Translations under genes and position numbers: made by a program
Assembly (NCBI RefSeq): GCF_003751085.1
Contig: NZ_RJJY01000001.1
Coordinates: 3,968,001-4,032,000, forward strand
DNA: 64,000 nucleotides
Reading direction: 5' to 3'
Origin: Micromonospora sp. Llam0
GTDB lineage: Bacteria; Actinomycetota; Actinomycetes; Mycobacteriales; Micromonosporaceae
Notes under the pieces: generated by a model
Seen by the model: the letters and a program-made list of their open reading frames with translations, nothing else
Databases searched by the model: none
Told to the model about the DNA's origin: nothing
Shown: piece after piece, positions 1 through 64,000 of the stretch
Numbering within the stretch: the first letter of the stretch is position 1
Layout of the letters: each line of letters starts with the position of its first letter

Positions 1-2
1 GT

Positions 3-1832
3 CGGGAGTGGGATCCGCTGCTCGCCGCGGACACCGACGGCGCGCTGGTCAACCTGATGAACACCACGCCGGACGGCGACTACCAGACCTACAAGGCCGA
101 GTCCGGCGCGTACGTGCGGGAGCACTTCTTCGGCCGCGACCCGCGTACCCGCAAGATGGTCGAGAGTCTGTCCGACGACGAGATCTGGAACCTCAAGCGC
201 GGCGGTCACGACTACCGCAAGCTGTACGCGGCGTACAAGGCGGCCACCGAGCACACCGGCCAGCCGACGGTGATCCTGGCCAAGACGATCAAGGGCTGGA
301 CGCTCGGCGAGCACTTCGAGGGCCGCAACGCCACCCACCAGATGAAGAAGCTGACCCTGGACGACCTGAAGACCTTCCGGGACCGGCTCTACCTGGACGT
401 GCCGGACGAGCAGTTGGAGGCCAACCCGTACCTCCCGCCGTACCTGCGCCCGGCCGACGACTCCCCGGAGATGACCTACCTGCAGGAGCGCCGCAAGGCC
501 CTCGGCGGGTACGTGCCGACCCGGCGGACCGCCGCCCGCCCGCTGGCGGTGCCGGGCAGTGAGCGGTTCGGTGACGTCAAACGCGGCTCCGGCAAGCAGA
601 AGGTCGCCACCACGATGGCCTTCGTCCGGCTGCTCAAGGACATCATGAAGGACCGCGAGTTCGGCAAGCGGTGGGTGCCGATCATCCCGGACGAGGCGCG
701 GACCTTCGGCATGGACTCGCTGTTCCCGACGCAGAAGATCTACTCACCGCACGGGCAGAAGTACACCGCGGTGGACCGGGAGCTGTTCCTGTCGTACAAG
801 GAGTCGACCGCCGGGCAGATCCTGCACGAGGGGATCAACGAGGCCGGCTCGGTGGCGTCGTTCACGGCCGCCGGCACGTCGTACGCCACCCACGACGAGC
901 CGATGATCCCGCTGTACATCTTCTACTCGATGTTCGGGTTCCAGCGCACCGGCGACGCGTTCTGGGCGGCGGCCGACCAGATGGCCCGCGGCTTCGTCCT
1001 CGGGGCCACCGCCGGGCGGACCACGCTCAACGGCGAGGGCCTGCAGCACGAGGATGGCCATTCGCAGCTGCTCGCCGCGAGCAACCCGGCGGTGGTCGCC
1101 TACGACCCGGCGTTCGCGTTCGAGATCGCGCACATCGTGGAGAACGGCCTGCACCGGATGTACGGCGAGTCACCGGAGAACGTCTTCTACTACCTGACGG
1201 TGTACAACGAACCGATCGTGCAGCCGGCTCAGCCGGACGGGCTCGACGTGGAGGGCCTGCTCAAGGGGCTCTACCGGTACGCGGCGGCACCGCAGGTGAG
1301 TCGGGCCGACGGCGGCGAAGCGCCCCGGGCCACGATCCTCGCCTCCGGCACCGGTATGCAGTGGGCGCTCAAGGCGCAGCAGCTGCTCGCCGAGGACTGG
1401 GGGGTGGCCGCCGACGTGTGGTCGGTGACCTCCTGGACCGAGCTGCGTCGGGACGCGGTGGCCTGCGAGGAGCACAACCTGCTCAACCTGGGCGGTGAGG
1501 CGCGGGTGCCGTACGTGCGCACGGCGCTGGCCGACGCGCCGCAGTCGGTGGTCGCGGTCAGCGACTGGATGCGGGCGGTGCCGGACCTGATCGCCCGGTG
1601 GGTTCCGGGCGACTACACCTCGCTGGGCACCGACGGGTTCGGGCTGTCGGACACCCGGCACGCGTTGCGGCGGCACTTCCACGTCGACGCCGAGTCGGTG
1701 GCCGTGGCGACGCTGCGGCAGTTGGCGTTGCGCGGTGAGGTGCCGGCCGAGGTGCCGGCGGGGGCCGCCAAGAAGTACGCGATCGACGACGTCAACGCCG
1801 CTCCGGTCGGGGAGACCGGCGGCGACTCCTGA
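3..1832 (+). CDS. aceE: Pyruvate dehydrogenase E1 component, homodimeric type (5' end outside window)
   Basis: The frame is open from the first bases and reads straight into a homodimeric-type E1 protein, so the gene begins before the window; about 609 C-terminal residues are present of the roughly 900 usual for the family. E1 decarboxylates pyruvate on thiamine diphosphate and passes the acetyl group to the E2 lipoyl domain. The visible part covers the transketolase-like central domain (around [14 protein letters not shown] and the [12 protein letters not shown] segment) and the C-terminal transketolase-like domain. The thiamine-binding GDG motif would lie upstream of the window. The product ends with a short acidic tail and a TGA at 1830-1832. 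Homodimeric AceE is the standard actinobacterial E1, and an aceE locus near the fab cluster is typical of the order. Confidence 0.95.
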
Positions 1833-1933
1833 TCCGCAGCGACCGCGGTCGACGGGCTCCGGCGGGTGACCGCCGGGGCCCGTCGCGTCCGGGGCCGCAC
1901 CATCTGCGGACCCCGCCGTAGCTGCGGTCGTCG

Positions 1934-1988
1934 GCGGTCAGCAGACGTTGGTCCGGTCGGCTGCGGTCAGCAGACGTTGGTCCGGTCG
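1934..1988. repeat. 26-bp direct repeat covering the 3' end of the SRPBCC gene
   Basis: GCGGTCAGCAGACGTTGGTC plus six more bases occurs at 1934-1959 and again, identically, at 1963-1988. The inner copy encodes the last residues (RTNVC) and TGA of the gene read leftward from 2437; the outer copy lies just beyond the stop. It looks like a local tandem duplication of the gene's 3' end. Confidence 0.9.
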
Positions 1989-2437
1989 TCGGCGTTGGCG
2001 GCGTGCCGGGCGGCGGCCAGGTCGGACAGGCGGCCCAGGGACGTCTCCAGATCGGCACCGACCCGGTGCTTGCCGAGGCGCAGCAGGGTCGCGCTGACCT
2101 GGCCGGCCGGCCACCGCACGATGGTCAGCCGGACTGCGGTGCCGTCCCCCTCCGGGGTGAGTTCGACCTGCACCTCGGTGCGGGCCTCGGCCCGCAGGCC
2201 GGGGCCGGCGGCCCGCTCCCGCCAGGCGATCAGCTTGGGCGGCTGGAACTCGATGACCTCGGCGTCCGCGGCCGCACCGTCCGCCGTGTGCACCCGCATT
2301 CGGCGGATGTCGCCGCCGATCACCTCGGCCTGGCGGACACCGGCGAGCCAGTCGGGCAGCAACGCGGCCTGCCCGACCACCTCCCAGACGGTGTCGATCG
2401 GGGCCTCCACCCGCCCGCTGCGTTCGATGAGGATCAT
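1967..2437 (-). CDS. SRPBCC-family (polyketide cyclase/START-like) protein
   Basis: About 156 residues. Starting at the ATG at 2437 gives MILIERSGRVEAPIDTVWEV, the usual opening of SRPBCC lipid- or ligand-binding proteins (strand, V-E-A-P-I-x-x-V-W helix), followed by LPDWLAGVRQAEVIGG and the PPKLIAWRERAAGPG strand pair typical of the helix-grip fold. The frame stays open upstream to 2614 and would add a Cys-rich stretch, CTFCGECDLGCAC, but that extension runs into the gltX start region and is not typical of the family, so I prefer 2437. The gene is divergent from gltX. SRPBCC members range from cyclases to stress proteins, so the substrate cannot be predicted. The last codons lie in a 26-bp direct repeat. 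Confidence 0.75.
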   Translation of the reverse strand: MILIERSGRVEAPIDTVWEVVGQAALLPDWLAGVRQAEVIGGDIRRMRVHTADGAAADAEVIEFQPPKLIAWRERAAGPGLRAEARTEVQVELTPEGDGTAVRLTIVRWPAGQVSATLLRLGKHRVGADLETSLGRLSDLAAARHAANADDRTNVC

Positions 2438-2579
2438 CTGCCTGCCTGTCTCTGCCTGCTCGTCCTGACAGGCGCAGCCTAAATCACATTCTCCACAAAA
2501 GGTGCAGACTTCGCTGTTCACCCAGGGTGCCACCGGACCTGGCCGTCGGGCGGGGATCGGCCGCCCGTAGGCTGGGACC

Positions 2580-4013
2580 GTGACGGTACGCGTACGCTTC
2601 GCCCCATCCCCCACCGGTATGTTCCATGTCGGCGGTGCCCGTTCAGCACTGCAGAACTGGATCTACGCCAAGCAGCACGGGGGCGTGTTCGTACTACGGG
2701 TGGAGGACACCGACGCGGCCCGCAACCGCCCCGAGTGGATCGAGGGGATCCTCAGCGCGCTGGACTGGATCGGCATCCGTCGTGGTTCGTACGAGGGGCC
2801 GTACTTCCAGTCGGCCAACGCCGGCGAGCACCGCGCGGCGGCCGACCGGCTGCACCAGTCCGGGCGTGCCTACTACTGCGACTGCGCCCGCGCCGACGTG
2901 CAGGCCCGCACCGGCAGCGAGTACCGCGGGTACGACGGGTTCTGCCGCGACCGGAGTCTCGACGCCGGGGCCGGGCGGGCCCTGCGGTTCCGCACTCCGG
3001 ACACCGGCAGCACCACGGTCGTCGACCTGATCCGCGGCGAGCCGACGTTCGAGAACCAGTTGATCGAGGACTTCGTCATCGCCCGGGGCGACGGCTCGCC
3101 GGTCTTCCTGCTGGCCAACGTGGTCGATGACATCTCCCAGGGGATCACCCACGTGATCCGCGCCGAGGAGCACCTGCCGAACACCCCCAAACAGCAGCTG
3201 CTCTGGGCAGCGCTCGGGGTCAAGCCACCGGTCTGGGCGCACGTACCGGTGGTCGTCAACGAGAAACGCCAGAAGCTGTCCAAGCGCCGCGACAAGGTGG
3301 CGCTGGAGGCGTACCGCGACGAGGGGTACCTCGCCGACGCGATGCGCAACTATCTGATGCTGCTCGGTTGGGCGCCCAGCAACGACCGGGAGATCGTGCC
3401 CTGGTCGGTGATCGAGGAGGAGTTCCGGCTGGAGGCGGTGAACCCGTCACCGGCGTTCTTCGACGAGCGCAAGCTGCGCGCCTTCAACGGCGAGTACATC
3501 CGGGCGCTACCGGTCGAGGACTTCATCGCCGCCTGTCAGCCCTGGCTGACCGGGACGCCGTCGACGCCGGCGCCGACCGGCAGCGGTATCGCGCCGCCGC
3601 CGTGGCGGGCGGCCGACTACGATCCGACGACGTTCGCGGCGGTCGCCCCGCTCGCCCAGACCAGAATCGCCGTACTCAGCGAAATCGTCACGAACGTCGA
3701 TTTCCTCTTCCTCGACGTCCCGGTGATCGACGACGCCGGGTGGGCGAAAGCGATGAAGGACGGCTCAGCCGACTTGCTGGACGCGACGATCGCCGCGTTC
3801 GCGGCGCTGCCGGACTGGTCCGCCGAGCCGTTGAAGGCGGCGCTGGAGCAGGTCGGCGCCGAGCGTGGCCTCAAGCTCGGCAAGGCCCAGGCACCGGTAC
3901 GGGTCGCGGTGACCGGCCGGTCCGTCGGGCTGCCGCTGTTCGAGTCGCTGGAGGTCCTCGGGCCGGAGCGCACGTTGCGTCGGCTGCGTGACGCCCGCGC
4001 CCGGCTCGGCTGA
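2580..4013 (+). CDS. gltX: Glutamyl-tRNA synthetase
   Basis: Class I aminoacyl-tRNA synthetase that charges tRNA-Glu (or both tRNA-Glu and tRNA-Gln where the amidotransferase pathway is used). 477 residues from a GTG start. The HIGH-equivalent motif is in [14 protein letters not shown] (residues ~6-19) and the KMSKS-equivalent is KLSKRRD, found after the [10 protein letters not shown] segment. A zinc-knuckle-like pattern (YYCDCA ... YDGFCRD) follows the catalytic insertion. The C-terminal anticodon-binding helical region contains a proline-rich insert ([11 protein letters not shown]). The [12 protein letters not shown] context differs from the HVGLVRTALFNW form I associate with the main actinobacterial enzyme, so this may be a second GluRS copy. 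It converges on the CopC-like gene 16 bp downstream. Confidence 0.92.
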
Positions 4014-4029
4014 CGTCGCGACGGTCCGG

Positions 4030-4602
4030 TCAGGTGGTACGGCGACGGACGAAGAACGCTCCGGCGGCCACCGCGACCAGCAGGACGACGGCGCCGACCA
4101 GCCACGGCCACCAGGGTGTGGACTCGGTGGAGCTGGTGGCCTGCGGCGTCGGTGCCGGGGTCGCCTCCGGTGTCGGTTCGGCGACGGTGGGGCTGGGTGC
4201 CCCGGTCGGTGACGGATCAGCGGTCGACTCGACACCGACCGTCAAAGTGAAGGTGAGTGTGCCCTTGACCCAGTGTCCATCAGTGGACAACACGTTGTAG
4301 TCTACTGTGTACTCTCCGGCGGGGCCGGGACGGAACGGCACACTCACCGCCTTGCCGTCCACTACGGGTGCCCCGGTGGACGCCGCAGCGCCGTCCGGAC
4401 CGGTCACGCCCAGCTCGGTCTGCTCCTGGCTGAGATTGGCCAGAAAGGTGAGTCGGACCGCCTCGGGGGCCTGCGCAAGCTCCGCGCCGTCAGCCGGATC
4501 GCTCCCGGTCAGCACGTTGTGCGCCTGGGCCGGCGATGCCCCGAACAGCACCGCGAGCAGCCCGACGAACACCGCGAGCAACACCCTTGGTACGCGTACC
4601 AC
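4030..4602 (-). CDS. CopC-domain copper-binding surface protein
   Basis: About 190 residues from the GTG at 4602, which is preceded by a GGGGGACAGG ribosome-binding site; the frame upstream adds a non-signal-like leader and is rejected. The product has a signal peptide (VLLAVFVGLLAVLFGASPAQA) cleaved before HNVLTGSDPADGA, so the mature protein begins with histidine. An N-terminal His next to A-x-H is the hallmark of CopC-type Cu(II) binding. A single beta-sandwich domain follows (to ~residue 120), with the conserved YTVDYNVLSTDGHWVKGTLTF segment carrying the second histidine. After it come a Pro/Thr linker and a C-terminal membrane helix with an RRRTT tail. The protein is therefore probably anchored on the outer face of the membrane for copper trafficking. 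No CopD-like partner is adjacent. Confidence 0.88.
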   Translation of the reverse strand: MVRVPRVLLAVFVGLLAVLFGASPAQAHNVLTGSDPADGAELAQAPEAVRLTFLANLSQEQTELGVTGPDGAAASTGAPVVDGKAVSVPFRPGPAGEYTVDYNVLSTDGHWVKGTLTFTLTVGVESTADPSPTGAPSPTVAEPTPEATPAPTPQATSSTESTPWWPWLVGAVVLLVAVAAGAFFVRRRTT

Positions 4603-4869
4603 CCTGTCCCCCAACTGTTGCGATCGCCGGATACGATCGGTCGCCAGACGACGCGCCGGGCCGTCATCGGCCGACCTCCCTGGTTGGTCGGTCACCGGTC
4701 GTCGATGGTTCCCGAAAAATCCGTCCAGCGGGTGCAACCGTCCAGGGTCATGCGGAGTCTCTCACAGTGAGGGTCCGCGACCACGCCCGCCGCTGATTAC
4801 GTCGGGCAGCTATCGGGTAGTGAGCACATCGACTAGGGACCTGACCTCCGCGGGGCGAGGGAGTTGACC

Positions 4870-5517
4870 ATGGGACAGCGGGCAGCCAGCCGTCTTCTAG
4901 CGGCCGGTGCGCTGCTCCTGGCATTCGGCACGTCCATGTTGTCGGCGAACCGGGTGTACGCGGCACCACCTGCACCAACGACCGTCACCATCGAAGGTGA
5001 CGACCTGCCGGAGCCGCTCGCCGTGCACGCCGACACCGACGCCGAGTTGTTCGCGGCGGTGCTCAGCCAGGTCAGCTGGCTCACCGGACCGGGCCAAACC
5101 AGTTCCCCGGAGCCGGGTGACCTCGGCCCGAAGTACCTTGTCGTGGTCATGGTGGCGGACGAACCACATCGCGCCTACGAGCTGTATCCGCTGGCCAAAG
5201 GCGGTCCCCGCGCGTTCCGACCGGCGGAGCAGCCCGGTAAGGGCAAGACCACGGCCGGCTGGTTCTTCGGCCGGCTGACGATGTCCGAAACATTGCGGGC
5301 GGCCGGCGCGCCGCTGCCGGCCCGCCCGGACAGCATCAGCGGTGGCATCGGCGGCGGCGAACGGGTGATCCCGGAGGACGCGCTCAACCCGGGTGAGGAC
5401 ATCGACAAGATGCTCACCGACCTGCGCCAGGTCATGATGCTCAACGCCGCCGTGGTGGTCGGCATCACCCTGGGGATCGCGGGGATCGCCCTGCTGGTAC
5501 GCCGCCGGACCAGGTGA
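4870..5517 (+). CDS. Secreted/membrane-anchored hypothetical protein
   Basis: About 215 residues from the ATG at 4870, nine bases after GCGAGG; a TTG two codons earlier is the alternative. I do not recognise a named family. It has an N-terminal signal peptide (LLAAGALLLAFGTSMLSANRVYA), a mature domain of ~140 residues, and a C-terminal transmembrane helix (AAVVVGITLGIAGIALLV) followed by RRRTR. This is the same topology as the divergently transcribed CopC-like protein, so the two may act together at the cell surface (inference). The domain starts with a TVTIEGDDLPEPLAV strand and contains a W-F-F-G-R motif. The stop codon lies within a 21-bp tandem repeat. Confidence 0.8.
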   Translation: MGQRAASRLLAAGALLLAFGTSMLSANRVYAAPPAPTTVTIEGDDLPEPLAVHADTDAELFAAVLSQVSWLTGPGQTSSPEPGDLGPKYLVVVMVADEPHRAYELYPLAKGGPRAFRPAEQPGKGKTTAGWFFGRLTMSETLRAAGAPLPARPDSISGGIGGGERVIPEDALNPGEDIDKMLTDLRQVMMLNAAVVVGITLGIAGIALLVRRRTR

Positions 5518-5573
5518 CCGGCTGGGCTGTGCAGGTGACCGGCTGGGCTGTGCAGGTGACCGGCCGGGCTGTG
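5511..5573. repeat. Three tandem 21-bp repeats over a gene end
   Basis: CAGGTGACCGGCTGGGCTGT plus G is repeated at 5511-5531 and 5532-5552, with one mismatch at 5553-5573. The first unit contains the TGA stop of the preceding gene. A unit of 21 bp preserves frame. Confidence 0.92.
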
Positions 5574-5836
5574 TCAGCACCAGCGGTGCGGCGGGCGTTC
5601 CCGACGTACCGCCCGGGAACTTGGCCGGACCCCGAGGTGGCGGTGCGCGCCCGCCCATCCCCGTTGCCCCGCGCAGCAGGTCGACACCGGCCGCGGGTCG
5701 GCCGGGCCGCCCCGGTCGGTCCCCTGCCCGGTCAACGTCCGACCGGGTGACGGTTGGTCCCGCTCTCCCGGATGGTCCCGCCCGACGCCATGGTCCCGCC
5801 CGACGCCGCCGCTGTGGCCAGCCCCCAGGTACGCCA
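5518..5836. other. Intergenic region with short repeats
   Basis: 319 bp without a convincing gene between two converging genes. It holds the 21-bp repeats at its left edge and two perfect copies of an 18-bp unit (ATGGTCCCGCCCGACGCC) at 5772-5789 and 5790-5807, preceded by a degenerate copy. I see no clear intrinsic terminator or promoter. Confidence 0.7.
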
Positions 5837-6529
5837 TCACGAACTCCTCACCTCGCACGAGCCGTCCCGAGACGACACCTTGCCAGGTACCGGGCCGGCC
5901 GCCGCCGGCCCCCCCGCTCGTGGTGACCACAGGCGGGCGGCCAGCGCCACAGCCGTCACCGCCACCAGGGCGCCGCCGATCACGTCGACCGGCCAGTGCG
6001 CGAGCAGCACCAGCCGGGTCGCCGCGATGAACAGCGCGCCGGCTCCGGCGAGCGCCGCCACCAGCAACCGCCCGGTACGCCGTACCCCGGGCCAGACCAG
6101 CAGGACGACCGCGAACGCCGCAGCGGCGGCGTTGGTGGTGTGCCCACTGGGGAAGCCGTTGGCCGCGATGGTCACGAAGCCGTCCGCCGGGCGGGGCCGG
6201 TGCAGCAGCCACTGCCCCAACATCCAGCTGGCCGGGGCCGCGACGGTGACCGTCGCGCAGAACCAGGCCCGGGGCCGGTCCCGGCGCACGGCGAACAGGG
6301 TGGTCGCGGCGGCGCCGGCGGCCAGGAACGACATCGTCGCCGCCAGGTCGGTAGCGATCCGCAGGACCGCCACCAGCGTCGGCCGGTCGGCGGCGTAGGC
6401 CCGCAGCCGGTCGGTCACCGGGGCGTCCAGCCGGGCGACCAACGCGGGATCCACCACCAGCACGGTGGTCAGCGCCGCGAGGGCGAGCAGGGCCAGCAGC
6501 GGTACGACCAGCGGCGGACGGGCGATCAT
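5837..6529 (-). CDS. PAP2-family membrane phosphatase
   Basis: 230 residues from the ATG at 6529 (a GTG two codons upstream is possible). Integral membrane protein of the type 2 phosphatidic acid phosphatase superfamily, which dephosphorylates lipid phosphates such as phosphatidate, PG-phosphate or undecaprenyl diphosphate at the outer membrane face. The signature reads LLHRPRP (motif 1, whose usual upstream lysine is not obvious), PSGHTTN (motif 2) and TRLVLLAHWPVDVIGG (motif 3, catalytic His and Asp), with about six hydrophobic segments around them. The N-terminus (VVPLLALLALAALTTVLVV) is a membrane helix. It is divergent from fasR, 58 bp away, so the short spacer may carry both promoters. 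The exact lipid substrate is not predictable. Confidence 0.85.
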   Translation of the reverse strand: MIARPPLVVPLLALLALAALTTVLVVDPALVARLDAPVTDRLRAYAADRPTLVAVLRIATDLAATMSFLAAGAAATTLFAVRRDRPRAWFCATVTVAAPASWMLGQWLLHRPRPADGFVTIAANGFPSGHTTNAAAAAFAVVLLVWPGVRRTGRLLVAALAGAGALFIAATRLVLLAHWPVDVIGGALVAVTAVALAARLWSPRAGGPAAAGPVPGKVSSRDGSCEVRSS

Positions 6530-6587
6530 CCGCACATGTTGGCACGGTAGGCGCGGTCGCGCCCGCCGGCCGTGACACGCTGACGGG

Positions 6588-7790
6588 GTGGCGACCAAGC
6601 GCAACGATGCCGGGCTCACCGCGACCCTGCGTCGTATCGAGCGGTCGGCCGGGGCGCTGGCGACCGCGAGCGTGGCCCGGATGGACGAGACCCTGCCCTG
6701 GTTTCGTGAGCTGCCCGCCGACCAGCGTTCCTGGGTGATGGTCATCGCCCAGGCCGGCGTGCGTTCCCTGGTGGAGTGGCTGCGCGACGGCGGCGGCGCG
6801 AACGGGAGCCCGCAGGAGGTCTCCGACGAGGTCTTCGCCGCGGCGCCGCGGGCGCTGGCCCGGTCGATCAGCCTGCAGCACACGGTCGCCCTGATCAAGG
6901 TCACCATCGACGTGGTCGAGGCGCAGGTGCCGCACCTGGCGGCGACCGGCGAGGAGTCACTGCTGCGCGAGGCGGTGCTGCGGTTCTCCCGGGAGATCGC
7001 CTTCGCCGCCGCCCGGGTGTACGCGCGGGCGGCGGAGTCGCGCGGTGCGTGGGACGCCCGGCTGCAGGCGCTGCTGGTCGACGCGCTGCTGCGCGGCGAC
7101 TCGTCGGACGTGCTGGCCAGCCGGGCCGCCGCGCTGGGCTGGACCGACGCCTCGCCGGTGTCGGTGGTGGTCGGGCGGTCACCGGGCGGCGAGGTCACCG
7201 CGGTCCTGCAGATCGTCTACCGGGCCGCCCGGCGGATCGGGGTGGAGACGATCGGCGGGGTGCACAACGACCGGCTGGTGGTGGTGCTGGGCGGGGCGGC
7301 CGATCCGGCGGCGGCGACCGGCAAGCTGCTGGACGCGTTCGGCGCCGGCCCGGTGGTGGTCGGACCGATGGTGGCCAGCCTGGACGAGGCGACCGAGTCG
7401 GCCCGGGCAGCGCTGGCCGGATACCGGGCGGCACCGGCCTGGCCGGCGGCGCCCCGCCCGGTCGCGGCGACCGATCTGCTGCCGGAGCGGGCCCTCGCCG
7501 GTGATCCCGAGGCCCGCCGCCGGCTGCGCCGCGACGTGTACGGAACCCTGGTCCGTGCCGGCGGGGAGCTGCTGGAGACCCTGGACGCGTTCTTCGCCGC
7601 CGGGGCCGTGCTGGAGGCGACAGCGCGGGCACTGTTCGTCCATCCGAACACGGTGCGTTACCGACTGCGGCGCATCGGTGAGGTGACCGGACTGTCGCCG
7701 TTCGCCGCCCGCGACGCGTACGCCCTGCAGATGGCCCTGGCGATCGGCCGGCTGGATCCCCCGCCGCTGCTGCGGACCTTGCCTGACTGA
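6588..7790 (+). CDS. fasR: FasR-like PucR-family activator of fatty acid synthesis
   Basis: 400 residues from a GTG start. The C-terminus carries the PucR-type HTH_30 domain: LLETLDAFFAAGAVLEATARALFVHPNTVRYRLRRI in register, with HPNTVRYRL as the recognition helix. The first 300 residues form the regulatory region usual for this family in actinomycetes. It sits directly upstream of fabD-fabH-acpP-fabF, the same arrangement as Streptomyces fasR, whose product activates the fab operon. The assignment rests on family plus position. The 137-bp gap before fabD is the only sizeable spacer ahead of the fab genes and is the expected target site. Confidence 0.88.
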   Translation: MATKRNDAGLTATLRRIERSAGALATASVARMDETLPWFRELPADQRSWVMVIAQAGVRSLVEWLRDGGGANGSPQEVSDEVFAAAPRALARSISLQHTVALIKVTIDVVEAQVPHLAATGEESLLREAVLRFSREIAFAAARVYARAAESRGAWDARLQALLVDALLRGDSSDVLASRAAALGWTDASPVSVVVGRSPGGEVTAVLQIVYRAARRIGVETIGGVHNDRLVVVLGGAADPAAATGKLLDAFGAGPVVVGPMVASLDEATESARAALAGYRAAPAWPAAPRPVAATDLLPERALAGDPEARRRLRRDVYGTLVRAGGELLETLDAFFAAGAVLEATARALFVHPNTVRYRLRRIGEVTGLSPFAARDAYALQMALAIGRLDPPPLLRTLPD

Positions 7791-7927
7791 ACGCACTTCC
7801 GAGTAACATTTGCGGGCAAAAGACGTGCACATCCGACGATCTTTGTAGGAACCCTCCAACGACGGTAGTGCGGATTGGTATCTCAGCGCACCCAAGTGAC
7901 CCGTGGGTATCAGGAAGAGTCATAGCC
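7791..7927 (+). promoter_or_regulatory. fabD leader, presumed FasR-controlled promoter region
   Basis: The fasR-fabD spacer is less GC-rich than its flanks (CATTTGCGGGCAAAAGACG, ATCTTTGTAGG). Because the downstream genes are closely spaced, this is the likely main promoter of the fab operon. No exact operator is claimed; FasR control is inferred from the Streptomyces precedent. Confidence 0.4.
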
Positions 7928-9133
7928 GTGCTCGCCGTACTCTCCCCCGGCCAGGGGTCCCAGAAGCCCGGCTTCCTCACCCCGTGGCTCGACCTGCCCG
8001 GTGCCGAGGCCCGCCTGCGGTGGTGGTCCGCGCTCGCCGGGGTCGACCTGGTGCGCCTCGGCACCACCGCCGACGCCGACGAGATCAAGGACACCGCTCG
8101 CACCCAGCCGCTGCTGGTCGCCGCGGCCCTGCTCGCCGCCGAGCACCTGCCTGGCGGATCACCGGCCGGACACCGCCGGGGCGGGCTCTACGACGTCGCC
8201 GTCGTCGCCGGTCACAGCGTCGGCGAACTCGCCGCCGCGTCGCTGGCCGGGGTTCTGCCCGCCGAGTCGGCCATCACGCTGGCCGCGGTCCGGGGCCGGG
8301 AGATGGCCGCCGCGTGCGCGCTGGAACCCTCCGGGATGGCCGCCGTGCTCGGCGGCGACCGGGACGAGGTGCTGGCCGCGATCGACCGTCACGGGCTGCA
8401 CCCGGCGAACCACAACGGAGCCGGTCAGATCGTGGTGGCCGGAGCCACCGGCCAACTGGAGAAGTTCGCCGCCGAGCCGCCGGCCCGGGCCCGGGTGGCG
8501 GTGCTGAAGGTAGCCGGGGCGTTCCACACCCCGTACATGGCACCGGCCGAGCAGGCGCTCGCGAGCGTCGCCGCCGGCATCATCCCGGCCGACCCCACCC
8601 GAATCCTGCTGTCCAACCTGGATGGAGCGGCCGTCGACCACGGCCGGGAGCTGCTGCAACGCCTCGTCCGGCAGGTGACCGCACCGGTGCGCTGGGACCT
8701 GTGCACGCACACCCTGGCAAACCTCGGTGTCACCGGAGTACTGGAGCTGCCACCGGCCGGCACCCTCGCCGGCCTGGTCAAGCGGGAGTTCAAGGACCGC
8801 GGCGTGCCGGAGATCGTCACCGTGAAGACCCCGGACGACCTGCCCGCGGCGCGGGCCCTGATCGCCCGGCACGGGATGGCCCCCAGTCACGAGCCCACCA
8901 GGCAGTTCCGGGTCGTCGTATCGGCCAGCGCCGGCACCTTCGAACCGGCTGCCGGACTCGCCGAGGGCGACCCGCTGACCGCCGGTCAGATCATCGGACA
9001 CGTCACCACCCGGCAGGGTCCGGTCGAGGTCGCCGCGCACGACGCCGGCCTGCTCACCGAATGGCTCGCCCACCACGACGACCCGGTCGCACCGGGCCAG
9101 CCGCTGGCCCGGATCAGCGGTTCCGCACTGTGA
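7928..9133 (+). CDS. fabD: Malonyl-CoA:ACP transacylase with C-terminal lipoyl-like extension
   Basis: 401 residues from the GTG at 7928, which follows AGGAAG by ten bases; 20 codons of open frame upstream are ignored. FabD loads malonyl groups from CoA onto ACP for fatty-acid elongation in the cytoplasm. Visible motifs are SPGQGSQKPG at the start, the nucleophile in AGHSVGE (Ser97) and the catalytic His in GAFHTPYM (His200). The transacylase core ends near residue 315. The remaining ~75 residues (~325-398) look like a biotinyl/lipoyl-type beta-barrel (FRVVVSASAGTFEP ... GDPLTAGQIIGHV ... GLLTEWLAHHDDPVAPGQPL) but lack a modifiable lysine in the hairpin. Most FabD proteins are ~300-320 residues, so this is an appended domain. 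First gene of the fab operon. Confidence 0.95.
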   Translation: MLAVLSPGQGSQKPGFLTPWLDLPGAEARLRWWSALAGVDLVRLGTTADADEIKDTARTQPLLVAAALLAAEHLPGGSPAGHRRGGLYDVAVVAGHSVGELAAASLAGVLPAESAITLAAVRGREMAAACALEPSGMAAVLGGDRDEVLAAIDRHGLHPANHNGAGQIVVAGATGQLEKFAAEPPARARVAVLKVAGAFHTPYMAPAEQALASVAAGIIPADPTRILLSNLDGAAVDHGRELLQRLVRQVTAPVRWDLCTHTLANLGVTGVLELPPAGTLAGLVKREFKDRGVPEIVTVKTPDDLPAARALIARHGMAPSHEPTRQFRVVVSASAGTFEPAAGLAEGDPLTAGQIIGHVTTRQGPVEVAAHDAGLLTEWLAHHDDPVAPGQPLARISGSAL

Positions 9134-9171
9134 GCGCGCACCCCGACAGCGCGCCGGGAAAGGCAGCAACC

Positions 9172-10116
9172 ATGACCGGATCGCAGATCGTGGCACTCGG
9201 GCACTACCAGCCCTCCCGGGTGGTCACCAACGACGAACTCGCCCAACTGGTGGAGACCAACGACGCCTGGATCCGGGACCGTGTCGGTGTCGTCACCCGC
9301 CGGATCGCCGACTCGGAGACCGTCGCCGACATGGCCTCGGCGGCGGCCGAGAAGGCACTGGCCAACGCCGGCCTCACCGCGGCCGACATCGACCTGGTGG
9401 TGGTGGCGACCTGCACCGCCATCGACCGCAGCCCGAACGTCGCCTGCCGGGTCGCGGCCCGGCTCGGCATCGCCGCCCCGGGCGCGTACGACATCAACAC
9501 CGCCTGCTCGGGCTTCAGCTACGCGCTCGGCACCGTCGACCACGCCGTACGGGCCGGTGCGGCACGCAACGCCCTCGTCATCGGCTCGGAGAAGCTCTCC
9601 GACTTCACCAACTGGACCGACCGCTCCACCTGCATCATCTTCGGCGACGGCGCCGGCGCCGCGGTGGTCACCGCCACCGGCGGCAACGAGCCGGCCGGGA
9701 TCGGACCGGTGGTCTGGGGCTCGGTCCCGGACAAGAGCGACGCGGTACGCATCGAGGGCTGGCGGCCGTACATCGAGCAGGAGGGCCAGTCGGTGTTCCG
9801 GTGGGCGACCACCGCGCTCGCCCCGTTGGCCCGGCAGGCCTGTGAGCGCGCCGGGGTCGACCCGACGGAGATCGCCGCCTTCGTCCCCCACCAGGCGAAC
9901 GCCCGGATCATCGACGGCATCGCCAAGCGGCTCGGGATGCCCGACGCGATCGTCGCCAAGGACATCGTCGAATCCGGCAACACCTCGGCGGCCAGCGTGC
10001 CGTTGGCGCTGTCGAAGCTGGTCGAACGACGGGAGATCCCGTCCGGCGCCCCGGTGCTGCTGTTCGGCTTCGGCGGTGGACTCACCTACGCCGGGCAGGT
10101 CGTCCGCTGCCCGTAA
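9172..10116 (+). CDS. fabH: 3-oxoacyl-ACP synthase III
   Basis: 314 residues from the ATG at 9172 (GGGAAAGG site upstream). A GTG at 9130 overlapping the fabD stop is in frame, but that extension lacks family similarity. FabH condenses acetyl- or branched acyl-CoA with malonyl-ACP to start each fatty acid chain, and so sets the iso/anteiso character in actinomycetes. The catalytic triad is visible: Cys112 in NTACSGF, His in PHQANARI and Asn in SGNTSAAS. The C-terminal GFGGGLTYAGQVVR segment is typical. It lies 38 bp after fabD. Confidence 0.97.
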   Translation: MTGSQIVALGHYQPSRVVTNDELAQLVETNDAWIRDRVGVVTRRIADSETVADMASAAAEKALANAGLTAADIDLVVVATCTAIDRSPNVACRVAARLGIAAPGAYDINTACSGFSYALGTVDHAVRAGAARNALVIGSEKLSDFTNWTDRSTCIIFGDGAGAAVVTATGGNEPAGIGPVVWGSVPDKSDAVRIEGWRPYIEQEGQSVFRWATTALAPLARQACERAGVDPTEIAAFVPHQANARIIDGIAKRLGMPDAIVAKDIVESGNTSAASVPLALSKLVERREIPSGAPVLLFGFGGGLTYAGQVVRCP

Positions 10117-10125
10117 GCTCCTACC

Positions 10126-10148
10126 GCCCGCTCCGAGGTGGAGCGGGC
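10126..10148 (+). other. Hairpin between fabH and acpP
   Basis: GCCCGCTCC (10126-10134) pairs perfectly with GGAGCGGGC (10140-10148) across a 5-base loop and has no U-tract. In this position it could attenuate readthrough or stabilise a processed acpP transcript; ACP is needed in excess over the enzymes. Confidence 0.5.
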
Positions 10149-10202
10149 CGCCCGCCGACCCGGCAGGCATCATTGTTTCAACCGAGAGGAAAGTAGAAAA
10201 CC

Positions 10203-10442
10203 ATGACCCGTGACGAGATCACCGCCGGCCTCGCCGAGATCCTCGAAGAGGTCGCCGGGGTCAACCCGGACGACGTGGCCGGCGACAAGTCGTTCACCGA
10301 TGACCTGGACGTCGACTCGCTCTCCATGGTCGAGGTCGTGGTCGCCGCCGAGGAGAAGTTCGGCGTGAAGATCCCGGACAACGAGGTGCAGAACCTCAAG
10401 ACCGTCGGCGACGCGGTCGCCTACATCGAGACGCAGGCGTGA
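10203..10442 (+). CDS. acpP: Acyl carrier protein
   Basis: 79 residues, acidic and four-helical, with the phosphopantetheine attachment serine in DVDSLSMVE (Ser39). It carries growing acyl chains between FabD, FabH and FabF. ATG start at 10203 after a strong GAGAGGAAAG site. The stop overlaps the GTG start of fabF (GTGA), indicating translational coupling. An 86-bp spacer with a hairpin separates it from fabH, the largest gap within the operon. Confidence 0.97.
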   Translation: MTRDEITAGLAEILEEVAGVNPDDVAGDKSFTDDLDVDSLSMVEVVVAAEEKFGVKIPDNEVQNLKTVGDAVAYIETQA

Positions 10443-11665
10443 CGATGGTCGACGTCGTCGTCACCGGGCTCGGCGCGACGACCCCGCTCGGCGGGGACGT
10501 CGCGGCGACCTGGGAGGCCATGCTCAACGGCAAGTCCGGAGTCGACAAGCTCACCCACGACTGGGCCGCGCAGCTGCCGGTCCGGATCGCCGCCGAGTTG
10601 GCGTCCGAACCCGCCGAACGGTTGGACCGGGTCAAGCTGCGCCGGCTGGACCGATCCGAAGCGATCGCGCTGATCGCCGCAGGTGAGGCGTGGACGGACG
10701 CTGGGCTGGGCGACGCCGGCGTCGACCGGGAACGGCTCGGCGTCAGCATCGGTTCCGGCATCGGCGGCGCGCTCACCCTGCTCGCCCAGGACGACATCCT
10801 GGAAGCCTCCGGGCCGCGACGGGTGTCGCCGCACACCGTGCCGATGCTGATGCCCAACGGTCCGGCCGCCTGGGTCGGGTTGGAGTTCGGCGCGCAGGCC
10901 GGCGTCCACTCGGTCGCCAGCGCCTGCGCGACCGGCGCGGAGGCGATCGCGCTCGGCCTGGACATGATCCGGGCCGGCCGGGCCGACGTGGTGATGGCCG
11001 GCGGTACCGAGGCCGTGGTGCACGGTCTGCCGATCGCCGGTTTCGCCGCGATGCGGGCCATGTCGACCCGCAACGACGACCCGCAACGGGCGTCGCGGCC
11101 GTGGGACAAGGCCCGCGACGGGTTCGTCCTCGGTGAGGGCGCCGGCGTCGTGGTGCTGGAACGGGCCGAGCACGCGGCGGCCCGGGGCGCCCGGGTGTAC
11201 GCCCGGCTCGCCGGGGCCGGGCTCACCTCCGACGGGTACGACATGGTGCAGCCGCATCCCGAAGGGCTCGGCGCGGCCCGGGCGATCCGGTTCGCCCTCG
11301 CCGACGCCGGAGTGTCCGGCGGTGACATCGTGCACGTCAACGCGCACGCCACCTCGACCCCGGCCGGCGACCTCGCCGAGCTGGTGGCGCTGCGCGAGGC
11401 GATCGGCGACCACCCGGTGCTGACCGCGACCAAGTCGATGTCCGGCCACCTGCTGGGCGCGGCCGGCGCGCTGGAGTCGATCGCCACCATCCTGGCGATC
11501 CGCGACAGCGTCGTCCCGCCGACGATCAACCTGGACGACCCGGACGACCAGCTCGACCTCGACGTGGCAGCGCAGAAGGCCCGGCCGATGGAGGTACCCG
11601 CCGCGTTGAACAACTCGTTCGGCTTCGGTGGACACAACGTCGCGCTCGTCTTCACCCGGGTCTGA
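10439..11665 (+). CDS. fabF: 3-oxoacyl-ACP synthase II
   Basis: 408 residues from the GTG at 10439 overlapping the acpP stop; the ATG at 10445 is an equally possible start. Elongating ketosynthase of type II fatty acid synthesis. The catalytic Cys lies in VASACATGAEA, the two histidines in NAHATSTPAGD and KSMSGHLLGAAG, and the C-terminal NNSFGFGGHN motif is intact. It is the last gene of the fasR-fabDH-acpP-fabF cluster and is followed at once by a strong hairpin terminator. Nothing suggests a polyketide pathway role: there is no chain-length factor or ketoreductase nearby. Confidence 0.96.
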   Translation: MTMVDVVVTGLGATTPLGGDVAATWEAMLNGKSGVDKLTHDWAAQLPVRIAAELASEPAERLDRVKLRRLDRSEAIALIAAGEAWTDAGLGDAGVDRERLGVSIGSGIGGALTLLAQDDILEASGPRRVSPHTVPMLMPNGPAAWVGLEFGAQAGVHSVASACATGAEAIALGLDMIRAGRADVVMAGGTEAVVHGLPIAGFAAMRAMSTRNDDPQRASRPWDKARDGFVLGEGAGVVVLERAEHAAARGARVYARLAGAGLTSDGYDMVQPHPEGLGAARAIRFALADAGVSGGDIVHVNAHATSTPAGDLAELVALREAIGDHPVLTATKSMSGHLLGAAGALESIATILAIRDSVVPPTINLDDPDDQLDLDVAAQKARPMEVPAALNNSFGFGGHNVALVFTRV

Positions 11666-11708
11666 GCGCCGACCGGGTCACCACGACAGCGGACGGCGCT
11701 CCGGCCCT

Positions 11709-11750
11709 GCCGACGGCGCTCCGGCTCAGGCGGGCCGGAGCGCCGTCGGC
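11709..11750. terminator. Bidirectional hairpin terminator after fabF
   Basis: A 17-base arm (11709-11725, containing CGACGGCGCTCCGG) pairs with 11734-11750 (CCGGAGCGCCGTCG), allowing one T-G pair, around an 8-base loop. It lies between the converging fabF and GH3 genes. There is no U-tract, as is usual in high-GC actinobacteria. Confidence 0.85.
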
Positions 11751-11769
11751 GTCTCGTCGACGCGCGTGG

Positions 11770-13509
11770 TCAGCCGGGGCAGCTGGTGGCGGGCAGGCCG
11801 GCCACCGGCACCGGCAACCGGCCGGGCGCCGGTGCGGCACCCCGCAGTACGTCGGCCAGCGCGGACATCGACGCCGGGCTCGACGAGTAGGTGGCCAGCA
11901 GCGTCGCGGACCGGGCCTCGGCGAGCAGGTACGGGGTGTCCATGGCAACGGTCACCGCCGCGTCGACGTTCAGGTCGGACGGGCCGTCGCCGTAGCCGAC
12001 CAGGTGCACGACCGTACCGCCCTGGCCGACCACCTCGACCCCGGCGTCGCGCAACTCCTCGATCAACAGCGTCCGGGTACGCTCCCGGCCGCCCGAGGCG
12101 GTGACGGTCACCGGCCCGTCGACCCCGGCGCAGTCCCCCCGCACCTGGGTGACGGCGGCGGCGGCCAACCGCTGGGCTGCGGTGTAGTGGTCTTCGGCGC
12201 CGAGCACCGTCATCGGCGGGGTGGTCTCCTCGGCGAGACGCTGCTTGAGGGTCAGCACCCGGGTGACCGCCTGCACGAGTCGCGCCCGGGACAGTGACCC
12301 GTCGCGCAGCGCGGCGAGCAGACCCTCGTAGGCGGCCGTCACGTCCGGCGGCATGAGGATCAGGTCGTTTCCGGCGTTGATCGCCGCGACCGCCGCGTCG
12401 CCGGGCGACAACGCGCGGGCCGGCGCCATGTTCATCCCGTCGGTGACCACCACCCCGTCGAAGCCGAGTTCGCCGCGGAGCAGATCGGTGAGGACCTTGC
12501 GGGAGAACGTCGCCGCCACCCCCGGGTCGACCGCGGCGACGTCCAGGTGCCCGGACATCACCAGGCCGGCACCGGCGTCGATGCCGGCCACGAACGGCGG
12601 CAGGTCGCTGGCGGCGAGGGCGTTCCGGTCCTGGTCGAGCACGGGCAGGTCGCCGTGGGAGTCGACAGCGGTGTGGCCATGCCCCGGGAAGTGTTTGAGG
12701 GTGGCCGCGACGCCGCCCGCCCGCAGGCCACGGACGGCGGCGGCGACCTGCCCGGCTGCCGCGTCCGGGTCGGCGCCGTACGACCGGGAGCCGATCACCG
12801 TGCTGTTCACCCCGAGGACGTCGGCGACCGGCGCGAAGTCGACGTTGACGCCGAGCGCCGCGAGTTCGGTGCCGGCCGCCCGCCAGGCCGCCTCGGTCAG
12901 CTCCGGCTGCCCGGCCGAACCGGCCGCCATCGCGCTGGGCAGCAACGTCACCCCCTGGTTGATCCGGGTGACGATGCCGAACTCCTGGTCGGTGCCGATC
13001 AGCAGCGGCAGCTTGCCGACGCCGTCGGGCAGCTCGGCGGCGGGCAACCGCCCGGCGGCGTCCTGCAGCCCGGTGGCCAGCTCCCGCACCTGGGTGGGGC
13101 TGTCGACGTTGGTGGTGGGTTGGTTGCTGCCGGTCGGGTCGTCGGCCGAGAAGCCGACCAGGATCAGGCCGCCGATCCGGTAACGGTCGATCATCTCGGC
13201 CGGGGTGTCGACTCCGGCGAGCTGCTGGTTGCCGGCCGCCGACCCCGGCGAGACCTCGGTCGCGGACGCCCCGTACGCATACGGCATCAGCACCTGACCA
13301 ACCAGATCCTCGTCACTGAGAGTCGCCGCCAGCCGGGCGGCCGGCGATGTCGTAGGTCTGGCTGTCGGCTCGCCGGAGGGGCCTTCTGGACTGCGGGGAC
13401 TGCTGGCTTCAGGCCGGTCGCCGGGTCCGGCGCAGCCGCTCGTGACACCGAGGACGGCCAGCAGAACAGAGGCGATGGTTACGCGGGGTGAGGGGAGCAC
13501 ACCGGCCAT
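11770..13509 (-). CDS. Glycoside hydrolase family 3 lipoprotein (beta-N-acetylhexosaminidase-like)
   Basis: 579 residues. The N-terminus is a short signal sequence ending in GVTSGC (Cys26), a somewhat atypical lipobox, followed by a Pro/Ser/Thr linker, so it is probably membrane-tethered outside the cell. The GH3 TIM barrel spans ~60-410. It carries LLIGTDQEFGIVTR, the NagZ-type KHFPGHGHTAVDSHGDLP loop in which a mobile His-Asp pair acts as general acid, and the nucleophile Asp in VVVTDGMNM. The His-Asp loop indicates beta-N-acetylglucosaminidase activity on peptidoglycan or chitin fragments. The last ~150 residues form a degenerate GH3 C-terminal domain. It converges on fabF across a terminator. 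Confidence 0.9.
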   Translation of the reverse strand: MAGVLPSPRVTIASVLLAVLGVTSGCAGPGDRPEASSPRSPEGPSGEPTARPTTSPAARLAATLSDEDLVGQVLMPYAYGASATEVSPGSAAGNQQLAGVDTPAEMIDRYRIGGLILVGFSADDPTGSNQPTTNVDSPTQVRELATGLQDAAGRLPAAELPDGVGKLPLLIGTDQEFGIVTRINQGVTLLPSAMAAGSAGQPELTEAAWRAAGTELAALGVNVDFAPVADVLGVNSTVIGSRSYGADPDAAAGQVAAAVRGLRAGGVAATLKHFPGHGHTAVDSHGDLPVLDQDRNALAASDLPPFVAGIDAGAGLVMSGHLDVAAVDPGVAATFSRKVLTDLLRGELGFDGVVVTDGMNMAPARALSPGDAAVAAINAGNDLILMPPDVTAAYEGLLAALRDGSLSRARLVQAVTRVLTLKQRLAEETTPPMTVLGAEDHYTAAQRLAAAAVTQVRGDCAGVDGPVTVTASGGRERTRTLLIEELRDAGVEVVGQGGTVVHLVGYGDGPSDLNVDAAVTVAMDTPYLLAEARSATLLATYSSSPASMSALADVLRGAAPAPGRLPVPVAGLPATSCPG

Positions 13510-13584
13510 CCCATCAGGCTACGGTCGCGGCGGCAACCCGTGCCCGGCTGGCGGCAGGTTCCGTGCCCGGCTCACCCGGCCGGA

Positions 13585-14076
13585 TCAGCCGACCCGGGTG
13601 AGCAGAGTCACCGGCGCTCCTTCACCGGCGTGCCGGTACGGCTCGAGTTCGGTGTCCCAGGCGGTGCCCATCGCCTTGTCGAGGGCGTGCGCGATCGCTT
13701 CGGGGGCCGGCGACGCCGCGATGATCGCCCGGATCCGGTCCTCGCCCAGCTGGATGTCCCCGGCCGCCCCGATGGTGGCCCGAAACAGGCCGCGACCGGG
13801 TACGTGCATGAACCGCTCCCCGTCGGCACCGGGGCTGGGTTCCTCGGTGACTTCGAAACGGGTCATCGGCCACTGCCGTAGGGCAGCGGCCAGCTCGGCC
13901 CCGGTCCCCGCCCGGCCGGTCCAGCTGCACTCGGCACGCCGCCCGTTCGGATCGAGCGGCTGGGCGGTCCAGTGCAGGTTGACCGGCGCGACGAGGACGC
14001 GCGATATCGCCCATTCGACGTGAGGGCACACGGCGAGCGGGGTCGAGTGGACGTATACGACGCCACGCGTTGGCAC
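13585..14076 (-). CDS. DUF3145 domain-containing protein
   Basis: 163 residues from a GTG start preceded by GGGAGGTCACC. The opening MPTRGVVYVHSTPLAVCPHVEWA and the W-x-x-Q-P region match DUF3145, a family restricted to actinobacteria and of unknown function. A conserved block GDIQLGEDRIRAII and a C-terminal WDTELEPYRHAGEG follow. It has no signal peptide or membrane segment, so it is probably cytoplasmic. Family members are usually single-copy and occur near the fab cluster in this order, which fits this location. Confidence 0.9.
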   Translation of the reverse strand: MPTRGVVYVHSTPLAVCPHVEWAISRVLVAPVNLHWTAQPLDPNGRRAECSWTGRAGTGAELAAALRQWPMTRFEVTEEPSPGADGERFMHVPGRGLFRATIGAAGDIQLGEDRIRAIIAASPAPEAIAHALDKAMGTAWDTELEPYRHAGEGAPVTLLTRVG

Positions 14077-14505
14077 GGTGACCTCCCGGAGAGCGAGGTG
14101 CGTCTTCCCCTACGACCTCGACCACCGGGCGGTGTGACCAATGATGACTGTTGTGACGGGTGGTGCGCCAGTGAATCGGCAAACTGGTCGCGGAAATTGT
14201 CGCCGCCCGGCTCCTCGGGTCCGCCCCGCCGCTGGGAATGCCGGGCACGGGTGCCTCGTTGTCCCTGCTGGTCGGCCGGAAACTACGGCCGGGCGCGAGG
14301 TGGCCCAGCCGATCTGCGGCCGGCCATCCGGTAAGATGGGGGCGGCGTATGCCCGACACCCTGCGAACCGTTTGTGTGATCAGCCGTACCGCCAGTCCTG
14401 TTCGTAGCACCAGCCCTGCCTGTACCACCAGCCCTGCCTGTACCACCAGCCCTGCCTGTACCACCAGTCCTGTCCGTACCGTCAGTCCTGCAAGGGAGTC
14501 CCCCC
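14077..14505. other. Intergenic region with 18-bp tandem repeats
   Basis: 429 bp between the divergent DUF3145 and 109-residue genes. The left half has no recognisable feature. The right part holds six 18-bp repeats ending 12 bases before the downstream start codon. Some reading frames are open through it but only because the repeat is GC-rich and in register. Confidence 0.7.
14386..14493 (+). repeat. Six contiguous 18-bp repeats in a 5' leader
   Basis: The unit is GTACCACCAGCCCTGCCT, with units starting at 14386, 14404, 14422, 14440, 14458 and 14476. Units 3 and 4 are identical; the outer ones diverge by a few bases. There are no spacers, so this is not CRISPR. Confidence 0.95.
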
Positions 14506-14835
14506 GTGGCGAGCAACACCTCCAAGACCGCGCGCGCGTCAGTCCGCGCCGGCCAGGCCGGTCAGGGTGGTGCCCTGAGCGTCCTCGGCGAGTTCAAGTA
14601 CCTGATCCCGCTCAACGGCGGCAAGCACGCCTACGTCCGCAACCTCACCAACGGGAAGACCGCTCACCTGCGTACCGACTCGGACGCGTTCGTGGAGGAG
14701 ATCCGGTCGCTGGCCGGTGCCGGCCACGCCGCGAAGATCCGGTTGGAGATCAACGCGCTGGCGTCCGCCCACCCGGGTCACGGCTGGGAGCTGACCGAGA
14801 AGCGGCTCGTCGAGGCCGGGGTCTTCGAGGCCTGA
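14506..14835 (+). CDS. Conserved small hypothetical protein
   Basis: 109 residues from a GTG start that follows AAGGGAGTCCCCCC. I know no named function. The N-terminal ~25 residues are low-complexity and basic (SNTSKTARASVRAGQAGQGG). The rest is a compact domain: LGEFKYLIPLNGGKHAYVRN, then a helix (SDAFVEEIRSLAGAGHAAK) and a C-terminal EKRLVEAGVFEA. It has no signal or membrane segment. The gene lies alone downstream of the tandem-repeat leader. Confidence 0.75.
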   Translation: MASNTSKTARASVRAGQAGQGGALSVLGEFKYLIPLNGGKHAYVRNLTNGKTAHLRTDSDAFVEEIRSLAGAGHAAKIRLEINALASAHPGHGWELTEKRLVEAGVFEA

Positions 14836-14934
14836 GCATGATCTGACGGGTCGGCGACGACCCGGACCTTGGACGGCCCCGCCGGGCGGCACGCCCGGCG
14901 GGGCCGTTTCCGTCGCTGGTGCGGCGGTGGCTGC

Positions 14935-15594
14935 TCAATCGAGCAGTTCCACCTGGCCGTTTCCGAGGTCGTAGACCCCGCCGGTGACGTCGATCCGCCC
15001 GTCCGCGAGCGCGGCGGCGAGCAACTCCACCTGCCGGAGCCGTTGCACGGTCCGCCGCACATGGGCCCGTACCGCGAGGGGCTGCACGTCAGGGTGCCCG
15101 ACACCGACCTCGGTCACCGCCGGAGCGATCTGCTCCACCAGGTACCCGATGCTGCCGGCCGGGCGACTGCCGGTGCGTTGCGCGCTGATCGTCGACGCCA
15201 CCGCTCCGCACCGCTCGTGTCCGAGCACGATGACCAGCGGCACACCCAACGCGCCGACGGCGAACTCGATCGACCCGACGATCGCCTGGTCCAGCACCTG
15301 GGCGCCGGACCGCCCGACGCAAATCGAGCCGAAGTTCTGGTCGAAGATCGCCTCCAGCGGCACCCGCGAGTCGATGCAGCCGAGCACGAACGCGATCGGA
15401 TACTGCTCGCCGAGCGCCGCGCTGGCCGCAGCCGCCGACACGTCGTGACCGTGCCGTGGTCGTCCGGTGACGAAACGCCGGTTGCCGGCCAGCAACTCGG
15501 CCAGAGCCTCGGCCGGACCGGGGTGATCGGGTGGCGGCGGGCCGGACGGACGCGGTGCCCGGGAATCCGGCATCGGGAACGACGGTGACGACAT
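14935..15594 (-). CDS. Beta-class carbonic anhydrase
   Basis: 219 residues from the ATG at 15594. Zinc enzyme interconverting CO2 and bicarbonate, which would supply bicarbonate to acyl-CoA carboxylases. The zinc ligands and catalytic dyad are visible in LGCIDSRVP (Cys, Asp, Arg) and LGHERCGAV (His, Cys). Conserved ELLAGNRRFV and NFGSICVGRSGAQV segments also fit. The proline-rich first ~25 residues are poorly conserved, so the start could be a downstream Met (MPDSRAPRP). No ribosome-binding site is convincing for either. Divergent from the alpha/beta hydrolase. Confidence 0.93.
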   Translation of the reverse strand: MSSPSFPMPDSRAPRPSGPPPPDHPGPAEALAELLAGNRRFVTGRPRHGHDVSAAAASAALGEQYPIAFVLGCIDSRVPLEAIFDQNFGSICVGRSGAQVLDQAIVGSIEFAVGALGVPLVIVLGHERCGAVASTISAQRTGSRPAGSIGYLVEQIAPAVTEVGVGHPDVQPLAVRAHVRRTVQRLRQVELLAAALADGRIDVTGGVYDLGNGQVELLD

Positions 15595-15726
15595 GGTTGC
15601 AGCGTGGCGTGCTACTGGCCGGTCGGGAAAGCAGTTGCGAGTCTTCTCACCGTACTGGTTCCAGATCCGGCCTACCGGGGTATCTCCGAGCCGAGACCGC
15701 CAGGGACAGCGGCGGAGGTGACGACG

Positions 15727-16629
15727 GTGGGCAGGCCTCAAGAGTTCAGCGTCCGGCTGCCGGACGGAGCCGTGCCGCGCGGGCGGTCGAGCGGCCCTCG
15801 CGAGGCGGAACTGACCCTCGTCCTGTTGCATGGCTGGACGCTCGACCAGCACACCTGGCACCGTCAGGTCGGGGAGCTGACCGGGACGTCCGGACAGCGG
15901 GTCCGGGTGGTCACCTACGACGCCCGCGGTCACGGCCGGTCCACGGCCGCCGGGCTGGCCACGATGACTCTCGGGCAGTTGGGCGACGACCTCGCCGCGG
16001 TGCTGCGCCGGATGGACGCCGCCGGCCCGGTGGTCCTGGCCGGGCATTCGATGGGTGGCATGGCGATCATGGAGTACGCGCACCGGCACCCGGTGGATTT
16101 CGCCGCCCGGGTCGCCGGGCTGGCGTTCGTGGCCACCACGGCGGAGGGACACACCCACACCGCGTACGGGCTGGCGCCCCCGGTCGCCCGGCTGGTCCGG
16201 CTCTGCGAGGTCGCCGGAGCCGGCGTGCTGGCCAGATGTGGCGCCTGGCGACCCCATCCGGGTCTGCTGCAGCCGCTGCGGCCGACCCTGCGGTGGCTGC
16301 TGTTCGGCGACACCTGCGACCCCCGGGACCTCGAACTGGCGACCACCGCCGTCGGTCGGACGACGCTACGGGCGATCGGCGGCTACCGCGCTTCGATCGG
16401 CGCTCAACGCCGGCTCCGCACGCTGTCGGCGCTCGACGAGGTTCCGGCGGCGGTGCTGGTCGGAGACCGTGACCGGCTGACGCCGCCGATCTGCGCCGAA
16501 TCGATCGTCGACGCGTTACCCGGAACCGACCTGACGGTCTGCCCCGGGGCCGGACACATGCTGATGCTGGAACGACCGGACCGGGTGACGGCCGCTCTCG
16601 TCGAGGTGCTCGACAGGGCGACGCGCTGA
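15727..16629 (+). CDS. Alpha/beta hydrolase
   Basis: 300 residues from the GTG at 15727, eight bases after GGCGGAGG; a GTG at 15718 is the alternative. The fold motifs are complete: oxyanion LLHGWTLD, nucleophile AGHSMGGMA, acid in LVGDRDRLTPP, and histidine in PGAGHMLMLE. There is no signal peptide. The cap region contains two cysteines (RLCEVAGAGVLARCG) and is otherwise unremarkable. Substrate unknown; such proteins are esterases, lactonases or haloperoxidase-like hydrolases. Confidence 0.85.
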   Translation: MGRPQEFSVRLPDGAVPRGRSSGPREAELTLVLLHGWTLDQHTWHRQVGELTGTSGQRVRVVTYDARGHGRSTAAGLATMTLGQLGDDLAAVLRRMDAAGPVVLAGHSMGGMAIMEYAHRHPVDFAARVAGLAFVATTAEGHTHTAYGLAPPVARLVRLCEVAGAGVLARCGAWRPHPGLLQPLRPTLRWLLFGDTCDPRDLELATTAVGRTTLRAIGGYRASIGAQRRLRTLSALDEVPAAVLVGDRDRLTPPICAESIVDALPGTDLTVCPGAGHMLMLERPDRVTAALVEVLDRATR

Positions 16630-16837
16630 AACAGGCTCGGCAGGGCGGAACGTGGTCGCCGAGTGCCCCGGGAGCCGGCGCCGGGCTGGCGCGCGGACGG
16701 TAACGTCGTAAGGCTGCCGGGTCAGATCATGTGACGGGGTCACCACGCTCCGCCGTCGCCGCCCGGCGCCGTGACCGTCCGCCGGCGGACCGGCCGCCCT
16801 GCCCCGGCCGACCCGCCCTCGCCCAGGAGCCGCAGCG

Positions 16838-18982
16838 TTGACCGACGCCACCACGTTGGACCAGGAGATCGCCGCCGAGCAGCGGCACGTCGACCGGGTG
16901 TACGCCCGGTTGGCGCAGCTACGCCGGGACGCGGTACGCGCCGAGCGGGACGGCTACCGCCTCGCCCGGGTCGGCAACGTCGGGGCGCTGGTGGAGCGCG
17001 ACGCGATGGTCTTCCACGCGGCCCGGCGGCGGCATCTGCTCGACGCCGAGCACGAAGGGCTGGTGTTCGGCCGGCTCGATCTGCGCGACGGCGCGGTGCT
17101 GCACGTGGGCCGGCTCGGGGTGCGCGGTGAGCGGTCCGAGCCGCTGCTGATCGACTGGCGTGCCCCGGCCGCCGCCGCGTTCTACCAGGCGACGCCGGCC
17201 CGACCGCAGGGCGTGGTGCGGCGACGCACCATCCAGTCCCGGGGGGAGCGGGTCACCGGCGTCTCCGACGACCTGCTCGATCCGGCAGCCGCGCCGGCCG
17301 GGATGCGGGTGGTCGGCGACGGCGCGCTGCTGGCCACCCTGGCCCGGGCCAAGGGACGTGGGATGCGCGACATCGTGGCCACCATCCAACAGGAGCAGGA
17401 CCAGGCCATCCGGTCCCCCGCCGCCGGGGTGACGATCGTCTCGGGCGGCCCCGGCACCGGCAAGACCGCGGTCGCGCTGCACCGGGCGGCGTACCTGCTC
17501 TATTCGGACCGGAGCCGGTTCGCCGGCGGCGGCATCCTGGTCGTCGGCCCGACCGGGGTCTTCGTCGAGTACATCGCCGCGGTGCTGCCCGCCCTGGGTG
17601 AGGAGAGCGCCACCCTGAGGTCGCTGGGGTCGCTGCTGCCGGGGGTGTCGGCGACCCGGACGGATCCGGCGGCGGTCGCCGTGGTGAAGGGGTCGCTACG
17701 GATGCGGCGGGTGCTGGAACGGGCGGTACGTGACGCGGTACCGGACGGGCCGACCGAGCTACGGCTGCTCTACCGGGGGCAGTTGCTGCGGCTGCGCGGC
17801 CCGGAACTGGACGGTGTCCGGGCCCGCGCGCTGCCCCGGGGCGCACGGCGCAACGAGGTCCGGCGGGCCGGTATCGACGGGTTGTTCGAGGCGTTGTGGG
17901 CGCAGGCCCGGCAGTTGGTGGCCCCGGCCCGGCTGCCCGGCCAGGCCGAGTTCGAGGACGAGTTGTCGGACCGGGACGATTTCCGGGACTTCCTGCGGGC
18001 CTGGTGGCCCCGGCTGCTGCCGCGACACGTGCTGGGCTGGTTGGCCCGGCCGGACCGGCTGCGTCGGTACGCACGGGGCGTGCTCGACCCGGCCGAGATC
18101 ACGGTGCTGGCCGACGCGTTCGGTGAACTGGCGGACCACGGGCCGACCATCGCGGACGTGGCGCTGCTGGACGAGTTGGACGAACTGCTCGGCCGGCCGC
18201 CGCAGCCCCGCCGCCGGCACCGGGATCCGTTCCAGGTGGCCGGCGGGGTCCGTGAGGTGACGACCTTCGCCGACCGGGAGCGGGCGGCCCGCGCCACCGC
18301 CCGGGAGCGGCCGGCCGACTACCGGGAGTACGCCCACGTGGTGGTCGACGAGGCGCAGGACGTGTCGCCGATGCAGTGGCGGATGATCGGGCGCCGGGGC
18401 CGGCTCGCCTCCTGGACGGTGGTCGGGGATCCGGCGCAGACCGCGTGGACCGGGAATCCGGCCGAACTCACCCAGGCCCGGGACCGGGCGTTGGGGCGGC
18501 GGCCGCGGCGGGAATTCCAGCTGACCACGAACTACCGCAACCCGGCGGAGATCTTCGAACTGGCCGCCGGGGTGATCCGCGAGGTCGCTCCGGACGCCCC
18601 GTTGCCGACTGCGGTCCGATCGACCGGGGTGGCGCCGCGCCGGGACCGGGTATCTGCGGCGGTGCTGCCGGCTGCAGTCCGCGCCGCGACCGCCGAGATG
18701 CTGGCAGCGGTGGAGGGGACGGTCGGGGTGATCGCCGCAGTGGCCCGGCGCGACGAGGTCGCCGGCTGGCTCGCCGAGCAGGCGACCTCGCGGCTGCAGG
18801 TGGTGTCGAGCCTGCAGGCGAAGGGCATGGAGTACGACGCGGTGGTGCTGGTGGCCGGTGACGAGATCCGTGCCGAGTCCGAGGCCGGGGTACGCACGCT
18901 CTACGTCGCGCTCTCCCGGGCGACGCAGCGGCTGGTCACCATCGACTTCGACCCGGAGTCGATTGCACATATTGCTATGTGA
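16838..18982 (+). CDS. HelD-type UvrD-like helicase (RNA polymerase recycling factor)
   Basis: 714 residues from a TTG start after CAGGAGC. The layout is HelD/HelR-like. An N-terminal coiled-coil arm (EIAAEQRHVDRVYARLAQLRRDAVRAERD in register) is followed by a small strand-rich module (LLIDWRAPAAAAFY), then an SF1 helicase domain with Walker A GGPGTGKT at residues 203-210, VVVDEAQDVSPMQ (Walker B) and QLTTNYRNPAEIF. The C-terminus has SSLQAKGMEYDAVVLV and TLYVALSRATQRL. HelD proteins use ATP to pry stalled RNA polymerase off nucleic acid, and actinobacterial HelR members confer rifamycin tolerance. I see no rifamycin-associated inverted repeat upstream. The stop lies in a CACATA/TATGTG inverted repeat. 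Confidence 0.88.
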   Translation: MTDATTLDQEIAAEQRHVDRVYARLAQLRRDAVRAERDGYRLARVGNVGALVERDAMVFHAARRRHLLDAEHEGLVFGRLDLRDGAVLHVGRLGVRGERSEPLLIDWRAPAAAAFYQATPARPQGVVRRRTIQSRGERVTGVSDDLLDPAAAPAGMRVVGDGALLATLARAKGRGMRDIVATIQQEQDQAIRSPAAGVTIVSGGPGTGKTAVALHRAAYLLYSDRSRFAGGGILVVGPTGVFVEYIAAVLPALGEESATLRSLGSLLPGVSATRTDPAAVAVVKGSLRMRRVLERAVRDAVPDGPTELRLLYRGQLLRLRGPELDGVRARALPRGARRNEVRRAGIDGLFEALWAQARQLVAPARLPGQAEFEDELSDRDDFRDFLRAWWPRLLPRHVLGWLARPDRLRRYARGVLDPAEITVLADAFGELADHGPTIADVALLDELDELLGRPPQPRRRHRDPFQVAGGVREVTTFADRERAARATARERPADYREYAHVVVDEAQDVSPMQWRMIGRRGRLASWTVVGDPAQTAWTGNPAELTQARDRALGRRPRREFQLTTNYRNPAEIFELAAGVIREVAPDAPLPTAVRSTGVAPRRDRVSAAVLPAAVRAATAEMLAAVEGTVGVIAAVARRDEVAGWLAEQATSRLQVVSSLQAKGMEYDAVVLVAGDEIRAESEAGVRTLYVALSRATQRLVTIDFDPESIAHIAM
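18966..18981. promoter_or_regulatory. Inverted repeat upstream of the CDF exporter
   Basis: CACATA-TTGC-TATGTG is a perfect 6-bp inverted repeat overlapping the last codons of the helicase gene, about 45 bp before the CDF start. It is AT-rich in a 70% GC context and could be an operator for a metal sensor. No regulator gene is adjacent. Confidence 0.3.
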
Positions 18983-19027
18983 GCATTAGTCTGCTGACGA
19001 AACGCCGGGCAACGGAGGGTGGCAGGC

Positions 19028-19936
19028 GTGGGAGTCGGACACGATCACGGTGCCGGGAGCACCGGCCAGCGACACTACGGGCGCCTCTGGGCCGCCTTCG
19101 TCCTGCTGGCGGTCTTCATGGTCGTCGAGGCGGTCACCGCGCTGGCGACCAGCTCCCTGGCACTGCTGTCCGACGCCGGGCACATGTTCACCGACGTGCT
19201 CGGCATCGGCATGGCGCTCGCGGCGATCGCCGCTACCCGACGACCGACCGGGGAGCCGCAGCGCACCTTCGGCCTCTACCGCCTTGAGGTGCTCGCCGCG
19301 CTGGCGAACGCCGTACTGCTCGCCGGGGTCGCACTCTATGTCCTGGTGGAGGCGGCCCGGCGGTTCGCCGATCCAGAGCCGGTGACGGTCGGCCCGATGC
19401 TGGTGGTGGCGGTCGCCGGACTGCTCGCCAACATCGTCGCCTTCGCCCTGCTGCGCCAGGGGGCCAGGGAGAGCCTCAACGTACGGGGCGCCTACCTGGA
19501 GGTGCTCGGCGACCTACTCGGCTCGGTGGGGGTGCTGGTGGCCGCCACGGTGATCGCCACCACCGGCTGGTGGTACGCCGACCCGCTGGTCGCCGTCGGC
19601 GTCGGGGTGTTCATCCTGCCGCGCACCTGGCGGCTGGCCCGGGCCGCGCTGCGCATCCTGGTGCAGGCGGCACCGGAGCATGTGGAGGTCGACCGGGTCC
19701 GCAGCCGGCTGGCCACTGTGCCGGGCGTCTGCGACGTGCACGACCTGCACGTCTGGACGCTCACCCCGGGCATGGAGGTGGCCTCGGCGCACCTGGCCGT
19801 GACCCCGTCGGCCGACGTCGGCACGGTGCTGCGGGACGCCCGGACGGCCCTGCACGACGAGTTCGGTATCGAGCACGCGACGCTGCAGATCGAGCCGTTG
19901 GCCCCCGCCGACTCCTGTGGACCGGCCGACTGGTGA
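19028..19936 (+). CDS. Cation diffusion facilitator metal exporter
   Basis: 302 residues from the GTG at 19028 (GGAGGG eight bases upstream; a GTG at 19019 is in frame). CDF proteins export Zn2+, Co2+ or Cd2+ by proton antiport. There are six membrane segments, with the metal-site motif LLSDAGHMFTD in TM2. In TM5 the usual H-x-x-x-D is EVLGD (AYLEVLGDLLGSV), so the first ligand is Glu, a variation I believe occurs in actinobacterial members. The N-terminus is His-rich and short (GHDHG). The C-terminal cytoplasmic domain (VPGVCDVHDLHVWTLTPGMEV) has the usual HDLHVW motif. Possibly coupled to the upstream helicase only by proximity. Confidence 0.9.
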   Translation: MGVGHDHGAGSTGQRHYGRLWAAFVLLAVFMVVEAVTALATSSLALLSDAGHMFTDVLGIGMALAAIAATRRPTGEPQRTFGLYRLEVLAALANAVLLAGVALYVLVEAARRFADPEPVTVGPMLVVAVAGLLANIVAFALLRQGARESLNVRGAYLEVLGDLLGSVGVLVAATVIATTGWWYADPLVAVGVGVFILPRTWRLARAALRILVQAAPEHVEVDRVRSRLATVPGVCDVHDLHVWTLTPGMEVASAHLAVTPSADVGTVLRDARTALHDEFGIEHATLQIEPLAPADSCGPADW

Positions 19937-20239
19937 TTAGCGGATGCTTAAGTTTCGTGACCTTACCGCGACGTCGACAGCTACGATCTACGTATATTCC
20001 TGATTTTTCTGGACATAACACGGCTATCAATACCGGGACGGCGACCCGGGGAACCGGTAGTCTCGGCCCCGGTCTCCGCTCGGGCGGCGCCCCTCCGGCG
20101 CCCGCGGATGCCGTCGCCTAATCGCCGTACGGCGAGCCGGGGAACCACGTACCTGGGGTGCATCCGCGTCACGCGGTAGGGATCTTCCGTCCCGAACCCG
20201 TCAGCTAACCCGGTCGGCGGCTGACGGAAGGAATGCACA
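19937..20239 (+). other. Intergenic region carrying a riboswitch leader
   Basis: 303 bp. The left part contains AT-rich sequence (CTACGTATATTCCTGATTT around 19988) that may hold the promoter. The right part is the c-di-AMP riboswitch described separately. Confidence 0.75.
20109..20229 (+). promoter_or_regulatory. c-di-AMP riboswitch (ydaO/yuaA class)
   Basis: Conserved blocks of the ydaO class appear in order: GTCGCCTAATCGCC, GAGCCGGGGAACCAC, CTGGGGTGCATCC, GCGGTAGGGATC, and CCCGAACCCGTCAGCTAACC followed by CGGTCGGCGG. A closing helix can form between CCGTC (20111-20115) and GACGG (20223-20227). The 3' strand runs straight into the GGAAGGA ribosome-binding site of the next gene. In actinobacteria this riboswitch class controls cell-wall hydrolases such as Rpf proteins, and c-di-AMP binding usually lowers expression. 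Boundaries are approximate. Confidence 0.92.
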
Positions 20240-21385
20240 GTGTCACGCACAGTCCACAGAAAAACCCGATTCGCGTTGTTGGCAGCGTTGACCGCCGCCC
20301 TGATGGCCGTCACCGGCACCCCGATCGGCTCGCCGGCCGGAGCCGCCCTGCCCACGAACCGACCCGACCGGGTCGACGACGAGGGCGGCACCGACAGCCT
20401 GCGCAAGGAGCTCGATGCGGCCTCGAAAGGCTGGATCGACGCCAAGGCGGCGCTCAACCATTCGAAGGGCCGGCAGAAGAAGCTGTCCGAGCAGCTCACC
20501 ACGGTCGGTGCCGAGCTGGAGCAACGAAACAGGAACGTCGGGCACATCGTCGACCGCGCGTACCGCAACGGCCGGCTCGGCCCGGTCTCCGCTCTGCTCA
20601 ACAGCACCTCACCGGAGGGGTTCATCGACCGGGCGGCGGCGCTGAGCGCGGTGACCGCCAACGAGGAGAAGCAGCTCCGCGAGCTGTACCGCACCCGTGA
20701 CCAGGTGACCAGGTCCAAGGCCGCGATCGAGCATGAGATCCGGGAGCAGCAGAAGCAGGTCACCATCATGGACCAGCGCCGCAATCAGGCGGAGCGGGCC
20801 CTGGCCGTCGCGGTCGCCGCCGAGAAGGAGGCGGAGGAGCGGGCGAGGCAGCAGGCGGCGGAGGAGGCCGAGCGGGCCGCCGCCAGCGGATCCTCCGGCT
20901 CAGGATCCTCCGGTTCGTCCGGCTCCGGCTCGTCCGGCTCCGGCTCGGCCAGCGCGTCGGCGACCCCGGCCCCGCGCAACGCCAACGGCTCCTGGCCGGC
21001 CGAGTCGTGCAACGTCGACGACCCCACCACCTCCGGCTGCATCACGCCCCGTACGCTGCACGCCCTGAACCAGGCGAAGGCTGCCGGCTTCACCCGCTAC
21101 GTGTCCTGCTTCCGCAACGGCAGCTCGGGCGAGCACCCCAAGGGCCGGGCGTGTGACTTCGCCGCCCAGCCCAACGGCTTCGGTGGAGTGGCGACCGGCG
21201 GCGACAAGAGCTACGGCGACAACCTCGCGAACTACTACATCAACAACGCCGACCGGCTCGGCGTGCTCTACGTGATCTGGTACAAGCGGATCTGGCTGCC
21301 CAGCAGCGGCTGGAAGACGTACAGCGGCGCAGGCGGCGACCCGTCCAGCGATCACACCAACCACGTGCACCTGTCGGTGTACTGA
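20240..21385 (+). CDS. Secreted coiled-coil LAS-type cell-wall peptidase, c-di-AMP riboswitch controlled
   Basis: 381 residues from a GTG start seven bases after GGAAGGA. An N-terminal signal peptide (LLAALTAALMAVTGTPIGSPAGA) is followed by a long coiled coil (~50-215), as in NlpC/P60- and RipA-type wall hydrolases. Then comes a Ser/Gly linker (~216-240) and a C-terminal domain (~250-381). That domain has HPKGRACD, matching the HxxGxAxD zinc motif of LAS/M15-like peptidases, and a terminal NHVHLSVY supplying the HxH motif. It also has conserved cysteines (CNVDDPTTSGC, SCF). It is probably a peptidoglycan peptidase in the envelope. The riboswitch upstream ties it to c-di-AMP, a signal for osmotic and wall homeostasis. 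The exact bond cleaved is unknown. Confidence 0.85.
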   Translation: MSRTVHRKTRFALLAALTAALMAVTGTPIGSPAGAALPTNRPDRVDDEGGTDSLRKELDAASKGWIDAKAALNHSKGRQKKLSEQLTTVGAELEQRNRNVGHIVDRAYRNGRLGPVSALLNSTSPEGFIDRAAALSAVTANEEKQLRELYRTRDQVTRSKAAIEHEIREQQKQVTIMDQRRNQAERALAVAVAAEKEAEERARQQAAEEAERAAASGSSGSGSSGSSGSGSSGSGSASASATPAPRNANGSWPAESCNVDDPTTSGCITPRTLHALNQAKAAGFTRYVSCFRNGSSGEHPKGRACDFAAQPNGFGGVATGGDKSYGDNLANYYINNADRLGVLYVIWYKRIWLPSSGWKTYSGAGGDPSSDHTNHVHLSVY

Positions 21386-21394
21386 CGTCGCGCA

Positions 21395-21436
21395 TGCGGG
21401 GGCGGACGGTCACGTCGGTGGCCGTCCGCCCCCGCA
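21395..21436 (+). terminator. Hairpin terminator
   Basis: TGCGGGGGCGGACGG (21395-21409) pairs perfectly with CCGTCCGCCCCCGCA (21422-21436), 15 bp with a 12-base loop, ten bases after the peptidase stop. Confidence 0.85.
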
Positions 21437-21602
21437 CGACCATGATCCGACGACCCCTCCGGCTCGATGGTGATCCCCCGAATCGCCGCAGCGCATTGCC
21501 GGAACACGATTCCTGTCAGCATCGATAATCGACGCGCAGGAGCCTCGGGCAGCGCCGAAAGACCGATCGGCATATCGTCCGACGGTCCCTGGCGACCACG
21601 CG

Positions 21603-21612
21603 AGAGCGCTCT
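21603..21612. promoter_or_regulatory. LacI/CebR-like operator, distal copy
   Basis: AGAGCGCTCT, a perfect palindrome with the GAGCGCTC core of CebR-type LacI-family operators that control polysaccharide-degrading enzymes in actinomycetes. It is the weaker of two copies 67 bp apart centre to centre. Confidence 0.6.
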
Positions 21613-21668
21613 ATCGACACGCGGTCACATCTGGCTCACGCAGGGAACCTTGCCCCTCCCCTCACCAA

Positions 21669-21680
21669 GAGAGCGCTCTC
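21669..21680. promoter_or_regulatory. LacI/CebR-like operator, proximal copy
   Basis: GAGAGCGCTCTC, a perfect 12-bp palindrome about 190 bp before the GH81 start and followed by AT-rich sequence (AGATATATAGCAGC). It likely represses or controls the glucanase according to beta-glucan oligosaccharide supply. Confidence 0.7.
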
Positions 21681-21867
21681 ACAGAGATATATAGCAGCAA
21701 CGGCGTAGCTGTCAACCGACCGCCCCGCACCCGTACCGGATGCACGAAACTTCATGTCGGGATATTGACAGAAGCCCGCATCTCTGATGACCTCCTGGCA
21801 ATAACTCATTAATGGGCGTGAAATTTATCGCGATCGTGGACCGCGCCCTACCCAACCCGGAGGCACC

Positions 21868-24825
21868 ATGAACCTGTCGATCCGTGGCGCGCGAACAGGT
21901 CGTACGCCGCGCCGGATCCTGGCAGCCACCACCGTGACGGCGCTGGCCGCCACCGGACTGATCTTCGGCGTACTGCGCACCGCCGACGCCGCCACCGTCG
22001 GCGCCGGCAGCTACACCACCACCCGCCCGGCGGGCGCGGCCGCCCCGACCGCCTGCGGCAACATCTCCGCCAACCCCCGGCAGTACGTCACGGGCAACGC
22101 CCCGGCGGGCGCGGTGCCGACCAACGACTGGTGGTCGTCGCTGCTGTTCAAGCGGTACGACTGCGCGTACTCCGACCCGCTGCACGCCCACCCGATGTCG
22201 GTCCAGCCGACCTCCGGCGGGCTCGGCGTCTCCTACACCACCGAGGCGGCGATCTCCGGCACGTCGACCGGCGTCGGCGAGTACCACTACCCGTACACCC
22301 GGGAGTTCACCCTCGGCGTCGCCGGGCTCAACGCCCCGGACGTCAAGGTCGACGGCTGGACCGACTGGACCGTCAGCCCGTACTGGTCCGACGGCGCCCG
22401 CACGCTGCGCACCACCGTCGGACACGGGCTGCCGTTCGTGTACGCCCAGGTCACCGGCGGCAACGCACAGCTGTCGTTCCCCGGCACCCCGACGGTCTGG
22501 CACCACAGCGGCAGCCGGGTCGGCTTCTCGATGCGCGGCCACGACTACGTCGCCTACGCCCCCAGCGGCGCGACCTGGACCGTCGCCGGGACCACGATCA
22601 GCTCCACCCTCGCCGGTCGGGGGTACTTCTCCGTCGCGCTGCTGCCGACCGGCGCCGGCACCAGCGCCGCGCGGCGTACCGCTTTGATGGACAGCTACGG
22701 CCGGTACGCCCACTCGCACGTCACCGGCACCCGGGTCAGCTGGAGCTACGACCAGGCCGGCAGCACGGTCGACGCCACCTACAGCTTCACCACCACCGCC
22801 CGTGAAGGATCGGCCAGCGGCACCGTCGTCTCGCTCTACCCCCACCAGTGGAAGCACCTCGACGGCGGCAGTCCGATCGCGGAGACCTACGTGTCGGCCC
22901 GGGGTCCGATGCGCAACCTGGTCGGCGCGACGTCGTTCCGGACCGCGATGCGCTTCCACGGCGTACTGCCGGAGGTGCCGGCGGTGGCCACCAGCGCCGG
23001 TGCCGACCTCGCCACGCTCACCGCCCACCTGGACCAGGCCACGTCCGGCGACCCGCTCGCCAGCTTCGACAACGACACCTACTGGACCGGCAAGGCACTC
23101 GGCCGGGCCGCCCGGCTGGCCGAGATCGCCGACCAGCTCGGCCGCACCGCGCAACGCGACCACCTGCTCACCGCGATCCGGAACCGGCTGACCGACTGGT
23201 TCACCGCCAGCCCCGGCAAGTCCCAACGGGTGTTCTTCTACGACCAGGCCTGGGGCACCCTGGTCGGCTACCCCGCCTCGTACGGCTCCGACACCGACCT
23301 CAACGACCACCACTTCCACTACGGCTACTACATCGCCGCCGCCGCGACGCTGGCCAAGTTCGACCCCACCTGGGCGTCGACCAACCAGTACGGCGGCATG
23401 GTCAACCTGCTGATCCGCGACGCCAACAGCTGGGACCGCAACGACCCGATGTTCCCGTTCCTGCGCGACTTCGACATCTACGCCGGCCATGACTGGGCCG
23501 CCGGGCACGGCGCGTTCTTCGCCGGCAACAACCAGGAGTCGTCCTCGGAGGGGATGAACTTCGCCAACGCCCTGATCCAGTGGGGCCTGGCCACCGGCAA
23601 CACCGCGATCCGCGACGCCGGGCTGTACATCTACACCACCCAGTCGGCGGCCATCCAGGAATACTGGTTCGACTCCTCGGACACCAACTTCCCGGCCGCC
23701 TTCGGGCACCGGTCAGTCGGCATGGTCTGGGGCGACGGCGGGGCGTACGCCACCTGGTTCAGCGCCGAACCGGAGATGATCCAGGGCATCAACATGCTGC
23801 CGGTCACCGGTGGCTCGCTCTACCTCGGCTACCGGCCGGACTACATCGCCACCAACTGGAACGCGCTGGTCACCAACAACGGGGGGCCGCCGACGGTCTG
23901 GCAGGACATCCTCTGGTCCTTCCGGGCACTCGGTGACGCCAACGCCGCTCTGACCAGTCTGCGAGCCAATCCCAACTACCCGGTCGAGGAGGGCGAGAGC
24001 CGGGCGCACACGTTCCACTGGGTGCGCAACCTGGCAGCGTTGGGCCGGGTCGACACCGGCGTCACCGCGAACACTCCGTTGTACGCGGTGTTCAACCGCA
24101 ACGGTGCCCGCACCTACGTGGCGAGCAACATCACCGCTTCACCGGTCACGGTCACCTTCTCCGACGGCACCCGGATGACCGTGCCGGCCGGGCGGACCGC
24201 CACCACCGGGGCGCATACCTGGAGTGGTGGCAACGCCACCGGCGCCCCGACCAGCCCGAACCCGTCGCCGAGCCTGTCCCCCACGCCGCCGACCTCGCCC
24301 ACGCCGGACCCGACCACCCCGCCGGTCGCCTCGGACCTGTTCCATCTGCGGTCCGCCGGGGTGCTGAGCAACACCGCCGGGACGAACGCGACGACGGTCA
24401 CGGTGCCATCGGCCGGCGGCGCGAACTACGACGGCACGCCGCACAACCCGGTCACCTTCCGGGCCTGTGGGTTGACCGGTGCGTACCGGTCGACGGCCAC
24501 CACGTTCGACCTCCAGGTGGACGCGGGTACCTCGGTCGGTGCGGGTATCCAGGCCCGGGTGTCGTACGACTTCACCGGCTCCGGCAGCTACGGCCGTACG
24601 GAGACCTACCACTACTTCGCCACCGACCCGGTGCCCGGCACCGAGTCCTACCGGCAGAGCGCCGGGCTGCGGTCCGCCTCAGGCGAGTTCCGGGCGATGA
24701 GCAACGGGTGCGTCCGGCTGGAGTTGTGGAACGCGATCGGTAACGCACCGACCACGGTTCGGGTCGACGCGGCGAGCACCGGTGCCAGCCAGTCGACCCT
24801 GCGGGTGCCGTTCCGAATCGGCTGA
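21868..24825 (+). CDS. Secreted GH81 endo-beta-1,3-glucanase with C-terminal glucan-binding module
   Basis: 985 residues, ATG preceded by CCCGGAGG. A signal peptide (~30-45) is followed by the GH81 catalytic region (~50-760). Recognisable blocks are TNDWWSSLLFKRYDCAYSDP, the catalytic-acid region LNDHHFHYGYYI, and GNNQESSSEGMNF, which holds the conserved glutamates. A Pro/Ser/Thr linker (PTSPNPSPSLSPTPPTSPTP) joins a C-terminal ~160-residue beta-rich domain with two cysteines (FRACGL, SNGCVRLE), probably a beta-1,3-glucan-binding module (CBM56-like, tentative). The enzyme should cleave laminarin, callose or fungal wall glucan outside the cell. Two GAGCGCTC-core palindromes upstream suggest LacI-type control. 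Confidence 0.92.
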   Translation: MNLSIRGARTGRTPRRILAATTVTALAATGLIFGVLRTADAATVGAGSYTTTRPAGAAAPTACGNISANPRQYVTGNAPAGAVPTNDWWSSLLFKRYDCAYSDPLHAHPMSVQPTSGGLGVSYTTEAAISGTSTGVGEYHYPYTREFTLGVAGLNAPDVKVDGWTDWTVSPYWSDGARTLRTTVGHGLPFVYAQVTGGNAQLSFPGTPTVWHHSGSRVGFSMRGHDYVAYAPSGATWTVAGTTISSTLAGRGYFSVALLPTGAGTSAARRTALMDSYGRYAHSHVTGTRVSWSYDQAGSTVDATYSFTTTAREGSASGTVVSLYPHQWKHLDGGSPIAETYVSARGPMRNLVGATSFRTAMRFHGVLPEVPAVATSAGADLATLTAHLDQATSGDPLASFDNDTYWTGKALGRAARLAEIADQLGRTAQRDHLLTAIRNRLTDWFTASPGKSQRVFFYDQAWGTLVGYPASYGSDTDLNDHHFHYGYYIAAAATLAKFDPTWASTNQYGGMVNLLIRDANSWDRNDPMFPFLRDFDIYAGHDWAAGHGAFFAGNNQESSSEGMNFANALIQWGLATGNTAIRDAGLYIYTTQSAAIQEYWFDSSDTNFPAAFGHRSVGMVWGDGGAYATWFSAEPEMIQGINMLPVTGGSLYLGYRPDYIATNWNALVTNNGGPPTVWQDILWSFRALGDANAALTSLRANPNYPVEEGESRAHTFHWVRNLAALGRVDTGVTANTPLYAVFNRNGARTYVASNITASPVTVTFSDGTRMTVPAGRTATTGAHTWSGGNATGAPTSPNPSPSLSPTPPTSPTPDPTTPPVASDLFHLRSAGVLSNTAGTNATTVTVPSAGGANYDGTPHNPVTFRACGLTGAYRSTATTFDLQVDAGTSVGAGIQARVSYDFTGSGSYGRTETYHYFATDPVPGTESYRQSAGLRSASGEFRAMSNGCVRLELWNAIGNAPTTVRVDAASTGASQSTLRVPFRIG

Positions 24826-24860
24826 TCCGACCGCTTCAGGAGATCGACTGCCGGAGGAGG

Positions 24861-24900
24861 AGGAACCCTTTCCCGACGCGCGGCGCCGGGAAAGGGTCCT
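24861..24900. terminator. Hairpin terminator after GH81
   Basis: ACCCTTTCCCG (24865-24875) pairs with CGGGAAAGGGT (24887-24897), extended by AGG/CCT on the outside with a bulge. It lies between the converging GH81 and kinase genes. Confidence 0.75.
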
Positions 24901-24990
24901 CGCCGTCGACGATGCCGGACGTGCCGGGGCGACGGAGTCACTTCCCGGATATCCGCCATATCTTGCACAATCCCCCGGAATGACCGACAA

Positions 24991-25857
24991 CTAACAGATC
25001 TGGGGCAAAACACCCTCGCTCGCCCTGTCGGTACCGCTGTTGCTGAGGCGGTCGCGGTCGCCGAGCAGGTCCCAGAGCGCGAACGCCGCCTCGACGCTGG
25101 TCGGTCGGTTCTCCGGACGCTTGCTCATGCAGGCCCGGCAGAGATCGGCGACGGGACGCGGCAACCCGGCAACCGTCAGCACCGGAGTGGGCGCCAGGGC
25201 CCCGGTCCGCACGCCGGTCACCGGCGACCCCGGGCGGACCCCCGGGTACGGCAGCCGCCCGGTCAGCATGTGGTAAAGCAAGACGCCGAGGGAGTAGACG
25301 TCATCGCCCGGTCGGCCGGAGCCGGCCACCGTCCCCGGCGCTCGGCCGGCCGCCGACGGTCCCGCCAACCGGGCCAGCCCGAAATCAATGATCTTGGCAC
25401 CGGACCGGGTCAACATCACGTTGCCGGCGGTGAGATCCCGGTGCACCACGCCTCGCCGGTGGGCCACCGCCAGCACGTCTGCGGCGGTCCCCGCCGTGCG
25501 TACCGCGGTGGGCCAGGGCAACGGACCGCCGGTCAGCCGGTCCGCCAGCGACTCGCCGCAGATCAGCTCCATGACGACGTACGACGACGTGCCGCCCCCG
25601 GGTAGCGGCAGTTCCCCGACGTCGTAGACGCGAGGCACACTCGGATGCCGCAACCGCTGGGTGATCGCCGCTTCCCGGCGGATGTCATCGCGGGCCCGTT
25701 GGTCGCCAGCGGCGGCCGGCGCCAGCATCTTGATCGCGAAAGGCCGGGCCGATTCGACGTCGATCGCCTGGTAGACGACCGACACCCCACCACGACCGAT
25801 CGGACGAAGAAGGACATAGCGCCGGAGAATGGTGGTACCCACCAGCAACCATGTCAC
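24991..25857 (-). CDS. Small soluble Ser/Thr protein kinase with abnormal activation segment
   Basis: 288 residues from a GTG start, essentially only a Hanks-type kinase domain with no membrane segment or sensor. Present are the glycine loop GRGGVSVVY, the ATP-binding lysine in FAIKMLAP, a helix-C Glu (RREAAITQRL), HRDLTAGNVM (catalytic Asp, Asn) and DFGLARLAG (Mg-binding DFG). The activation segment then reads APGTVAGSGRPGDDVYSLGVLLYHML: the usual GTxxYLAPE stretch between DFG and DVYSLG is missing, about 10-15 residues short. All catalytic residues are otherwise intact, so it may be active with altered substrate docking, or impaired. The C-terminal lobe (CMSKRPENRPTSVEAA) is normal. A STAS protein gene lies upstream on the same strand. 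Confidence 0.88.
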   Translation of the reverse strand: MTWLLVGTTILRRYVLLRPIGRGGVSVVYQAIDVESARPFAIKMLAPAAAGDQRARDDIRREAAITQRLRHPSVPRVYDVGELPLPGGGTSSYVVMELICGESLADRLTGGPLPWPTAVRTAGTAADVLAVAHRRGVVHRDLTAGNVMLTRSGAKIIDFGLARLAGPSAAGRAPGTVAGSGRPGDDVYSLGVLLYHMLTGRLPYPGVRPGSPVTGVRTGALAPTPVLTVAGLPRPVADLCRACMSKRPENRPTSVEAAFALWDLLGDRDRLSNSGTDRASEGVLPQIC

Positions 25858-25970
25858 GATGGACCATTTTCCGGTAGGACAGCGCTACCGACAAGATCTA
25901 CCACCGGGTGTTAACACGGCCCTAATCAGCCGTTCGAGCTGCGGCCGGCCACCACCGACCGGCCGCGAGC

Positions 25971-26330
25971 TCAGGAAAGCGGCACCTCGCGCTCGACGCC
26001 GTCGCCGACGTACGGCTCGGGAGCGCCGAACAGGCCGAGCAGCCCGGTGACCCACAACTGACGGTGCACGAACCGACTCGGCTCGGTCACCACCAGCTTG
26101 ATCCCGCTCACCTCGGCTGCCTGGAAACCGGCAACCATCGCGCTGATGCCCACCGAGTCGATGAACGTCACCAGCCGCATGTTCAGCTGGATTCGGGTCG
26201 GACGGCCGTTGGTCAGCACCGCCTGCACCGCTTCGCGCACCTCGTGCGCGGTATCCACGTCGATCTCACCCTGTGGTGAAATCTCGACCACTGCGCCAGG
26301 CAGCGTCGATGTGACAACCGACAGGCTCAC
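25971..26330 (-). CDS. STAS-domain anti-sigma factor antagonist
   Basis: 119 residues from a GTG start after GTGGAGGTG. Single STAS domain of the SpoIIAA/BldG/RsbV type, which in its unphosphorylated form binds an anti-sigma kinase and frees a sigma factor. The phosphorylatable serine is in FIDSVGISAM. EISPQGEIDVDTAHEVREAV is the usual first half. No cognate anti-sigma factor lies in the window. The kinase gene 113 bp downstream on the same strand is Hanks-type, not the GHKL type that normally phosphorylates STAS proteins, so a link is only positional. Confidence 0.9.
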   Translation of the reverse strand: MSLSVVTSTLPGAVVEISPQGEIDVDTAHEVREAVQAVLTNGRPTRIQLNMRLVTFIDSVGISAMVAGFQAAEVSGIKLVVTEPSRFVHRQLWVTGLLGLFGAPEPYVGDGVEREVPLS

Positions 26331-26762
26331 GCGAGCACCTCCACTCGCCCATCCGGGCGTCTCGTCAGTACGCGGGCCGCGACCGAGAGTATTCCGGTGC
26401 GGGCGTCACCGCCAGCTTTCGCCGGGCCGGATCCGCATCCGACGGGCACAATAATCGCTAACAATCAGACATCCCGCATCATAGCCCCCTGCGCGCTGAG
26501 CTACGGCACGGACACCCGGGGCACGATTCGTAGAGGCACGGGCGCCAGAGGTGTTGACCACGAACCTCCGGTGCCCACCGGCCTCCGGCTCCGCACCGGC
26601 TGTCGTCCCAACAGTAGCGGCCCGGTACGACAGAAGACAGCCGCAACGGCACGACGACGAGGGGGTTTGCCGCCGACCAGGGCTGGGCACGTGGAGGCAA
26701 CCGCAGCGCGCCACAGCCCGCCGGGCACTTCCGGCAGCCGTGGCGCTGGAGGAGGTAGCAGC
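26331..26762. other. Intergenic region between divergent genes
   Basis: 432 bp between the STAS gene and the small membrane protein gene. It includes an AT-richer patch (ACAATAATCGCTAACAATCA near 26449) that may hold promoter sequence, and a tRNA-5'-end-like string that does not fold into a tRNA. I see no gene. Confidence 0.6.
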
Positions 26763-27158
26763 ATGTTCGCGACCAACCTGATGGAGCGCCGCCGCCAGCC
26801 GCAACGCGTCACCGACCAGGCCTGGACCCATCTGGTCTCGGCGGTCGACTCCGCCGGTGACGCCGCTCGCCTGGCCCGCCGGCACACCTCGAACCTCGCC
26901 ACCGAGACCGGATCGCGGATGGGCCCGGCCAGCGCAGAGGCGCGGCACCGGGCGCGGGCGGCCGTCGACGCGCTCGCTGGCCGTCGCCGGGCCATGCCGT
27001 GGGCGTGGCTCGCCGGTGCGGCGGCGGCCGGAGTGGCCCTCGGCTGGCTGGCCGGGGCGATGACCCGGTCGGTGCTCCGGCCCGGTGAGCGGTCCGACGA
27101 GGCCCGGATCGAGTTCGTCGACGTGGACCAGCCGACCGACAGTACCGCGCGACGGTGA
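26763..27158 (+). CDS. Small membrane protein, hypothetical
   Basis: 131 residues from the ATG at 26763, with an excellent GGAGGAGG site. The N-terminal ~80 residues are helical and charged (VTDQAWTHLVSAVDSAGDAARLARR; SAEARHRARAAVDALAGRRR), then one membrane helix (WAWLAGAAAAGVALGWLAGAM) and an acidic tail (RIEFVDVDQPTDSTARR). The layout resembles YtxH/DUF3618-type stress or envelope proteins, but I cannot assign a family. A strong terminator follows. Confidence 0.75.
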   Translation: MFATNLMERRRQPQRVTDQAWTHLVSAVDSAGDAARLARRHTSNLATETGSRMGPASAEARHRARAAVDALAGRRRAMPWAWLAGAAAAGVALGWLAGAMTRSVLRPGERSDEARIEFVDVDQPTDSTARR

Positions 27159-27181
27159 TCGGCACCGACCACAGTACGGCC

Positions 27182-27221
27182 GCCAGGGGCGGCGTCGACC
27201 GACATCGACGCCGCCCCTGGC
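27182..27221. terminator. Bidirectional terminator
   Basis: GCCAGGGGCGGCGTCGA (27182-27198) and its exact complement at 27205-27221 form a perfect 17-bp stem with a 6-base loop between converging genes. Confidence 0.9.
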
Positions 27222-27240
27222 CGTGCATCCGCCACCCAGC

Positions 27241-29979
27241 TCAGTCCGCTGCGCAGCTCACGCCCGCCGGAACCCGGTTACCCGCGGTCCAGTCGGCCAG
27301 GAAGCCCAGTGTGGTGCTGGCCCCGGGACCGAGGTCACCGTTCCACGAGACGTTGCGGGCCGTGACATCGTCACCGGTCTGCGTGTGCTGCCCGCCCCAG
27401 AGCTGGGTGATCCGCTGACCGTCGGGGAAAGTCCAGGTCACCGTCCAGCCGGTGATCCCGGCGCTGCCGGTGTTGGTCACCCGTACCTCACCCTGGAAGC
27501 CGCCCTGCCAGGAGCCGACTACCTGGTAGACCGCCGTGCATCCGCCCGGCGGCGGGGTGGTCGGACCGGGCGTGGGGCTGCCACTCGGACTCACCGACGG
27601 ACTCGGCCCCGTGGTGGGACTCACCGACGGGCTCGGACTGGCCGACGGGCTGACCGACGGGGTCGGGCCGACAGTCGGTGACGGCGGGGCACCGAGCCGG
27701 TCCGCCATCAGGATGCCGCGGCCGTTGGTGCCGAGGTACACCCGGCCGTACACCCGGGGATCGCCCGTGATCGCGTCGCCCATGTTGCCGTACTGATGCT
27801 GGTCGTCGTTGATCCGCACCCAACTGGCACCGGTGTCGTCGGAGCGGAACACCCCGGTTACCCCGTCGATCGTGCCGACCAGGAAGACGGCGTGGTAACC
27901 GGCCCCGGGTGCGCCCTTGCCGAACCCGACGTTGCGACCGGCGGTGACGCCGGCCACCCGGCTGAACGTGGCACCGGAGTCGGTGGAACGGAACAGGCCG
28001 GAGTCGCCGGCCAGCCAGATGTGACCTTCATGGCCGGCGACCGCGGCGAACCGGCCCTGCTCGGCCGGCAGCCCGGTGGCCACCGAGACGGCGAAGCTGC
28101 GACCCCCGTCGGTGCTGACATAGAACTGCCCGTCCGCGTAGGCGTAGAACGTCTCGCCGTCGACCCGGTCGGCCTCCACCCGCGCCCCGGCCGGCACCCC
28201 GGTGGACGGGCTGAACCCACCGCCGAAGCTGGTCGCATGGTGCACGCCGACGCCGCCCGGACTCCACACCACCGCGCCACCGTCGGCCGCGACGGCGACC
28301 GTACCGCCGGAGGTGACGCCGGCGGGCTCGCTGCCGGCGTACCAGTTGGCCCCGGAACTGTACGAATAGGCGATGTGGCTGACTCCGGAGTCACCGTTGC
28401 CGACCCGGACCATCTGCTGCGGGTTCAGCTCGGCGTAGTCGATGCTGGTGTTGCCGGAGAGGTTGGGCTGGTCATGCATCATCGCCGGCACGGTGTCCGG
28501 GTCGGTGTGCCGGAAGCCACCGATGTCGCCGAGCCCGGAGATCAGGAACGCGTCGCCGGTCGGCGGGCTGACCAGGTCGAGCACCGCGGTCTCCTCCAGG
28601 CCCTCGACCATGGTACGGATGGCGACCGTGCCGCCGTCGTCCAGCGCGGTGAGGTTGGTGGAGCCGTAGATGGTGGCACCGGTGCCGTACATGAACCGGT
28701 CCGGGTCGTGCGGGTCGATCGCCAACGCCTCGGTCATCCAGCCGAGCTTCGGGGTGACCTCCGGCGGCTGCGGGTTGGCCCCCCAGGACAGCCACGGCGA
28801 GTCGCTGATGTCCATGGTGTAGTGGTTGGTCCGGTTCGGATATGCGATGTCGTAGAACGATGTCCAGGTCGCGCCGCCGTCGGTGCTGCGGTAGATGAAC
28901 GTGTCCGGCCACCACGAACTGTAGCCGGTCACCATCAGCGTGCCCGGGTTGCTTCGGTCCACGCTCAGCCCGGAGTAGCCGTACCAGTTGTTCGCGGTGT
29001 CGTCCGACGGCGTCGGGCTGATCCGGGTCCACTCGCCGGTCGCGGTGGCGTACTTCCAGACGTCGCCGTGGTCGCCGGCGTACGGCCCGCCGTTGTCGCT
29101 GGTGGCGATGTAGAGCGTGCCGGTGGCGTGGTCGATCTCGCCCTGGTGGGCGATGAAGCCGGTCGGCTGGCCGGCGAGCCGTTGCCAGGTCACCCCGGCG
29201 TCGGTGCTGCGGTAGACCGTGTTCTGCAGGTCCGCCACCCCGACGTAGATGTGCGGGGTACGGCTGCCGGCGCTGCCCGTGGCCTCGTCGAAGGTCACCC
29301 AGACCACTCCGGGCTGGTGGTCGAGGTATCCGTTCGGGTCGGCGGGATCCTCGGCCCAGTTGCCGGGGTTCGGGAAGCTGGTCACCTCGGCCCAGCTCTG
29401 CCCGTGGTCGGTGCTGCGCCACAGGCCGTTGCCGTTCTCGGCGCCGAAGTAGACGACCCGGTTGTCGTTCGGGTCGACCGCCAGCCGCTCCCCCATGCCC
29501 CGGCCGGGCATGTTGCCGCCGACCTTGAACGGCAACTCGGTCGCCTGCCAGGTGTCGCCCTTGTCGGTGGAGCGCAGGATCGCGCCGTTGTTCGGATCCC
29601 AGTCGTTGGTGTACATGCCGACCGCCGCGTACAGCCGGTTGGTCTGCACCGGGTCGGTGGCCAGGCTGAGGACACCGTTCCAGCCCCAGCGGTCCCAGCC
29701 CACCCAGTCCAGTAGCGGGATCCACGACTGGTCGGCCTGGTTCCAGCGGTAGGCACCGCCGATGTCGGTCCGGGCGTAGAAGAGATCGCGTTCGGTCTCG
29801 TTGAAGACGATGCCCGGCACGAAGCCACCGCCGTCGATCCGGACGTTGCGCCAGGAGTAGGGGTCAGCGGCGACGGCGCGGGCCGGCGAGGCGACTCCAC
29901 CGACCATCACCTGGGTGGCGACGGCCATGACGCCGGCGAGCACCACCGCCGCGAGTGTGCCGGCAAGGGTTCTGCGCAT
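27241..29979 (-). CDS. Secreted GH74 xyloglucanase with CBM2
   Basis: 912 residues. Signal peptide (LAAVVLAGVMAVATQVMVGG ... ARA), then a GH74 two-propeller catalytic region (~40-770) with many BNR/Asp-box repeats (YRSTDAGVTW, YRSTDGGATW, FRSTDSGATF, FRSDDTGASW). The catalytic aspartates are expected in FYARTDIGGAYRW and LISGLGDIGGFRH. A Ser/Pro/Thr linker follows (repeats of PSVSPS) and then a C-terminal CBM2 (~810-912) beginning GCTAVYQVVGSWQGGF and ending PAGVSCAAD, with the conserved tryptophans and the terminal cysteine pair. It should cleave xyloglucan in plant cell walls and bind cellulose. A XylR-like box lies upstream at the promoter. Confidence 0.94.
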   Translation of the reverse strand: MRRTLAGTLAAVVLAGVMAVATQVMVGGVASPARAVAADPYSWRNVRIDGGGFVPGIVFNETERDLFYARTDIGGAYRWNQADQSWIPLLDWVGWDRWGWNGVLSLATDPVQTNRLYAAVGMYTNDWDPNNGAILRSTDKGDTWQATELPFKVGGNMPGRGMGERLAVDPNDNRVVYFGAENGNGLWRSTDHGQSWAEVTSFPNPGNWAEDPADPNGYLDHQPGVVWVTFDEATGSAGSRTPHIYVGVADLQNTVYRSTDAGVTWQRLAGQPTGFIAHQGEIDHATGTLYIATSDNGGPYAGDHGDVWKYATATGEWTRISPTPSDDTANNWYGYSGLSVDRSNPGTLMVTGYSSWWPDTFIYRSTDGGATWTSFYDIAYPNRTNHYTMDISDSPWLSWGANPQPPEVTPKLGWMTEALAIDPHDPDRFMYGTGATIYGSTNLTALDDGGTVAIRTMVEGLEETAVLDLVSPPTGDAFLISGLGDIGGFRHTDPDTVPAMMHDQPNLSGNTSIDYAELNPQQMVRVGNGDSGVSHIAYSYSSGANWYAGSEPAGVTSGGTVAVAADGGAVVWSPGGVGVHHATSFGGGFSPSTGVPAGARVEADRVDGETFYAYADGQFYVSTDGGRSFAVSVATGLPAEQGRFAAVAGHEGHIWLAGDSGLFRSTDSGATFSRVAGVTAGRNVGFGKGAPGAGYHAVFLVGTIDGVTGVFRSDDTGASWVRINDDQHQYGNMGDAITGDPRVYGRVYLGTNGRGILMADRLGAPPSPTVGPTPSVSPSASPSPSVSPTTGPSPSVSPSGSPTPGPTTPPPGGCTAVYQVVGSWQGGFQGEVRVTNTGSAGITGWTVTWTFPDGQRITQLWGGQHTQTGDDVTARNVSWNGDLGPGASTTLGFLADWTAGNRVPAGVSCAAD

Positions 29980-30113
29980 GTAACGGGCTTCCTCTCTGCA
30001 CAGGCAGAAGAATCCTGCGTCGGGTTTGCCGGGGGTGGCCCAGGCCCCCTCTTCCTGCTTGCCGACTCCCGCAACCGGCCGATGTCCAGACGTTCACACA
30101 CTCCGCGACAGGG

Positions 30114-30143
30114 TGTCAATAGTTTGGTTGGCAAACAAATAAA
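30114..30143 (-). promoter_or_regulatory. XylR-like (ROK family) operator and -35 element of the xyloglucanase gene
   Basis: Read on the minus strand, TTTATTTGTTTGCCAACC continues into AAACTATTGACA. The TTTGTTT-GCCAAC-CAAACTA core resembles the ROK-family XylR box. TTGACA (minus strand of 30114-30119) directly follows it as a possible -35 box. The patch is strikingly AT-rich for this genome and lies ~135 bp upstream of the GH74 start. Confidence 0.6.
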
Positions 30144-30224
30144 ACCCCCACCACCGGTCCGTCCGGCGGTGCGCGGCGGCGGTACGAGCGCACCGGACGG
30201 CGGCGTCGACAGTAGGCTGGTCGG

Positions 30225-30665
30225 GTGGGGCAACGGGACCAGCAGGACTGGGCGCGGCAGCGCCAGCGGGCAATCGCCGCCCACGCGGCCGACCAGCAGC
30301 GCCGTCGGGCCGGCGAGGCCCAGCAGGCCGCGGATCTGCTCGCTGATTTCGTCGCGACCGCCCGGCGCCACGGAATCGCCGCGCAGCACCTGTCCGCCCA
30401 GCCACACCACGGCCGGGGCCGGTACCGAACCGGGCTGCACGGCTGGTATCTGAAATCGGACCGCACCCTGGCCGTCGGTACGGACGGGAACCTCTACCTG
30501 TTGACCGTCCCAGCCAGCCTGCGGTCCAGGTTGACCGGCGCACGCGTCTCCCCCACGGAGCCACGGCTGGTGATCGGTGCCGGCGGTCGCGACGGCGAGT
30601 CCATCCCGCTCGCCACCCTGCTCGACCGACGGCTCGCCGCCGCTGGCCCCGGACAGTCCGGCTGA
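30225..30665 (+). CDS. Hypothetical protein
   Basis: 146 residues from a GTG start; no family recognised. The N-terminal half is a charged helix rich in Gln, Arg and Ala (QRDQQDWARQRQRAIAAHAA). The second half is strand-rich (YRTGLHGWYLKSDRTLAVGT, GNLYLLTVP) and ends ESIPLATLLDRRLAA. It has no signal peptide or membrane segment, so it is probably cytoplasmic. Divergent from the xyloglucanase and monocistronic. Confidence 0.65.
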   Translation: MGQRDQQDWARQRQRAIAAHAADQQRRRAGEAQQAADLLADFVATARRHGIAAQHLSAQPHHGRGRYRTGLHGWYLKSDRTLAVGTDGNLYLLTVPASLRSRLTGARVSPTEPRLVIGAGGRDGESIPLATLLDRRLAAAGPGQSG

Positions 30666-30841
30666 CCGGGGCCGCACCTGTCCTCGATTGGACATGACCA
30701 GGAACTAGTTACTCTCCGCTGTCAAACATAGACTTCAAGTCACTTGCCGTTCCGCTCGGGCCCGGCGGACGGCACCGGTTCCATCCCTTTTCGGCATCCC
30801 GCGTCCACGCCGTGGAATGCCAATCTGCGAGGAGTCCCACC

Positions 30842-31258
30842 ATGTCCGAGTCATTCAACGCGGAACGCGACGCCGGCATCACCGAACAGCCGCCGGTGTC
30901 CAAGACCGAACGGGAACAGGCCAGCATCGCGCTGGTCCCCGCCACCACGTCCGGAATGCCGCCGACCGCTCAGAGCTTCTTCGCGGTCGTCAACGCGAAC
31001 GGCACCCTGGCCCGTGGCTTCGGCGCGGTCTCCGCGACCCGTCTCGCCACCGGCACCTACCAGGTGGTCTTCAGCCACAACCTGACCGGGTCGGCCTACG
31101 TCGGCAGCATCGGTCTGTCCGGCAGCGTCGGCGCGTCAGCACCGGGTGAGATCACCGTCGTGGGTCGGGCCGGCATCCCCAACGGGGTGTTCATCCAGAC
31201 CTTCACCAGCGCCGGTGTGCTGGCCGACCGTGGTTTCCACCTGGCGATCCTCTCCTGA
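30842..31258 (+). CDS. Hypothetical beta-rich protein
   Basis: 138 residues from the ATG at 30842 after GAGGAGTCCC. The N-terminus (~40 residues) is polar and probably disordered; the remainder is Gly/Ser/Val-rich and strand-forming: FFAVVNANGTLARGFGAVSA, TGTYQVVFSHNLTGSAYVGS, FIQTFTSAGVLADRGFHLAI. It has no signal peptide. Similar domains occur in hypothetical secreted or spore-associated proteins; I do not assign a function. A terminator follows. Upstream, GGAACT (30701) and GTCAAA (30721) could be an ECF-type promoter with a slightly short spacer. Confidence 0.65.
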   Translation: MSESFNAERDAGITEQPPVSKTEREQASIALVPATTSGMPPTAQSFFAVVNANGTLARGFGAVSATRLATGTYQVVFSHNLTGSAYVGSIGLSGSVGASAPGEITVVGRAGIPNGVFIQTFTSAGVLADRGFHLAILS

Positions 31259-31305
31259 CCGGCCGGCTCTGTCGATCAGCCCAGAACCGTCGTACGACCG
31301 GAACG

Positions 31306-31343
31306 GCTGCGGGCCCGGACTCGTTCGAGTCCGGGCCCGCAGC
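31306..31343. terminator. Bidirectional terminator
   Basis: GCTGCGGGCCCGGACTCG (31306-31323) is followed after two bases by its exact complement (31326-31343); in practice about 17 bp of stem with a tight loop. It lies between converging genes. Confidence 0.88.
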
Positions 31344-31371
31344 TATGGGGATCGTTGCGCTAGCGCACTGG

Positions 31372-32604
31372 TCAGTTCACGGTGATCCGGACCGAGTCGA
31401 AGGCGGGGGTCTGGTTGGCCCGCTCCGACATCGGCAGCCGGTGCGAACCGTCACCGGCCCAGACCGAGCACTGCGCGACACCGGACTGCGGCATGCCCGA
31501 AACCTGGATGGTCACCTGGTCCGGCTCGCGACCGCCACCGCCGTCCTCGGTCGCCACGAAGAACTCCGGCGCCGGAGCCGGGTCGGGCGCGACCTCGGTC
31601 GACTGCAGCATCCGACACGCGGTGTGGAAGTGACCGCGGGTCAGGCCCTGCTCGTTGAGCAGCGAGCTCTCGACGTAGTAGCCGCCCTGACCCGCCGCCA
31701 GGAAGCGGTCCCGGACCAGGTTACGGGTGCTGACCCGGATGGTGAACGGCTCTTCCACGCCGACCTCGCCCGGGAACTCGGTGATCAGCAGCGACGGGTT
31801 GTTGGCGGCCGCGCCGACCTCACCGAACTGGGTGTCGACACAACGGTTGCCGACCTGGAAGCCGTCGTGGTCGTCCAGATTGCTGTCGTCACAGCTGTTG
31901 GCCAGGATCTCCAGCCCGTTTCCGCCGTCGTTGCCGCCGCCGTCGTTACCGTTGTCCCCGCCGTCGTTACCGCCGCCGTCGTTGTTGCCGGGGCGGTTGA
32001 CGAGCTCGCAGGTGGCCAGCTCGTCGAGCCCACGCGGACGCGGCGCGACCCGGCCGATGGCGATCGCGATCCGGTCCAGGGTGGCCACCCGCTTACTGGC
32101 CAGCGGGCCGAGAATGGCGTTGTTGATGAAGTTCGGCCCGCCCTGGCCAACACTGTTGGCGAGCCGGTTGTTGGCCTCTTCGATCTGCTTCTCCAGCAGA
32201 CCGAGGTTGCGCTCCACCTCGGTACGCGCCGCAGCGGGGACCTCCGGCAGTTTGTCCGCGACGGACGGACACTCGATGGTCGGAGCCGCGACGAGGGTCG
32301 TACCGCTCTCGCACTCCTCGATCGTGGTCTGTCCGTCACCCCAGTGGTGCCGCACCTCGCGACCGTTCTCCCGGGTCACGGTGGTGGTCACGCCGCCTTC
32401 AGCCGTGGAACCCGGGCTCGGCGCGACACACTCCGCGGCGGTACGCAGTTGGTCGTTGGCGGAGGAGACCTGGGTGACCGCGACGATGCCCGCGAACACC
32501 GTGACCGTGCCCAGGACAGCGATGATGCGTTTGTTGCGGCCACTGACAGTGCGCTGGTTTCGGCCACGCGGGGTCGAACTGCGCCGTTGTGCCGACCTGT
32601 ACAT
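31372..32604 (-). CDS. Exported hypothetical protein with Asn/Asp/Gly linker
   Basis: 410 residues from the ATG at 32604. A basic N-terminus (about 28 residues, many Arg) precedes one hydrophobic segment (IIAVLGTVTVFAGIVAVTQV), so it is exported or anchored with the bulk outside. The first outer region contains three cysteines and a helical segment (ERNLGLLEKQIEEANNRLAN). A low-complexity linker of Gly/Asp/Asn repeats (NDGGGNDGGDNGNDGG) separates it from a C-terminal beta-rich domain (VEEPFTIRVSTRNLVRDRFL; RGHFHTACRML; VAQCSVWAGDGSHRLPM). I recognise no enzymatic motif. Confidence 0.75.
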   Translation of the reverse strand: MYRSAQRRSSTPRGRNQRTVSGRNKRIIAVLGTVTVFAGIVAVTQVSSANDQLRTAAECVAPSPGSTAEGGVTTTVTRENGREVRHHWGDGQTTIEECESGTTLVAAPTIECPSVADKLPEVPAAARTEVERNLGLLEKQIEEANNRLANSVGQGGPNFINNAILGPLASKRVATLDRIAIAIGRVAPRPRGLDELATCELVNRPGNNDGGGNDGGDNGNDGGGNDGGNGLEILANSCDDSNLDDHDGFQVGNRCVDTQFGEVGAAANNPSLLITEFPGEVGVEEPFTIRVSTRNLVRDRFLAAGQGGYYVESSLLNEQGLTRGHFHTACRMLQSTEVAPDPAPAPEFFVATEDGGGGREPDQVTIQVSGMPQSGVAQCSVWAGDGSHRLPMSERANQTPAFDSVRITVN

Positions 32605-33129
32605 GGGGGGTTACCTACTCCTTCTCGTCGAGGGCGGCGCGGTTGACAGGCGTCGTCCGGTGGGGCAGCCGTGTTCTGCTAGCTGGTCAAACGGGTGCCT
32701 TCAAACGCCCACTTCCATTGCCGGAACGAGTTCGCACCACGTTTACGAGAAGCCACGCTAAAAGTGGGCTCTCCGGGCTGTCAAGCAGCCCGATCCCGTA
32801 TCCGGGGAGTCTCACGGTTAGTGGAAAATTGGCGGGCGTCCCTCAACCCGCCGACATCATACTTTCGGTCAATGGGCCGGGTTCAACATCGGCTCAAAAA
32901 TCTTGTTTCAGCAGCTCAGAGCCGCGTGGCGGGCACCGGCCGTATTCACCTCGTTCGACCGACAAGGCGGCTCACGTACCGCAAGCGACCGCCTGGGAAC
33001 TCAGTGGAATCGCGCCGGGTCGAGCCGATGCGGCAGTGAGAAAATCCACCCGCCGGGCTATCGCAGGGGTGCGCCGCACCGGCGGACCGGTGCGGCGCAC
33101 GAAAGGGCAGGGGATCGGGCTGATGCGGG
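32605..33129. other. Intergenic region
   Basis: 525 bp upstream of the exported hypothetical gene and downstream of the protease gene, both on the minus strand. It has lower GC than average (CATCATACTTTCGGTCAATG, CTCAAAAATCTTGTTTCAGC) and ends with the protease terminator at 33069-33100. Promoter elements for the 31372-32604 gene are expected here. No gene is convincing. Confidence 0.6.
33069..33100 (-). terminator. Hairpin terminator of the trypsin-like gene
   Basis: GTGCGCCGCACCGG (33069-33082) pairs perfectly with CCGGTGCGGCGCAC (33087-33100), with a 4-base loop. Confidence 0.85.
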
Positions 33130-33888
33130 TCAGGCAGGCAGGCCACCCACCTGGGTGTTGATCCAGGAGCGGATCGACGGCAGGTCGCCGTAGATCGACG
33201 GGCCGGTGGCACAGGTGGAGTTGTTGTTACCGGCGCGGCTGGTGGCACCGATCAGGTACCACCGCCCGGAGACCTTCCGGACCTGCGGACCACCGGAGTC
33301 GCCGTAGCAGGCACCGGCGTTTCCGTTGGTGTTGTTGGTACAGATCTCATAGCCGGCGTCGATGCCGAGACACCGGCTGTCCGCCACGATCGAAGTGTCC
33401 AACTCGTGGGCGACGGTCGGGGCCGAGCCGCAGCCACGGGGTGCGCAGGTCTGGCCCCAGCCGATGATCCGGGTGGCGGTGCCGACCGCACCGGAGGTGG
33501 TCGGGATCGGCGCCGGGGCGTAGCTCACCGAGCTCGCCAGCTGCATCAGCTTGACGTCGATCCGCGGGTGGTTGACCGCGCGGGTCACCCGGACCACCGT
33601 GCCGCCGCTGGTCCGGTTGACGCTGCCCACCCGTACCGAGGTCGGGGTCGGGCAGTGCCGGGCGGTGACCACCCAGTTCGACTTGATCAGCGAACCGGTA
33701 CAGCCGGAGGTGTAGACCATGAACGGGTAGTTCTCGGTGGCCGGACGGCCGTTCACCACCAGGGTGCCGATCTCGTCGGCGGTGCTGGACGGCGGCGCGG
33801 CCTGCACCGTGGTGGCCGGCATCGCGAGGCTGGCGGCGGCGAACCCGGTGGCCAGCAGCATCCGGGACAGGAGCGGGAGTGCCTTCAT
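33130..33888 (-). CDS. Secreted trypsin-like serine protease (S1 family)
   Basis: 252 residues from an ATG start. Signal peptide to about residue 30 (FAAASLAMPATTVQA), a short propeptide, then a chymotrypsin-fold domain. The triad is visible: His78 in VVTARHC, Asp in HPRIDVKLMQL, and Ser in CYGDSGGPQV. Six or more cysteines sit in standard disulfide positions (SGCTGSLI ... RHC; CAPRGC; RCLGIDAGYEIC). The residue six before the catalytic Ser (NGNAGACYGDSGG) is not the Asp of true trypsins, so the S1 specificity is not Arg/Lys by this criterion. Its terminator is downstream. Two inverted repeats lie upstream of its start. Confidence 0.9.
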   Translation of the reverse strand: MKALPLLSRMLLATGFAAASLAMPATTVQAAPPSSTADEIGTLVVNGRPATENYPFMVYTSGCTGSLIKSNWVVTARHCPTPTSVRVGSVNRTSGGTVVRVTRAVNHPRIDVKLMQLASSVSYAPAPIPTTSGAVGTATRIIGWGQTCAPRGCGSAPTVAHELDTSIVADSRCLGIDAGYEICTNNTNGNAGACYGDSGGPQVRKVSGRWYLIGATSRAGNNNSTCATGPSIYGDLPSIRSWINTQVGGLPA

Positions 33889-33960
33889 CGTGCGGTGTCC
33901 TCATCGTCAGGGGGTACGCGCCGACCCGATGGGCGGCGCGGCGATAGAACAGGTTGTACG

Positions 33961-34018
33961 GCCTGTCGGACAGGCGCTGCTGGGTACCCGATGCGAACAC
34001 TATCGACAGATAGCGATA
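33961..34018. promoter_or_regulatory. Two inverted repeats in the protease/patatin divergent spacer
   Basis: GCCTGTC-G-GACAGGC (33961-33975) is a perfect 7-bp inverted repeat. TATCG-N8-CGATA (34001-34018) is a second one. They sit between the divergent protease and patatin genes and are candidate operators; no regulator is assigned. Confidence 0.35.
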
Positions 34019-34177
34019 CTTCAATGCTTTTGGGGATACCGGTCCTGCCCTATTACCGGGTGATGGCACGCCCGGACGCCAGCTGTCACAGGATGAGGTC
34101 GCCCCGGATCGGCCCGGCATACCGGCGGCCCGTGCGACCATGCGGATGCCTCCCGGTGCTGCCGCGCGGAGGTGACC

Positions 34178-37100
34178 ATGCCGGAGGACCGACGTCCCGC
34201 ACCAGAGGAGAACGCCCTACCCAACCGCCGTGAGCTGCGGATCGCCCTCGCCATGCGCGGCGGCGTCAGCCTGGCCGTCTGGATCGGTGGGGCGGTCGCG
34301 GAGCTGGACGTGCTTCGCCGGACCACACCCGGCCCGCAGGGCACCGCGACCCTGCGGCGGGGGAAGTCCCCGGAACGCCCCGCCCAGCAGCAGCGGGCCG
34401 AGATCTACGCCAGCATGCTCCGGCTCGCCCGCTACGACGAGGTGAAAATCGACGTACTCGCCGGTGCCAGTGCCGGTGGTCTCAACGCCGTCGTCTACGG
34501 CGTGGCTCAGTGCGTCGGCTCGACCGTCGACGCGGTCCGCAACCTCTGGCTCGACGACGCCGACCTGTGGAAGATGATGCGGCAACCCCGCCCGGTCGGT
34601 CGGGTACCGTCGCTGCTGGCCGGCGACAAGTATCTCTACCACCGGATCTGCCGGGCGCTCTACCGGCTGCGCGACCAGGGCCACCCCGAGCTCGCCACCG
34701 ACGACATGACCGTCGACCTGTCCGCCACCCTGCTGGCCCAGGACCAGAACCAGGAACGCAGCCTGGCCGAAGGGCAGGCCCAGTTCCACTTCACCCGCCG
34801 CGACGCTCCGCTCGACACCGGGATCACCGACTTTCCCGGACCCGCCGACCGACCGGACGCCACCGACCATCCGTGCGACGATCCACCACACCCGGTCAAG
34901 TACCGGCTGGACCGGCTCGCCCTTGCCGCCCGCGCCACCTCGTCGTTCCCCGGGGCGTTCGAACCCGCGTCGATCCACGCCGTCGCCGGTCACCACAACA
35001 AGCTGGAGTACGGCGCCGGCACGGACCGGACCTCGGTGCCGGAGATGTCGATGGTCTTCTCCGGACTGCGGTCGCGGGGAACCAGCCTGCACATCGGGTC
35101 CGAACCGTACTACGTGGTCGACGGAGGAATCTTCGACAACATCCCGATCCGGCGGGCGCTGCTGGCGATCTGCCGGACCGCGGCCGTCTCCCCCACCGAC
35201 CGACGGCTGGTCTACCTGGATCCGGACCCGGCGCCGTCCGCTCGTAGTTCCCCGACTCAGCCGGACAGCAAGGGTGCCCTGCACTGGCTCCGGGTGCTGC
35301 TGCGGGCGATCGCGTTGAAGCAACGCACCGAGACCGAGGAGGGCGAACTCGGGCACGTCCGCAGCACCAACGACATCGGCCTCGCCGCCCAGATCCGGCA
35401 GCACCTGATCACCCAGCAGATCACGCTCACCAGAGCGCGCCGCCGACCACTGGGCAGTTGGCGACCGCCGGCCTGTGAATGCCGAACCTGCCGCCGGGCC
35501 ATGATCAGCGACCGAGTCATCAAACGTGACGGCGGTCCGCCACCACCGCTACCGGATCATTATCGTGACTACCGCCACTCCGTCGACGCCCAGAAGATCG
35601 CCGAGATTCTCACGAAGCCGGCGGAATACTCCATCGGCCGTCCCGCGCTGTCCGGACCGTATCAGGTTCTCGGCGAGTACGAGGCGCTGAACATCCAGGC
35701 ACAACTCGACGACATCTACCATCAGGGAACGGGAAACGACGAGGAGGAGTTCCAGGACATCGAAGCGGCCTACAGCGCCACCACCATGCTGATCTCCTGG
35801 ATCCGTGCACTCGAGGAGAAGAATCGCAACTCCGATTACCGCGACGACCGGGCAGCGGGCGACGAGGCAGCCAAACGCCTACGAAAGGTCAAGGGCAAAC
35901 TTTACCGGCTGCTGGCGCTGGCCGACCATATCCGCGACCTGGCCGGCGCCGAACTGCTTCGGGACTTCCAGGGAGCGGGCGGCGCGCTGGAGAACCCGGA
36001 CCTGCTGGTCGCCACCCGCAGGGCGCGCGCCCTGCAGCATGGGCTGCCAGGTCTGCCCGACAAACTCCGCCGGGCGATAGCCGACAGGCAATGCGACGAT
36101 CAACAGTTCAACCGCATGCTGTTCGAACAGTACCCGGCGAAGTACATGGCCAGGGAAGTGGACATGTCGAGCCACGGAACGACCGCGCTGGACGACATCT
36201 GGACGCTGGCCGAGGACCTGAGAGTGGAGTTGCTGGAGATTGGCCAACCGATCGCCAGGCGGAAACTGCGCAGCGACGACGACCTGTGCCCGAAGGACCG
36301 GCGAGCCTGGTGCGACTCGGCGTTCAAAGACGTCCACGAGTCACTTCTGCGTAAATTGAGCATCAAGAAGCTGCACACCATCTTCGCGGTGGCCGGCGGC
36401 GTGCCGGGAGTGCAACCCGTCGTCCATTACCACAAGATCACCGGCAACCAGGAGAGCCCGCTGCAGCAGAAGTTCCGCAACATCGACTGCAGCGAACGGC
36501 GCAAGCGCCTGACCGAGCGGCTGCGCACCGGCCGACTCGAGCCAGCCGATCCGGTAATCAACTCCCGTGCCAAGCTGGCCGGTACCACGCTGCACAACTT
36601 CGGAGCCTTCCTCCGTCGGTCGTGGCGGGCCAACGACTGGGCCTGGGGCCGGCTGGACGCCGCCGCCGGCATCACCGACATGATCGTCGACAAACTCTGC
36701 GGCTGCTGCGACGACAACGAGCTCAACCGCGTCTGGCAGCGATGGGTCCAGGAGCCCGTCCCCGGTGTGTCGGGGCGGGAGTGGCGGCGGATCCTCACGG
36801 GCAGCAATGGTGACCTGCCGCCCGCGCCTACCAGAATGAGCCGCCTGCAGCCCGACCAGCGGGAGTGTCTCAAGCGCGCGCTGAAGAGCTGGCTGCAGTA
36901 CCAGATCCTGCTGGAGGAGGACCAGGAGGCCAGGGAGACGGGCCGCTCCGACGACCCCGACCAACCCCGGCAGCCAGCGGCGATGGACCACTGGGAGCAA
37001 CTCACCAACCGGGTGTCCCGCGGTAACGAAGGCGTCCGCGACCTTCCGGTCGCCTACCGCTACGGTCTCTCCAGCCGGGCGGTCCACCTCGCCTACCGGG

Positions 37101-38110
37101 CCCTCTGGCCGGCGGGCAAGGGCTGGCCGACGAGGGTCGGCCGCGCCATGCTGCTGCTGATCCGGCCGCTGATCGTGTTGCTGCCACTGGCCGCCGATCC
37201 GGCCCGCGCCACCGCCACCACCCTGCTGGTCCTGCTCGGCTACGCGGCGGTCGCCGACGCGTCCCGCGCCGACGAGAACCGGCCCGGCTGGGCCGCCGGC
37301 GTCGCCGCGCTGCTCGCGGCCGCCGCTGTCGTCGTCGGCTGGATCCGGGGCACCCGGGACTGGGCGCGGCTCGACCGCGAGACCGAATCGTGGAGCGAGG
37401 AGTGGCATCGGATCGGCCATCAGATGTGGTGCACCGCCCGGCGCTGGCGGGCCCTGGGCCTGGTACTGGCGGTCGTCTTCACCGCAGTCGGGGTCGGGCT
37501 GCTCTGGTTGCTGCCGAGCAGCAGCCTGCTCGGCAACCGCCCGGAAACGCTGGCGATCGTCGGCACCGTCACCGCCACCACCCTGTGGTGGCTCGCCCAC
37601 CGGCACGATCCGGCCCGGATCCCGCTACCCCGCCTGCGACGGCACAAGCAGCCGTACGACGCGGCGTGGAGCGCGGCGAACCACCGTCGTCACGTCCCCG
37701 TCCGGCGGGCCGTCTTCGTCTGCGGCATGCTGTTGCTGCTCCTGCCACTGGTCATCTGGAAACAGCCCCGCCGGCTGCTGGAGGGACTGGCGCTCGAGCC
37801 GCTGCGGCTGGTGACCCCCCGCGCCGAGGTCACCATGCACGGCGTTCCCGAAGCGCACTTCCCGGCGATCGGGATCGGACTGCTCGCGGTAGCGCTGAGC
37901 GCGGTCCTGCTCTGGGGCTGGACGAAACCGTGGCCGGCTCTCGCCGCGATCATCGGCACCGGCGTAGTGGTCGAAACCACCGCGCATCTGCTGTATCCCG
38001 GCCGGGTCGCCAGCGGTCAGCTGACCGTGCTGCTCGTCGTCTGGGCGTCCTGCATGGCGGTGGTCACCGTCTTCCTACCTGTTACCGAGCAGTCCCCCGA
38101 CCGCGTCTGA
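34178..38110 (+). CDS. Very large patatin-like phospholipase, DUF3376-type, with C-terminal membrane region
   Basis: 1310 residues from the ATG at 34178, five bases after GGAGG (GTG at 34172 is possible). The N-terminal patatin domain (~18-340) has an oxyanion-type ALAMRGGVSLAVWIGG, the nucleophile in GASAGGLN (Ser98) and the dyad aspartate in VVDGGIFDNIP (Asp315), so it should be an acyl hydrolase acting on lipids. A long alpha-helical middle (~380-960) has scattered cysteine pairs (CECRTCRRAM; KLCGCCDDNEL). The last ~330 residues contain about eight hydrophobic segments (MLLLIRPLIVLLPLAADPA; LVLAVVFTAVGVGLLWLLP; GMLLLLLPLVIW). Membrane-embedded patatins of this size are an actinobacterial family of unknown role. 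Its 3' end overlaps the converging peptidase gene by 36 bp. Confidence 0.85.
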   Translation: MPEDRRPAPEENALPNRRELRIALAMRGGVSLAVWIGGAVAELDVLRRTTPGPQGTATLRRGKSPERPAQQQRAEIYASMLRLARYDEVKIDVLAGASAGGLNAVVYGVAQCVGSTVDAVRNLWLDDADLWKMMRQPRPVGRVPSLLAGDKYLYHRICRALYRLRDQGHPELATDDMTVDLSATLLAQDQNQERSLAEGQAQFHFTRRDAPLDTGITDFPGPADRPDATDHPCDDPPHPVKYRLDRLALAARATSSFPGAFEPASIHAVAGHHNKLEYGAGTDRTSVPEMSMVFSGLRSRGTSLHIGSEPYYVVDGGIFDNIPIRRALLAICRTAAVSPTDRRLVYLDPDPAPSARSSPTQPDSKGALHWLRVLLRAIALKQRTETEEGELGHVRSTNDIGLAAQIRQHLITQQITLTRARRRPLGSWRPPACECRTCRRAMISDRVIKRDGGPPPPLPDHYRDYRHSVDAQKIAEILTKPAEYSIGRPALSGPYQVLGEYEALNIQAQLDDIYHQGTGNDEEEFQDIEAAYSATTMLISWIRALEEKNRNSDYRDDRAAGDEAAKRLRKVKGKLYRLLALADHIRDLAGAELLRDFQGAGGALENPDLLVATRRARALQHGLPGLPDKLRRAIADRQCDDQQFNRMLFEQYPAKYMAREVDMSSHGTTALDDIWTLAEDLRVELLEIGQPIARRKLRSDDDLCPKDRRAWCDSAFKDVHESLLRKLSIKKLHTIFAVAGGVPGVQPVVHYHKITGNQESPLQQKFRNIDCSERRKRLTERLRTGRLEPADPVINSRAKLAGTTLHNFGAFLRRSWRANDWAWGRLDAAAGITDMIVDKLCGCCDDNELNRVWQRWVQEPVPGVSGREWRRILTGSNGDLPPAPTRMSRLQPDQRECLKRALKSWLQYQILLEEDQEARETGRSDDPDQPRQPAAMDHWEQLTNRVSRGNEGVRDLPVAYRYGLSSRAVHLAYRALWPAGKGWPTRVGRAMLLLIRPLIVLLPLAADPARATATTLLVLLGYAAVADASRADENRPGWAAGVAALLAAAAVVVGWIRGTRDWARLDRETESWSEEWHRIGHQMWCTARRWRALGLVLAVVFTAVGVGLLWLLPSSSLLGNRPETLAIVGTVTATTLWWLAHRHDPARIPLPRLRRHKQPYDAAWSAANHRRHVPVRRAVFVCGMLLLLLPLVIWKQPRRLLEGLALEPLRLVTPRAEVTMHGVPEAHFPAIGIGLLAVALSAVLLWGWTKPWPALAAIIGTGVVVETTAHLLYPGRVASGQLTVLLVVWASCMAVVTVFLPVTEQSPDRV

Positions 38111-40174
38111 CGCCGCCCGACGCTCACCGGTCAGGGTCCGCCGGACGAACTCCAGCAGCAGCGCCCATTTGAACGCCTGCTGTGCGTTGTCCGCAGCCGC
38201 GGAATGCCCGCCCTCGACGTTCTCGTGGTAGGTGACGTCGTGGCCGTACTCGCGCAGCCGGGCGACCATCTTGCGGGCATGGCCGGGATGGACCCGGTCG
38301 TCGCGGGTCGAGGTGAGAAAGAGCGACGGCGGGTACGCCGTACCCCGTCGGACGTTCTGGTACGGCGAGTACTCCCGCAGAAACGCCCAGTCCGCCGGAT
38401 CGTCGGGGTCACCGTACTCGGCCATCCAGGAGGCTCCGGCGAGCAGCTTGTGATAGCGGCGCATGTCCAGCAGTGGCACCTGCCCGACGACCGCGCCGAA
38501 CAGCTCCGGGCAGCGGGTCAGCATCACACCCATCAGCAGCCCGCCGTTGCTGCCGCCGTAGGCGCCGAGCCGGTCCGGGCTGGACAGGCCACGGGCGACC
38601 AGGTCGGTGGCGACGGCGGCGAAGTCCTCGTACGCGCGGAGCCGGTTCTCCCGTAGCGCGGCGGTGTGCCAGCGCGGTCCGTACTCGCCGCCGCCCCGGA
38701 TGTTGGCGACCACGAAGCTGCCGCCCCGGGCCAGCCAGCCGGCACCGACGATGCCGCTGTAGGTCGGGGTCCAGGCGACCTCGAAACCCCCGTACCCGGT
38801 CATCAGGGTGAGCCCGGCGGCCGGCCCCGGCGGGCTGGTCTCGCCCGGTGTGACCAGGAAATACGGCACCTCGGTGCCGTCGGCGGAGACGGCGAAGAAC
38901 TGCCGGACGGTCATCTGGTCGGCGGCGAAGAAGGCCGGCCCGGTCTTGACCGGCTGCGTCGGGCCGTCGACGGTGCCGTGCAGCAGCGTCGGTGGCCGGA
39001 TGAACCCGGCGGTGTGCAGCAGGAACTCGTCGCCCCGGTCCGGCTCGGTGTCGGCCACGTCGGTGTGGTCGAATCCGCCGGCGTCAGGCAGCGTGCGACG
39101 CCGCCAGCCGTTGTCACCGGGGGTCAGTACGGTGATCTCGCTACGGACGTCGGTGAGGGTGACCAGCAGCAGATGGTTGCGGGTCCAGGCGTGGTAGCTG
39201 TAGGCGGAGCGCTCGGTCGGCTCGAAGACCGTGGTCAACTCCCGTTTGCCGGCCAAGAACTCGTCGACCGGGGTGACCAGCACCGCGCCGGCCGGGTAGG
39301 TGACGTCACCGGCCTGCCAGTCGCTGCGCAGCTCAACCAGCAGCCACTGCCGATGCAGGTCGATCTCGGCGTCCGACGGCACGTCGACCAGGCCCCAACT
39401 GCCGTCGGGCCGCAGCAGGTAGGTCCGGTTACGAAAGAACTCGGTGCGCCGTACCGCCAGATCGCGCTCGTAGCCGGCGGTTGGATCGTGCACCACGGAG
39501 ACGGTGACGTCGTCGGCCTCGCCGGCGAACGCCAGCGGGGCGTCGGCCAACGCGGTGCCGCGCCGCCAGCGCCGGATGGTCCGCGGGTAGCCGGAGTTGG
39601 TGACGGTGCCGGGCCCGAAGTCGGTGCCCACGTAGATGTGGTCGCGGTCGATCCAGCAGACGGTGCTCTTCGCCTCCGCGACATGGAAACCGTCCGGCAC
39701 GAAGTCGCGGGTGGTCAGGTCGAACTCGCGGACCACCGCGGCGTCCGATCCGCCCCGGGACAGCACCACCAGGCACCGGTCGTACCCCGGACGCAGCACG
39801 TGGGCACCCTTCCAGACCCAGTTCTCCCCTTCGACCCGGGCGAGTTCGTCGAGGTCGAGCAGGATCTCCCAGCTCGGCTGCGGCCGCCGGAACTCGTCGA
39901 GGGTGGCCCGCCGCCACACCCCGCGGGGATGTCCGGCGTCCTGCCAGAAGTTGTAGAGGTGGTCCCCGCGCCAGGTCGGGTCGGGGATCTTGTCGGCGGA
40001 GTCGAGCACCTGCTTGATCTGGTCCCGCAGCTGGGTGAACCCCGGCTCGGCGGTCCAGCCGGCGGCGGTCTCCGCGTTGCGGTCGCGGACCCAGTCCAGG
40101 GCCGCGTCACCGAGCACCTCCTCCAACCAGAGGTACGGATCGTCACCGTGTGCCGCCCGGCCGTCCTTCGCCAT
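38075..40174 (-). CDS. Prolyl oligopeptidase family serine peptidase (S9A)
   Basis: 699 residues from the ATG at 40174 after GGGGAGGAG; 45 codons of upstream open frame are rejected. The N-terminal helix (DPYLWLEEVLGDAALDWVRDRN) and a seven-bladed propeller precede the alpha/beta-hydrolase domain (~450-699). The triad is visible: Ser in YGGSNGGLLMG, Asp in TSTRDDRVHPGHA, His in EGGHSAAADN. GGGEYGPRWH and the Y-Q-N-V segment also match S9A. It is probably cytoplasmic, cleaving short peptides after proline. There is no signal peptide. Convergent with, and overlapping, the patatin gene. Confidence 0.93.
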   Translation of the reverse strand: MAKDGRAAHGDDPYLWLEEVLGDAALDWVRDRNAETAAGWTAEPGFTQLRDQIKQVLDSADKIPDPTWRGDHLYNFWQDAGHPRGVWRRATLDEFRRPQPSWEILLDLDELARVEGENWVWKGAHVLRPGYDRCLVVLSRGGSDAAVVREFDLTTRDFVPDGFHVAEAKSTVCWIDRDHIYVGTDFGPGTVTNSGYPRTIRRWRRGTALADAPLAFAGEADDVTVSVVHDPTAGYERDLAVRRTEFFRNRTYLLRPDGSWGLVDVPSDAEIDLHRQWLLVELRSDWQAGDVTYPAGAVLVTPVDEFLAGKRELTTVFEPTERSAYSYHAWTRNHLLLVTLTDVRSEITVLTPGDNGWRRRTLPDAGGFDHTDVADTEPDRGDEFLLHTAGFIRPPTLLHGTVDGPTQPVKTGPAFFAADQMTVRQFFAVSADGTEVPYFLVTPGETSPPGPAAGLTLMTGYGGFEVAWTPTYSGIVGAGWLARGGSFVVANIRGGGEYGPRWHTAALRENRLRAYEDFAAVATDLVARGLSSPDRLGAYGGSNGGLLMGVMLTRCPELFGAVVGQVPLLDMRRYHKLLAGASWMAEYGDPDDPADWAFLREYSPYQNVRRGTAYPPSLFLTSTRDDRVHPGHARKMVARLREYGHDVTYHENVEGGHSAAADNAQQAFKWALLLEFVRRTLTGERRAASDAVGGLLGNR

Positions 40175-40342
40175 CCGTCTGCTCCTCCCCCGCCCCCGGC
40201 CCGCTCTGCGGGGGTACGCACCAGGATAGGCAAACTCGTCGTACCGCACCGCCCACCAGTGGGTGCCGCCCAGGGCCGGCCGCGAACGTCGCCGCCGGAA
40301 ACTGGACACTGGACGCTACCGTGACGGTCGGACAAGATTGAC

Positions 40343-40384
40343 GCACGTCCAACGTGCAAACGCACGTCCAGTTCGCAGACGTGC
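40343..40384. promoter_or_regulatory. Paired GCACGT/ACGTGC inverted repeats
   Basis: GCACGT-CCA-ACGTGC (40343-40357) and GCACGT-N11-ACGTGC (40362-40384) lie side by side in the 285-bp spacer between the divergent peptidase and Mrr-like genes. Four half-sites in 42 bp suggest an operator. Confidence 0.55.
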
Positions 40385-40459
40385 GACCGGTGATCCGTCC
40401 GGGCCGGGTGGCGCAGACGGTCGGGGCGGGAGCGGACCGGCGACGATCGGGGCTGACAG

Positions 40460-42052
40460 ATGAGCAGCATGCAGGAGGCGCAGCGGGCACACGCCCAGCA
40501 GGTGCACGCCCAGCACCGGGCCCAGGCCTTCGCGTACCAGCAGCATCAGCAGATGCTCTGGGAGGCGGAGAACGCCCGGCAGGCCGCCGAGCAGGCCGCC
40601 GCCGAGGACGAACGCCACCGCAAGCGTCTCTACACCGAGGCCCGCGCGGCGAAGGTCGCGGCGGCCAACGCGAACCTGCGGTCGCGGGTGGCCGAGCTGG
40701 AGGAGCTGCTCGCCGACACCCTGGCCGTCGACGACCACATCGACCTCGATCGGCTCAAGCGCAGCAGCACCCCACCGCCGTTTGACCCGGGTGACCTCGG
40801 CGTACCGCTGGCCGCACCGCAGTGGTCCGACTTCGCCCCGCCGGAGCCGGCCGGTCTGGGCCGGATGTTCGGCGGCGAGGTCCGCCACCAGCAGCAGGTC
40901 GCCGAGGCGCGACAGGTGTTCGAGCAGGCTACCGCGAAACACGAGGCGGCGGAGGCGCAGCGGCGCCGCCGGCTGGCCGCGGCCGAGGAGAAGTACCGTC
41001 AGCAGTGCGAGAAGCTGGCCGCCAAGGTCGCCGCGCACAATGCGGCGATCGACCGGTTCTCCGCCGTCTTCGCCGCCGCCGACCCGAAGGCCGTCGTCGA
41101 GTACTTCGGGCTGGTGCTCGGAAACTCCGTCTACCCGGACGACTTTCCGCAGCGTTACCGGCTGGCCTACCTGCCCGAGTCCCGTCAGCTGGTGGTCGAG
41201 TACCACCTGCCGGCGGTGGAGGTCGTCCCCCGGATCCGGGAGTACCGTTACCAGCCGGCCGACGACGAGGTGACGGCGGTCGGCCGGCCGGCGACCGAGA
41301 TCGCCGAGCGGTACGCCGACCTCATCACCCAGATCACCCTGCGTACGGTGCACGAGCTGTACGAGGCGGACCGCACCAGGCTGCTGGAGACCGTCTGTAT
41401 CAACGGCATCGTCGAACGGATCGACCCGGCCACCGGTCGACCGGCCCGGCCCTGCCTGGTCAGTCTGCGTACCACCCGGGACGAGTTCGTCGCGATCAAC
41501 CTGGCCAACGTCGACCCGGCCGCCTGCCTGCGCCGGCTCGGCGCACGGATCTCCGCCCATCCGGTGGATCTGGCGCCGGTGGCCGCCGTGGTCGACTTCG
41601 ACCAGGTCGACAAGCGGTTCGCCGACGAGATCGACGTCCTCGCCGATCTGGACCAGCGACCGGACCTGCTGACCATGCCGGCCGACCAGTTCGAGCAGCT
41701 GATCGCCGACCTGTTCACCAAGCTCGGGCTGCAGATGCGCCAGGTGCGCACCGCAGCCGACGGCACGGTGGAGTGCATGGCGCACGATCCCCGCCCGTTG
41801 TTCGGCGGCACGGTCGTCGTGCTGGCTCGGCGCGGCGGCGGCACCGTGGACGTGTCGGCGGTCCGTGACCTGTTCGGCGTCGTCCAGGCGGAGAACGCCT
41901 CGAACGGCATCCTGGTGACCACCGCCGGCTACACCTCGGCGGCCTTCGACTTCGCTGCCGGCAAGCCGCTGGAGCTGATCGACGGCTCGGCGCTGCTGCA
42001 CATGCTCGCCGAGGCCGGTGGGGTCAAGGCCCGCATCGACCGCCGGGCCTGA
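40460..42052 (+). CDS. Coiled-coil protein with degenerate Mrr-like (type IV restriction) domain
   Basis: 530 residues. The N-terminal ~95 and ~145-210 are Ala/Gln/Glu/Arg-rich coiled coils (HAQQVHAQHRAQAFAYQQHQ; EAAEAQRRRRLAAAEEKY). A middle domain (~215-390) has LVVEYHLPAVEVVPRIREYR. The C-terminal ~110 residues follow the Mrr_cat layout: MPADQFEQLIADLFTKLGLQ, then a strand pair, VRDLFGVVQAENASNGILVT and AGYTSAAFDFA. The nuclease signature D-(x)n-Q/E-x-K is not intact: the QxK strand reads VVVLARRG and the preceding acid position is VECMAHD. The fold is therefore recognisable but probably catalytically inactive. It may act as a binding or scaffolding protein. Two inverted repeats lie upstream. 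Confidence 0.75.
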   Translation: MSSMQEAQRAHAQQVHAQHRAQAFAYQQHQQMLWEAENARQAAEQAAAEDERHRKRLYTEARAAKVAAANANLRSRVAELEELLADTLAVDDHIDLDRLKRSSTPPPFDPGDLGVPLAAPQWSDFAPPEPAGLGRMFGGEVRHQQQVAEARQVFEQATAKHEAAEAQRRRRLAAAEEKYRQQCEKLAAKVAAHNAAIDRFSAVFAAADPKAVVEYFGLVLGNSVYPDDFPQRYRLAYLPESRQLVVEYHLPAVEVVPRIREYRYQPADDEVTAVGRPATEIAERYADLITQITLRTVHELYEADRTRLLETVCINGIVERIDPATGRPARPCLVSLRTTRDEFVAINLANVDPAACLRRLGARISAHPVDLAPVAAVVDFDQVDKRFADEIDVLADLDQRPDLLTMPADQFEQLIADLFTKLGLQMRQVRTAADGTVECMAHDPRPLFGGTVVVLARRGGGTVDVSAVRDLFGVVQAENASNGILVTTAGYTSAAFDFAAGKPLELIDGSALLHMLAEAGGVKARIDRRA

Positions 42053-42065
42053 GCCGGCGACCGTC

Positions 42066-42113
42066 GCGGGTCAGCGGGTCAGCGGGTCAGCGGGTCAGCG
42101 GGTCAGCGGGTCA
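42066..42113. repeat. Six tandem 8-bp repeats
   Basis: GCGGGTCA repeated six times without error. The last unit ends exactly on the stop codon (TCA on this strand) of the alditol oxidase gene. Copy-number change would not alter the protein because the repeats lie beyond the stop. Confidence 0.95.
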
Positions 42114-43367
42114 GCGGGGAAAGTAACGGTCCAGGAAGTCGTTGTGGAACACCCCGGCCGGGTCGTAGCGGACCAGCAGGTCGGCGAAGTCGTTCCACCG
42201 CGAATACCTGCCGGCGAGTTCGTCCCGGCCGATGCCGAACAGCTTGCCCCAGTGCGGTCGGGGGGCGTACGGCGCCAGCGCCTGCTCGACCGCGGCGGTC
42301 ACCGGCGTCACCGCCGTCGCATCCGCGACCCAGGTGAAGTGGATCGCGACGCTGTCCCGCGTGTGGTTCATGCTCAGCCACAGTTCGTCGGCGGCGACGG
42401 TACGGATCTCGCAGACCTGCAGCACAGGCGCGATCCGGTCGCGGATCCGGGCCACCGCGTCGAGGGCGTCGACCACGTCGCCGGCCGCTACCAGGTACTC
42501 CGACTGTAGTTCGGCACCGCTGCTCGGGGTGAAGTCGAGCCGGAAGTGCGGCAACCTGGTGTGCCACGGACCGGCCACCCCCAGCTGGCTGGTGCAGTTC
42601 TCCACCGGCATCCCGGGCACCGGATGGCGGGGGCCGTCGGCGGCGGCGAGCCCCAACCCGTCGGCGTCGACCGGCGGATGGTCCTGGTCGGTGCGCCGTT
42701 TCACCCACACCTGGTCGATACCGGTCCCGGTCCAGCCGGTGAACATGCTGACGCTGTAACCGCTGGCCTGGAGCTGCTCCCATCCGGCGGTGAGCGCGTC
42801 GCGGGACAGCCCGTGGTAGACGTACTGGGCCACGTCGAAGGTCGGCTCGATCGCCAGGGTGACGCTGGTGACCACGCCCAGCCCGCCGAGACCGACCACC
42901 GCGCCGGCGAAATCGGGATGGGACTGGTCAAGCCGGACCAGGTCTCCGTTGGCGGTCACCAGCTCCACCGCACGTACGGCGGTAGCCAGGTTGCCGTTGC
43001 CCCGCCCGGAGCCGTGGGTGGCGGTCGCGCAGGCACCGGCGACCGAGATGTGCGGCAGCGAGGCCAGGTTGTGCAGCGCGTACCCGTGGGCGTGCAGGTG
43101 TTCGGCGAGTTCGCCGTAGCGGACGCCGCCACCAGCGGTGACCGTCGACGTCTCAGAGTCGACCGTCACCTCGGCGGGCAGGCCGGCGAGCGAAACGAGG
43201 TCTCCGTCGGTGTCGGCGATCCGGTTGAACGAGTGCCCGGTGCCGAGCACCCGCAGCCGGGTCGATCTGCCCACGACCTGTCGCAGTTCGTCGACGGTGG
43301 TCGGGCGGTGGACGTGACGCGCGGCAAAGGTGACGTTACGCGCCCAGTTGGTGACCGCTGCGGTCAT
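42111..43367 (-). CDS. FAD-dependent alditol oxidase
   Basis: 418 residues, the same length as Streptomyces AldO, from an ATG preceded by GAGAGGAG. VAO-type flavoprotein oxidising xylitol, sorbitol or similar alditols at C1 with release of H2O2. The FAD domain has [19 protein letters not shown], where His45 is the expected covalent FAD attachment residue, and [16 protein letters not shown]. The substrate domain ends with the conserved [10 protein letters not shown] and the C-terminal [13 protein letters not shown]-arabinono-1,4-lactone oxidase is the related alternative, but length and motifs favour alditol oxidase. Divergent from the D-lactate dehydrogenase gene by 77 bp. Confidence 0.9.
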
Positions 43368-43444
43368 CAGCCGTTCTCCTCTCGCCGACCCGCCTCACCG
43401 TACCCTGGTCCAGCGGAAGCCAAGGTCGCGCCGGAGGAGGTCCC

Positions 43445-44449
<1,005 letters not shown>

Positions 44450-44453
44450 CCCG

Positions 44454-45998
44454 GTGCGGGCGCTACTGGCGGCGCTGCCGATCGCGGCGGTCCTGCTTCT
44501 GATGCTCGGCGTCGGCTGGTCGGCGGCCCGGGCCGGGGTGGTCGCCGCGGTCGGCACGCTGGTGCTGGCGGTCGCGGGCTTCGGCTTCGGCTTCGGCGGT
44601 GCGGCGGGGCCGCTGCCGCTGCCGGCTGCGATCGGCGGCGTCGTCGTCGAGGCGGGATTCGTCGCGCTCACCGTCATCGCGATCATCGGACCGGCGCTGG
44701 GCATCTACCAGTTGCAGGAACGCACTGGCGCGACCGACCGGCTGCAACGCGGGTTGGCCCGGATCAGCGGAGATCCCCGGGTCGCCGCGCTGCTGATCGC
44801 CTGGTACTTCACCTTGTTCCTGGAGGGTGCGGCCGGGTTCGGCACCCCGATCGCGCTGGCCGCGCCGTTCCTGGTGGCGGCGGGCTTCCGTCCGGTCGCC
44901 GCGGTCACCGCCGCGCTGGTCGGACATGCCGTCGGGGTGTCGTTCGGTGCGGTCGGCACCCCGGTGCTGGCGCAGGTGACGATAAGCGGGGTGAGCGGTC
45001 CCGACCTGGCGTGGGCGACCGCGCCGTACCACCTGGTGCTCGGCGGGTTCCTCGCCGCCGCGGTGACGCTGATCATCGGCCGGGCGGTACCGATGGGTCG
45101 GCCGCCGTGGGGGTGGGGGGCCGCCGCCGCGGTGCTGTTCTTCGTGCCGTACGGGCTGATCGCCCGCTTCGTCGGGCCGGAGCTGCCGACCCTGGGCGGT
45201 GCGCTGCTCGGCGCCGCCGGATTCGTGGCCCTGGTGCTGGGGCTGCGCCGGATCCTTGGCCGGGCGGGCGGGCCGGCCGGCGAAGCCGACGCACCCGCTG
45301 CGGAGCCGGGCCGTGCCGGCATGGGGGTGTTGCGCGCCGGTGCCCCCTACCTGGTGTTGATCGCGCTGGTCCTGCTCACCCGGCTGATCCCAGCGGTGCG
45401 TGACGGCCTGCAGGACCTGACGGTGCAGTGGCGACTGTTCGACACCTTCAGTGGCGCCATTCGACCGTTGTACCACCCGGCGCTGCTGCTCACCGCCGCC
45501 TTCGTGCTCGGCGCGATGGCGCAGCGTGCCGACGTCGCGTCGGTACGGGCGGCGGTGGTGACCGCGACCCGTCAGCTCGGCGTGGTGCTGGTCGCCTTGC
45601 TGGCGATGGTCACCATCGCTTTGACGATGTCGTACGCCGGGATGACCGGCGAACTGGCCGCCGCCGCTGCCCAGGCCGGGCCGTGGTGGCCGTTGCTGGC
45701 ACCGGCGATCGGCGCCCTGGGCACCTTCGTCACCGGCTCGGCCACGGCGTCCAACGTGCTGTTCACCGAGTTCCAGCAGAGCACCGCGGCGGCGGCTGGC
45801 CTCCCCGAACGGCCGTTGCTCGGCGCGCAGGGTTTCGGGGCGGCGGTCGGCAACATCGTCTGCCCGCACAACATCGTCGCCGCGGCGGCGACCGTCGGCC
45901 TGTCCGGGCAGGAGGGACGGGTGCTGCGTACCACGTTGCCGATCGCCGGCGCGTACGTGGCCCTCGGCGGGATGCTGGCCTGGTGGTTCGTCGGCTGA
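44454..45998 (+). CDS. lctP: Lactate permease (LctP family)
   Basis: 514 residues from a GTG start four bases after the D-LDH stop. Proton-coupled lactate/glycolate transporter with about 12-14 membrane segments. Family motifs include LEGAAGFGTPIALAAPFLVA, GHAVGVSFGAVGTPV, FVTGSATASNVLF and GAAVGNIVCPHNIVAAAATV, the last two being the conserved substrate-region signatures. Pairing with D-LDH suggests uptake and oxidation of lactate, or export of D-lactate under oxygen limitation. An IS element lies immediately downstream. Confidence 0.93.
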   Translation: MRALLAALPIAAVLLLMLGVGWSAARAGVVAAVGTLVLAVAGFGFGFGGAAGPLPLPAAIGGVVVEAGFVALTVIAIIGPALGIYQLQERTGATDRLQRGLARISGDPRVAALLIAWYFTLFLEGAAGFGTPIALAAPFLVAAGFRPVAAVTAALVGHAVGVSFGAVGTPVLAQVTISGVSGPDLAWATAPYHLVLGGFLAAAVTLIIGRAVPMGRPPWGWGAAAAVLFFVPYGLIARFVGPELPTLGGALLGAAGFVALVLGLRRILGRAGGPAGEADAPAAEPGRAGMGVLRAGAPYLVLIALVLLTRLIPAVRDGLQDLTVQWRLFDTFSGAIRPLYHPALLLTAAFVLGAMAQRADVASVRAAVVTATRQLGVVLVALLAMVTIALTMSYAGMTGELAAAAAQAGPWWPLLAPAIGALGTFVTGSATASNVLFTEFQQSTAAAAGLPERPLLGAQGFGAAVGNIVCPHNIVAAAATVGLSGQEGRVLRTTLPIAGAYVALGGMLAWWFVG

Positions 45999-46133
45999 AC
46001 TGGGCTGATCCCTACCGCAGGTTGCGATACCACATGCATTTGTTGCTAAATTTCCCAATTGTCCGTCCGATGTATGCCATCGACAGTGGGCTATCGGGCG
46101 TCGACTTCATGGGGGGGTGCCCTATGGGTTGTG

Positions 46134-47339
46134 TCAAGCAGCGAGGCGGGGTTCGTCCGCCGGTGTGGGCTGGTATGGCCGTTGGGTGCGGAGCATGGCG
46201 TGGAGGACGTCGACGCGGCGGCGGGCGAGGCAGATAAGGGCGGCGTTGTGCTTCTTGCCCTCAGCGCGTTTGCGGTCGTAGTAGGCGCGGCTGAGCGGGT
46301 CTGCCAGGGCGGCGAACGCGGACAGGAAGAACGCGCGTTTCAGCTGCTTGTTGCCGCCCTTGGGCGGGTGTTCACCACGGATGCTGGTGCCGGAGCGGCG
46401 GGTGACCGGGGCCAGACCGGCGTAGGCGGCCAGGTGGCCGGCGGTGGGGAACGAGCTGCCGTCGCCGACTTCGAGCAGAATGCGGGCCGCGGTCCTGACG
46501 CCGATGCCGGGCATCGAGGTCAGGACCGGGGCGAGAGGGTGCGCATCAAGCATCCCCTCGACCTGTTCGGCGACCTGGTCGCGTTGGCGCAGCAGGTCAC
46601 GCAGGCTGTCGGCGAGTCGGGGAAGGACGGTTTCGGCGGCGGTGGTGCCGGGGACCACGACGGTCTGCGCGTCGAGCGCGGTGAAGATCTGTTCGACCAG
46701 GCGGGCACCCATGCGTGGCGCGCGGGCCTTGACGATCTCGGTGAGTTTCGCCCGGCCGGCCCTGCGTAGCCCGGTGGGTCCGCCGCACCGCGAGATGGCC
46801 TCCAGGACGGCGGGGTGCTGCAGTTTCGGTCCCAGAACACGTTCCAGGGGTGGGTGGATCTGGGTGAGCAGGCCCCGGATGCGGTTGCCCACGCGGGTGA
46901 CCTCGCCGGCGAGGTCGTCGTCATAGCCGACCATCACCTCCAGCTCTGCCAGGGCCTCATCGCCGGTGTCGACCCGACGCAGGGTGTGAGGCAGGGTACG
47001 GGCGGCGTCGGCGATGACGTACGCGTCGCGGGCGTCGGTCTTCGCGGTGCCGGGGTGCAGGTCGGCCAGCCGGCGCATGACCAGACCGGGTAGGTAGGCC
47101 ACCTGGTGGCCGCAGGCGCGGGCGACCGCGACGGGTAGCGCGCCGATTGAGGCGGGCTGGTCGACCACGGCCAGGATCCGGCCGTGCCGGCCCAGCTTGT
47201 CGAACAGTTTCCGCAGCCCGGCTTCGGTGTTGGGCAGGGTCGCGTCGTGCAGCCGTTTGCCGTCGCGGTTCAACGCGACCGCGTGGTGTCCTTCCTTGCC
47301 GACGTCGAGTCCGATGAAGACGCCGAACCCGTCGTGCAC
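46134..47339 (-). CDS. IS110-family transposase
   Basis: 401 residues from the GTG at 47339, which follows GAGGAGGCAAGCT; 21 further upstream codons are ignored. The N-terminal RuvC-like DEDD domain starts FGVFIGLDVGKEGHHAVAL and contains KTDARDAYVIADAAR. The C-terminal transposase_20 domain has LTSMPGIGVRTAARILLEVG, FPTAGHLAAYAGLAPVTRRS and KGGNKQLKRAFFLSAFAALA. The gene appears intact, so the element may be active. Related elements are widespread in Streptomyces and Micromonospora. Insertion lies between lctP and the F5/8C gene and does not visibly interrupt either. Confidence 0.93.
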   Translation of the reverse strand: MHDGFGVFIGLDVGKEGHHAVALNRDGKRLHDATLPNTEAGLRKLFDKLGRHGRILAVVDQPASIGALPVAVARACGHQVAYLPGLVMRRLADLHPGTAKTDARDAYVIADAARTLPHTLRRVDTGDEALAELEVMVGYDDDLAGEVTRVGNRIRGLLTQIHPPLERVLGPKLQHPAVLEAISRCGGPTGLRRAGRAKLTEIVKARAPRMGARLVEQIFTALDAQTVVVPGTTAAETVLPRLADSLRDLLRQRDQVAEQVEGMLDAHPLAPVLTSMPGIGVRTAARILLEVGDGSSFPTAGHLAAYAGLAPVTRRSGTSIRGEHPPKGGNKQLKRAFFLSAFAALADPLSRAYYDRKRAEGKKHNAALICLARRRVDVLHAMLRTQRPYQPTPADEPRLAA

Positions 47340-47540
47340 AGCTTGCCTCCTCACGGCGATGGCCTGGCTCGGCCGCCGGTCATAGCGTCGGACTGCCGGC
47401 ATCCACGTTACGGAGAGACCTACCCCACGGACGGGGTGGCCGGGTCCCTATCAGCGGTCCGCCGACGCCACCCGGCTCGGCGACAACACCCCCCGGATCA
47501 TGCGTACGACAGGGGCATTCAGTCATACCGAGCCGGGCGA
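47340..47540 (-). ncRNA. Candidate bridge RNA region of the IS110 element
   Basis: IS110-group elements are known to encode a bridge RNA in the non-coding end next to the transposase 5' side. The ~200 bases upstream of this transposase are the only room for it, and contain GC-rich self-complementary stretches (e.g. CCCACGGACGGGGTGGCCGGG near 47425, in register). No structure is proven. Confidence 0.3.
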
Positions 47541-47591
47541 CCGAGCCGTCCCCGGCTGGGGACGATCAAAAAGGTAACGGGGAGAATCCGA

Positions 47592-48554
47592 ATGTCCAGC
47601 GACGAAACGACCCAGGCCGGTCCGGACGGCACGCGCGGGACCGGGTACGCCAGCGACCGAGCGCACGCGCTGCGGACGTTGTTCCCCGCCGCTGCTTCGA
47701 AGCCGGTGTTGCGTCCGGCCTCGGAACTGTCGCAGCCGCCGGCCGACAGGCCAACTGTACGTGGGGGTCCCCCATACCCGACGATCGGGCCGGATGATCA
47801 GCAACGCAGCCTGCCGGACCCGCGAGCGCCCGGACCGGGCAGGCACCGTGGCGTCCGGATGGTGTCCTGCGGGGTGCTGATCGGCGTCGTCGCGTCGGCC
47901 CTGGCGTTCTGGCTCTCGCCGAACGACCCATCCGGTCAGGCACCGCCGGAATCCTCGGTGACCAGCGCAAACGAGGATGGTGCAGGCAGCGGCGCGCTGC
48001 CCACTGCCGCCGGGTCGGTGACCCCGTCGACACCGGCGGCGCTGTCACCGGACGCGACGATCTCGGCACGACCGGACCAGCCGGCGACGCCCACACCTGC
48101 ACTGTCGCCGTCCGCGCCGGTCCGTTCCCAGCCGACCACCACGGTGAACGTCGGACGGCCCAACCCGGATGGCCGCAACCTGGCCCTCCGTCGCTCGACC
48201 GTCGCGTCCAGCGCGGAAGGGCCGCACTTCGCCCCCGCCGGCGCCGTGGACGGCGACCTCGACACCCGCTGGAGCAGCGATTTCAGCGACCCACAGTGGA
48301 TGCTTGTGGATCTCGGCGAGGTCTGGCGGATCAGCAGCGTCACCTTGTTCTGGGAACGCGCCCACGCCACCGCGTACCGGGTGGAGACGTCGGCCGACGG
48401 TCGACGTTGGTCCACAAGGTACACGACGACGGCCGGTACCGGCGGGACCGTCCGACTGGCCCTGCCCGGCACCGATGCCCGCTATCTGCGGATGTACGGC
48501 ACGAAACGGCACAACCAGTACGGATACTCCCTGCTGGAGATCGAGGTGCGCTGA
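47592..48554 (+). CDS. Membrane-anchored protein with F5/8 type C (CBM32-like) domain
   Basis: 320 residues from the ATG at 47592 (GGGGAGA upstream). A ~95-residue cytoplasmic, proline-rich N-terminus precedes one membrane helix (MVSCGVLIGVVASALAFWLS), then a Ser/Thr/Pro/Ala-rich outer linker (~120-190) and a C-terminal discoidin domain (~195-320). Its signature is NLALRRSTVASSAEG, AVDGDLDTRWSSDF, DPQWMLVDLGEVWRISSVTL and the terminal YGYSLLEIEVR. Such domains bind galactose- or uronate-type sugars. With no catalytic module it is probably an adhesin or wall-binding protein. The IS110 element lies directly upstream and may have changed its promoter. Confidence 0.85.
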   Translation: MSSDETTQAGPDGTRGTGYASDRAHALRTLFPAAASKPVLRPASELSQPPADRPTVRGGPPYPTIGPDDQQRSLPDPRAPGPGRHRGVRMVSCGVLIGVVASALAFWLSPNDPSGQAPPESSVTSANEDGAGSGALPTAAGSVTPSTPAALSPDATISARPDQPATPTPALSPSAPVRSQPTTTVNVGRPNPDGRNLALRRSTVASSAEGPHFAPAGAVDGDLDTRWSSDFSDPQWMLVDLGEVWRISSVTLFWERAHATAYRVETSADGRRWSTRYTTTAGTGGTVRLALPGTDARYLRMYGTKRHNQYGYSLLEIEVR

Positions 48555-48726
48555 CCAGGTCAGTTCTAGCGGCCGGTTCCCCCTTCCCGCCGGTTCACAC
48601 CGGTTATCTTCCCGCGTCCGCGGAGACTCTGCACCTTGACGGATGCTCAGCCCGGGCCGGCCCGGCAGCGCAGCCGGCCGACCGAGGGGCAGGAGCAGGA
48701 GCGCACCGAGAGTCAGGAGTGACGCC

Positions 48727-49548
48727 ATGGGGTACCTCACCACGCAGGACGGCACCCAGCTCTACTACAAGGACTGGGGTTCCGGCCCCGCCGTCGTGTT
48801 CTCGCACGGCTGGCCGCTGAACGCCGACGCATGGGACGGCCAACTGCTCTTCCTCGCCCAGCAGGGTTTCCGAGTCATCGCGCATGACCGGCGTGGGCAC
48901 GGTCGGTCCAGCCAGTCGCCCGAGGGCAACGACATGAACGGCTACGCCGACGACCTCGCCGCAGTGATCGAGGCGCTCGGCCTGACCGACACCACGCTGA
49001 TCGGGCACTCCACCGGTGGCGGTGAGGTCGCCCGGTACATCGGCCGATACGGCACCGGTCGGGTGGCGAAGGTGGTGCTCATCTCCGCCGTACCGCCGAT
49101 CATGGTGCAGACGCCGGACAACCCGGACGGGCTGCCGCTGGCCGTGTTCGACGAGATGCGGGCCGGCCTGGCCGACGACCGGGCGCAGTTCTACCAGGAC
49201 CTGGCGATCAAGTTCTACGGTGTGAACCGGCCAGGTGCCGAGGTTTCCGACGGCATCCTGCACCAGTTCTGGTCGTGGAGCATGCAGGCCGGGCTGTGGA
49301 ACGCGTACCAGAGTGTGGCGGCGTTCTCGGAGACCGACTTCCGCGACGACCTCGCCGCCTTCGACGTCCCCACACTGGTGATGCAGGGCGACGACGACCA
49401 GATCGTGCCGATCAAGAACGCTTCGATGAAGACTGCCCAACTGGTGTCCGGCGCCCAGGAGGTCTACTACCCGGGCGCCCCGCACGGCATCACCGCAACC
49501 CACCAGGATCAGGTCAACCAGGATCTGCTCACGTTCCTGAAGAGCTGA
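48727..49548 (+). CDS. Alpha/beta hydrolase, non-haem chloroperoxidase-like
   Basis: 273 residues from the ATG at 48727 (CAGGAGTGACGCC upstream). Typical cofactor-free haloperoxidase/arylesterase family: [33 protein letters not shown] (oxyanion), [12 protein letters not shown], nucleophile in [18 protein letters not shown], Asp in [10 protein letters not shown] and His in [16 protein letters not shown]. It is cytoplasmic, with no signal peptide. Real substrates are usually small esters or lactones; peroxidase activity in vitro is a side reaction of the fold. Confidence 0.92.
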
Positions 49549-49612
49549 GCCAGGTGCCGGCCGCGTTCGTCGGCCTGCGGGTGACTTCGTTGCAGCAGCC
49601 GGGCGGTCCGTT

Positions 49613-49867
49613 TCACCAGGACCGCCCGGCTCCCCCAAACGGAATCGCGTGCTGCTGGACCCGGGCGACCCGAGCCAGTCTGGCCGCCGGAAGTGGCCCG
49701 TACCGGTCGACCTCCTGGCGGTAGTGCGCCATGGCGTCGATCACTCCCGGCGACCGGTGCTGGCGAGGATCCAGGCAACCTCGTCCCTGCCCCGTCGGGC
49801 CCGCCCCCGGACGGCAGCAGGCCGATCGACCAACGGCACCGTCTGTCACCAGAATATTAAGCGGCAT
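49613..49867 (-). CDS. Possible small ORF overlapping the SLOG gene end
   Basis: 84 residues from an ATG that overlaps the stop of the SLOG gene by 11 bases (overlap typical of coupled genes). The translation MPLNILVTDGAVGRSACC ... VIDAMAHYRQEVDRYGPLP matches no family I know. It occupies most of the 308-bp gap after the chloroperoxidase gene. It could be chance; there is no independent support beyond position. Confidence 0.25.
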   Translation of the reverse strand: MPLNILVTDGAVGRSACCRPGAGPTGQGRGCLDPRQHRSPGVIDAMAHYRQEVDRYGPLPAARLARVARVQQHAIPFGGAGRSW

Positions 49868-50573
49868 CCACGATCTGAAGCGGTCCGATGCCGGCGGTCG
49901 TACGCTGTTCGACGTACCGCTGGCGACTACCCCGGCCGACCGGTCTACCGCTGGACCGACGGGACGCGGCGGTCTCCCCCCGGGCCGCGCCCGGCGGCCA
50001 GATCACCCGCACCGAGATTCCCCGCCGGTTGGCCTCCGCGACCATCTCGGCGGTGCCACCGACGCCGCCCTCGGTGCCGTCCCAGACCGCGAAGAGAAGA
50101 TCGCAGCGGTCGAGGACCAGCCGGCCCGCCTCGGCATAGGTCCGACTACCGGAAACCGTTCCGGCGTACGAGACCGATCGTGCATGGGAGAGCAGATCGT
50201 CGAACGCCGGCCGTCGCACCGGTCGGATGCACCTGGACCGGTAGTCCGGTGCGGGCAACACCACATCGAAGGTTGCGCCGACAGCGACGATCTCCTCGGC
50301 GAACAACTGGTCGGCACCTTCCGCGAGGCAGGTCAGCCCGTGGATCGGTCGGCGTCCGGCCTGCCGGTGGACCTCACGCAGCGCCGCTCGCAACGCCAGC
50401 CGGACCAGCCGGTCGGAACCGGCGGCCAGCCCGATGTGGCCGGGGACTCCGATCCGCAGTTCACGATGCCCCGACGCGGAACCGGATGCGGTGCCGCCGA
50501 CGGCGCCGGAGGTGTCGGCGGACCTGGTCGACGCACCGCCCCTCACCGCCGATGCTCCCGGGTCGCCGTCCAC
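49857..50573 (-). CDS. SLOG-domain protein
   Basis: 238 residues. After a low-complexity N-terminus (~35) comes a Rossmann-like SLOG (DprA/LOG-type) domain: LRIGVPGHIGLAAGS, IHGLTCLAEGADQLFAEEIVAVGA, VVLPAPDYRSRC, YAEAGRLVLDRCDLLFAVWDG and GGVGGTAEMVAEANRRGISV. The two glycine-rich signatures (GHIG..., GTAE) are the usual nucleotide-binding features. SLOG domains are proposed sensors or processors of nucleotides and NAD derivatives in bacterial conflict systems and are related to the TRPM2 ligand-binding domain. Its start overlaps the end of the channel/RyR gene by 31 bp, so they form one operon. The tail after residue 195 is Arg/Ser-rich. Confidence 0.75.
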   Translation of the reverse strand: MDGDPGASAVRGGASTRSADTSGAVGGTASGSASGHRELRIGVPGHIGLAAGSDRLVRLALRAALREVHRQAGRRPIHGLTCLAEGADQLFAEEIVAVGATFDVVLPAPDYRSRCIRPVRRPAFDDLLSHARSVSYAGTVSGSRTYAEAGRLVLDRCDLLFAVWDGTEGGVGGTAEMVAEANRRGISVRVIWPPGAARGETAASRRSSGRPVGRGSRQRYVEQRTTAGIGPLQIVDAA

Positions 50574-52403
50574 CGGGTGACCGGCTCCGGCGCGCCGGTA
50601 CCGACCCGCACGATCTCCAGCCCGACATCGGCCAGCACACCGGGGATCTGCCGCATCTCGTCGCGGTTCTTCTCCTTGACCTGCTCCGGAAGCTCACGCC
50701 AGGGACGCAGGTCCGGATGGGTACGGGCGGCTCGGTCCCGCCGCAGGCCGTGCACCCAGCCGGTCGACCTACGTTCCCGGGACCACCGTTGGTGTTCCAG
50801 CACGGCGAGCCGGTCGATCTGCTCCCGGGTCAACCGCACCGCCACGTTCGTCCGGGTCCGTGGCGCCAACGCCAGCCCGAGGATCCGCAACTTCCGACCG
50901 ATGTCGGCGGCCTGGGCACGGTTCGTCCGACGCAGATCCTCCGGTAGCGAGGCCCAGGGCAGCAACGCCGGGTCGGTGACCCGACCGACCGACCCGACCC
51001 GCGACGACAGCAGGTACCGGTCGTGGATCGACCGGCCGAGCCGTTCGACCAGGTCGTCGCCGATCCGATCGGGGTCGCTGGCCGCGTCGACCGTCGGGTA
51101 GCAGCGAACCGTGCCGGAGACCGTGTCGAGCAGGCCCGACCGGCCGTCGCCGTCGGCGAACGCTCCGGCCAGGCCGGCGAGCCGGGTGACCGGTACGGTG
51201 ACCGAGCCCGGCCCGCCCCGCCACAACGACGGTGTGGTCAACGCGATCTTCAACGCCTGTTCCTCGTCGTCGAGGCAGAGCAGGACCCGGTCGTGCGGGA
51301 CGCGGAACGCCGGGCCGGGCAGCAACGCGTCCGGCTCCCGCTCGTAGCACACGACGTCGCAGACGTCGCCGAGGAACGGGTACCGGTGCACCAGATCGTC
51401 GACCACCGACCGGGCGTCCGCGGCGATGAGATCGACACGCAGCCGGCCGGCGGTGTCCGACTGGTGAATCCGCCAGTGCCGGGCCGCTTCGACCAGCACC
51501 GCGCGGCCGAACGACGACATCCCGATCACCAGCAGCCGGCTCAGCCGTACGGTCGGCAACGGGTCCTGGCGGAACAACCAGCGGGCGGCGAGCTCGTCGA
51601 CGTTGAAGAAGTCGAGCCGCAGATCGACGCCGGCCGAATGGCTCAACCGGCGGGCCTGCATCGCCAGACAGAGTTCAGTATCGTGGAGTTGGGCGTAGAC
51701 TCGCATGCCGCCGTTGTGTTCGTCGCGCAGCATGCCGGCGGTGGTGGCGGCGAGGATGTTGTCCGTGCTGTCGTCGGTGCAGGCGTACACCAGCGCGGCG
51801 CGTCCCACGCCAGCCGCCCGCAGCACCTCGGCGGCGGTGGGGTCCCCCGGGTACGGCGTACCACCGGCGACGTAACGGGACCGGCGTGCCCGACGGCAGG
51901 CCCACCACGACCACCTTCCGGTCGGCGGCGTGCAGCCGGGCCGCGAGGTTGCGGGCCATGGCCGAATCACCGCACACCACGACGTGCCCACTCGCCCGCC
52001 GGGCACGCAACCGGTGCAGTTCACCGGTCAGCAGTACCCGGGCGGTCTCGACGAGAGCGAACACGGTTGCCGCCGGCGCGGTGAACCGGGCGACCTGCAA
52101 CTGCCAGGGCAGGTCGGCCCGGTCCGCGAGCTGGTCAGCATCGAGAACGAAGAGCTGCAACGTGTAGTAGAGAACGTCGACCGGCGTGGTCGTGCCGCCG
52201 GGCTCACCCACGAGCAGCTCGGCGTAACCGACGAATCCCAGGATCGCCGACACCCCCGCCAGCAGCACGAAAGCGATGCGGAGCAGGGTGATCGTCGTTC
52301 TGTTCCGGTCCTGGTCCAGGGAAACCTCCCCACCGTCCGGCCTGACGGCCGATGTAACGAGTATCACCCATAGGCGCCAGTTGGCTACCCAGCGCTTGAC
52401 CAT
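50543..52403 (-). pseudogene. 2TM channel-like TrkA-N/RyR-domain protein, frameshifted
   Basis: Two overlapping frames make one protein of ~620 residues. The 5' part (from the ATG at 52403; GTG at 52406 also possible) gives a membrane helix (ITLLRIAFVLLAGVSAILGF), a re-entrant segment (LYYTLQLFVLDADQLADRAD), a second helix (ARFTAPAATVFALVETARVLL) and the start of a TrkA-N domain (GHVVVCGDSAMARNLAARLH). It then runs out of frame. The TrkA-N domain continues in the +1 frame from about 51878 (RYVAGGTPYPGDPTAAEVLR), followed by a second Rossmann unit (RLLVIGMSSFGRAVLVEAAR) and a C-terminal RyR domain (DRLAVLEHQRWSRERRSTGW; HPDLRPWRELPEQVKEKNRD). One extra base near CCGGTCCCGTTAC explains the break. 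Without the shift, frame 1 stops at 51675. Confidence 0.8.
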
Positions 52404-52491
52404 CACATTTCACGGTGAAGTAGGAGGATTCGCCTTGGTGCCACTGGTCCGTCACCGCGCACACCGACCGGATAAGATTCCATCCGTCGCC

Positions 52492-52565
52492 GGGGCGGTA
52501 GCTCAGCCGGTCAGAGCAGGGGACTCATAATCCCTCGGTCGCGGGTTCGAGCCCCGCCCGCCCCA
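52492..52565 (+). tRNA. tRNA-Met (CAU anticodon)
   Basis: A 74-nt cloverleaf. Acceptor GGGGCGG pairs with CCGCCCC, D arm GCTC/GAGC, anticodon arm GGGGA-CTCATAA-TCCCT (CAT at 52526-52528), T arm GCGGG-TTCGAGC-CCCGC, discriminator A. CCA is not encoded. It is most likely elongator tRNA-Met: the acceptor starts with a paired G1-C72, unlike the initiator. A lysidine-modified tRNA-Ile with CAU anticodon is the alternative. Confidence 0.9.
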
Positions 52566-52609
52566 CTTGTTGATCTTCCGTGCGAACCTGGCCGGACCAC
52601 CCAAGTGAG

Positions 52610-52625
52610 GTACAATTTTCTGTAC
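52610..52625. promoter_or_regulatory. YefM operator
   Basis: GTACA-ATTTTC-TGTAC, an inverted repeat containing the TGTACA-type half-sites bound by YefM antitoxins, placed 17 bp before the yefM start. It supports autoregulation of the module. Confidence 0.75.
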
Positions 52626-52641
52626 TTCCCTGGAGGTGGTC

Positions 52642-52917
52642 ATGCGGACCGTGAACTTCACCCAGCTACGGCAGAACCTGGCCGCCGAACTCGACAGCGT
52701 GATCAACGACGCGGAGGAAGTGGTGGTGACCCGGTCAGGCCACGATCCCGTGGTGATCGTGCCGCTTGCGGAGTACGAGTCGATGAAGGAAACCGAGTAC
52801 CTCCTGCGCAGCCCGAGCAACGCCGCCGCGCTGCGCCGATCGATGGCGGAGCTTGAGAAGGGCGACGCGGCCGAGAGGGATCTGATCGACCCGGCCACCG
52901 TGCGGGATGTCGCATGA
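52642..52917 (+). CDS. yefM: YefM/Phd-family antitoxin
   Basis: 91 residues from the ATG at 52642 after TGGAGGTGG. The N-terminal Phd/YefM DNA-binding fold reads MRTVNFTQLRQNLAAELDSV followed by EEVVVTRSGHDPVVIVPLAEYESMKET. The C-terminal part (LRSPSNAAALRRSMAELEKG) is the toxin-neutralising segment with the usual L-x-x-x-x-N-A-x-R-L-like pattern. It binds its own operator, and the YoeB complex represses more strongly. Its stop overlaps the toxin start (ATGA). The module begins 77 bp after tRNA-Met. Confidence 0.93.
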   Translation: MRTVNFTQLRQNLAAELDSVINDAEEVVVTRSGHDPVVIVPLAEYESMKETEYLLRSPSNAAALRRSMAELEKGDAAERDLIDPATVRDVA

Positions 52918-53171
52918 GGCTGGTCTTCACCGCGACGGCGTGGAGCCAGTATCTCAGCCATACAGACCGTAAGTTGGTCAAGCGCATCAATGACCTCATT
53001 GCGGACGTGATGCGCAATGGATACCAGGGCATCGGCAAGCCGGAGCCTCTTCTGGGGGAGCTGTCCGGCTTCTGGTCCCGCCGGATCGATCGCGAACATC
53101 GGCTGGTGTATCGGATCACCAAGGACGACGTCGAGATCGTCGCCTGCCGTTACCACTACGTTGACCGGTAG
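52914..53171 (+). CDS. yoeB: YoeB-family mRNA interferase toxin
   Basis: 85 residues, the standard length. RelE/YoeB fold: MRLVFTATAWSQYLSHTDRK, KRINDLIADVMRNGYQGIGKPEPL, LSGFWSRRIDREHRLVYRI and the C-terminal CRYHYVDR with the conserved catalytic region (Glu in KPEPLLGEL, Arg in RRIDREHRLVY, His-Tyr near the end). YoeB cleaves mRNA at the ribosomal A site when freed from YefM. All residues expected of an active toxin appear present. Confidence 0.93.
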   Translation: MRLVFTATAWSQYLSHTDRKLVKRINDLIADVMRNGYQGIGKPEPLLGELSGFWSRRIDREHRLVYRITKDDVEIVACRYHYVDR

Positions 53172-53350
53172 CGGACTGGGCTGGAACCAGGAGCATCGGC
53201 CGTGTGCTGACCGGCCATGGGTCGGGGCGTTCGTTGGTGGACACGACATCGCCGTGACACCGCCGACTCTACTCGGTCCGGTGACGGTGTCGCCGCAGCA
53301 GCTCAGCCACCAACTGGCATCCGGTCTGCCGTTCAGCAGCCACTTACGGG

Positions 53351-54031
53351 TCACTGCCAGTTTTCCCGGCTCCGCTGCAGACCGTCGAGGATCAGGTCGA
53401 GTCCGACGTCGAACTCGGCTGCATAGGAATAGCCGGGCGCCAGCGCCCGGTGGACGATCATCTCGGCGAGATGCGGCAACTCGTCGCGGGGCAGCTGCTC
53501 CAGGATCGCGCCCGCCACCTGCGTGACTTCGGCGGACGAGGTGAACGGCAGGCTGAGTTCCTGCAGGGTGAACCCGTAGACGTAGCTGTCCAGCGCGGAG
53601 AGCGCGTGCGCCGCGCCAGCGACGGAGAATCCGCTGGCGCGCAGGCAGCCGAGCACCGCGTCGTGGTGACGAAGGGTCGCCGGGCCGGGGTTGGTCCGGG
53701 AGTCCATCAGACCGATCGCCCACGGGTGTCGGATCAGCGCCGCCCGCATCGACGCCGCCCGGTCCCGCATCGCGGCACACCAGTCGGTTCCGTCCGCCGG
53801 TAGATCGATCTCATCGAAGACGACATCGACCATGCCGTCGAGGATCAGGTCCTTGTTGCGGAAGTGGTGATACAGCGACATCGCCTCGACGCCGAGCCGC
53901 TGCGCGAGCCGGCGCATGCTCGGCACCCCCGAACCGGCCTCGTCCGCCAGCGCGACCGCTTCGCGCAGCACCAACTCCTTGGTGAGCGCGGTACGCCGGT
54001 TCGCGGGCGGGTCGGCTGGCTCCGTGACCAC
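53351..54031 (-). CDS. TetR-family transcriptional regulator
   Basis: 226 residues from a GTG start after GCAGGAGGATCAC. The N-terminal HTH reads TKELVLREAVALADEAGSGV then PSMRRLAQRLGVEAMSLYHH with FRNKDLILDGMVD. The C-terminal TetR_C-type ligand domain has HPWAIGLMDSRTNPGPATLR and a GFTLQELSLPF segment. It is divergent from the NmrA-like reductase gene, and two copies of a CTTAC-N3-GTAAG palindrome lie in the spacer. The simplest model is that it represses the neighbour and itself. Confidence 0.92.
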   Translation of the reverse strand: MVTEPADPPANRRTALTKELVLREAVALADEAGSGVPSMRRLAQRLGVEAMSLYHHFRNKDLILDGMVDVVFDEIDLPADGTDWCAAMRDRAASMRAALIRHPWAIGLMDSRTNPGPATLRHHDAVLGCLRASGFSVAGAAHALSALDSYVYGFTLQELSLPFTSSAEVTQVAGAILEQLPRDELPHLAEMIVHRALAPGYSYAAEFDVGLDLILDGLQRSRENWQ

Positions 54032-54062
54032 GTGATCCTCCTGCTGTCACCTCTCGGACTAC

Positions 54063-54103
54063 TTGACAACCTTACACCGCAAGGCTGTACCTTACAGCGT
54101 AAG
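54063..54103. promoter_or_regulatory. Tandem TetR operators over a promoter
   Basis: CTTACACCGCAAG (54071-54083, one mismatch) and CTTACAGCGTAAG (54091-54103, perfect 5-bp arms) are repeated with 20-bp centre spacing, i.e. about two helical turns on one DNA face. TTGACA at 54063-54068 is a plausible -35 element for the rightward gene. Confidence 0.8.
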
Positions 54104-54143
54104 CCGAACGCGATTCGGGGAATCGACAGACGGGAGCGGGACC

Positions 54144-54878
54144 ATGGAACCAGTCGACACCGACGGGGTCGGCCAGCCAGGTGCCGGCCGGCGGATCTGC
54201 GTCGTCGGGGCGTCCGGGAAACTCGGGCGGTACATGGTGCGGCACGCGCTGGAGCGCGGGTACGAGGTCGTCGCCGTGTGCCGGGAGAAGAGCGTGCCCA
54301 AGCTGGCGGAGTTCGACGGACGGATCACCGTGGTCCCCGGGCCAACCAACTCCCATACGGTCATCGCCCAGGCGGTGCGCGGCTGCGACGCCGTGCTCAC
54401 GGTGCTGGTGCCGTGGGGCGTGCAGAATTACGCCTCGGGCACCGCGCAGGCGGTGCTCGACCATGCCGAGCCCGGTGCCCGGCTGATCTTCTCCTGCGGT
54501 TGGCACATCAGCCACGACGGTCAGGACGTCTACCCCCGGGGGTTCAAGCTCTACACGGCGGTCTTCGGCTGGCTGGCGAAGCTGCTGCGGGTGGTGGACG
54601 TCAACGACCAGGTACGGGCCTGCCGACGGGTCTTCGCCAGCGGCGCCGACTGGACCGTCGTACGCGGCAGCGACCTCGAGGAAGGCGACAGCCAGGGCCT
54701 GCCGGTGTGGAGCCGGCACGTGGGCGATCCGGTGCTGGCCAGCAACCTGACCCGGCGGATCGACTACGCCCGGTTCATGGTGGAGGCCGTGGACGACGAC
54801 ACCCTCATCCGGGAGGCCCCGGCCATCGTCGGTCGGCTCACCCCGTCCGCCCTCGCCCACGCCGGTCGACCGCAGTGA
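54144..54878 (+). CDS. NAD(P)-binding NmrA/atypical SDR-family protein
   Basis: 244 residues from the ATG at 54144 (GGGAGCGGG upstream). A Rossmann domain starts RRICVVGASGKLGRYMVRHA (G-x-x-G-x-x-G), followed by VVAVCREKSVPKLAEF, HTVIAQAVRGCDAVLTVLVP, RLIFSCGWHISHDG and a C-terminal WTVVRGSDLEEGDSQGLPVW, the layout of NAD(P)H-dependent atypical SDRs. Catalytic Tyr/Lys cannot be assigned. It is probably an inducible oxidoreductase or redox-sensing protein under the adjacent TetR regulator. Its last 41 bp overlap the truncated end of the CHAT gene. Confidence 0.85.
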   Translation: MEPVDTDGVGQPGAGRRICVVGASGKLGRYMVRHALERGYEVVAVCREKSVPKLAEFDGRITVVPGPTNSHTVIAQAVRGCDAVLTVLVPWGVQNYASGTAQAVLDHAEPGARLIFSCGWHISHDGQDVYPRGFKLYTAVFGWLAKLLRVVDVNDQVRACRRVFASGADWTVVRGSDLEEGDSQGLPVWSRHVGDPVLASNLTRRIDYARFMVEAVDDDTLIREAPAIVGRLTPSALAHAGRPQ

Positions 54879-57068
54879 CCGACGCGGTCGACGCGGCCCA
54901 GCCGGTCCGGCACGCGCTGAGCAGCACCACCTGGCAGCTGGTCAGATCCAGCCCGGTGATGTCGTCGGCGCGCAGGTACCCGTCGTCGTCGCCGCTCGGG
55001 CTCAGGCAGAGCGCACCGGGCGTGACCCCGGTGTCGGCACCGTACATCCCGTGGGTGGCGAAGTGGACAACCTCGCATCCGGGCAGCGTCGACAGCACCG
55101 CCGCACGGGTGGCCGCCGCCCCGATCAGCGCTGTCGCGCCATAGTCGGCGGCGACTCGACGGGCCTCCCGCTCGGCATGGGTCAGCGACGGCAGCCGTGG
55201 CACCGGTAGGCCGGGTGCGATCGGGGTGTCCGGCGGGCTCGGGTTTCCGACCGCCAGGATCCGGCGGGCCAGTGCCGCAGGTGTAACCGCCCGGCCGGCC
55301 AACTCGGCGACGAGCGCGACGGAGGGCATCACGGTAACCGGCCACCGGTCGATGAGGGACTCACCCGGACCGGACCGCAGGGCGGCGAACGGCACTCGGT
55401 CGAGTTCGCCGTCGGGCACCACCACCAGCAGTTCGGCCCGGCTCCGGCGCAGTGCCCCGGCCACCGCCCCGATCAGCAGCTGAGAGCAGGCGTCGACGTC
55501 CGCGACGGCGTAGTGGTCGGCGAAGTCCGGCACCAGCAGCTCGCGGGTCAGGCCCAGGTACGCGTCGGCCTGCGGGTCGGTGGCCCGAAACGATTTCAGC
55601 TCGTCCGCTCCGACCCGGGCGTGCTCGATGCCGGTGGCGTCGACGTACCAGATGTGCAGTCCGGCGACCACGCCCGCCTCCCCGGGGTCGGCGACCGGTC
55701 CGACCAGGCTGTACACGAGGAATCCGGTGCTGCGCAAGGCGGCGAGCTCGACCATGGCGGCGGCCGTCAGCGCCGCCGGCATCCGGACCCCGTCCAGCGG
55801 GTCCGCCAGGGCCGGCAGTTTCTCCGGAGCCGGAAGTTCGGAACTCGCCGGACCGCCGCCCACCGGCCGGCGGGACCGCAACCGGCGCAGCAGGCTGCGC
55901 CCACGCGCCCGTTCGACCGCTTCGAGACCGCCGGCGACGTCGCCGGCGGCGAGCCGGCACGTCTGCAACGCACGGTACGCCTGTGCCTGGCTCTCCAGCA
56001 GATCGACATGCTGCTGGTCGTCGACGACGTCACGCCGCACGGCTTCCCAGTCGGCGACCGCGTCGAGCAGAAGAGTCTCCGCGTCCGCCAGGTCGCCCGC
56101 AGCCATGGTCAGCCGGGCGAGGTTGAACCGCGCGGTTCCCCGGGCGCCCGAATCCCCGGGTCGACCAGCCGCACCGACCGCCGGGCCAAGGCCCGCGCCC
56201 GGGTCAGCCGGCCGGCCCGGGCGTCCATGGCGGCCAGGCTGATCGCGGCCCGCCCGGCCAGATGCGGGGTGCCGCGAGTGAGCGTCTCCTGGTAGACCTG
56301 CCGGACCGCCGCCACGGCCCGCTCGTCCTCACCGGTCTCGGCCAGCGCCAGAGCCCAGGCCATCCGGGCCTGGAGATACTGTTCGCGTCGCCCATGCCGC
56401 TCGCACAGTGTCATCGCCTGCTCGGCCAACGCCACCGCCGCCGCAGGCTCACCGGCCGCCCGGTGGACCGACGCCGAAGTGACCAGCATGCCGAGACGAA
56501 CCCGGTCGGCCAGCGCGGGTGCGATCAACGCCGGATCGTTGATCTCGCGGCTCCCGGTCACCACCCGACTCGCCGCGCCCAGCGTCTCGACCGGTCGCCC
56601 CTGGCGCAGCAGTGACTGAGCGAGCATGCCGTAGGCCGACACGGTATGTCTCGGATCCCCGATCGGCTCCGCCGCTGCGACCGCCTCCCGGGCCGCCACC
56701 TCGGCGTCGATGAACCGGTCCAGCCAGTACAGGGCGTCGGAGTACAGGCACTGAGCCTGCATCCCGTCGGCGCGGGCCAACGGTGTCGCCCACCGCGGCC
56801 AAGGTGGCAGCAGTGTCAGCGCGCGTCGGCTCGCGTCGAGCTGCGCCGGCCGGTCCTCCAGCGCCGCCGCCTGCCGGGCGACCTGGCTTCACAGTGAGCC
56901 GGCGAGGATCGGGGCGATCGGCTCCCATACCTGTGCCGCGGACCGGAAGGCGGCGTAGGCCTCGGCTGGTCGCCCCGCCGCGTCCAACGCCTCGGCCCGC
57001 CGTCGGGCGGCCATCGCCCGCAGCATGTCCCACAGGCCGGGTGTGGGTGACCGGTCACGGTGCCGCAT
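54838..57068 (-). pseudogene. Degraded TPR-CHAT caspase-like protease gene
   Basis: Homology runs through one gene with three lesions. From ~57068 (or the Met at 57026) it reads RRRAEALDAAGRPAEAYAAF and reaches an in-frame TGA at 56889. The same frame continues (ARQAAALEDRPAQLDASRRA) into TPR repeats (YWLDRFIDAEVAAREAVAAA ... GMLAQSLLRQGRP). Near 56150 a one-base loss in a CCCGGGG run shifts it to the frame of ARFNLARLTMAAGDLADAET and the CHAT domain. The catalytic dyad is present (VVHFATHGMY and LLSACRTG), but the protein ends 20 residues after the Cys. The ~70-80 residues that normally complete CHAT are missing, where the NmrA-like gene converges. CHAT proteases act in bacterial immunity and programmed death. 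Confidence 0.8.
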
Positions 57069-57194
57069 ACCGCTGTCTGACGGACCACGAACCGGGGCCA
57101 TCCGACGTGCGGCCACCCCTGCGCCCGCTGACTGCCACACGCGGTCCGTCAGGTAAGCGGCATCACGAGTCCACCCAGTGGAAGGAGTACGGCG

Positions 57195-59492
57195 TTGAGC
57201 GACGTCAGCACGCGGATAGCCGCAGTGCTCGCGGCCCGGCAGACCTGGCAGCCGACGGTGGACGGGGAGCTGCGGCGGTGGACGGCGGTCCAGCGGCTGC
57301 TCGCCGCCGTCGCCGACGCGGTCGCCGACATCGACCCCGGCGGGCCCGGTCCGACCGTCGTCGCGGACGTCGCGGTCGACATCCCAGCCCTGCAGAAGCT
57401 GGCGACGGAGTCGGTCGCGACGCTGGCCGCGGTCCGAGCGCGGGTCAACCGCCGGTCGATCAACGTCGGGGTGAGCGGCCGGGCCCGCAACGGCAAGAGC
57501 ACCCTGCTGCAGTCGCTGTCCGGGCTCGGCGACGAGCAGATCCCCAGCGGTACGGGGCAGCCGGTGACGGCGGTCCGCAGCCGGATCTACCACTCGGGCA
57601 GCCAGCGGGAGGCGCACCTGTCGACGCACACCGAGTCGTCGTTCTGCGAAGAGGTGCTCGCCCCGTACCACGCCGCACTCGGTCTCGACCCGGCCCCGCG
57701 CAGCATCGACGAGTTCGCCCGGTTCGACTACTCGGCCGCCGGGGCCGCGTTGGCCGACCGGATGGAGGACTACCCGGTACTCGGGCCGATGCTGGCCAGG
57801 TTACGGGAGATGCAGGCCGGTCTGCCCAGCTACCGGCCGCTGCTGACCGGTGAACTGATCCGGGTCGAGCTCGCCGAGCTGCGCAGCTGGGTGGCGTACC
57901 CGCAGCGCAACGACCCGGCGGCCGACCGGCGGTACCTGGCGGTCAAGGACGCCAGCATCACCTGCGAGTTCCCGATCAGCGAGGTGATCGCGCTCGGCCT
58001 CATCGACCTGCCCGGCCTGGGGGAACTGGTGCCGAACGCCGAGGCGCACCACCTCGCCGGGCTGCAGAACGACGTCGACTTCGTCCTCGTGGTGAAACGG
58101 CCGGTCGACACCAACGCGCTGTGGGCCAAGGAGGACGGCCTCGCCCTCGGGCTGATCGGGCGAGCGCGGGGCGCCGCCGCGATGAACGACTTCGCGGCGA
58201 TCCTGGTCAACACCGGCGGGTGCGCCGAGGCCAACGTCCGGGCGTTGACCGACGACATCCGGCAACGCCTCAACCACGGTACCGACGACGCCGTGTACCG
58301 GGTCGTCCTCGCCGACGCCGCCGACCGCGCGGCCGTACGAACCGGTGTGCTCGACGTCGTGCTGCGACACCTCGCCGAGGCGCTGCCCCGGATGGATGCC
58401 GCGGTCATCGACCACGCGTTCGCGGCCTGTGACGGTAACCGTCAACGGATCCTGGCCGTGGTGGCGGACCTGTTGACCGCGATGCGGTCGATGGTCACCC
58501 CGACGCCGATGGAGCTACGCATCGCCCGGGCCAACGGGATGCGCGCCGAGCTCGCCGCCTCCCTGCAGGAGTGGATGCAGCAGTTGGAGAGCCGCATCGA
58601 CGACAGCTACGAGGACGGCGAGTTCCTCGACCGAATCTCGGCCGTCCAGCACGAGGTACGGGAGTGGATTCTGGACGGCTTCGGCAAGGGCACCGACGAG
58701 TGGAAGAAGGACGCCGTCGCCGCGATGCAGGTGGACAAGGGTGCCGCCGCCTTCGCCACCCGGGCGCTCAACGGCATCCGGGTCCAGCTGGCCAGCCGGT
58801 TCGGCGTCATCGACGACATCCTGGAGGCTCGGCGGCAGCAATTCTGGGCGAGTCTGGTTACCGCACTCGGGCCCGGGCTGGCGCCGCTGCTGGACGACGC
58901 CGTGCCGGCGGTCGCGCTGTCCCGGCTGGCCGACCGTCTGGCCGACGCGTCGGCTCCCTGCCCCGGCCTGAGCCGGTCGCTGCGCGACGTGCTCGACATC
59001 AGGCTGGACTACCGGACCCGGGTACTGCCCCGACTGGTACGCGCGTTGCGACTCCTGCAACCGGAGCCGGGCAGCGGGATGCCGGGTGCGCTCACGTCGA
59101 TCCTGCCGATCCCGCGCACCGCCGACGGCGCGGACGAGCTGTTCCTGCGGGTCACCCACCTGGCCAGGGAGGCAGCCCACGACGTGGCCGGGATCTTGTC
59201 CGGTGAGCCGAGCCTGATGGTGACCGCGTTGTTCGCCTACGGCGAGCAGTTCGAGGACTCGTTCATCCGGTCCGACACGTCGGAGGCGGAGTTCCGCCGG
59301 CTGGTGGAGAACTTCCGGGACCAGTTGTGGCCGTCCGAGACAGCCGGACCGGCCCTGGCCACCGCCCGGTACCAGCGGTTGCGGGGTGCGCTCGGCGCGG
59401 TCCGGGAAGCGCTCGACGGCACGACCGTCCCGGGGTCCGCCGCGGCACCGAGCCCGACGTCCGTCCCAGCGCAGGAGGGGAACCAGCGGTGA
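57195..59492 (+). CDS. Dynamin-like large GTPase
   Basis: 765 residues from a TTG start seven bases after GAAGGAG. After an ~85-residue helical N-terminus, the GTPase domain begins INVGVSGRARNGKSTLLQSL (P-loop residues 95-102). A conserved Thr region (GTGQPVTAVRS) acts as switch I, and IDLPGLGELVPNAEAHH supplies switch II (D271-LPG). FAAILVNTGG occupies the base-recognition position, without a canonical NKxD. From ~400 it is long helical (stalk-like): MRAELAASLQEWMQQLESRI, YEDGEFLDRISAVQHEVREW, RRQQFWASLVTALGPGLAPL. No membrane segment is seen. It starts a four-gene operon whose junctions all overlap, and diverges from the CHAT pseudogene. Likely a membrane-remodelling or regulatory GTPase in a conflict system. 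Confidence 0.8.
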   Translation: MSDVSTRIAAVLAARQTWQPTVDGELRRWTAVQRLLAAVADAVADIDPGGPGPTVVADVAVDIPALQKLATESVATLAAVRARVNRRSINVGVSGRARNGKSTLLQSLSGLGDEQIPSGTGQPVTAVRSRIYHSGSQREAHLSTHTESSFCEEVLAPYHAALGLDPAPRSIDEFARFDYSAAGAALADRMEDYPVLGPMLARLREMQAGLPSYRPLLTGELIRVELAELRSWVAYPQRNDPAADRRYLAVKDASITCEFPISEVIALGLIDLPGLGELVPNAEAHHLAGLQNDVDFVLVVKRPVDTNALWAKEDGLALGLIGRARGAAAMNDFAAILVNTGGCAEANVRALTDDIRQRLNHGTDDAVYRVVLADAADRAAVRTGVLDVVLRHLAEALPRMDAAVIDHAFAACDGNRQRILAVVADLLTAMRSMVTPTPMELRIARANGMRAELAASLQEWMQQLESRIDDSYEDGEFLDRISAVQHEVREWILDGFGKGTDEWKKDAVAAMQVDKGAAAFATRALNGIRVQLASRFGVIDDILEARRQQFWASLVTALGPGLAPLLDDAVPAVALSRLADRLADASAPCPGLSRSLRDVLDIRLDYRTRVLPRLVRALRLLQPEPGSGMPGALTSILPIPRTADGADELFLRVTHLAREAAHDVAGILSGEPSLMVTALFAYGEQFEDSFIRSDTSEAEFRRLVENFRDQLWPSETAGPALATARYQRLRGALGAVREALDGTTVPGSAAAPSPTSVPAQEGNQR

Positions 59493-60634
59493 CAGCCCAG
59501 ACGTTCAAGGTCGCGGTGGTCGGTCCGTCCCGGGTGGGCAAGACCACCCTGCTGACCGCGATTCTGTCGGACACCAATCGGATGCTCGCCGGCACGCCGG
59601 TCAGCGTGGCGATGGACGAGGCGACCGAGAAGCGGGTCTCGGTCCAGCGCAAGGAGCTGCGCAGGGCGATCGAGGCGCAGGAGTTCAACCCCGCCGCGCT
59701 GGAGGGAAACCAGCAGATCGTCCACTACCACGTCTCGCTGCGCGCCGCCGGCGACGAGGCACTCGAGATTCCGTTCGACATCCTCGACTACCCGGGCGGT
59801 TGGCTCGACCCGGCGAAACGGGCCGACGTACCGCACGCCCAGCAGCGGTGGCCGCAGTGCGAGCGGCACATCGAGGACAGCGTGATGCTACTGGTGCCGA
59901 TCGACTCGGCGGTGCTGATGGAAGCGGTCACCCCGGCGCACCGGCGGGCCGTGCCGGACCTGCTCGGTCTGGAGGACACCGAGGCGATGGTGCGCAAGTG
60001 GGCCCGGTCCCGCAACCGGGAGGAGCACCGTCAAGAGCCGGCGGTGCTGGTGCTCGCCCCGATGAAGTGCGAAAAGTACTTCGACGACAACGGTGGCACG
60101 GGACGCGACGCCGGCCGGCTGCGCGCGACGATCCGGGCGAAGTACGCCAACGTGCTGGAGATCGTGCGGGAGGAGGCCCAGGACCGGCCGGTGCGGATCG
60201 TGTACGCGCCGATCGACACCTACGGGTGTGTCGAACTGATGGACACCGAATGGGTCGACGACGGCAGTGGGCAGCTGTTGTTCCGCGGTCACTACCGGTT
60301 CCGGGGGAACCCGCCCAGGATCTCGGTGAAGGCCGCCGGGTCGGTGATGCAGCAGCTGTGCGGCTGCCTCATCGACGGTCGCGACGCGGCCGAGGCGGAG
60401 AATCTGGCCGGCTACCGGGTCGGCGTCCGAAACCTGTTGGATCGGCATGCGCAGCCGAAGGGTTTCTGGGGCACGCTCGGCTACCACCTCGGCGGTGAAG
60501 CCGCCGAGAACCGGCGCGACCGGACGTATCTCGGTGGCCAGATCGACGCCGCCACCCGGCGCCGGATCCAGCTGACCGAGGCCGTGGAGAAGCTGGCGAA
60601 GATGCCGCAGGACCAACGGATCGAGGAGTGGTGA
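59489..60634 (+). CDS. Second GTPase of the operon (double-GTPase-type partner)
   Basis: 381 residues from the GTG at 59489, overlapping the previous stop (GTGA) with GGAGGGG upstream. It opens TFKVAVVGPSRVGKTTLLTA (P-loop residues ~12-20). Switch II is in IPFDILDYPGGWLDPAKRAD. LVLAPMKCEKYF could be the base-specificity strand (K-C-E in place of N-K-x-D). The region between holds a helix-rich insert (EKRVSVQRKELRRAIEAQEF). The C-terminal ~80 residues are charged and helical (AATRRRIQLTEAVEKLAKMP). No signal or membrane segment. It resembles the GTPases that occur in pairs in actinobacterial NTP-dependent conflict systems. Confidence 0.75.
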   Translation: MTAQTFKVAVVGPSRVGKTTLLTAILSDTNRMLAGTPVSVAMDEATEKRVSVQRKELRRAIEAQEFNPAALEGNQQIVHYHVSLRAAGDEALEIPFDILDYPGGWLDPAKRADVPHAQQRWPQCERHIEDSVMLLVPIDSAVLMEAVTPAHRRAVPDLLGLEDTEAMVRKWARSRNREEHRQEPAVLVLAPMKCEKYFDDNGGTGRDAGRLRATIRAKYANVLEIVREEAQDRPVRIVYAPIDTYGCVELMDTEWVDDGSGQLLFRGHYRFRGNPPRISVKAAGSVMQQLCGCLIDGRDAAEAENLAGYRVGVRNLLDRHAQPKGFWGTLGYHLGGEAAENRRDRTYLGGQIDAATRRRIQLTEAVEKLAKMPQDQRIEEW

Positions 60635-61506
60635 CGGTGCACGCGTACCTGCTGACTCGGGGCACCCCCCGCAACCTGGACTACGCCTTCCTGGGCTCGG
60701 AACCCGCGACGCACTGGTGGGACCGGCTGTCGGACGCCAACTTCATCAACATCGACAGGTTCGAGGTGGCCGCCAGGGCCGACGGCAGCGGGCTGAGTCT
60801 GCTGCTGTCCGGGCTGCCGTCCGCCCGGCGGGACAGCATCGGCACCCCGATCCGGTTCACCGTGGTGGTGGACGGCCTGCAGGACGACCCCGAGCTGCTC
60901 GCCGACCTGGTCGCGGTCGCGCTCAGCCCGGCCGGGCGGGCCGCCCTCGGTCGACAGCTGGACGAGGAGTTTCCCTACCCGGAGATCAACGCGATCCGCG
61001 CCGGCACGGATCCCGGCACCGACATCGGCGTACGGACGCTGCGGGCGTTGCGTTCGGGCAGCACCGACGAGGCCCTCGCCGGTGCCGGAACCCGGACCGG
61101 AACAGGCGATGGAACGGGTGGCGGAACAACTGCCGACGGCGGTGCTGCTCCGGCCGGCCGGGACGGGACGGACCGCACCGGTTGCTGGGTCGGCCCGGTC
61201 GACGATCCGCTCGCCCGGGGTGCTTTCCTGGCCCGAGTGGCCCGGATGGCCGACGGCTCGACCGGCTTCGCGTTCACCTCGCACGCGCTGGCCAGCGTGG
61301 CCGGCGCGCAGCGGGCGGCCGAGACGCTCGGCGCGGACGCGGTGATCCTGTTGCACGACGGCGGCCCGGCCGGAATCCAGCCACTGGGAAAAGCACCGGC
61401 GGGCACGGCGGGCGGCAGCTGGCCGCGGCCGGCCCTGATCGTGCTGCTCTCCCTGGCCGGGTTGGCGATCGCGCTGCTGATCCGGTGGCTCATCAGGTGG
61501 TTGTGA
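60631..61506 (+). CDS. GTPase-operon membrane-anchored partner
   Basis: 291 residues from the GTG at 60631 overlapping the previous stop (a GTG at 60628 is equivalent). The N-terminal ~120 residues form a domain with AYLLTRGTPRNLDYAFLGSE, THWWDRLSDANFINIDRFEV and IGTPIRFTVVVDGLQDDPEL, perhaps a GTPase-associated adaptor domain; I cannot name it firmly. A Gly/Thr-rich linker (TRTGTGDGTGGGTTADGGAA) leads to a second small module and one C-terminal membrane helix (ALIVLLSLAGLAIALLIRWL) with almost no tail, i.e. a tail-anchored cytoplasmic protein. It could dock the GTPases on the membrane. Confidence 0.75.
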   Translation: MTVHAYLLTRGTPRNLDYAFLGSEPATHWWDRLSDANFINIDRFEVAARADGSGLSLLLSGLPSARRDSIGTPIRFTVVVDGLQDDPELLADLVAVALSPAGRAALGRQLDEEFPYPEINAIRAGTDPGTDIGVRTLRALRSGSTDEALAGAGTRTGTGDGTGGGTTADGGAAPAGRDGTDRTGCWVGPVDDPLARGAFLARVARMADGSTGFAFTSHALASVAGAQRAAETLGADAVILLHDGGPAGIQPLGKAPAGTAGGSWPRPALIVLLSLAGLAIALLIRWLIRWL

Positions 61507-62222
61507 CGGCGGCGCGACGGCCCGGGATCACCCTGCACACGGCCGACTTCGGCGCGCTGCGGGCGGAGGTCGTCGTCGATCCGCCGGTCGTGACCGGGTC
61601 CGTCACGTCGCCTGTCGACGGACAACGGTGGCCGGTCAGTGGCTGGTTCGCGATCCGGCCGGAACCGGTACGCGGCACGGCGGCGCTGCGGGCGCTGGCC
61701 CGGACCGGCTCGGCGTACACCCTTCACGGGCGACTCGTCCTGCGGCTCGGTGACGCGTCGGTCGAGTGTCAGCTTCGCCCGGACGGGCGGTATCCCACGG
61801 TCGTCGGCGCGGACCGGCCGCCGCGCATCCACCAGGCCACCGCCGATCAGGTGTTCGCGGCGGAGCTGACCCGGCTCATGGCCGATGCGCAGTCACGGAT
61901 CGCCAAGCTGAGAGCGCAGCTCACCGCCGACGCCATCGCGGAACTGATCCGGCAGGAAGGCGGCAGCGGGCGGCAGGCGTTCCTGCGGCTGCGGCTCGCC
62001 GAGCAGGAGTTGCGGTTGGGCCAGTTCGGCGCCGCAGTGCACACGATCGACGAAGCTGCGTCCGACGCCGTCGACAGTGCGGGGTGCGGCGCTCAGCCTG
62101 CCGAGTTCCGGCGGCAGCGCGACCGGCTCGTCGAGGCCCTGGACCGGGTGGCCGGGCGGCTGGCGGCACCCGTCGCCGAGTCCCTCCACGAAGCGGCCGA
62201 GCTGCTGCGTCGACGCAGTTGA
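61503..62222 (+). CDS. Fourth gene of GTPase operon, hypothetical
   Basis: 239 residues from the GTG at 61503, overlapping the previous stop (GTGA). The first ~120 residues are strand-rich (ITLHTADFGALRAEVVVDPP; YTLHGRLVLRLGDASVECQL), the rest helical: VFAAELTRLMADAQSRIAKL, ADAIAELIRQEGGSGRQAFL, LRLAEQELRLGQFGAAVHTI and EALDRVAGRLAAPVAESLHE. No signal, membrane segment or known motif. Its place in the operon suggests it is a structural partner or effector accessory of the GTPases. Confidence 0.7.
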   Translation: MTAARRPGITLHTADFGALRAEVVVDPPVVTGSVTSPVDGQRWPVSGWFAIRPEPVRGTAALRALARTGSAYTLHGRLVLRLGDASVECQLRPDGRYPTVVGADRPPRIHQATADQVFAAELTRLMADAQSRIAKLRAQLTADAIAELIRQEGGSGRQAFLRLRLAEQELRLGQFGAAVHTIDEAASDAVDSAGCGAQPAEFRRQRDRLVEALDRVAGRLAAPVAESLHEAAELLRRRS

Positions 62223-62483
62223 GCCGGTACGCCGGCAGTGCCGGCGTACCGGCTCGCCGGCCCGGTGTCCGGGGCTGGACGGGGCTGCGACGGCGGTCTC
62301 AGGATCCCTGTCCTACCTGGTCAGCGGCGTGGTGGTCGGGATAGCGTCCGGATTGCCCGGCGGGGACGCCCGCAGGCATCCATCGTCACCGACGCTCGTC
62401 GCGACCACCCACGGTCCGGCGACGCGAACCGGACGGCGCCCCGGTGATCGCGCGGTGACTCCCGTACGCCAGTGGGAGGACAG

Positions 62484-63503
62484 ATGCATTCGTCGTTTTC
62501 TGAATCCGAAGACCCGGTGCCGGCAGCCCGGCATTCCGCACATCCACTCAGCTGTGATTCCGCACATCCGCCCGCCCGGCGCCCCCCGCACCGGTCCACA
62601 CACCGGTCCGCGCGGCCGGACCGCGGCCGGCGTCGGGTTCGGGGTGTGCTCGCCGCGGCGACGGCCGCGCTGCTGGCGGTCGCCGGGCTCACGTTGATCC
62701 CGAACGCGAGCGCCGCCGAGAACCCGCTCGAACGGGGTCCGGCACCGAGCGCGTCCAGTGTCGCCGCCGCCCGGGGCCCGTTCGCGACGTCCCAGGTGAC
62801 GGTGTCGTCGCGCGATGCCGGCGGGTTCGGCGGCGGCACGATCTACTTCCCGACCAGCGGCGCCGAAGGCACCTTCGGCGGGGTGGCGGTCGCCCCCGGC
62901 TTCACCGCGTCCCGGTCGAGCATGGCCTGGTTGGGGCCCCGGCTGGCATCACAGGGATTCGTTGTATTCAATATTGATACCGTTACCCGCTCCGACCAGC
63001 CGGCGAGCCGGGGCCGGCAACTTCTCGCCGCGCTGGACTTCCTGGTGGAGCGCAGCCCGGTTCGGGACCGGGTGGATCCGGACCGACTCGCAGTGATGGG
63101 TCATTCGATGGGCGGTGGCGGCGCGTTCGAGGCGGCCGAGGCGCGCCCGACATTGCGGGCAGCGATTCCGCTCACCCCGTGGAATCTCCGCAAGAACTGG
63201 TCGCAGGTGCAGGTCCCGACGATGGTGATCGGCGCCGAACGAGACACGATCGCCTCGGTACGATTTCATTCCGAGCCGTTCTTCGACAGCCTTCCATCCG
63301 ATCTGGACAAGGCATATCTGGAGCTCAACAACGCCAGCCATTTCGCACCGAACATCCCGAACACCACCATCTCGTCGTTCAGCGTGGCCTGGCTGAAGCG
63401 CTTCGTCGACGACGACACCCGCTACGAGCAGTTTCTCTGCCCACCGCCCCGACCCGATGGAGAGATCTCCGAATATCAGGACACCTGCGCCCACGCGTCC
63501 TGA
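62484..63503 (+). CDS. Secreted cutinase/polyester hydrolase (PET-hydrolase homologue)
   Basis: 339 residues from the ATG at 62484 just after GGGAGGA. A long polar, His/Pro/Arg-rich leader (~55) precedes the signal-peptide core (GVLAAATAALLAVAGLTLIPNASA). The mature enzyme starts ENPLERGPAPSASSVAAARG and closely follows Thermobifida-type cutinases: APGFTASRSSMAWLGPRLAS, GHSMGGGGAFEAAEARP, IPLTPWNLRKNWS, ASHFAPNIPN and DDTRYEQFLCPPPRPD. The triad is Ser208, Asp254, His286. The Met after the Ser and the conserved Trp are present. The oxyanion/subsite aromatic is Phe (PGF) where the best-known PET hydrolases have Tyr. One C-terminal disulfide (FLC ... DTC) is likely. It should hydrolyse cutin and synthetic polyesters. 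Confidence 0.93.
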   Translation: MHSSFSESEDPVPAARHSAHPLSCDSAHPPARRPPHRSTHRSARPDRGRRRVRGVLAAATAALLAVAGLTLIPNASAAENPLERGPAPSASSVAAARGPFATSQVTVSSRDAGGFGGGTIYFPTSGAEGTFGGVAVAPGFTASRSSMAWLGPRLASQGFVVFNIDTVTRSDQPASRGRQLLAALDFLVERSPVRDRVDPDRLAVMGHSMGGGGAFEAAEARPTLRAAIPLTPWNLRKNWSQVQVPTMVIGAERDTIASVRFHSEPFFDSLPSDLDKAYLELNNASHFAPNIPNTTISSFSVAWLKRFVDDDTRYEQFLCPPPRPDGEISEYQDTCAHAS

Positions 63504-63509
63504 TTCCAT

Positions 63510-63547
63510 GGTGAGCCCGGCCGGCGGTACCGCCGGCCGGGCTCACC
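63510..63547. terminator. Palindromic bidirectional terminator
   Basis: A perfect 38-bp palindrome, GGTGAGCCCGGCCGGCGGT and its complement, centred at 63528/63529, between the converging cutinase and TetR genes. Confidence 0.88.
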
Positions 63548-63553
63548 GTGGGC

Positions 63554-64000
63554 CTACCGCGCCCCGCACAACAGGGCCCGCAGCGCCTGTTCGGTCAGGT
63601 CGAGGTCCGGCTGCCGGCCGGCGAGCAACTCCGCGTAGATGGCAGACTCGACGATCCGGATGTAGAGGTACGCCAGCGCCTCCGGTGCGGCGTGGTCGGC
63701 CAGATCAGGGCCGAGCACGTCGACGAAGATGTCCACCTGGGCTCGGATGAACCGCCGGTGCACCCGGCCCGGCTCGGCGAACAGCACCCGGGCCGCCGTC
63801 TCGGGTTCGTCGGCGAGGAACTGCCGGAACGGCGCGGACCGACGCACCGCGGCGGCGTAGCGCATGGTCACCTCGATCACACCGTCCACCCCGGTCCGTC
63901 GACGTGCGCCACGTGCTTCGGCAAGTTGACGACTGCCGAGCCACCACAGGACCTCACCGAGCAGCCGGTCCCGGCTGCCGGTGACCCGGTAGAGCGTCGC
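63554..64000 (-). CDS. TetR-family regulator, QsdR-like (N-terminus outside window)
   Basis: The last 149 residues of a TetR regulator; the frame is open to the window edge. The visible start, ATLYRVTGSRDRLLGEVLWW, is the end of the HTH domain (recognition-helix exit and helix 4) as in QsdR-type members. It continues SRQLAEARGARRRTGVDGVI and VTMRYAAAVRRSAPFRQFLA. The ligand domain ends DLTEQALRALLCGAR. It converges on the cutinase gene across a palindromic terminator, so it is not positioned to share a promoter with it. Confidence 0.88.
   Translation of the reverse strand, partial: ATLYRVTGSRDRLLGEVLWWLGSRQLAEARGARRRTGVDGVIEVTMRYAAAVRRSAPFRQFLADEPETAARVLFAEPGRVHRRFIRAQVDIFVDVLGPDLADHAAPEALAYLYIRIVESAIYAELLAGRQPDLDLTEQALRALLCGAR

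Follow-up and report, generated by a model that had tools for sequence, protein, structure and literature searches.

A predicted dynamin-like GTPase (g1), a second GTPase (g2) and a predicted membrane-anchored protein (g3) are encoded by a conserved ordered core of three genes, and in the 64,000-nucleotide stretch of DNA from the soil bacterium Micromonospora sp. Llam0 that we analysed (the window) a fourth gene, g4, follows them. The module is accessory and not part of the core genome, and it is a good candidate for an immune or membrane-stress system. We treat g1-g2-g3, with or without g4, as a putative conflict module that moves horizontally and acts as a membrane-tethered GTPase switch, an assignment that we place just short of an even chance.

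All four ORFs were present, with a coding-type distribution of GC over the three codon positions (0.73/0.50/0.93 for g1, 0.71/0.45/0.91 for g2, 0.72/0.59/0.89 for g3 and 0.80/0.55/0.87 for g4). The start codon of g1 is TTG, preceded by GGAAGGAG. An earlier reading of the letters without database searches (the sequence-only reading) had every junction overlapping by GTGA. The g1/g2 and g3/g4 junctions are indeed 4-bp GTGA overlaps, whereas the g2/g3 junction is probably a 2-nt gap; we prefer a g3 start at GTG 60637, 2 nt past the end of g2, since this is where the database copy of the protein (P0005) begins, as do many homologues at the matching place. Similarity to the locus of a sister genome (L152) stops at 54887 (L152 position 4412) and restarts at 62240 (4425). 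As the two flanks are 12 bp apart in L152, the TPR and CHAT ORFs and g1-g4 together constitute one 7.35-kb island (Table 1). The CHAT ORF looks decayed, since its profile match is partial, its 3' end extends beyond the left edge of the island and the TPR part is a separate ORF. With g1-g4 looking intact, the module may therefore not need CHAT.

Table 1. Features of the island and its flanks, in window positions
Feature	Position	Strand	Basis
Left flanking gene, NAD(P)-binding, outside module	54063..54878	+	similarity to sister genome
CHAT-domain ORF	54838..56106	-	profile match, ending at position 202 of 289
Accessory island, TPR/CHAT and g1-g4	54888..62239		absent between the same flanking genes in sister genome
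TPR-repeat ORF, divergent from g1, within island	56109..56780	-	TPR_12, 1.4e-10
g1, dynamin-superfamily GTPase, 765 aa	57195..59492	+	predicted structure; Dynamin_N in relatives
g2, TRAFAC GTPase, 381 aa, probably DO-GTPase2-related	59489..60634	+	motifs, profile matches
g3, membrane-anchored partner, 289 aa (291 aa if from 60631)	60637..61506	+	motifs, homologue starts
g3 C-terminal transmembrane helix, residues 266-290 of the 291-aa reading	61426..61500	+	model and hydrophobicity
g4, near-orphan slot-4 protein, 239 aa	61503..62222	+	ORF, comparison of slot-4 proteins
Right flanking gene, PET-hydrolase-like, outside module	62472..63503	+	profile match

The predicted structure of g1 contains a GTPase domain and a helical bundle or stalk that continues from it, and a Foldseek search with this model gave IniA, SynDLP and BDLP as first matches. 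The motifs on which g1 had been called a dynamin-like GTPase, GRARNGKS (P-loop, 57477-57500) and DLPG, were both found. In the g1 alignment (A5, 40 of 59 rows), G95/G100/K101/S102, D271/P273/G274 and N339, at the presumed G4 place, were kept in 40/40 rows; across these rows G4 is a lone N and not NKxD or TKxD. Dynamin_N matched 35 of the 40 rows at E≤0.01, and the window g1 scored 17.9 bits (cut-off 27). Of the 68 rows that a g1 profile gave at E≤0.1, the best 60 contained no chain of SynDLP, BDLP or IniA. From its predicted dynamin-type fold we conclude that g1 is a dynamin-superfamily GTPase. It resembles SynDLP, BDLP and IniA in its predicted GTPase domain and helical stalk, but has other gene partners than these proteins and DynA.

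As the sequence-only reading had stated, g2 is a separate GTPase with GPSRVGKT (P-loop, 59522-59545) and DYPGG (59786-59800); its sequence has a G4-like PMKCEK and no NKxD. G17/K18, D100/G103 and E195, the last within PxKCEK, were kept in all 36 rows of the g2 alignment (A4, 36 of 43 rows). The DO-GTPase2 profile matched 25 of the 36 g2 proteins at E≤0.01 (best 2.2e-10), which supports the suggested likeness to actinobacterial GTPase-centred conflict systems, and MMR_HSR1 matched 17. The window g2 itself fell below the cut-off for both profiles (19.7 bits against 27 and 16.5 bits against 21.9, respectively). By its motifs and these family matches we read g2 as a TRAFAC GTPase with probable kinship to DO-GTPase2.

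The model of g3 shows a confidently predicted cytoplasmic domain followed by a C-terminal helix, hydrophobic in sequence, at the end where a membrane helix had been proposed. Conserved motifs in the g3 alignment (A3, 29 of 35 g3 rows plus P0006) were TRGxxxDYxFLG and SxRxDxxxxxIR. In Pfam, no family matched g3 at E≤1 or the window g3 and g4 at E≤0.1, in line with the sequence-only reading that took both for undescribed; g3 belongs to an unnamed family. NCBIfam held no curated match for g1-g4, and PADLOC gave weak matches only to the window proteins (best E 0.0082). In Foldseek and VIA searches with the g3 model, TagF and the longin-domain proteins FLCN, Lst4, Nprl2/3 and Ykt6 came first, a faint similarity by which the cytoplasmic domain may be called longin/TagF-like. 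TagF was absent among the 12 rows obtained from PDB sequences at E≤10, so g3 was rejected as a TagF by sequence. GAP1-N2 had been considered for g3 on account of its place in the operon and a D-x-x-G-R motif; this assignment was also rejected, with an hhalign probability of ≤0.25% against the GAP1-N2 profile in a comparison without a positive control.

Judged by eye, g4 has N-terminal strands and C-terminal helices. A small, fast-evolving ORF occupies the position after g3 (slot 4) in 9 of the 22 complete actinobacterial loci. These proteins did not behave as one alignable family, as leave-one-out profiles failed for 9/9 (best E 0.41). Clear relationships were confined to two pairs (L019-L022, phmmer ~1e-19, and L020-L098, ~1e-5), and the window g4 matched the L018 slot-4 protein weakly (blastp E 0.008-0.009 in the nine-protein set). 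In the cyanobacterial loci a recurrent fourth gene was not seen by eye. The proposed four-gene module thus stands for g1-g2-g3, which recurs in fixed order, but not for g4, which by these comparisons is a variable actinobacterial addition and almost an orphan.

The order g1-g2-g3 was found at 33 of 53 distinct g1 loci from four phyla, an association beyond chance. These complete loci comprise 22 actinobacterial loci, nine cyanobacterial loci, and one each from a spirochaete and a methylococcal MAG (L024 and L048); plasmids also carry the set. The 53 loci were obtained from 55 by removing the duplicates L099 (=L020) and L108 (=L046); L012, L015 and L025, which share their contigs with L019, L027 and L014, did not enter the set at any stage, and L032, L110 and L039 reach a contig end. 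In L021 and L049 g1 is divided between two ORFs, in L016 a transposase gene splits it, in L038 g3 is divided between two ORFs, and in L112 the called g3 start overlaps g2; these loci were counted as in order among the 33. A g1 match was present in 1 of 7 genus genomes and 13 of 354 family genomes, with the module complete in 7 of those 13; the cluster is therefore neither a core feature of the Micromonosporaceae nor a set of genes that rarely occur together. A pattern scan of viral contigs for g1 yielded 141 stretches and 0 relatives, a result that says little on defence.

The module is akin to DO-GTPase/GAP1 and Eleos systems and, as far as tested with GAP1-N2, LeoA and LeoBC models, belongs to neither. 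The former are described as GTPase-centric, with membrane helices in many and with varying extra components (Kaur et al. 2020, PMC7159879). They share with our module a TRAFAC GTPase, here probably DO-GTPase2-related, a dedicated partner, membrane helices and variable extras, but here a dynamin is in the core, and PMC7159879 does not use the word dynamin. No match to GAP1-N2 (PF20013) was found anywhere in the genome. Eleos, which we take to consist of LeoA and LeoBC proteins, is likewise a small operon with dynamin-like GTPases; our module differs in its partner GTPase and in the membrane-anchored third protein. The PADLOC LeoBC model matched 5/40 g1 rows at E≤0.001 (best 9.5e-8) and LeoA 1/40. 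Neither model matched the window g1 or g2 at that threshold; at E≤1, LeoA matched g2 (0.043). Published work on cyanobacteria already pairs a dynamin with a GTP-binding gene downstream of it: HSR1-clade dynamins are followed by a gene whose product is a GTP-binding protein of HSR1 type (PMC5827413, compared with g1-g2 by description). In the window, g2 follows g1. Nearly all cyanobacterial dynamins are reported there to have the extended P-loop GxxxxGKS/TxL/INALL/I. The window g1 lacks its (L/I)NAL(L/I) portion and instead reads GRARNGKSTLLQSL (GKSTLLQSL), and section 7 of PMC5827413 mentions no third gene. Among the open-licence papers searched, we recognised none on a dynamin accompanied by a DO-GTPase-like protein and by a membrane-anchored product of a third gene.

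The linkage to CHAT or other effectors anticipated by the sequence-only reading was recurrent but not general: caspase or CHAT genes lay in the examined flanks, several of them short, of 7/33 complete loci (4/22 actinobacterial, 3/9 cyanobacterial and 0/2 others). These counts rest on a profile scan, which picks up CHAT genes in L022, L028 and L031 that single-sequence phmmer with motifs misses. By the same scan CHAT genes also adjoin two solitary g1 relatives (L103 and L104). Among 13 actinobacterial genomes, drawn from the 22 complete loci after removal of G952 (same as G332), four had a caspase or CHAT gene ≤10 kb from the module against an expected 0.42, an excess measured in Actinomycetota. 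This comparison was made after the neighbours were known and assumes uniform placement; accessory genes cluster, so the true base rate is higher. There is accordingly a distinct, if minority, possibility that the caspase/CHAT/STAND linkage is incidental and the module is niche-specific cargo landing in shared variable regions, which concerns the linkage only and is compatible with either function. The 26 complete loci with neither gene in their flanks, the neighbours that vary in type, side and strand, and the ABC transporters or housekeeping-type genes flanking L018 and L021 fit such cargo. L100 does not, as g3, EACC1 and caspase genes are consecutive there on one strand (gaps of 125 and 3 bp), nor do L013 and L022, where caspases are the nearest same-strand genes. 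The L100 arrangement recalls the two-gene EACC1-caspase systems of Kaur et al. (2020), but it adjoins one relative only, and neither domain was matched by Pfam in seven window proteins.

For the conflict module we infer the following course of events. The C-terminal helix of g3 would sit in the membrane and its cytoplasmic alpha/beta domain would bind g2, a contact proposed from faint fold similarity only. The trigger would be phage entry or some other lesion of the membrane, and in Actinomycetota the fast-evolving g4 may be what reads it. It would shift the nucleotide state of g2, whereupon g1 would be recruited and assemble at the membrane. There it might remodel or seal the membrane or hold the infected cell back, and in some lineages the same trigger might be relayed to the caspase or CHAT proteases of neighbouring genes. 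It is rather unlikely, on our estimate, that the module is a new immune GTPase system of at least four bacterial phyla in which a membrane-anchored longin-like receptor, g3, holds g2, which fires an Mx/mitofusin-like dynamin, g1, at the membrane, with g4 as a fast-evolving sensor and with exchangeable caspase/CHAT/STAND outputs in Actinomycetota.

A serious rival, possible though in our analysis somewhat doubtful, is a module for membrane maintenance or envelope stress that plays no part in immunity, in which g2 and g3 would sense damage and g1 would repair or remodel the membrane, in the manner proposed for DynA and IniA. The first Foldseek matches of g1 and the cyanobacterial loci without an evident fourth gene agree with it, as do a DO-GTPase family protein with a predicted role in membrane stress, reported from the psp operons of some gammaproteobacteria (PMC11237479), and the described part of DynA in membrane surveillance against antibiotics (PMC8844932). 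It accounts less well for the patchy, island- and plasmid-borne spread, the fast-evolving fourth gene and the protease neighbours in some lineages. Such features are more usual in conflict systems. A developmental or cell-division cluster acting at septa or in branching is improbable: complete sets come mostly from Actinomycetota and Cyanobacteria, which include many filamentous members, but the module is missing from most same-genus and same-family relatives, which share the filamentous development, and it also occurs in the spirochaete and methylococcal MAGs.

If the conflict reading is correct, a dynamin would be added to the prokaryotic GTPase-switch conflict systems, and the membrane-anchored g3 family, to which no Pfam model could be matched, would come to light. 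The module would also offer a compact, transferable operon for asking how bacterial dynamins reach membranes and whether phage are blocked. Should the immune-system version hold, one operon would unite the bacterial equivalents of antiviral dynamins and of longin-GTPase regulation.

The four genes of the module encode a dynamin-superfamily GTPase (g1), a TRAFAC GTPase of 381 aa (g2), a putative membrane-anchored partner (g3) and a near-orphan of 239 aa (g4). GTGA overlaps were found at the g1/g2 and g3/g4 junctions. Because g3 starts at 60637 in the database copy and at the matching position in many homologues, a 2-nt gap, rather than an overlap, is the more likely arrangement between g2 and g3.

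Features of the module and of the neighboring variable stretch (window positions)
Feature	Position	Strand	Remark
tRNA-Met then YefM/YoeB toxin-antitoxin pair	52492-53345		pair 52636-52917, 52914-53171
g1	57195-59492	+	coding-type base composition
g2	59489-60634	+	coding-type base composition
g3	60637 (or 60631)-61506	+	coding-type base composition
g4	61503-62222	+	coding-type base composition

The g1-g2-g3 set was present in this order at 33 of 53 distinct g1 loci, while five loci contained g1-g2 without g3 (two at contig ends) and 15 contained a solitary g1 (one at a contig end). The complete loci were actinobacterial (22), cyanobacterial (9), or from a spirochaete MAG (L024) and a Methylococcaceae MAG (L048), the last two carrying two g2 copies each. 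In a midpoint-rooted FastTree phylogeny of g1, drawn with no support values, the majority of solitary copies fell in separate clades, one of them actinobacterial. Members of that clade at L014, L102 and L105 have kinase-, PP2C- or vWA-like neighbors, named by eye, and are perhaps part of a separate dynamin-kinase-phosphatase system. Another solitary g1 relative, L111, has two g2-like GTPases close by, encoded on the opposite strand, and a WD40-like protein identified by eye. A plasmid search for g1 returned 10 of 72,556 records at E<=1e-5, one being an 11.9-Mb replicon. Three plasmid regions were opened: a 360-kb linear plasmid of Streptomyces aurantiacus carries g1-g2-g3 and a gene in slot 4, the place directly after g3; Nostoc carneum plasmid3 carries g1-g2-g3; and a Calothrix NIES-4105 plasmid carries g1 without g2 or g3. 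The g3 proteins of L044, L050, L051 and L052 (Acrocarpospora) have a long tail beyond the membrane helix, and an Ig-like N_BRCA1_IG domain was matched in two of 30 g3 proteins scanned.

Matches to g1 were found in 13 of 354 family genomes and in 1 of 7 genus genomes; the complete module was present in seven of these 13 family genomes (L097, L098, L099, L100, L101, L108 and the window). About 0.26 kb separates the two flanking genes in sister genome G552 (L152); their protein products are 92% and 91% identical. Similarity between L152 and window DNA ends at 54887 and restarts at 62240, and these points are separated by 12 bp in L152; by this alignment, therefore, the TPR/CHAT ORFs together with g1-g4 form one insert, or one loss, of ~7.35 kb. 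The flanks are also close in sister genome G553 (L153), in which the right-hand gene is fragmented. Since 145 bp of CHAT sequence (95%, corresponding to window 55293-55437) remain at this otherwise empty site, at least the CHAT part was probably present in the G553 lineage at one time. The window CHAT gene has itself probably decayed, as its match reaches no further than position 202 of the 289-position profile, and the ORF crosses the left island boundary. The window's own genome has a second, more distant g1-g2-g3 set (contig C2, L016, about 1792000-1798000), in which an opposite-strand DDE transposase gene interrupts g1. For 52567-53344, near the island, neither sister region gave a DNA match, which by this comparison makes the tRNA-Met/YefM-YoeB stretch a second variable site.

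Database searches with g4 returned three matches: itself, a metagenome protein (67% identical) and a 243-aa protein of Micromonospora sp. LOL_021 (85% identity over 68% of g4). The tail of the LOL_021 protein resembles the window's right flank by eye, so this strain seems to carry this gene too, and at the equivalent site. Small same-strand ORFs of 124-213 aa, starting -25 to +62 bp from the g3 stop, were found at eight other actinobacterial loci (L018, L019, L020, L022, L023, L097, L098 and L109), giving a slot-4 gene in nine of 22 complete actinobacterial loci, window included. EACC1 occupies slot 4 in L100, and a scripted scan after g3 gave no convincing candidate in the remaining complete actinobacterial loci. 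One slot-4 gene, of 139 aa, is on a Streptomyces plasmid. Homology among slot-4 proteins was undetectable apart from two related pairs; we infer a single fast-evolving slot.

Pfam DO-GTPase2 was matched by 25 of 36 aligned g2 rows (E<=0.01, best 2.2e-10) and DO-GTPase1 by two; window g2 scored 19.7 bits against DO-GTPase2, below the 27-bit cut-off. NKxD is absent from window g2, and a PxKCEK-type sequence with an invariant glutamate is kept across the aligned rows. PADLOC gave weak matches only for window g1 and g2 and none for g3 and g4. Among relatives, its LeoBC model was matched by five of 40 g1 rows (best 9.5e-8), LeoA by one of 40, and PDC-M02A by one of 36 g2 rows (7.4e-4).

The neighbors of the module are diverse. 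In L100, g3 is followed by EACC1 (36.1 bits against a cut-off of 23.6) and a caspase. L013 has a caspase and an AAA/LuxR-type protein downstream, L020 a BTAD-AAA protein and L018 ABC transporters, and the downstream genes of L021 are of glutamyl-tRNA reductase and helicase type. Upstream of g1, L022 carries two CHAT genes plus a caspase; in L019, a gene divergent from g1 encodes an NB-ARC-TPR protein. A profile scan of the available flanks of all 55 loci, several of them short, detected caspase or CHAT at seven of 33 complete loci: four of 22 actinobacterial (window, L013, L022, L100), three of nine cyanobacterial (L028, L031, L033) and neither of the other two. Two solitary g1 relatives, L103 and L104, also have CHAT genes nearby, at distances of 1.8 and 7.5 kb. 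Peptidase_C14/CHAT occurred within 10 kb of the module in four of 13 actinobacterial genomes versus 0.42 expected (P 5.8e-4, uniform placement); this excess is supportive only, because the test was post hoc, covered 13 of 22 complete actinobacterial loci and ignored clustering of accessory genes.

The DO-GTPase/GAP1 and EACC1 systems were defined by Kaur et al. 2020 (PMC7159879), a paper in which the word dynamin does not appear. The module is of a similar kind to DO-GTPase/GAP1 and Eleos systems; on the tests made, it belongs to neither. A 2018 review on dynamins of cyanobacteria (PMC5827413) describes a clade in which an HSR1 GTP-binding gene lies downstream; this may be the cyanobacterial g1-g2 pair. 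The account of that clade in section 7 mentions no third gene. No description of the three- or four-gene set was recognized in searches of open-licence papers. We conclude that the module is real, accessory and cross-phylum, consisting of three GTPase-module genes and an actinobacterial fourth slot.

In the most likely working model, a membrane-tethered switch would bring the dynamin (g1) to the membrane, probably during conflict with phages or with invaders of another kind. The main rival is a role in membrane stress; a DO-GTPase family protein accompanies some psp operons (PMC11237479). Phage resistance via B. subtilis DynA has been reported (PMC8844932).
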